Shown here: positions 1-22,363 of the stretch, piece after piece
How positions within the stretch are numbered: the stretch's first letter is position 1
Layout of the letters: every line of letters begins with the position of its first letter
Virus record (IMG/VR): IMGVR_UViG_3300020392_000092
Span: 1 to 22,363 of that record
Origin: a virus
Reading direction: 5' to 3' (one strand)
DNA length: 22,363 nucleotides
Position numbers and translations under genes: made by a program
Notes under the pieces: model-generated
What the model was told of the DNA's origin: nothing
Seen by the model: the letters and a program-made list of their open reading frames with translations, nothing else
The model's database searches: none

Positions 1-2
1 TA

Positions 3-488
3 CACGAAATAGATATATCTACCAAACAATATAAGAAGACAATATTTGATTCCGAGGCACAGAAACTAATGCGCCTTAATCGTAATCCTATTAATGTATA
101 TAATGAAAGCACTAAGATAAAGGCACTTCCTTTGAATGAACATAAGGACGCCAAGAATTACTTTATATCTAAGAATAGTAAACAGTATAATGGAAACAAT
201 TATTATAGTCAATCCGATATACAACTACAAAAGGCACAGGCGCAGAAACATTTATTAGAACAAAACACATTACAGATTCAGGTGCCAGGTAACTTTGATC
301 TCAGTGCAGGTAATAAAATACATCTAAACGTCTATCGTCAAAAGCCTGACGCAGATGGTAGTGGTATTGATAAGGCACTCAGTGGTATATATTTAGTCAC
401 AGAGATCGCGCATACCTTTGAGGAAGGCTATTTTATGGACCTTGTAATACAGAAAGATTCAGGAGAATTAATATATGATACTAAATAA
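3..488 (+). CDS. Baseplate hub protein, gp27/gpD-like, C-terminal part (5' end outside window)
   Basis: The reading frame is open from base 3 through the ATG at 69, so the gene enters from the left and that ATG is internal. About 161 residues are visible. The last part (from about base 270) has a beta-rich layout: a segment reading QVPGNFDLSAGNKIHL, then GIYLVTEIAHTF and a KDSGE end. This is the pattern at the C-terminal end of the gp27/P2 gpD/VgrG hub fold, where a barrel domain forms the ring that carries the spike. The stretch before it is rich in Lys, Asn and Gln and looks like a linker. The stop overlaps the start of gp5 by 14 bases, which fits translational coupling of hub and spike. 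In T4, gp27 and gp5 form one complex. The family call is from motif memory, and another hub-associated protein is possible. Confidence 0.66.
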   Translation, partial: HEIDISTKQYKKTIFDSEAQKLMRLNRNPINVYNESTKIKALPLNEHKDAKNYFISKNSKQYNGNNYYSQSDIQLQKAQAQKHLLEQNTLQIQVPGNFDLSAGNKIHLNVYRQKPDADGSGIDKALSGIYLVTEIAHTFEEGYFMDLVIQKDSGELIYDTK

Positions 489-1194
489 TGATCAATTTGT
501 AGGTGGCCACTTCTGTTGGTTCACAGGCATTGTAGAGGATATAGTAGATCCCGACGGTCTAGACCGTGTGAGAGTCAGAGCCATAGGATACCATTCGGAC
601 AATAAAGGAGAGGTTCCTACGGCGTCTCTGCCGTTGGCGACTGTGATGGGATCAACGCTTAACGCTGGCCATAAAGGTGTTGGCTCAAACCATCAGCTAG
701 TAATAGGGTCATGGGTTATCGGATTTTTTAGGGATGGTTCTAGCGCTCAGGATCCAGTTATATTAGGAACGATTGCTTCCTCACAACCAGATGGCACATT
801 AGATATGCCACCAGAAGCTCAGGCGAATCCAAATAATAATAAAGTATATCGTTCTGAAGGAGGGCATGTTGTTGAGTTTGATAATACGCTTAACGCCAGC
901 CGAATAAAGGTTACTCATAATAAGGGGACTAGTATACTGATTGATGAAAAAGGAGCTGTAACGATTGATGCTAGCGAAGGAAGAGGTGTTGCTCCTGGCG
1001 CGCCTGTAATCACATTAATAGGTAACACAAAGATAGATGGAACGCTACATGTTGAGAAAACAATAACCTCGGATGCACATATAATAGCAGAGTTAGATGG
1101 CGATTCAGTTAATTTAGTAACACATAAACATGATACAAAACTGGTACAAGCTGGCGATAGTACAATCACATCTGAAAAACCAAATCCTTCTTAA
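475..1194 (+). CDS. gp5: Baseplate central spike protein gp5/gpV-like, without lysozyme domain
   Basis: The 239-residue protein has an N-terminal OB-fold domain (about residues 12-102; TGIVEDIVDPDGLDRVRVRA near its start, then HQLVIGSWVIGFFRDGSSAQDPVILG). The C-terminal part (about 123-210) consists of short beta repeats (GGHVVEFDNT, ILIDEKGAVTID, PVITLIGNTKIDGTLHV) that would form a trimeric beta-helix needle. T4 gp5 is much longer and carries a lysozyme between these parts. Here the OB domain runs almost directly into the needle, as in P2 gpV. An H-K-H motif at residues 217-219 matches the metal-binding apex of gpV-type spikes. The ATG at 475 has an AGGAG at 461-465. The gene overlaps its upstream neighbour, the likely hub, by 14 bases. 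Expected role: trimeric puncturing tip at the centre of the baseplate. Confidence 0.9.
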   Translation: MILNNDQFVGGHFCWFTGIVEDIVDPDGLDRVRVRAIGYHSDNKGEVPTASLPLATVMGSTLNAGHKGVGSNHQLVIGSWVIGFFRDGSSAQDPVILGTIASSQPDGTLDMPPEAQANPNNNKVYRSEGGHVVEFDNTLNASRIKVTHNKGTSILIDEKGAVTIDASEGRGVAPGAPVITLIGNTKIDGTLHVEKTITSDAHIIAELDGDSVNLVTHKHDTKLVQAGDSTITSEKPNPS

Positions 1195-1216
1195 CGCTAG
1201 CTAGCTTGCTCGTTAA
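1191..1216 (+). other. Hairpin at the end of gp5
   Basis: TTAACG (1191-1196) and CGTTAA (1211-1216) are perfect inverted repeats, and inner AGC/GCT bases can extend the stem past a two-base bulge. The hairpin overlaps the gp5 stop codon. No clear run of T follows on the + strand; a short TTTT is seen about ten bases on. It could be a weak terminator or an RNA-stabilising end between the gp5 and gp25 transcripts. Confidence 0.35.
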
Positions 1217-1271
1217 TATGGCTTTTCGGAAAAAAATCTCGCTGGAAATTTTTAACTACCAACCTTTTGTA

Positions 1272-1279
1272 TATAAATA
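1272..1279 (+). promoter_or_regulatory. Candidate T4-type late promoter (TATAAATA) before gp25
   Basis: The exact T4 late promoter core TATAAATA lies six bases before the likely gp25 ATG at 1285, in one of the few real intergenic gaps of the window. Transcription from such a box normally starts a few bases downstream, which would give a transcript with almost no leader. In AT-rich DNA this octamer turns up by chance a few times per 20 kb, so position is the main support. Confidence 0.5.
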
Positions 1280-1284
1280 GATAT

Positions 1285-1734
1285 ATGGCTATAAATAATA
1301 AATCAGATTTAAGCAGAAGTAAAAAAGGAAGTCGTATTTCGCAAGTGGCTCGTAAAGTAGAGTTTCGCGATCTCGATTTAACATTAAAGTTACATCCTAT
1401 TCGTAATGATATCGTTCCACTGAAAGATGATAACGCTGTGAGAAACGCGCTAAAGAATCTCGTTCTCACTAACTTTTTTGAGCGACCTTTTCAGCCCTCG
1501 CTCGGTGCTAATTTGCGCGGCACTCTTTTTGAGCCTGCAGACGCAATGACCAAGTTAGCCATTAAGGATAATATCGAGCGTGTGGTGTCAGCAGAGGAAC
1601 CAAGAGTTCGCCTTCTCGATATTAATATCGTCGACATCACAGAAAGAAATGCGTATCGCGTAACGCTAAAATATCTCATTAAGGAGAGTAATAGAGAACA
1701 AGATGTAGAAATAATTCTACGCAGAATAAGGTAA
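1285..1734 (+). CDS. gp25: Baseplate wedge protein gp25 (TssE/gp25 family)
   Basis: This 149-residue protein matches the small gp25/TssE/P2 gpW family (T4 gp25 is about 132 residues). The family's EPR motif is present at residues 105-107 (AEEPRVRLLD). Before it come LHPIRNDI, a helix containing AVRNALKNLVLTN, the stretch ERPFQPSLGANLRGTLFEP, and a helix before the EPR. The basic N-terminus (about residues 7-25, K/R rich) is an extension. gp25 sits at the wedge/sheath junction and provides a sheath-like handshake strand that starts sheath polymerisation. I chose ATG 1285 over the in-frame TTG at 1267 because the residues between read through the TATAAATA box; neither start has a visible ribosome binding site. 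gp6 follows after five bases. Arginine codons are 10 of 17 CGN, unlike the genes further downstream. Confidence 0.94.
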   Translation: MAINNKSDLSRSKKGSRISQVARKVEFRDLDLTLKLHPIRNDIVPLKDDNAVRNALKNLVLTNFFERPFQPSLGANLRGTLFEPADAMTKLAIKDNIERVVSAEEPRVRLLDINIVDITERNAYRVTLKYLIKESNREQDVEIILRRIR

Positions 1735-1739
1735 AGACC

Positions 1740-3602
1740 ATGGCGACAAATTTAAATGTAACAGAATTAGACTTCGATCAAATTAAAAGAAATCTAAAAA
1801 ACTTTCTTAAACAACAAACAGAGTTTACTGACCACGACTTCGAGGGCTCAGGATTAAATGTATTACTAGATGTATTAGCATATAATACTCACTATAACGC
1901 AATGAACGCTCACTACAGTTTAAACGAAGCGTTTCTTGACTCAGCTCAAATACGAGGCAATGTCGTCACTCGTGCTAAGCTATTAGGTTATACTCCTCGT
2001 TCTATTCTTTCTGCAAGAGCATCAATTAATTTAGTTGTTGACATGGCTGGTGAGAATGCTGCAACACAAGGCGCGACTACTTCGTTAGTACTACCGCGTG
2101 GAACTAAATTTACAACAGTCGCAAACGGTGAAGAGTTTGACTTCGTTAATTTAGAAAATGTGACAGGTGTTAAGTCAGGTAATAAGTTTACATTCTCTAA
2201 TGTGGCAATTGCTGAAGGTACATATAAGACATTACTATATAGAGTCGATAACGATATTGAATCACAGAAGTTTCAGTTAGGCGATGTTGATGCAGATACA
2301 TCTACACTCAGAGTCAGAGTACAACAGAACGAACAATCAGTATCACACGAAGTATATACAAAGTTTGAATCGTTACTTAATGTAGATTCTAATTCGCGTA
2401 TCTATTACTTACAAGAGAATCCTTCCGAGCTATTTGAAATATATTTCGGCGATGGTGTTATCGGTAAGAAGCCAGTTAATAATAATATTGTAACTCTCGA
2501 TTATGTATTCTCAAAAGGTGAAGAAGCAAACGGTGCAGATTCTTTCAATATTGCATCAACACTTAGTGGATTAGTTAATAGTACATACACAGTCACAGTA
2601 GTCACAGCAGCCGCAGGTGGAACCGAAAAGGAAACAATGGAATCAATAAGATTCAACGCACCACTTACATTCACATCACAAAACAGAGCTGTGACATCAG
2701 ACGATTATCGTGGTATTATATTAAAGAACTTTGCTAACATTAGTTCAATATCAACTTGGGGTGGAGAAGATAATGACCCTGTTGATTTTGGTAGAGTCTA
2801 TATTAGTATTAAACCATTAACTGCTGATGTATTAACAGCAGAAGAAAAGTCACAGATTAAAGACAACGTATTAAAAGGTAAGAACATTGTATCAGTTACT
2901 CCAGAGATAGTTGACCCTGCATTTACTAATTTAGAATTAGATGTATTTGTCAAGTATAATCCAAACTTAACTGACAGAAGCTCAGTTGATTTAGAAACTT
3001 TAATAAAGGATGTCATTGCAGATTATAACTTTAATAACTTAAATAAATTTGATGGTGTATTTAGACATTCGCAATTAACAAGAGCTATCGATGCAAGTGA
3101 CCCAGCTATTTTAAATAGTACAGTGCGACCATTTATGTTCCAAAGCATATCAGCAAAAGCAACTGCAGCAGATAACGATCACTCACTTATATTTGCAGCA
3201 CCATTCTATCAAGCTGGAAACTCAACAGACTTTATATTAACATCAACTTCATTTAAAATAAATGGCGTTGATCATTTCTTTGGTGATGTTCCAATTGATG
3301 GCTCATCAGAAAGAAAGATTATTATATACAAAGTAGAAGATGATGTAAACATTACTGTAGAAAAAGATGTAGGAAGAATAGATGTATCTAAGGGAACACT
3401 TAATGTAAAAGGATTCTCTATTGATTCAGATACAACAATTACATTAACACTTACACCAAATAGTTTAGACATTGCACCAAAAAGAAATCAATTGCTTTCA
3501 ATAGATCCTGCTAAAGTATCAGTAACTCCACAAGTAGATACGATTACAACAAGAGGTTCTTCTGGATCAATTGATTACACAGTTAATTCAAGGTTAAGAT
3601 AA
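1740..3602 (+). CDS. gp6: Baseplate wedge protein gp6 (Baseplate J-like)
   Basis: The 620-residue protein is close to T4 gp6 in length (660). The N-terminal third has the conserved pattern LNVLLDVLAYNTHYNAMNAH followed by LNEAFLDSAQIRGNVVTRAK (from about residue 39 to 80) and LGYTPRS, typical of gp6 in marine T4-like phages. A Baseplate_J signature FGDGVIG lies at residues 236-242. The middle part (NAPLTFTSQNRAVTSDDYRG) continues the Baseplate J fold. gp6 forms a dimer that clamps the gp7-type protein and closes the inner ring of the baseplate, which is the switch for sheath contraction. The ATG at 1740 follows gp25 by five bases, with AAGG at 1728-1731 as a likely ribosome site overlapping the gp25 stop. 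Arginine codon use drifts from mixed CGN/AGA at the start to almost all AGA at the end. Confidence 0.95.
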   Translation: MATNLNVTELDFDQIKRNLKNFLKQQTEFTDHDFEGSGLNVLLDVLAYNTHYNAMNAHYSLNEAFLDSAQIRGNVVTRAKLLGYTPRSILSARASINLVVDMAGENAATQGATTSLVLPRGTKFTTVANGEEFDFVNLENVTGVKSGNKFTFSNVAIAEGTYKTLLYRVDNDIESQKFQLGDVDADTSTLRVRVQQNEQSVSHEVYTKFESLLNVDSNSRIYYLQENPSELFEIYFGDGVIGKKPVNNNIVTLDYVFSKGEEANGADSFNIASTLSGLVNSTYTVTVVTAAAGGTEKETMESIRFNAPLTFTSQNRAVTSDDYRGIILKNFANISSISTWGGEDNDPVDFGRVYISIKPLTADVLTAEEKSQIKDNVLKGKNIVSVTPEIVDPAFTNLELDVFVKYNPNLTDRSSVDLETLIKDVIADYNFNNLNKFDGVFRHSQLTRAIDASDPAILNSTVRPFMFQSISAKATAADNDHSLIFAAPFYQAGNSTDFILTSTSFKINGVDHFFGDVPIDGSSERKIIIYKVEDDVNITVEKDVGRIDVSKGTLNVKGFSIDSDTTITLTLTPNSLDIAPKRNQLLSIDPAKVSVTPQVDTITTRGSSGSIDYTVNSRLR

Positions 3603-3603
3603 T

Positions 3604-5964
3604 ATGGGAGATTTTAGTTCACCAGGATATATTGAATCAGTAGGTTCTACCAAGAGAAAGACAAAAGAGGATATCTCATTTGAGAATTTAATTCCTTCTG
3701 AAATACTTGCTTCTGTTGGCGATGGTGGAATAAAAGATTTATTAAAAAGATATTATGAGTTCATGAATATGGACGAATTTCTTTATGATGAAGCTTTAAC
3801 ATTTACTGATATCGTACTAAATGGCCAAGCACAATTTAGAATATCAGATCCAGACAATAGTAACACAGAATTTTTCCAGGACTTCAACTTTGCTAATAGT
3901 ACATTAAAAGATGCAAATGGTGCAGCAATAACACAAGTAAAAAATGCTGATGGCAATTTAGAAACATTACAAAATAATGCTGCATTTATTACTATTTCAA
4001 ATGGTAATGAATTACCTGGCTCATTAGCTAATTCAACTAATCCATTAGGTAAGACATATACTATTACTGGATTACAAGATTATAATAACACATCTATCAC
4101 ATTAAGTACATCCATTAAACATTTTGTTGGGCCTGGTCCATCGTATGTGCTTAACGCTATCGAAGAAGCAATGGATATAGATCAGAATACTAGTAACTAC
4201 CTTGAGTTAATGCAGAAGGAAATCGCACAAGCTATTCCAAAAGATCTTACTACAAATAAAAGACAGCTCTATAAAAAGATAGTTGACTTCTATAAACTCA
4301 GAGGTTCAGACGATTCAGTAGATGTATTCTTTAGATTATTATTCGATGATGAAGTAGAAGTTGAGTATCCATTTGACTTTACATTAAAACCATCTGCAGG
4401 TGACTGGAGTTCTGATACAAATCAATTCATATCAACATCTGGGTTTACATCAGAAAAGAAAATAAGATTACATGATTCTAATAGATATCAAAAATATTCT
4501 TATGTTGTAAAGACTGGCCAGAATGTATCTACATGGGAAAATGTATTTAGTAAATTAGTTCATCCAGCTGGCTTTGTATTCTTTGGAGAGATTCTATTAT
4601 TACTAAACTTATTAAGAAGTGCAAATGGTGATAATACAAGAAGCACAACTTATCAATATAATGGACAGATTAGTACAGGTTATGGTGGACAAGTATTTGA
4701 TCCACCAAGATTTATAAAAGGAAAAGCCGCATTAAATACAGTTGGAGGATTTGGTAATGCAGTAACAGATGCTAAGGAAGTCGCCGCTGTTAATGCTACT
4801 GATGATTCTATTAATGATGGTAATATATTCCAGGTAATTAAAACATATCCAAGAACTAATAGACTTACTAAATCTTCAATGCCAGGATTACAGCCAGGCG
4901 TAATTGGAGTTGAAGATATTCCATTACTTGTAGAAAGTTTTGTTTCTTTATTCTTACCAGAGGCAAGAGCCAAAGTACATAAGAATGCTGTTGTATCTAT
5001 TTCGGTAGGAACAGTAGCACCCAATGTAGGAAAGATAACTAATATTGAAGTTGTCAGAAAAGGTTATGGATATTCATCAGCACCTGCAATTACAATTACA
5101 GGCGATGGTAGTAATGCAACTGCAACTGCTGTATTAAATTCAGAAGGTGAAGTTGAGTCGGTCACAATTAATAATGCAGGCAGTGGATATACACAAGGAG
5201 CAACTTCTGTTGCAATCGGTACTAATGCTAACGACGGTAAACTATCTAGGATAAATACTAATTTAATATCTGGTACCAGTGGATTATTATCTAAAGATTT
5301 TAGAAGAGCACCATCTATTGTATTAGGTGCACCAACAGCTGTAGATAATAATGGTAATTTACTTGGAACAAATGTACAGGCTACAGCTAAATTTAATTTA
5401 GTTGCTACATCAGTAAATGGCGTGGAAATGCTAAACAGAGGAAGTGGTTACACTAACTCTAATCCACCTACTGTTACATTTGCTGCTCCGTCTAGTGGAG
5501 TAACTGCAGAAGGTTTAGCAATAATAAATCCTCAGGGACAGATAGATGCAATCAGAGTTTATAAACCTGGATCAGGATATACTGAACCACCGGCTATAAC
5601 TATATCGGGTGGATCTGGTTCTGGAGCAACTACTAAAGTGTATTTAACACCAAGTAAAATATCAGGCGTATCTATTACAAATGTTGGTAATGGATATGTG
5701 TCAGACCCTAGGGTAACTCTTGGCTCTAATGCAGTAGCAGAAAAAAGAGCTAAGGATACATTAATGCATTTAGTGATACATTTAAACAACATAAATAGAA
5801 CTAACAACAATTATTTTAACTTAAAAGGAGACAGCTTTTATAATTCGGCTAAACGGTTTAATAGTAATCAAAGAATTGACCTAATAGGTTCACAAACCAT
5901 TGAAACTATCAACCAAAACTTTATAAATAGATATAACACTAGCAGTTTTATAGAAATAGATTAA
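3604..5964 (+). CDS. Probable baseplate wedge protein, gp7/gpI-like, with C-terminal G-S-G-Y repeat region
   Basis: The 786-residue protein directly follows gp6 (one base between stop and ATG), the place of gene 7 in T4 and of gpI after gpJ in P2. Residues 229-256 read FYKLRGSDDSVDVFFRLLF, then acidic DDEVEVEYP. This resembles the helix and turn of P2 gpI-type tail proteins, which are thought to share a core with the T4 gp7 N-terminus. The N-terminus is helical (LKRYYEFMN near residue 50), followed by a beta-rich insert (about 85-180). Residues about 480-710 carry five turns centred on Tyr 490, 529, 616, 659 and 698, each after a Gly-X-Gly-like motif, with 39-43 residues between most neighbours. 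T4 gp7 is longer (1032). Expected role: third chain of the wedge heterotrimer with two gp6. The functional call rests on synteny and one motif. Confidence 0.66.
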   Translation: MGDFSSPGYIESVGSTKRKTKEDISFENLIPSEILASVGDGGIKDLLKRYYEFMNMDEFLYDEALTFTDIVLNGQAQFRISDPDNSNTEFFQDFNFANSTLKDANGAAITQVKNADGNLETLQNNAAFITISNGNELPGSLANSTNPLGKTYTITGLQDYNNTSITLSTSIKHFVGPGPSYVLNAIEEAMDIDQNTSNYLELMQKEIAQAIPKDLTTNKRQLYKKIVDFYKLRGSDDSVDVFFRLLFDDEVEVEYPFDFTLKPSAGDWSSDTNQFISTSGFTSEKKIRLHDSNRYQKYSYVVKTGQNVSTWENVFSKLVHPAGFVFFGEILLLLNLLRSANGDNTRSTTYQYNGQISTGYGGQVFDPPRFIKGKAALNTVGGFGNAVTDAKEVAAVNATDDSINDGNIFQVIKTYPRTNRLTKSSMPGLQPGVIGVEDIPLLVESFVSLFLPEARAKVHKNAVVSISVGTVAPNVGKITNIEVVRKGYGYSSAPAITITGDGSNATATAVLNSEGEVESVTINNAGSGYTQGATSVAIGTNANDGKLSRINTNLISGTSGLLSKDFRRAPSIVLGAPTAVDNNGNLLGTNVQATAKFNLVATSVNGVEMLNRGSGYTNSNPPTVTFAAPSSGVTAEGLAIINPQGQIDAIRVYKPGSGYTEPPAITISGGSGSGATTKVYLTPSKISGVSITNVGNGYVSDPRVTLGSNAVAEKRAKDTLMHLVIHLNNINRTNNNYFNLKGDSFYNSAKRFNSNQRIDLIGSQTIETINQNFINRYNTSSFIEID
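5026..5732 (+). repeat. Five G-S-G-Y repeats inside the gp7-like protein
   Basis: In-frame repeats in which a turn such as KGYGYSSAP, AGSGYTQ, RGSGYTNS, PGSGYTEPP or VGNGYVSDP is followed by a beta strand (AITITGDGS, PAITISGGS, RVTLGS) and a variable strand. The key Tyr residues are 490, 529, 616, 659 and 698 of the protein, spaced 39, 87, 43 and 39, so one unit between 529 and 616 has probably diverged or been lengthened. Copies are similar in protein but not identical in DNA, so they are old repeats rather than recent duplications. Confidence 0.8.
5922..5929 (+). promoter_or_regulatory. Candidate late promoter (TATAAATA) before gp8
   Basis: An exact TATAAATA lies inside the last codons of the gp7-like gene, 48 bases before the gp8 ATG. 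The 14 bases starting here (TATAAATAGATATA) are the same as those starting at 1272 before gp25. A start a few bases downstream would give gp8 a leader of about 40 bases containing the AGGA at 5966-5969. Chance occurrence is possible in DNA this AT-rich. Confidence 0.45.
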
Positions 5965-5976
5965 TAGGATTTAGAT

Positions 5977-7389
5977 ATGGCAGCAATAATAACAACACCA
6001 TTTAGAGTTCTCAATGCAGAGAACTTTAAAGAAGATGTAGGTTCATCTTCAGTTTATCTTGGTATAGGAAAATCAGATGTATGGTCGACGAATAGTTCAG
6101 ACCTAACCGATACTATACCATTCATACCAGGCGATCATCAAGACGATATAAACGGAGCATGGTCACAAATGTTAGCATTGAAGAAGATTACCTCTTCTGA
6201 TATCTCACATGTTGTACCAAGATACGATTACGCAGACGGTGAATCATACGTCGCTTGGGATTCAAAGGATGCAGATATATATGACGAAAAGTTTTATGTT
6301 ATGACATCAGCATTTAAAGTTTACAAGTGTATTCAGAAAGGACCGGGAGCCGCGTCCAATGAACCAACACATACAAGTGCAACAATAGAACCAAACAGAA
6401 CTGACGCCGCGGCAGGTGATGGTTACAGATGGAAATACTTATACACACTAACAACTTCTGATTCAGAAAAGTTTTTAACTAAATCATTTATGCCAGTTAA
6501 AACATTGGCAATGGCACCAGCACTAGCAAGTACTGATGTCAATAAACCACAACAAGATTCACAAATAGCTTCAAGAGATCTAGCCACTGCTGCCGGTATA
6601 GAGAGATTAGTTATTGTAAATGGTGGATCTAACTATGATGCTGCTGATAACTTTACAATTAAAATAGAAGGTGATGGTACTGGAGCATCTGCAGTAGATG
6701 CTGGAGTTACAATTGTAGGCGGAGCAATAACTGCAATTGCAATGAATGCTGAAGGAACAGATTATACAAAAGCTAAAGTCACAGTAACTCATGATAATAA
6801 TTCAGGCGGAACAGCTGGTTCAGGCTGTGAAGTAAGAGCTGTATTAGCTCCTTCAACTGGACACGGAGTAGATCCAGTGAAAGAACTAGGAGCTTTCTTT
6901 ACATCAGTTAATATTCAATTAGATGGAAACGATGGAAGCGACTTTACAGTAGGAAACGATTTTAGACAAATCACATTAGTTAAAAATCCATACTCAACTG
7001 GTACAACAGTTGCAACTGCGACTACATTAAAAGCTAATAAGTATTTACAATTAGCTTCTGGCCAGAGTACATCAGGATTTGTAGTTGACCAAGTTATTCA
7101 AGGTGGATCTGGTGCTACATTAGCTAAAGCATATCTTACAGAAATAGATGACACAAACAAAAGATTATATTATTATCAAAACGATAAGACAGGATTCATG
7201 CCTTTCTTAAATAGTATGACAATTACTGGAACATTACCAAGTGGTGGTTCTGCTACATTAGCTTCATCACATATTGGTGCAGCAGAAGTAGTAGCTGGTT
7301 CTGGACAAGTTATATTCCTAGAGAATAGAGATCCAATTAGTAGATCAACAACACAAATTGAAGATATTAAGTGTATAGTAGAATTTTAA
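5977..7389 (+). CDS. gp8: Baseplate wedge protein gp8
   Basis: The 470-residue protein keeps the landmarks I recall of T4 gp8 (334 residues) in order: GKSDVWSTN (31-39; T4 GRSEPWSSN), VVPRYDY (79-85), VYKCI (115-119), GDGYRWKYLY (147-156), FRQITLVKNP (329-338), and a C-terminal VIFLENRDPI (445-454) followed by QIEDI and a short hydrophobic end. The extra length sits mainly between the WKYLY and FRQI landmarks, where residues about 205-290 hold two G-S-x-Y type repeats (Tyr 220 and 263), and between FRQI and the C-terminal motif (about 345-440). gp8 is a dimer that joins the wedge and holds the outer part of the baseplate. The ATG at 5977 has AGGA at 5966-5969 and lies 12 bases after the preceding stop. 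Confidence 0.91.
   Translation: MAAIITTPFRVLNAENFKEDVGSSSVYLGIGKSDVWSTNSSDLTDTIPFIPGDHQDDINGAWSQMLALKKITSSDISHVVPRYDYADGESYVAWDSKDADIYDEKFYVMTSAFKVYKCIQKGPGAASNEPTHTSATIEPNRTDAAAGDGYRWKYLYTLTTSDSEKFLTKSFMPVKTLAMAPALASTDVNKPQQDSQIASRDLATAAGIERLVIVNGGSNYDAADNFTIKIEGDGTGASAVDAGVTIVGGAITAIAMNAEGTDYTKAKVTVTHDNNSGGTAGSGCEVRAVLAPSTGHGVDPVKELGAFFTSVNIQLDGNDGSDFTVGNDFRQITLVKNPYSTGTTVATATTLKANKYLQLASGQSTSGFVVDQVIQGGSGATLAKAYLTEIDDTNKRLYYYQNDKTGFMPFLNSMTITGTLPSGGSATLASSHIGAAEVVAGSGQVIFLENRDPISRSTTQIEDIKCIVEF
6601..6800 (+). repeat. Two G-S-x-Y repeats inserted in gp8
   Basis: Two units, VNGGSNYDAADNFTIKIEG and AEGTDYTKAKVTVT, have turn tyrosines at residues 220 and 263, a 43-residue spacing. Both the turn and the following beta strand match the repeats in the preceding gp7-like protein. 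The units lie between conserved gp8 landmarks, so they are an addition relative to T4 gp8. Confidence 0.7.
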
Positions 7390-7415
7390 TCTATACATAA
7401 AAGAGAGAAATATAA

Positions 7416-10400
7416 ATGGCGATTACGAATATAAAAAATATGGAGAGAACCGATGGAGTCGGCTCTTCACCTTACTACGACGATTTTGACGAATCAAAAA
7501 ACTTTTACAGAGTATTATATAGACCAGGCTTTGCTGTTCAGGCAAGAGAGCTTAACCAAATGCAAACTCTTATCAATGCACAGATTGATAGAGCAGGTCA
7601 GTATGCTTTTAAAGATGGTTCAAGAGTTGTTAAAGGAGAAGTTACTTTAAATAACGAACTAGATTATATTCAAGTACATGGTTCACATACTAATACTTTA
7701 GCTGGTGGTGGAACTTATAATACAGGTGATTTCTTATCAGACTTTGTTGGTAAAACAATTCAAGGTGCTGGCAATTCTGGTAATCAGGTAAAAGCAAAAG
7801 TATTAAAAGCAGTAGCAGCTGATGCTAGTAATAGTGCACCGATCACATTATATATTAGATACATTGCAAAAGGTGGAGCAAATAAAACTGTAGAAAAGTT
7901 TGTTGCAGGAGAAGAATTTCAAACAACTAGTGGAACAGTAAGATTCGGAGAAGTATTAACCACTGGCGCGACAATTAACTTTGACCAAGGCGATTCATCA
8001 GCAGGAGTTGGTGGAGGCCCAGTTGGTACTTTACTTACTAAGCCAGTAGGTGTTGCTTCCATTGCACAAATAGATGAAGGTGTTTATTTTATTGGTGGTA
8101 ACTATGTATTCGTTCCAGCTTCTGAGATATTTTTAGATGCATATCAATTAGCAGCAAATCCAAACCAAGCTGATTTTAAATTCGATGCTGTAAAAAATAA
8201 ACCTACATATTTAATTGGATTAAAAATCACAGAAAGTCAAGTTACACCTGCACAAGATTCTTCATTAAATGATAATGCTTCTGGCACAAGTAATGCATCA
8301 GCACCTGGCGCTCACAGATATAAAATATCAGCTGTATTATCTAAAGATCATATTAGAAGATCTAAGAGAGCTCACGATAATTTCATAAACATTATGAGAG
8401 TCCGAGATGGTATCGTAAGAGTAGATATGACGGATAAAACTAATGATACAGAATTAACAAAAAGATTAGCTACTAGAACATTTGAAGAATCTGGTGATTA
8501 TTCAGTAAGGCCATATCAGTTAGATATTAAAGAACATTTAAATGATCAACAAGGTAATAATGGCCAGAACCTAGCGAGTGCTGGTGGAGATGATAGTAAA
8601 TTAGTAGTAGGTGTCGAACCAAACGTATCTTATATTAAAGGATTTAGAAATGAAAATTTAACAACATCATTTATAGATGTTAATAAACCTCGTGGTGCAA
8701 GCGATGTTGGTAGTGAGGCTGATACATTCACTCAATTAAATAATGGTAACTATGTTAAGTTAACAACCGCATCAGTAAAAGGTGCACCACCATTAGATGA
8801 TTTAGCAACTATAGAATTACACAGTGTTAATGTTATCGGTAATCAGGTTTCTGGAAGTGGTAGTGGTAATACACAAATTGGTACTGCAAGAGTTAGAGAT
8901 ATCGCTCATAACGCTAGTCATGTAGAGTTATATTTATTTGATATAACCATGGAGTCGGGCCAAAACTTTAGCTCAGTACAATCAGTTAAATATACAGATG
9001 CCTCCTCAAGTGTAAATGATTTTGTAGGTATTTTGGCAACGGCAGGAACAAGATTTAGAAGTAAGTTTCAGGGTGGCGTATGGAAGCTTCCATATAATGC
9101 TGTAAAGAATTTAAAAGATGGTGGTGGTAACACATCAGTCACATATAAAGTTAGACAAAGAAGAGAAGATGTTACAGCTTCTGGTGGTAAATTCACAGTA
9201 CCAAACTCAGCTAATGTAACCGATGGTGGTGATTTAGTATTAGCTGTTGGTGCTAACCAAACTTTAACTGGCGGTAATGTAACAGTACACGGAGATTCAG
9301 ATACATCAGCTTTAATATTAGATGCAAGCTCTATGGGATTTGCAAATGGTACTGTAGCTCATGTTATATTTACTCAAACAAGAACAGCCGGAGCAAGAAC
9401 TAAAACGTTTGAAAACGATGGAACAATTACTATCAATGTAACAGATGGTTCAGCGCAATCATACGGATTAGCAAAAACAGATGTAATAAAAGTTAAAACT
9501 ATTACAGACAGTGCTGGAGATGATGTAACATCTAGATTTACATTAGATACTGGACAAAGAGATAACATTTATTTGGTTAGTAAAATAGTTAAGAAAGCTG
9601 GAACAGCTCCAGTAGCAACTGGTAATATGGTTGTTACTTTTGATTTTTACTCACATGGTGCAAGTGGAGATTATTTCTCAGTTGAATCATATGCTGTAGG
9701 TACTGTATCAAATGCTACTGAAATAGCTAATTATAAAAGAATACCAGACTTTAATAGTAGTAGAGAAGGTTTAGTTAACTTAAGAGATTGCATAGATTTC
9801 AGACCTGTTATGAACGACAATGGAAGTGGAATAAAAAATCCATCAGGTCAACCAAAGGTTGCTGATAATTTTCAGGCTGATGTAAACTACTATTTACCAA
9901 GAAAAGATAAACTAATACAAGACATAAACGGAAACTTTAAAGTAGTACCTGGTGTATCTTCCGAAAGCCCAGTCGCTCCAGAAGATCCAGAAGACGCTTT
10001 AGTACTTGCAATATTAGATTTACCTGCATTTACATTCGATGCAAAAAATGTTGGCGTAAAATTAAAAGATAATAAGCGCTATACAATGAAAGACATTGGT
10101 AACATTGATAAAAGAGTTAAGAATTTAGAATACTATACATCACTATCATTATTAGAAAAGAGTGCACAGGATACTCAAATTTTTGATGGTAATGATGAAA
10201 GATTTAAAAACGGATTTTTAGTAGATGGATTCTATGGACACAATGTTGGTGATGTTACTAACCCAGATTATAATGTGGCAGTAGATAGAAAGAATGGTAT
10301 ATTAAGACCAAAATGTTCTACAAAAAATGTTCCTTTAATAAGAGTTAATGGAGAAAATAATAGTACAACAAATGCTTGTGATAAAAATGCTTCTATTGTT

Positions 10401-12980
10401 ACTATGGATATTATTGATGATAAAGTAGAATTTGCTTCACAACCATACGCAACGCAACATATAAATGTTAACCCATACGATGTATTCTCATGGGGCGGTG
10501 TAATAAAACTTTCGCCAGAGTCAGATGAATGGAAAGAAGTTGATGTAAGACCAGATATAGTTATTGATGACACAGCTGCATTTGATCAATTTGTAAAAAT
10601 GGCTGAAGAAGAGGGTATACTTGGAACAGTATGGAATGAATGGGAAACTAACTGGACAGGTGTAGAAATAGATCAGTGGGCAGATCCTTTATTGGAAGGA
10701 GTCGCAAGATTTGGTGGAGAAAACGCATCACTTGATAATACCTTTGATCGTGGAGGCGGTGGTACTGGTCAATCAAGAACTGGATTTAATACATCAGTCG
10801 TCGCTGATACAGTTACTAAAGAAGTTGGTAATGAAATAGTAGAAGTTAATTTCCTACCATTTATGAGATCTATTAAAGTATTCTTTGATGCTCAAATGTT
10901 AAAACCAAATGCACAAGTATTTGCATTCTTTAATGGATCGAGTATAGCAGATTATGTAAAACAAGAAGCATTCCAAGAATATTCTGATATAGCTGATTTA
11001 GAAGATAACATAAGAACATTTGAAGGAGCAACAACTCACCCAGGTACACAAAGTACTTTAACAACCGATGCATCTGGTAGAGTTATAGGTTCATTCATTA
11101 TACCAAGAAACGATGTACTTAAATTTAAAGCTGGTACTAGAGAATTTAGATTGACAGATAGTTCAGCAAATGATAAATCAGCTGAGAGTACATTCGCAGA
11201 AGCTCAATTCCATTCACAGGGTTTATTAGAGGTTCATCAAAAAACTATTATATCAACTAAAATACCAAGATTGGTGACAACCGAAGTACAAGAAAACAGA
11301 ACAATAACAGATACACAAAACTTTGATCCAGTAGAATGGGTAGATCCATTAGCACAAACAGTGTTAATAGATGAAAAGGGTGGTATATTCTTAACCTCAG
11401 TAGATATATTCTTTAAATCAAAAGATGATGCAATACCAGTAAATCTATCTATTAGGTCTGTTGAAAATGGTATACCAACTCAGAAGATTGTACCAGGATC
11501 TGAAGTATTAAAGTATCCAGGTGAAACTTTAGATTTTGAAACATCAGGTAGTAGTACACCTACAACAGCTGGTGATATTGCTACTGCAGGTATTGCAACT
11601 GATGATACAGCTAGATATGGAACAAGATTTAAGTTTGAACATCCAATATATTTACCTCAAGATCAAGAATATGCTATTGTGTTAATGGCACAAACTAACG
11701 CATATAATGTCTTTATATCTGAAGGCGGTAACTATGACTTAAAAGATACTAACTTCTTAGTATCTAAACAACCGTACAATGGCGTATTATTTACATCACA
11801 AAATGCTTCAACATGGACGCCACAACAAACACAGGATTTAAAATTCACAGCTAATAGAGCATCGTTTAGTACAACACAAAAATCAACTATTAATTTAGTT
11901 AATAGAAAACTTGCAAGTAAACTATTAGGACCAAATCCATTTAGAGTTATTAACTCTGGCAGTAATACAAATATTAGAGTTAGAGTAACTCATCCTAATC
12001 ATGGACTATATAAAGCAAATTCAAAGGTTAAGTTTAAAGACGCAACAGCAATCGGATCTTTAACAGCTGCTAAATTAAATGCAGAACATACAGTTGTAAA
12101 TATAGAACCTAATTCATATGAAATAGTAATTGCAAATGCAAGTGCAGCCTCAGGAGATGTTGGTATTGGTGGAGGCACAGCTGTTAGAGCATTTGAAAAT
12201 ATACACATGGACGTAGCTAATATTATATTACAAAACATTCAGCTACCAGATACAAATATGAAGTTCTTTATTAGAACATATAATTCAAAAGGACCAGACC
12301 AAACAGACACTTCAGCTGTAGCTTTATCATCTGAAAAACAAGTATTAGTAAATAGAAATTTATATTTTGAAAAACCACAAGCTATTATGAATGAATTTAA
12401 TGAAGCATTATTTGGCGATGGCGATTCCACAATTGATGATAAATCATTTCATCTAAAAGTAGAAATGGAAACTAATCTAGAGAATATATCTCCAGTAATT
12501 GATTTAAACAGAGCATCAGTAATTGGTATACAAAATGTAGTTAATGATGCTGAAGGCGTGCAATCAAATTATACAGCATCATCAGGAGATGGCAGAAGCT
12601 TTGTTGCTGAAGATAGTACAACAGTAAAAACTGGTGGTTCAGAAATAGCTAAATATATTACAAAGGAAGTTGTTTTAAATGATGAGGCAACAGTAATTAG
12701 AGCATTACTAAATATTAATAAGCCAACTGATGCAAATGTAGATTTATATTATAAAGTATTAGGAGCTGGTTCAGATCAATCCATGAACGATATAGCATGG
12801 CAAGAAATAACTCCAGACGAAGCTGTACCAACTAATAACTATGGACAGTTTACAGAAGTAGAATATAATAAAACACCTGGTGATAATTTTGGATCCATGA
12901 TGTTTAAAATAGTATTAAGAGCAAAGAATCCATCAAGAGTACCGATGGTAAAAGACTTTAGAGTAATAGCAGCAACGTAG
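7416..12980 (+). CDS. Giant virion structural protein with DUF4815-type N-terminal domain
   Basis: The 1854-residue protein occupies the position just after gp8 where T4 has genes 9-12. The N-terminus (about residues 15-90; SPYYDDFDESKNFYRVLYRP, then FAVQARELNQMQTLINAQID) matches my memory of the DUF4815 domain in marine T4-like phage structural proteins. Other conserved-looking segments are REGLVNLRDCIDFRPV (about 783-800), a helical KRYTMKDIGNIDKRVKNLEY (about 890-910), and NFLPFMRSIKVFFDAQMLKP with FAFFNGS (about 1144-1175). The C-terminal 110 residues form a compact domain beginning near KYITKEVVLND. Glycine- and threonine-rich stretches around 560-770 look like beta structure. Likely role: outer baseplate or fibre attachment. 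The ATG at 7416 follows AAGAGAG. I cannot assign it to a specific T4 gene product. No signal peptide or membrane segment is visible. Confidence 0.75.
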   Translation: MAITNIKNMERTDGVGSSPYYDDFDESKNFYRVLYRPGFAVQARELNQMQTLINAQIDRAGQYAFKDGSRVVKGEVTLNNELDYIQVHGSHTNTLAGGGTYNTGDFLSDFVGKTIQGAGNSGNQVKAKVLKAVAADASNSAPITLYIRYIAKGGANKTVEKFVAGEEFQTTSGTVRFGEVLTTGATINFDQGDSSAGVGGGPVGTLLTKPVGVASIAQIDEGVYFIGGNYVFVPASEIFLDAYQLAANPNQADFKFDAVKNKPTYLIGLKITESQVTPAQDSSLNDNASGTSNASAPGAHRYKISAVLSKDHIRRSKRAHDNFINIMRVRDGIVRVDMTDKTNDTELTKRLATRTFEESGDYSVRPYQLDIKEHLNDQQGNNGQNLASAGGDDSKLVVGVEPNVSYIKGFRNENLTTSFIDVNKPRGASDVGSEADTFTQLNNGNYVKLTTASVKGAPPLDDLATIELHSVNVIGNQVSGSGSGNTQIGTARVRDIAHNASHVELYLFDITMESGQNFSSVQSVKYTDASSSVNDFVGILATAGTRFRSKFQGGVWKLPYNAVKNLKDGGGNTSVTYKVRQRREDVTASGGKFTVPNSANVTDGGDLVLAVGANQTLTGGNVTVHGDSDTSALILDASSMGFANGTVAHVIFTQTRTAGARTKTFENDGTITINVTDGSAQSYGLAKTDVIKVKTITDSAGDDVTSRFTLDTGQRDNIYLVSKIVKKAGTAPVATGNMVVTFDFYSHGASGDYFSVESYAVGTVSNATEIANYKRIPDFNSSREGLVNLRDCIDFRPVMNDNGSGIKNPSGQPKVADNFQADVNYYLPRKDKLIQDINGNFKVVPGVSSESPVAPEDPEDALVLAILDLPAFTFDAKNVGVKLKDNKRYTMKDIGNIDKRVKNLEYYTSLSLLEKSAQDTQIFDGNDERFKNGFLVDGFYGHNVGDVTNPDYNVAVDRKNGILRPKCSTKNVPLIRVNGENNSTTNACDKNASIVTMDIIDDKVEFASQPYATQHINVNPYDVFSWGGVIKLSPESDEWKEVDVRPDIVIDDTAAFDQFVKMAEEEGILGTVWNEWETNWTGVEIDQWADPLLEGVARFGGENASLDNTFDRGGGGTGQSRTGFNTSVVADTVTKEVGNEIVEVNFLPFMRSIKVFFDAQMLKPNAQVFAFFNGSSIADYVKQEAFQEYSDIADLEDNIRTFEGATTHPGTQSTLTTDASGRVIGSFIIPRNDVLKFKAGTREFRLTDSSANDKSAESTFAEAQFHSQGLLEVHQKTIISTKIPRLVTTEVQENRTITDTQNFDPVEWVDPLAQTVLIDEKGGIFLTSVDIFFKSKDDAIPVNLSIRSVENGIPTQKIVPGSEVLKYPGETLDFETSGSSTPTTAGDIATAGIATDDTARYGTRFKFEHPIYLPQDQEYAIVLMAQTNAYNVFISEGGNYDLKDTNFLVSKQPYNGVLFTSQNASTWTPQQTQDLKFTANRASFSTTQKSTINLVNRKLASKLLGPNPFRVINSGSNTNIRVRVTHPNHGLYKANSKVKFKDATAIGSLTAAKLNAEHTVVNIEPNSYEIVIANASAASGDVGIGGGTAVRAFENIHMDVANIILQNIQLPDTNMKFFIRTYNSKGPDQTDTSAVALSSEKQVLVNRNLYFEKPQAIMNEFNEALFGDGDSTIDDKSFHLKVEMETNLENISPVIDLNRASVIGIQNVVNDAEGVQSNYTASSGDGRSFVAEDSTTVKTGGSEIAKYITKEVVLNDEATVIRALLNINKPTDANVDLYYKVLGAGSDQSMNDIAWQEITPDEAVPTNNYGQFTEVEYNKTPGDNFGSMMFKIVLRAKNPSRVPMVKDFRVIAAT

Positions 12981-12987
12981 GATAATT

Positions 12988-13221
12988 ATGGCAAGAAAGA
13001 AAAAAGTAGCAATAGTAAAAGAAGATACTAACTTAGTTCGTGATTTATCTACTAATGCTATTATAAATACTAATGTATCTTCTTACGAAAGAAGAATACA
13101 ACAGATGGAGATGAAAAAATCTCAAGAAGAAATAGATGCAGCACAAAGAGCTGATATAGAAGAATTAAAAGCTGATATGAAAGAAATAAAAGCAATACTA
13201 AAAAAATTAGGTGGTAAATAA
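12988..13221 (+). CDS. Small coiled-coil structural protein (77 aa)
   Basis: A 77-residue charged protein: a basic start (MARKKKVAIVKED), a short segment LVRDLSTNAIINTNVSSYE, then a long helix (about residues 32-74) with heptad-like spacing of Ile, Leu and Met (DIEELKADMKEIKAILKKL), ending in GGK. Small proteins with an 'N(A/T)AIINTN' segment and a C-terminal coil are, from memory, frequent next to large structural genes in marine T4-like phages, with no known function. It follows the giant protein by seven bases, with an AGGA overlapping that gene's stop, and its stop shares one base with the ATG of the large fibre (TAATG). This placement suggests a connector, trimerisation factor or assembly helper for one of the two big proteins. 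That role is inference. Confidence 0.8.
   Translation: MARKKKVAIVKEDTNLVRDLSTNAIINTNVSSYERRIQQMEMKKSQEEIDAAQRADIEELKADMKEIKAILKKLGGK
13062..13069 (+). promoter_or_regulatory. Candidate intragenic late promoter (TATAAATAC) before the 2048-residue fibre
   Basis: TATAAATACTAAT lies inside the 77-residue gene, about 150 bases before the fibre ATG. It is a close match to the longer T4 late consensus (TATAAATACTATT, from memory), closer than the other boxes in this window. It also encodes ordinary residues (Ile-Ile-Asn-Thr-Asn), so it may be coincidental. Confidence 0.35.
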
Positions 13222-16200
13222 TGGCTGATAACGAGCATAGAGTTTTAAAAAGTAATACCTTTGAAGATCAGAGACAAAAGGTAAATGAAGTCTCTTTTGA
13301 TGTAGGTGATAACGCTTTACTTGATAATACAAGATTAAGCGATAAAGTATTTACATATACTGCATCAGCTGGTCAGATACAATTTATAGGTAATGATAAT
13401 AATAGTGATTCATTAGTAATACAAAAACTACCAGATGTTACTATTGATAATACAGCTGGGTATATTGTTTTAGAACATGGAACAACAATTCCAGCATCAT
13501 ATGTAAATGGAGCAACTATTACTCAAAGTAGTACATATAGTGCAACCATTGAATCTGTTGTCATATTAGATAGTAAACCTAGAATATTAGTAAAAAATTC
13601 TACGGGTACATTTAGCACATCTACAAATTTAACGGTTGGTTCAGATAATATAGCTCATGCCAAAATATTGAGAATTATATCTGAAGCATTTCCAAAAGGT
13701 AGCGCAAGGGTTACCAAAAATGGTTCAGAACTTGTACAAGGATTAACTGAAGCTGGATATCACATACCAAACCATAGGGGAACTATCGCTTTAACCTCTT
13801 CTCCAACGGTAGACGATGTAACAGAAGGCGTCACAATCTATCAAACTTCTGACGGTAGCAATAAATCCACACAGGCAGATGTTGAGTCTGGTGCTACTTG
13901 GTGGGCTACAGTATATCATGCAAATACTTCAAGTATTAAAACAAAAAATAATAATGGAACATTTAGTACTAGTAGAGCTATTAGAGTACTAGGATATAAC
14001 TCATCTTCAATTGCTTCGGCAAATGTTGGGCCTCTATCTTTATTAGATACTTCAGTTTTACACTCAGTCGAATTAAATAATGAAGCTGCAAATGGTAATA
14101 CAATAAATGTTATAACTACAGATTTAGTATCGGCAATCAATGAATTACAAGACGATATCGGAACTGTAGAAAATCTAGCGACATCTACACAGGCAGATGT
14201 TGTTTCAGCAATTAATGAAATTGAAGGTGTGTTCGATGCTTCAACTAAAGAGATTAGTGCTGGCTCAAATGCATTTAATGTTACATCTGGAGCATTTACT
14301 ATTGACTCATCAGGTGATATAATATTAGATGCTGGTGATGCAGATGTATTATTAAAAGATGATGGAACAACTTATGGTTCATTAAATAATTCTGGTAATA
14401 ATTTAGTTATTAAATCTGGTACTACTACAATGCTTACAGGTAATGGAGCAAATGCTACATTCTCTGGAACAGTTACAGCAGTAGGAACTTCAGTATTTGC
14501 TAACCTAGATATATCTGGTAATGTTGATATTGATGGAACTTTAGAAACTGATGCATTATCTATTAACAGCACAGCAGTAACTTCTACTGCAGCAGAATTA
14601 AATATATTAGATGGAGCAACACTAGATGTTAATGAATTAAATATATTAGACGGTGCTACTTTAAGTACAGCTGAGTTAAATTTACTTGATGGTGTTACAT
14701 CTACCACAGATGAATTAAATATTCTTGATGGTGTAACAGCAAGTGCAGCTGATATTAATTTAGTAGATGGTATCATAAACGGAACAGTAATAGCAAATAA
14801 AGCTATCATTACAGATTCCAACAAAGATATAGCTGAAGGTAGAAACATTACTATAAGTGGAGAGCTAGATGCTGCTACTTTAGATATTAGTGGTAATGCT
14901 GATATCGATGGAATACTAGATGTTGGAAATAATATCTTACATGCTGGTAATTATACTTTAAATGCTGCATCTAAAAACTTTAAAATACAAAATGGTTCAG
15001 CTGCAGATAAGTTTACTGTAGCATCATCTTCCGGTAATACATTCGTAGGCGGTAACCTAACATTAGGCAGTGCACTTACAACAAGTGGAACTGTATTAAC
15101 AGCAACTGACCTAGATGTAGCTACAGCAATAAATCAAATAGCGGTAGCATTAGGAACAAACATTTATACTGGAAATACTGGCGATTTAATAGATGGCTCA
15201 GCCAGTGTCACAGTTGCATTAAAATTAATTGAAACAGAAATTGGTGATCCTTCATCATACGGCAATGAATCATCATTAACAAATAAAGCACAGACAATAG
15301 CTGGCGTATTAGTAAATCTTGACAATGAGACTGATGCAATACGAGCGATATCAATTAATACAGCTTCAGGATCAGGTTTAACAGGTGGTGGTAATTTATC
15401 CGCTAATAGAAATTTAGCTATTAATTTACAATCAGGTGCAACTGGCGGATTACAAATTGCTTCTAATGCTTTAAAAATAAAAGCTGGTGGTGTCACAAAT
15501 GATATGTTAGATGGCTCAATTGCTAATGGTAAATTGGCTAACTCATCTATTACAATAAACGGAACATCAGTATCACTCGGTGGAACTAGAACTTTAGTCA
15601 CAGACGATATTGCTGAAGATGGTTCACCAACTAATTTATATTTCACAAATGCTAGATGGGATACTAGATTAGGACAAAAAACTACAGACAATTTAACAGA
15701 AGGCTCATCAAATAAATATTTCACAGACGAAAGAGTAGATGATAGAGTAGCTGATTTTCTTATCGCTGGAGATGGTTTAACAAAAACAGAAGACGATGAC
15801 GATTCAGGTAATGATAGTTTAACACTCGATGTAGACTCATCAGTTGTAAGAACTTCAACTAATCAAACAATATCAGGAACAAAAACATTTACTGGTACTA
15901 TCGATTTAAGCGGGGGTAGTTTAATACTAGGTGGAGGTGCTGGTACTGATGAAACATTTAACACAGCATTCTTAACACTAGCTTCAACATCAGCTGTTGA
16001 AGGTCTAAAAATAGATCGTAGTGCAATTAGTTCAGCTTCAGTTTCTACATCAGTCGATGCAACATTACAATGGAATGAAGCTAAAGTTGGAACAGGTGCA
16101 TCTAATACATCACATAGAGCTTGGGAAGTAAAAGGATTAAGTAATGCTGCAACACCGGTTGCAACTACAGCTGATCTAGTTACTTTCTATAACGCAAAAG

Positions 16201-19200
16201 ATTTAATTGGTTCATCTAGTGATGGTTTAACTCATACATGGGATGATGATGAGACTACTGGTCAACACTTTGAGTTAGGAATTAGCGACGGTGGTATTGC
16301 AATAACTAAACTAGCAAATATAGCTACAAATAGAGTATTAGGAAGAAGTGCATCAGGTACTGGAGCTGTATCAGCAGTTCAAGTATCAGCTGGAATGATT
16401 GCTTCAAATGCAATTACAAATCCTAAAATTTTAGATAGCACAATAGAAAATGCTAAATTAGCTAATTCAAGTATAGCGGTAAACGGAACAGCCATATCAC
16501 TCGGCGGTTCTTTAACTATACAAGGTACAACTGATGAAGTAACTGTTGGAACAAGTGGCTCAACAATTACTGTAGGATTGCCAGATGATGTAGTTATTGC
16601 TGGTAACTTAACAGTAAATGGAACAACAACAACTGTAAACACAGCAACACTTGATATTGAAGATCCATTAATAAAATTAGCTAAGAATAATGGATCAGGT
16701 GATGCAGTAGATATTGGTTTATATGGATTATACGATACATCAGGAACTGATAAGTATGCTGGTATATTTAGAGATGCAACTGATAAAAAATTCCATTTAT
16801 TTAAAGACCTACAAGCAGAACCATCAACCACAGTAAATAAAGCTGGAACAGGTTACGCAGTAGCTACATTAGTAGCAAATGTAGAAGGTAATATAACAGG
16901 AAGTTCTGGAAGTTGTACAGGTAATGCAGCTACAGCAACAACGGCTGGTCATTTAACATCTACTAAAACATTTGCACTTTCAGGAGATATTACTGGTACA
17001 GTAAATGATAATCTAGCAGATGGAGTTATAATCCCAACACAAATTGGTGCCAATAAAGTTGGTATTACAGAACTTAATGTTACAGATGGTTCAGCAGGTC
17101 AAGTATTAAGAACAGACGGCAATAATAACTTATCATTTATAACATTACCTACAGGAGATACTTATGATATCTCAGTAGTTGATAGTAGTGGTATAAAATT
17201 AAGATTATCAGGTTCAGCTGGTACTACTGATGATGTAAAATTTACTGGCACAAATGGAGCTACCATTACAAGAACAGATGCAAGTACAATTAATATTGAT
17301 GCTCCGTCAGCTTATACATTACCAAACGCAAGTGCAACAGTTCCTGGTGGTATAGAACTATTTAGTAATGTCGTTCAAACAGTAGCTGGAGAAAGTGTAT
17401 CAGCAACAGCAAATAGAACATACGGATTACAAGTTAACTCAGCTCAACAAGGTGTTATTAATGTTCCATGGACAGATACAGTATACACATTACCACAAGC
17501 AACAGCTACCGTAAGAGGCGGTGTTGAATTATTTAGCAATACAGTTCAAACAGTAGCTGGTAATTCTGTATCATCAACTGCAGGTAGAACATACGGAGTA
17601 CAATTAAACTCAGATAACCAAATGGTCGTAAACGTACCATGGGTTGATACACAAAGAGCAGCACCTAATAATGGATTGTTAGATATTAATCCAGGTGCTT
17701 TAATAGACTTAACAATTGTTGGTGGAGACTTTACAGCTGATAAAGCTAGTGAAACAGATATTACAATTAATGTTGATTTAACAGAACTTACTTTAGAGAC
17801 TGCAGATATCGCAGGGTCCGATCATCTTGTTTATATTGACAACGGAACACAGAAAAAGATTGCTTTCTCAAATGTTAACTTAAGCGCATTTGATAATACA
17901 GCATCAGGATTTGTAACATCATCAGGAGTAACATCAGTTACAGGTGTATCACCTATAGCATCAGGTGGAGGAACAACTCCAGCTATTAGTATTAACCTAG
18001 ATAATTTACCAGACATGACTCAAGCATGGGATAATACCGCTGATGAATTTATTGTACTAGACAATGGAACTCAAAAGAAAAAGCTATCAACAGAAATATT
18101 TGGATCTAATGCGTTTACAAACACAACAATTCCAGCAGCTGCTAATACAGGAACACTTACACTAGATACAGCTACCGGATTAGATGGCGGAGTAAAAACA
18201 TTTGGTGCAGACCAATCAGGTGATGAAACATTTACTGTATCATTAGACTTTAATGAATTACCAGACATGACTGCAGATGTAGGAGCTACAGACCAGTTTA
18301 TTTTACTAGATGGATCCGATGAGAAAAGAAAAGCTGCTGATGAAATAAAACTATCAGTATTCAATAACGATGCAAACTTTAATAATTATGTCCATCCGAG
18401 CTATACACCAAGATCAGAAGATGAAACATTTGTAGGAGCTCAAGTACCTGATAATATAGAAATTTCAAGCGATAGTATTGGTTCTATTACAGCTCTTAAT
18501 GTAACTAAAAGAAATTTAACATTAGCAAATCTAGGTTATACTGGTGATACTAATGCTGAAGTAAACCAAAATGCATTCTCAAAAGTACAAGTTGCTAACA
18601 GTGGAGTAAATGGAACACTTCATGAAGCTGATTCAAAAACAGATACTATCACAATAAATGCTGGTACTAATTTAAGTATAGTTGATGGAGTAGCTGATTA
18701 CTTTACAATTAATAATGATATTACTGCAGCTTATAATAGAGTAAGAATATCAAACTCAGCTGGTACAACTATTGCAACAGACACAGCATCAGGTATTACT
18801 GATGTTATTCATTTTAGAGCTAAAGCTGGTGTTACACTCACAGACGAAGGAAGTGGAATATTTGGAATAGCTGTAAACTCAGACCAAAGAGGTAATGTAA
18901 CTCAATTCGGACCAGACACAAATGACTATATAGTTGTTGATAGTAATTCTGCGGACTTCTTCCTTGATGGCGTCAGAGATATGTCACTAGAGAATGATGG
19001 AGAGCTTCATGTACGAGGAGATGTTATTGCATTCTCTACAACAATTACTTCCGATCAAAAACTTAAAGAGAATATTAAAACAGTTGATAATCCAATAGAA
19101 AAAGTAATGGCACTATCAGGTGTTACATTTAATTGGAAAGAAAACGGTAAAGCATCAGCTGGTGTTATAGCACAAGATGTTGAAGAAGTATTACCAAGTG

Positions 19201-19367
19201 CAGTAAAAGAAGTAGATAATATGGATAAAACAGATACACATAAAGTTGTGGACTATAACCAACTATCTGCTCTATTCATAGAATCAATAAAAGAATTAAA
19301 ACACGAGAACGAGCTCTTAAAGGCTGAGATTGAAAGCCTAAAAGATATAAATAAAGGTATAGAATAA
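13221..19367 (+). CDS. Large tail fibre with C-terminal S74-type self-cleaving chaperone
   Basis: This 2048-residue protein has a modular fibre layout. The N-terminal part (residues 1-250; FEDQRQKVNEVSFDVGDNAL near 13-32) probably attaches to the baseplate. Five 13-residue ELNILDG repeats lie at about 457-518, and NLYFTNAR and NKYFTDER motifs at 805 and 831. A VGLPDDV...GNLTVNG module spans about 1118-1203. Two tandem 57-residue repeats fill 1365-1478, and three D-x-(F/L)-hydrophobic-LD repeats lie at 1534, 1608 and 1691. The end (1944-2048) is an intramolecular chaperone: SDQKLKENIK with Ser1944 and Lys1949 at the catalytic dyad spacing, GVIAQDVEEVLPSAV, VDYNQL and a final coiled coil. In this family the domain guides trimer folding and is released by cleavage just before the Ser. 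The ATG overlaps the upstream stop by one base. Host receptor binding is the likely role. Confidence 0.9.
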   Translation: MADNEHRVLKSNTFEDQRQKVNEVSFDVGDNALLDNTRLSDKVFTYTASAGQIQFIGNDNNSDSLVIQKLPDVTIDNTAGYIVLEHGTTIPASYVNGATITQSSTYSATIESVVILDSKPRILVKNSTGTFSTSTNLTVGSDNIAHAKILRIISEAFPKGSARVTKNGSELVQGLTEAGYHIPNHRGTIALTSSPTVDDVTEGVTIYQTSDGSNKSTQADVESGATWWATVYHANTSSIKTKNNNGTFSTSRAIRVLGYNSSSIASANVGPLSLLDTSVLHSVELNNEAANGNTINVITTDLVSAINELQDDIGTVENLATSTQADVVSAINEIEGVFDASTKEISAGSNAFNVTSGAFTIDSSGDIILDAGDADVLLKDDGTTYGSLNNSGNNLVIKSGTTTMLTGNGANATFSGTVTAVGTSVFANLDISGNVDIDGTLETDALSINSTAVTSTAAELNILDGATLDVNELNILDGATLSTAELNLLDGVTSTTDELNILDGVTASAADINLVDGIINGTVIANKAIITDSNKDIAEGRNITISGELDAATLDISGNADIDGILDVGNNILHAGNYTLNAASKNFKIQNGSAADKFTVASSSGNTFVGGNLTLGSALTTSGTVLTATDLDVATAINQIAVALGTNIYTGNTGDLIDGSASVTVALKLIETEIGDPSSYGNESSLTNKAQTIAGVLVNLDNETDAIRAISINTASGSGLTGGGNLSANRNLAINLQSGATGGLQIASNALKIKAGGVTNDMLDGSIANGKLANSSITINGTSVSLGGTRTLVTDDIAEDGSPTNLYFTNARWDTRLGQKTTDNLTEGSSNKYFTDERVDDRVADFLIAGDGLTKTEDDDDSGNDSLTLDVDSSVVRTSTNQTISGTKTFTGTIDLSGGSLILGGGAGTDETFNTAFLTLASTSAVEGLKIDRSAISSASVSTSVDATLQWNEAKVGTGASNTSHRAWEVKGLSNAATPVATTADLVTFYNAKDLIGSSSDGLTHTWDDDETTGQHFELGISDGGIAITKLANIATNRVLGRSASGTGAVSAVQVSAGMIASNAITNPKILDSTIENAKLANSSIAVNGTAISLGGSLTIQGTTDEVTVGTSGSTITVGLPDDVVIAGNLTVNGTTTTVNTATLDIEDPLIKLAKNNGSGDAVDIGLYGLYDTSGTDKYAGIFRDATDKKFHLFKDLQAEPSTTVNKAGTGYAVATLVANVEGNITGSSGSCTGNAATATTAGHLTSTKTFALSGDITGTVNDNLADGVIIPTQIGANKVGITELNVTDGSAGQVLRTDGNNNLSFITLPTGDTYDISVVDSSGIKLRLSGSAGTTDDVKFTGTNGATITRTDASTINIDAPSAYTLPNASATVPGGIELFSNVVQTVAGESVSATANRTYGLQVNSAQQGVINVPWTDTVYTLPQATATVRGGVELFSNTVQTVAGNSVSSTAGRTYGVQLNSDNQMVVNVPWVDTQRAAPNNGLLDINPGALIDLTIVGGDFTADKASETDITINVDLTELTLETADIAGSDHLVYIDNGTQKKIAFSNVNLSAFDNTASGFVTSSGVTSVTGVSPIASGGGTTPAISINLDNLPDMTQAWDNTADEFIVLDNGTQKKKLSTEIFGSNAFTNTTIPAAANTGTLTLDTATGLDGGVKTFGADQSGDETFTVSLDFNELPDMTADVGATDQFILLDGSDEKRKAADEIKLSVFNNDANFNNYVHPSYTPRSEDETFVGAQVPDNIEISSDSIGSITALNVTKRNLTLANLGYTGDTNAEVNQNAFSKVQVANSGVNGTLHEADSKTDTITINAGTNLSIVDGVADYFTINNDITAAYNRVRISNSAGTTIATDTASGITDVIHFRAKAGVTLTDEGSGIFGIAVNSDQRGNVTQFGPDTNDYIVVDSNSADFFLDGVRDMSLENDGELHVRGDVIAFSTTITSDQKLKENIKTVDNPIEKVMALSGVTFNWKENGKASAGVIAQDVEEVLPSAVKEVDNMDKTDTHKVVDYNQLSALFIESIKELKHENELLKAEIESLKDINKGIE
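14589..14777 (+). repeat. Five 13-residue (39-base) ELNILDG repeats in the large fibre
   Basis: Units read AELNILDGAT, NELNILDGAT, AELNLLDGVT, DELNILDGVT and a diverged ADINLVDGI. The first residue of each core is at 459, 472, 485, 498 and 511, an exact 13-residue period. The DNA of the copies differs at third positions, so the period is kept by protein selection and not by recent duplication. Similar repeats are common in phage fibres and probably form turns of a triple beta-spiral or helix. Confidence 0.92.
17313..17654 (+). repeat. Tandem 57-residue (171-base) duplication in the large fibre
   Basis: Unit 1 is 17313-17483 (residues 1365-1421) and unit 2 is 17484-17654 (1422-1478), directly adjoining with no gap. 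Each begins YTLP, contains GG(I/V)ELFSN(V/T)VQTVAG, RTYG(L/V)Q and ends NVPW(T/V)DT. About two thirds of the residues agree by eye, and no insertions are needed. It is a clean whole-module duplication, likely lengthening the fibre shaft by one domain. Confidence 0.9.
17820..18368 (+). repeat. Three degenerate modules with a D-(H/E/Q)-hydrophobic-(I/L)D core
   Basis: Cores read DHLVYIDNGTQKK (from residue 1534), DEFIVLDNGTQKK (from 1608) and DQFILLDGSDEKRK (from 1691), spaced 74 and 83 residues. The second and third are preceded by LPDMT. The first and third are followed by a helix ending LS(A/V)F(D/N)N. They follow the 57-residue repeats and appear to be another shaft domain series. Confidence 0.75.
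19050..19364 (+). other. S74-type intramolecular chaperone domain of the large fibre
   Basis: Codons 1944-2048 encode the chaperone. The start SDQKLK has Ser and Lys five residues apart, as in the endosialidase chaperone family where this pair performs self-cleavage before the Ser. GVIAQDVEEVLP and VDYNQLSALFIESIKEL are the other family landmarks. Cleavage would leave a mature fibre of about 1943 residues. Both catalytic residues are present, so an active domain is expected. Confidence 0.9.
19346..19353 (+). promoter_or_regulatory. Candidate late promoter (TATAAATA) before the 117-aa gene
   Basis: An exact TATAAATA lies in the last codons of the large fibre, 13 bases before the next ATG at 19367. 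It could start a transcript for the small-protein and second-fibre cassette, but the leader would be only a few bases long. It is also part of the codons for the lysine-rich fibre end, so chance is possible. Confidence 0.35.
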
Positions 19368-19720
19368 TGGCAATTATATCAAATTTAGTAATTGACCAAG
19401 GGGCAACATTTACAGCTGACATAGATGTTACAGATGCAGATGGAGATGCTTTAAACCTAGCTGGTTACACAACAGCTGGTCAGATGCGTAAAACTTATGC
19501 ATCTACTACAGCAACAGATTTTGCAGCTAGTATTTTATCAGAAGGTAACGGAACTGTTAGAATAACTTTATCGGCTGCTCAAACAAATGCATTAAAAGCT
19601 GGTCGATATGTATATGATGTAGAAATTAAGAAAACTTCTACAAGTGAAGTAACAAGAGTTGTAGAAGGACAAATAGAAGTTACTCCTGGAGTAACAAAGG
19701 TGGCAGCAACTAATGGCTAA
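19367..19720 (+). CDS. Small structural protein, BppU/Ig-like N-terminal domain type (117 aa)
   Basis: The 117-residue all-beta protein begins with LVIDQGATFTADIDVTDADG, continues LAGYTTAGQMRKTY, then VRITLSAAQTNALKAGRYVY and VVEGQIEVTPGVTKV. This order (dynamic 'QG-T-F' strand, 'G--A-MR', 'L-----T-AL-AG-YVYD', 'G-I-V-P-VT') is common in small phage structural proteins near tail fibres and resembles the Ig-like N-terminal domain of baseplate upper proteins such as BppU. The protein is a single domain, so it may be a free adaptor or decoration unit. Its ATG shares one base with the stop of the large fibre (TAATG), and its end overlaps the next gene by eight bases, so the three are probably translated in series. 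The role is inferred from the fold pattern and position only. Confidence 0.75.
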   Translation: MAIISNLVIDQGATFTADIDVTDADGDALNLAGYTTAGQMRKTYASTTATDFAASILSEGNGTVRITLSAAQTNALKAGRYVYDVEIKKTSTSEVTRVVEGQIEVTPGVTKVAATNG

Positions 19721-19961
19721 TATAAAAGCAAAAATTAGACAAACTAATACCTTAAAGGGAAAGGCAAATAAAAATAACGAGATTGTAGCTCAAACTGTTA
19801 AATTATCTCAAGGATCAATTGCATTAGGAGATTTGACAGACGTGAATACATCAGGCCAAAATGATGGCGCAATGATGATATTTAATGGAACTACTGGAAA
19901 ATACGAGATTAAGAACCAGTTAGAAAATGAAAATCTAATAATCGGCGGGGGAGCATTTTAG
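19713..19961 (+). CDS. Small fibre-associated protein with DLTDV motif (82 aa)
   Basis: The 82-residue protein has a basic N-terminus (MANIKAKIRQTNTLKGKANK) followed by ALGDLTDVNTSGQNDGAMMI and FNGTTGKYEIKN, ending LIIGGGAF. The 'LGDLTDVxTSGxxDG...-TGKY' segment is a small recurrent motif seen inside many phage fibres and here forms a stand-alone gene. It starts inside the end of the 117-residue gene (overlap of eight bases) with AAAGGTGG upstream, and lies two bases before the next fibre ATG. A connector between the fibre and its attachment point is plausible. No enzyme motif is visible. Confidence 0.75.
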   Translation: MANIKAKIRQTNTLKGKANKNNEIVAQTVKLSQGSIALGDLTDVNTSGQNDGAMMIFNGTTGKYEIKNQLENENLIIGGGAF

Positions 19962-19963
19962 AG

Positions 19964-21481
19964 ATGGCACAAAAAACAAGAATTAAAATTTTAACATCGG
20001 GTAATACCGGTGTACCACTATCTAGTGGTAATAGAATACTTCGACAAGGTGAAATGGCATATTCATTTGCCGCTCACGGAAGTGTAACAGGTGGTGATAG
20101 ATTATATATCGGTACCGGAGCAGAAGATGGCAGTGGAATAGCTGGAGCACAGGAAGTAATCGGTGGTGTATATTTCACCGAAATGTTGGATCATACCAAA
20201 GGTACTCTAACAGCAAACAGTGCAGTAATAGTAAATAGTAATAGTCATATTGATGCTATTAATGTAGCAAGTTTAAGAGTTGATAGTGACGGTGGAACAG
20301 GTCAAGTTCTTACAGGCGTTAATACAAACACAACTCTATCAGGTGCATCAAATGCTCAAATCCCATCCGCACTTGCAGTAAAAACTTATGTAGATACAAA
20401 CATTACAGCTCAAGATTTAGATTTACGAGGTGATAGTGGTACTATTGCTCTTGACCTAGATAGTGAAACACTCGATATCGCAGGCGGAACAGGATTAACT
20501 ACAGTTGCAGTTGATGGCACAAGTACATTAACAGTTAACCTAGATGATACCGCCGTAACCGCGGCTCAATATGGTAATGCTACAAATATACCTAAAATTA
20601 CTGTTGATGCACAAGGTAGAATTACAGCTGCTGAAAACGTAAGTATTGCTACTTCTTTAACTGTAGATGCTGATGCTGGTACAGAAGATGTTGCACTTCT
20701 TACAGATGATTTAAGAATCGTTGGAACAGCAAATGAAATAGTTACAGCTGTATCTAAATCAAGTACTGATGTTACAGTTACAGTTGGTTTACCAGATGAT
20801 GTCACAATCGGTGATGATCTTACAGTTACAGGCGACGCTAGTATTGGCGGTAACGCTGTTATTACTGGTAACCTTACAGTTAATGGTTCAACAACAGCTG
20901 TCAATTCCACTGAAATAACAATTGATGACCCAGTACAAGTACTTGGTGATGGCACTAGTTCAGATGATGGATTAGACAGAGGTATTAAATTTAAATACTA
21001 TGATGATGCATCAAGTACAGTAAAACAAGGTTTCTTCGGTTTCGATGGTGGAGCATCAAACTCAGGAACAGAAAGGTTTGTATATAAGAAAGTAATTTCA
21101 ACTGATGACGATAATTTAGACTCACCATGGGGTGATGCAGAATTTAACGAACTTTATGTAAGTAAAGTTCAAAGCGTATCTGGTAACTTAACAATTGACT
21201 CAGCTGGTGGAACTACAGTAATTAATGATGCAGTTGATTTAAATGGTGCACTAGATGTTTCAGGTGCATTAAGTGCTTCCTCATTAACACTTACTACAGA
21301 CTTAGCAGTAGCACATGGTGGTACTGGAGTTTCAACATTTACATCAAAAGGTGTATTGCTTGGTAATGGATCTAGCGCAATAGCTGTCACAGCAGCCTCA
21401 TCTGCAAATGGTTCTATACTACAAGCAGATAGTGGTGGTACTCCCGCATTCAGTAATGTTATTGACGGCGGAACTTACTAA
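19964..21481 (+). CDS. Tail fibre protein (505 aa)
   Basis: The protein begins MAQKTRIKILTSGNTGVPLS with LRQGEMAYSF, the same opening type as the next fibre gene, probably its attachment segment. The middle (about 160-270) is beta-rich with 'GGTGLTTVAVDGTSTLTVNL' style repeats. Residues about 274-402 hold the VGLPDDV...GNLTVNG module also found in the 2048-residue fibre. The C-terminus has AVAHGGTGVSTFTSKGVLLG and ends FSNVIDGGTY. No S74 chaperone is present, unlike the large fibre, so it may need a separate chaperone or be a shorter adaptor fibre. The ATG at 19964 follows the preceding stop by two bases, with a strong GGGGGAG at 19947-19953. It ends in tandem stops (TAATAA). A role in host binding is inferred from the architecture. 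Confidence 0.83.
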   Translation: MAQKTRIKILTSGNTGVPLSSGNRILRQGEMAYSFAAHGSVTGGDRLYIGTGAEDGSGIAGAQEVIGGVYFTEMLDHTKGTLTANSAVIVNSNSHIDAINVASLRVDSDGGTGQVLTGVNTNTTLSGASNAQIPSALAVKTYVDTNITAQDLDLRGDSGTIALDLDSETLDIAGGTGLTTVAVDGTSTLTVNLDDTAVTAAQYGNATNIPKITVDAQGRITAAENVSIATSLTVDADAGTEDVALLTDDLRIVGTANEIVTAVSKSSTDVTVTVGLPDDVTIGDDLTVTGDASIGGNAVITGNLTVNGSTTAVNSTEITIDDPVQVLGDGTSSDDGLDRGIKFKYYDDASSTVKQGFFGFDGGASNSGTERFVYKKVISTDDDNLDSPWGDAEFNELYVSKVQSVSGNLTIDSAGGTTVINDAVDLNGALDVSGALSASSLTLTTDLAVAHGGTGVSTFTSKGVLLGNGSSAIAVTAASSANGSILQADSGGTPAFSNVIDGGTY

Positions 21482-21498
21482 TAAATAATATTATATAA

Positions 21499-21512
21499 CC
21501 TGTATATACAGG
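21499..21512. other. 14-base perfect palindrome between two fibre genes
   Basis: CCTGTATATACAGG reads the same on both strands. It lies 17 bases after the stop of the 505-residue fibre, inside the 79-base gap before the next fibre. As RNA it would form a short stem, but no T run follows, so a simple intrinsic terminator is not supported. It could be a protein binding site or an RNA-end stem. Confidence 0.55.
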
Positions 21513-21528
21513 GTGAAAATTAAATAAA

Positions 21529-21540
21529 CTCTATATAGAG
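21529..21540. other. 12-base perfect palindrome just before the TTG-start fibre gene
   Basis: CTCTATATAGAG is self-complementary and lies seven bases before the AGGAGAAG ribosome site. It shares the TATATA core with the palindrome at 21499-21512, 17 bases away. The pair could be an operator or a structured leader. Confidence 0.5.
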
Positions 21541-21560
21541 ATTGATAGGAGAAGCCAACA

Positions 21561-22363
21561 TTGGCACAGAAGACAGACATAAGACTCAGGCGTTCTGATA
21601 CGGCTGGAAAAATTCCAACAAGTTCAAACTTAAGCGATGGTGAATTAGCGCTTAACACCAATAGTGGTGCTTTATATTTTAAAAAATCAGACGACACTAT
21701 TATCACAGCTCATGATAATACAATACTCCATATAGATTCAGACACAACGGGTTCTAATGAAACTGGAACCAGTCCTAAAGTTGGTATTAATAAAACTAAT
21801 CCTATTGATGCATTAGATGTAAATGGTAAAATTAGAACTAACAATAGAGTATTATCTAATCAGTATCAATCAACATCTACATTTGGCATGAACTTCGCTA
21901 ATTCAGCCGGTTCTATTCAAATGTTTAAATCGAATGATGGAAAGCTTGGTATCGGAACGAGTTCGCCAAGTGAAATATTAACATTAGATGATACACATCC
22001 AAAATTAGCATTAAGAGATGCTGGTACAGAAAGAGCTTTCTTACAAGTAGATTCTGCAGATAACTTTGTTATAAACAATAAATCAATATCAAGTATGATA
22101 TTTGAAACTTCTGATACTGAACGTATGCGTTTAAGTAGTACAGGTAGACTTGGTATAGGCGAAACAAATCCTGACAGAAAACTTCATGTAAAAGATTCTA
22201 ATTATAGAGTAGCAGTATTCGAAAGAACTGGAGCTCCAAACTGTTTTATTACATTTGCAGATCCTAATACTACGCAAGATGTTGGCGTTGGTGCTACAAC
22301 AAATGATTTAAAATTTAGGTCAGGTAATGTTGACCATCTTTCTTTATTAGGTTCAAATGGACA
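21561..22363 (+). CDS. Tail fibre-type protein, TTG start, 3' end outside window
   Basis: A frame open from 21561 to the window edge (267 full codons) with no stop. The start is TTG: AGGAGAAG at 21547-21554 lies six bases before it, and the encoded start (initiator)-AQKTDIRLRRSDTAGK matches the opening MAQKTRIKI of the preceding fibre. SNLSDGELALNTNSGALYFK follows, a segment typical of phage fibre N-termini. Two 'LGIGTSSPSEILTLDD' / 'LGIGETNPDRKLHVKD' units (about residues 131 and 198), the second after MRLSSTGR, are repeats common in marine phage fibres that often end in an S74 chaperone. The nearest internal ATG is far inside the conserved opening, so the TTG is preferred. Probable host-recognition fibre; its C-terminus is not visible. 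Confidence 0.87.
   Translation, partial: MAQKTDIRLRRSDTAGKIPTSSNLSDGELALNTNSGALYFKKSDDTIITAHDNTILHIDSDTTGSNETGTSPKVGINKTNPIDALDVNGKIRTNNRVLSNQYQSTSTFGMNFANSAGSIQMFKSNDGKLGIGTSSPSEILTLDDTHPKLALRDAGTERAFLQVDSADNFVINNKSISSMIFETSDTERMRLSSTGRLGIGETNPDRKLHVKDSNYRVAVFERTGAPNCFITFADPNTTQDVGVGATTNDLKFRSGNVDHLSLLGSNG

Follow-up and report, generated by a model that had tools for sequence, protein, structure and literature searches.

A G-x-x-Y repeat module in the gp7-like and gp8 baseplate wedge proteins of a virus, and its probable kinship with domain I of the T4 tail sheath protein

Two adjacent baseplate wedge proteins of a marine bacteriophage, one gp7-like and the other gp8, carry the same repeat module in the same predicted fold. 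The module is widely distributed among virion proteins, and there has been no recent exchange of it between the two genes. It is best regarded as an old, promiscuous module of the virion surface that probably serves to dock fibers or other partners. Domain I of the T4 tail sheath protein gp18 is most likely a diverged member of the same family.

The repeat unit and its presence in both wedge proteins

The stretch of viral DNA analyzed here, referred to as the window, is 22,363 nucleotides long (IMG/VR record IMGVR_UViG_3300020392_000092). The two proteins and their units are as follows.

3604..5964, + strand: gp7-like baseplate wedge protein, 786 aa; PF23786, E 7.2e-9
5029..5145, + strand: gp7 unit 1, residues 476-514, turn Tyr 490 (GYGY)
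5146..5262, + strand: gp7 unit 2, residues 515-553, turn Tyr 529 (GSGY)
5263..5409, + strand: gp7 unit 3, degenerate and putative, residues 554-602, F566 at the turn Tyr site
5410..5538, + strand: gp7 unit 4, residues 603-645, turn Tyr 616 (GSGY); N-terminal half of the gp18 domain I match
5539..5655, + strand: gp7 unit 5, residues 646-684, turn Tyr 659 (GSGY); C-terminal half of the gp18 domain I match
5656..5739, + strand: gp7 unit 6, residues 685-712, turn Tyr 698 (GNGY)
5977..7389, + strand: gp8 baseplate wedge protein, 470 aa; PF09215 E 3.6e-23, phrog_438 E 4.8e-103, T4 gp8 (1n7z) Z 18.4
6592..6723, + strand: gp8 unit 1, residues 206-249, turn Tyr 220 (GSNY)
6724..6852, + strand: gp8 unit 2, residues 250-292, turn Tyr 263 (GTDY)

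The core of the gp7-like protein is similar to the C-terminal region of T4 gp7, judging from an hhalign match to residues 730-760 (E 1.6e-5) that spans 31 columns only. No full-length homology to the 1,032-residue T4 gp7 was found with hhalign, and the N-terminal part had no counterpart there. The fold common to the window gp8 model and T4 gp8 extends over 254 residues.

The original prediction, made from the sequence alone, described a G-S-G-Y module repeated about every 40 residues in both proteins. Its seven turn tyrosines are exactly placed, with spacings of 39, 87, 43, and 39 residues in gp7 and 43 in gp8. The shared repeat has stood up, but not its strict lettering: G-S-G-Y fits only three of the seven units, so the true signature is G-x-x-Y. 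The predicted end of the region, at 6800, also proved too early, cutting into the second gp8 unit, which extends to about 6852. Within the 87-residue gap of the gp7-like protein lies a degenerate sixth unit, at 566, which the unit profile did not report in the window. The alignment of gp7-like proteins (A2, 34 of 49 rows after exclusion of 15 that exceed 830 aa) has Y in 32 of 34 rows at the column of F566 and F in the other 2, and P570 is invariant; in unit 6, G695 and Y698 are conserved in 34 of 34. In the gp8 module, G232, G234, and G260 are present in 45 of 45 proteins and Y263 in 44. By profile, gp7-like proteins carry 2 to 7 units (49 relatives), while gp8 has 2 in 42 of 45 relatives. 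The conserved G, Y, and P look structural rather than ligand-binding.

Are the repeats in the two proteins one and the same module? Sequences were drawn from 81 candidates for each protein. For gp8, 2 were dropped as open-ended and 45 of the 79 complete proteins remained after a cut at 92 percent identity; for gp7, 1 was dropped and 49 of 80 remained. A profile built solely from gp7 units found units in 32 of the 45 nonredundant gp8 proteins and in none of 270 controls made by reversal or shuffling; it missed the gp8 of the window itself, whose copy is weak. Conversely, a gp8-unit profile matched 40 of 49 gp7-like proteins versus 0 of 294 controls. Pairs of gp7 units aligned with pairs of gp8 units at an hhalign probability of 99.1 (E 6.5e-19; module alignment A4 comprised 42 of 43 picked sequences, L029 being left out because the wrong motif pair had been taken). 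The unit profile matched 0 of 870 reversed open reading frames, and it reported nothing in the gp8 of S-ShM2 or of Mosig. Both proteins thus contain paired, roughly 40-residue units with a G-x-x-Y turn, as a single module common to the two. A compositional bias toward G, T, S, and A might suggest convergence of glycine-rich, low-complexity sequence instead of homology, but the empty controls, the hhalign score, and the fold shared by the models make that reading barely credible. Simple chance similarity among glycine-rich sequences is rejected by the same shuffled and reversed controls.

T4 gp8 lacks the module, as was originally proposed. The hhalign alignment of the gp8 family to T4 gp8 ends at residue 175, and the window gp8 exceeds T4 gp8 by about 95 residues between two shared landmarks. 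Nor did the unit profile report any unit in a 50-kb T4 stretch spanning genes 5 to 18 and part of 29.

Predicted fold and kinship with gp18 domain I

The AlphaFold model of gp8 has a mean pLDDT of 83, rising to 88-95 in the module. In the gp7-like model, the module region 451-710 lies at 72-92, except for 551-570 at 53 and 70, and residues 601-680 reach 88-92. Strands in the gp8 module run over 208-215, 225-232, 235-247, 250-261, 266-273, and 285-290, with no alpha-helix in residues 206-292. As predicted, each unit of about 40 residues comprises three strands, with the G-x-x-Y turn following the first, and two units combine to form a single six-stranded domain. Behind the core of the gp7-like protein lies a series of these domains, and gp8 has one domain inserted into a T4-gp8-like fold. 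Unrelated folds in the two proteins were the outcome originally named as counting against a shared module; both models give the same fold, so this objection falls away, and both match T4 gp18 domain I.

Against gp18 (3foa, residues 99-186), gp7 residues 605-681 align with Z 6.9 and an rmsd of 2.6 over 72 residues (rank 1), and gp8 residues 209-290 with Z 5.9 and an rmsd of 2.8 over 74 residues, although scores of 5.9-6.9 are in a range that can mean a common arrangement only. The alignments start at 605 and 209 against 99, so that Y616 and Y220 fall on gp18 Y110 if ungapped there. In other PDB searches, the gp7 model gave no Foldseek match at E 0.001 or better, a profile search with the gp8 module gave nothing credible (best E 0.13), and one with the gp7 modules placed a single protein, Dpo31 (described below), below 0.01.

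In sequence, gp18 domain I matches phrog_26741 (E 6.6e-5), the same family that the gp7-like protein matches at 1e-28 and its module fragment at 0.0019. The gp7-like protein of Stenotrophomonas phage Moby scores 20.6 bits with the gp18 domain I profile (built from 16 of 17 sequences, L099 being too short), versus 4.5 for the best of 2,000 shuffles, and links the module to domain I in sequence. A direct hhalign comparison with domain I was not significant for either module (probability 0.33 percent for gp7 and 0.20 percent for gp8, within the shuffled controls), and the domain I profile found 0 of 48 bacterial-genome proteins.

Like the module, gp18 domain I (PDB 3FOA and 3FO8; residues 98-188) is a protruding insertion domain of about 90 residues, with six strands, the same residues matched structurally by both modules, and a GSNY turn at an equal offset from the start. 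It differs in residing on the sheath rather than on wedge proteins, in having an alpha-helix (as described in PMC3004832), which the gp8 module model does not, and in its second turn, which is not conserved among gp18 relatives. The sections of PMC3004832 concerned with domain I describe it in T4 as protruding, touching the baseplate, and holding the retracted long tail fibers, and report three point mutations that block this holding. The three mutations match the gp18 sequence only if the initial Met is left uncounted, and G106 is then the first G of the GSNY turn. One of the three thus changes the first glycine of the GxxY turn. This kinship with domain I, likely but supported indirectly, ties the module to a solved structure and a genetic phenotype, the loss of tail fiber retraction, and makes its function directly testable.

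Distribution among virion proteins

Promiscuous accessory domains are a known feature of virions. Phage Ig-like domains (Hoc and others), for example, are small beta domains that occur in a wide range of unrelated virion proteins. The module resembles them in this respect, but has a different signature and two units per domain; no Pfam Ig family matched it in the gp7-like protein or gp8 at E up to 1, though an Ig fold could still escape a profile. The module is far from private to the gp7-gp8 pair. Twelve PHROG families match it, among them wedge, hub, neck, head, and fiber proteins, and it is also carried by cyanobacterial sheath proteins, a prophage tail tube, a capsid protein, and a multicopper oxidase. 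Neck gp14 bears it as well, and several of the bacterial proteins that carry it are long, with multiple units. Since matches cross gp7, gp14, and fibers, virion proteins should not be named from the module alone. The module is common in marine T4-like phages, yet it was matched by no Pfam or NCBIfam model in the proteins scanned, which for Pfam included 10 of the 48 from bacterial genomes. A literature search confined to open PMC papers showed no account of this repeat in the proteins of phages, nor of its connection with gp18 domain I.

The Dpo31 tailspike of the marine podovirus Carin-1 (PDB 8CK1) matches the gp7 profile at E 0.0024 (whole sequence). The match falls inside a protruding inserted domain, D3* (434-536), which by profile has two GxGY units, as the module does. 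D3* differs in its described Ig-like fold and in belonging to a podoviral depolymerase spike; its authors compare it with sugar-binding domains (PMC13317679, in its account of D3*), which points to a role other than docking.

Docking, its alternatives, and the origin of the two copies

What might the modules do? By analogy with the gp18 domain I loops, including the GxxY turn, that hold retracted fibers, those of gp7 and gp8 would most likely form docking patches around the baseplate for fibers or neighboring proteins. Surface decoration is plausible; that they sit and dock at these positions on the particle is a suggestion we make with some reserve. More speculatively still, a single mobile two-unit docking domain might serve head, neck, sheath, baseplate, and fiber proteins of very different tailed phages and phage-like particles, with gp18 domain I as the surviving T4 copy. 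The GxxY turn would then be a general docking site whose placement shifts between lineages (the sheath for T4 and for the cyanobacterial sheath proteins; for marine T4-like phages, the wedge and neck).

A somewhat unlikely alternative, in line with a proposal for phage Ig-like domains, is that the module is a weak carbohydrate-binding adhesin by which the virion sticks to polysaccharide of the host or the environment. D3* lies next to a depolymerase domain, a distant DALI similarity of D3* to sugar-binding domains was noted by its authors, and the long, multi-unit bacterial carriers would suit an adhesin. That similarity is weak, however (Z 2.9 and 2.8; PMC13317679, on D3*), tail tube, tail sheaths, multicopper oxidase, and neck gp14 need no sugar binding, and the partners described for T4 domain I are proteins (PMC3004832). 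The modules could also be inert spacers or stabilizers that thicken surface proteins without any specific partner, in keeping with structural conserved positions and the variable unit count of gp7, as filler would show. The fixed pair of units in gp8, its near-invariant glycines and Y263, and the fiber phenotype of T4 domain I point mutations (PMC3004832) speak against this, and we consider it unlikely.

The original prediction was that the gp7 and gp8 modules may pair with each other in the wedge or decorate the baseplate surface, with movement between adjacent genes as their likely origin. T4 gp7 is contacted by gp8 (PMC3004832), but many carriers lie outside the wedge, and the proposal of pairing combined with movement now seems very unlikely. 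Recent movement, in particular, is contradicted by the similarity of gp7 and gp8 modules, which is no higher within genomes (0.178) than between them (0.179; mean rank 0.505, 44 genomes); any exchange was thus not recent, and ongoing exchange or gene conversion is rejected. A module tree was built from every second row of alignments A3 (34 of 67) and A4 (21 of 42), together with 5 other sequences; in it, the gp8 modules group as a single clade (97/77). This clade is placed as sister to the first gp7 pair with weak support (83/54), a position compatible with a possible ancient transfer between the two genes.

Repeat units in two adjacent wedge proteins

The IMG/VR record, 22,363 bases taken whole as the window, comes from a T4-like myovirus whose closest named phages by gp8 are Pelagibacter and Methylophilales phages. 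Its genes run gp25, gp6, gp7-like, gp8, followed by a large protein; relatives have a counterpart of this protein that is annotated VrlC. The order is shared by HTVC008M. The relevant features are as follows.

3604-5964, gp7-like baseplate wedge protein (786 residues)
5977-7389, gp8, baseplate wedge protein (470 residues)
13221-19367, 2048-residue protein with repeated LNILDG-type peptides; shorter fibre-like ORFs lie downstream

The end of the 2048-residue protein may resemble a peptidase S74 intramolecular chaperone. The gp7-like protein matches only the C-terminal part of T4 gp7, where the best alignment covers residues 730-760, so that for most of T4 gp7 profile alignment found no counterpart here. 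RefSeq names the HTVC008M orthologue of the gp7-like protein (I899_gp055, L081:33435-36485) head closure Hc2, a label also found on gp7-like matches in several Vibrio, Serratia, Salmonella, and Shigella phages. A second HTVC008M gene, I899_gp074, flanked by genes for the head-tail adaptor and the tail sheath stabilizer, has the same name; on the gp7-like protein the label looks like an annotation error.

The gp7-like protein and gp8 share repeat units of about 40 residues, two of which make up one six-stranded domain, or module. The turn tyrosines are at exactly the positions given in the original prediction: 490, 529, 616, 659, and 698 in the gp7-like protein (turns GYGY, GSGY, GSGY, GSGY, and GNGY) and 220 and 263 in gp8 (GSNY and GTDY). 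The 87-residue gap in the gp7-like protein is occupied by a sixth, degenerate unit; at the alignment position of its F566, 32 of 34 rows have Y, and an invariant proline follows four residues later. The modules of relatives are cleaner than the window's copies, with consensus sequences that include GGxGYxSxPTVTITGDGTGATATAT (gp8) and GSGYTxxPTxTISG (gp7).

A profile built from 182 gp7 units found units in 32 of 45 gp8 proteins, the window's own gp8 not being among them, and in none of 270 controls with shuffled or reversed sequence. The reciprocal gp8-unit profile matched 40/49 gp7-like proteins (controls, 0/294), and direct profile-profile comparison of gp7 and gp8 modules gave a probability of 99.1 and an E value of 6.5e-19. 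The claim of one module common to both proteins is real and was slightly understated. A joint profile of gp7 and gp8 units recovers both window proteins but was built partly from them, so only its matches in other phages are independent.

Proposed exchange between neighboring genes

Did the module move between these adjacent genes, as had been proposed? Recent movement or copying should make gp7 and gp8 units resemble each other more within a genome than across genomes. Across 44 genomes, similarity was 0.178 within and 0.179 between genomes (mean rank, 0.505), which contradicts a recent move. The same gp8 unit compared across genomes scores 0.513, far above the gp7-gp8 values, and within one genome the gp8 units differ from each other (0.187) as much as gp7 units do from gp8 units. 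A tree was built from 60 two-unit domains; it rests on a small number of columns, and many of its forks are open. The 21 gp8 rows in it all group as a single clade (97/77). Position largely decides how the gp7 rows divide, and the modules from sheath, gp14, and tail tube proteins are interspersed with gp7 rows. With weak support (83/54), the first gp7 pair branches together with the gp8 clade, so the module may have passed between these two in an ancient transfer.

Fold and probable relation to T4 gp18 domain I

The gp8 model (mean pLDDT, 83) matches T4 gp8 itself (Z 18.4), and its module forms six strands from 208 to 290 (pLDDT, 88-95). The gp7-like model is poor overall (mean pLDDT, 61), but in the repeat region 451-710 the values reach 72-92, apart from 551-570, where they are 53 and 70. 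Which known domain does the module resemble? Residues 209-290 of gp8, taken alone, superpose on residues 99-186 of domain I of the T4 tail sheath protein gp18 (Z 5.9, rmsd 2.8, 74 residues), as do residues 605-681 of the gp7-like model (Z 6.9, rmsd 2.6, 72 residues; top-ranked of all rows). The two proteins, modelled separately, thus point to the same domain and the same residues, though these Z values are low enough to mean possibly just a common arrangement. The start offsets put Y220 of gp8 and Y616 of the gp7-like protein on gp18 Y110, provided no gap intervenes.

Direct profile comparison of domain I with the gp7 and gp8 modules gave no significant match. A sequence bridge exists through Stenotrophomonas phage Moby, whose genes run gp25, gp6, gp7-like, gp8 and in whose gp7-like protein the turn tyrosines are residues 231, 270, and 312. 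That protein scores 20.6 bits against the domain I profile (best of 2000 shuffles, 4.5) and E 0.002 against the unit profile. Judging by length (497 positions versus 503 residues), it most likely belongs to phrog_26741, and this family is matched by the window gp7-like protein (1e-28), by its first module fragment (0.0019), and by domain I (6.6e-5). Residues 146-156 of gp18 (L086:28537-30516) read PTGKNYAKAKE in the T4 reference record versus PTAKIIAKAKE in five 98-99 percent identical relatives, a difference that resembles a compensated frameshift confined to this record or strain.

According to a passage of PMC3004832, T4 domain I contacts the baseplate and holds the long tail fibres when these are retracted, and the domain I mutations G106S, S175F, and A178V inhibit their retraction. 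All three letters fit gp18 only when the initial methionine is left uncounted, a numbering that puts G106 at the opening glycine of GSNY. The docking hypothesis is built on these findings in T4. The surface decoration originally envisaged is likely, though as something narrower: by analogy with domain I, the gp7 and gp8 modules would be putative docking elements. The suggested pairing of gp7 with gp8 modules is not supported.

Distribution of the module

The shared module is a widely mobile virion module. At a cutoff of E 1e-5, module-only fragments of the gp7-like protein match twelve PHROG families: wedge (708, 2885, and 438), hub and lysozyme (1922), tail fibre (5342 and 17885), head closure (460), virion structural (701, 19630, 30655, and 4406), and function unknown (22827). 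In annotated genomes, the joint profile found units in 8/870 ORFs and 0/870 reversed ORFs.

Carriers of units by joint profile
Window: gp7-like, gp8
HTVC008M (whole genome): gp7-like, gp8
Mosig (50 kb): gp7-like
S-ShM2 (100 kb): 6198-residue protein, gp7-like, gp14

Which other virion proteins carry the units, a question the original prediction had raised, has answers beyond the wedge, such as S-ShM2 gp14. The gp8 proteins of S-ShM2 and Mosig fell below the reporting threshold of this profile, and a 50-kb T4 stretch had no units by it. The 6198-residue virion structural protein of S-ShM2 (L084:31319-49915), encoded just after gp6, has twelve units by profile in several clusters.

Among the matches listed, 48/48 bacterial or archaeal loci had at least one unit, an outcome made likely by how they were selected. 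Pfam annotation, run on 10 of them, identified tail sheath proteins in four (Pseudanabaena, Nostoc, Pseudovibrio, and Rhizobium), no family in two, and, in one each, a lambda-like tail tube protein, a Gp13-like capsid protein, a multicopper oxidase, and a beta-helix protein. The sheath proteins of Nostoc foliaceum (L140:2245-4356) and Pseudanabaena (L125:2242-4149) have six and four near-perfect GxGY units, respectively, preceding the matched part of the sheath domain. Two units each occur in the Pseudomonas petrae tail tube protein (L150:2521-3273) and the capsid protein of an Ignavibacteria genome bin (L151:1030-2376). The multicopper oxidase of a Bryobacterales genome bin (L118:1297-4827) has four, so the module occurs outside virions too. 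The gp7 profile also matches (E 0.0024) the structurally solved tailspike Dpo31 of a marine podovirus. The match falls in D3* (residues 434-536), an inserted domain that protrudes and that the Dpo31 authors term Ig-like in a passage of PMC13317679.
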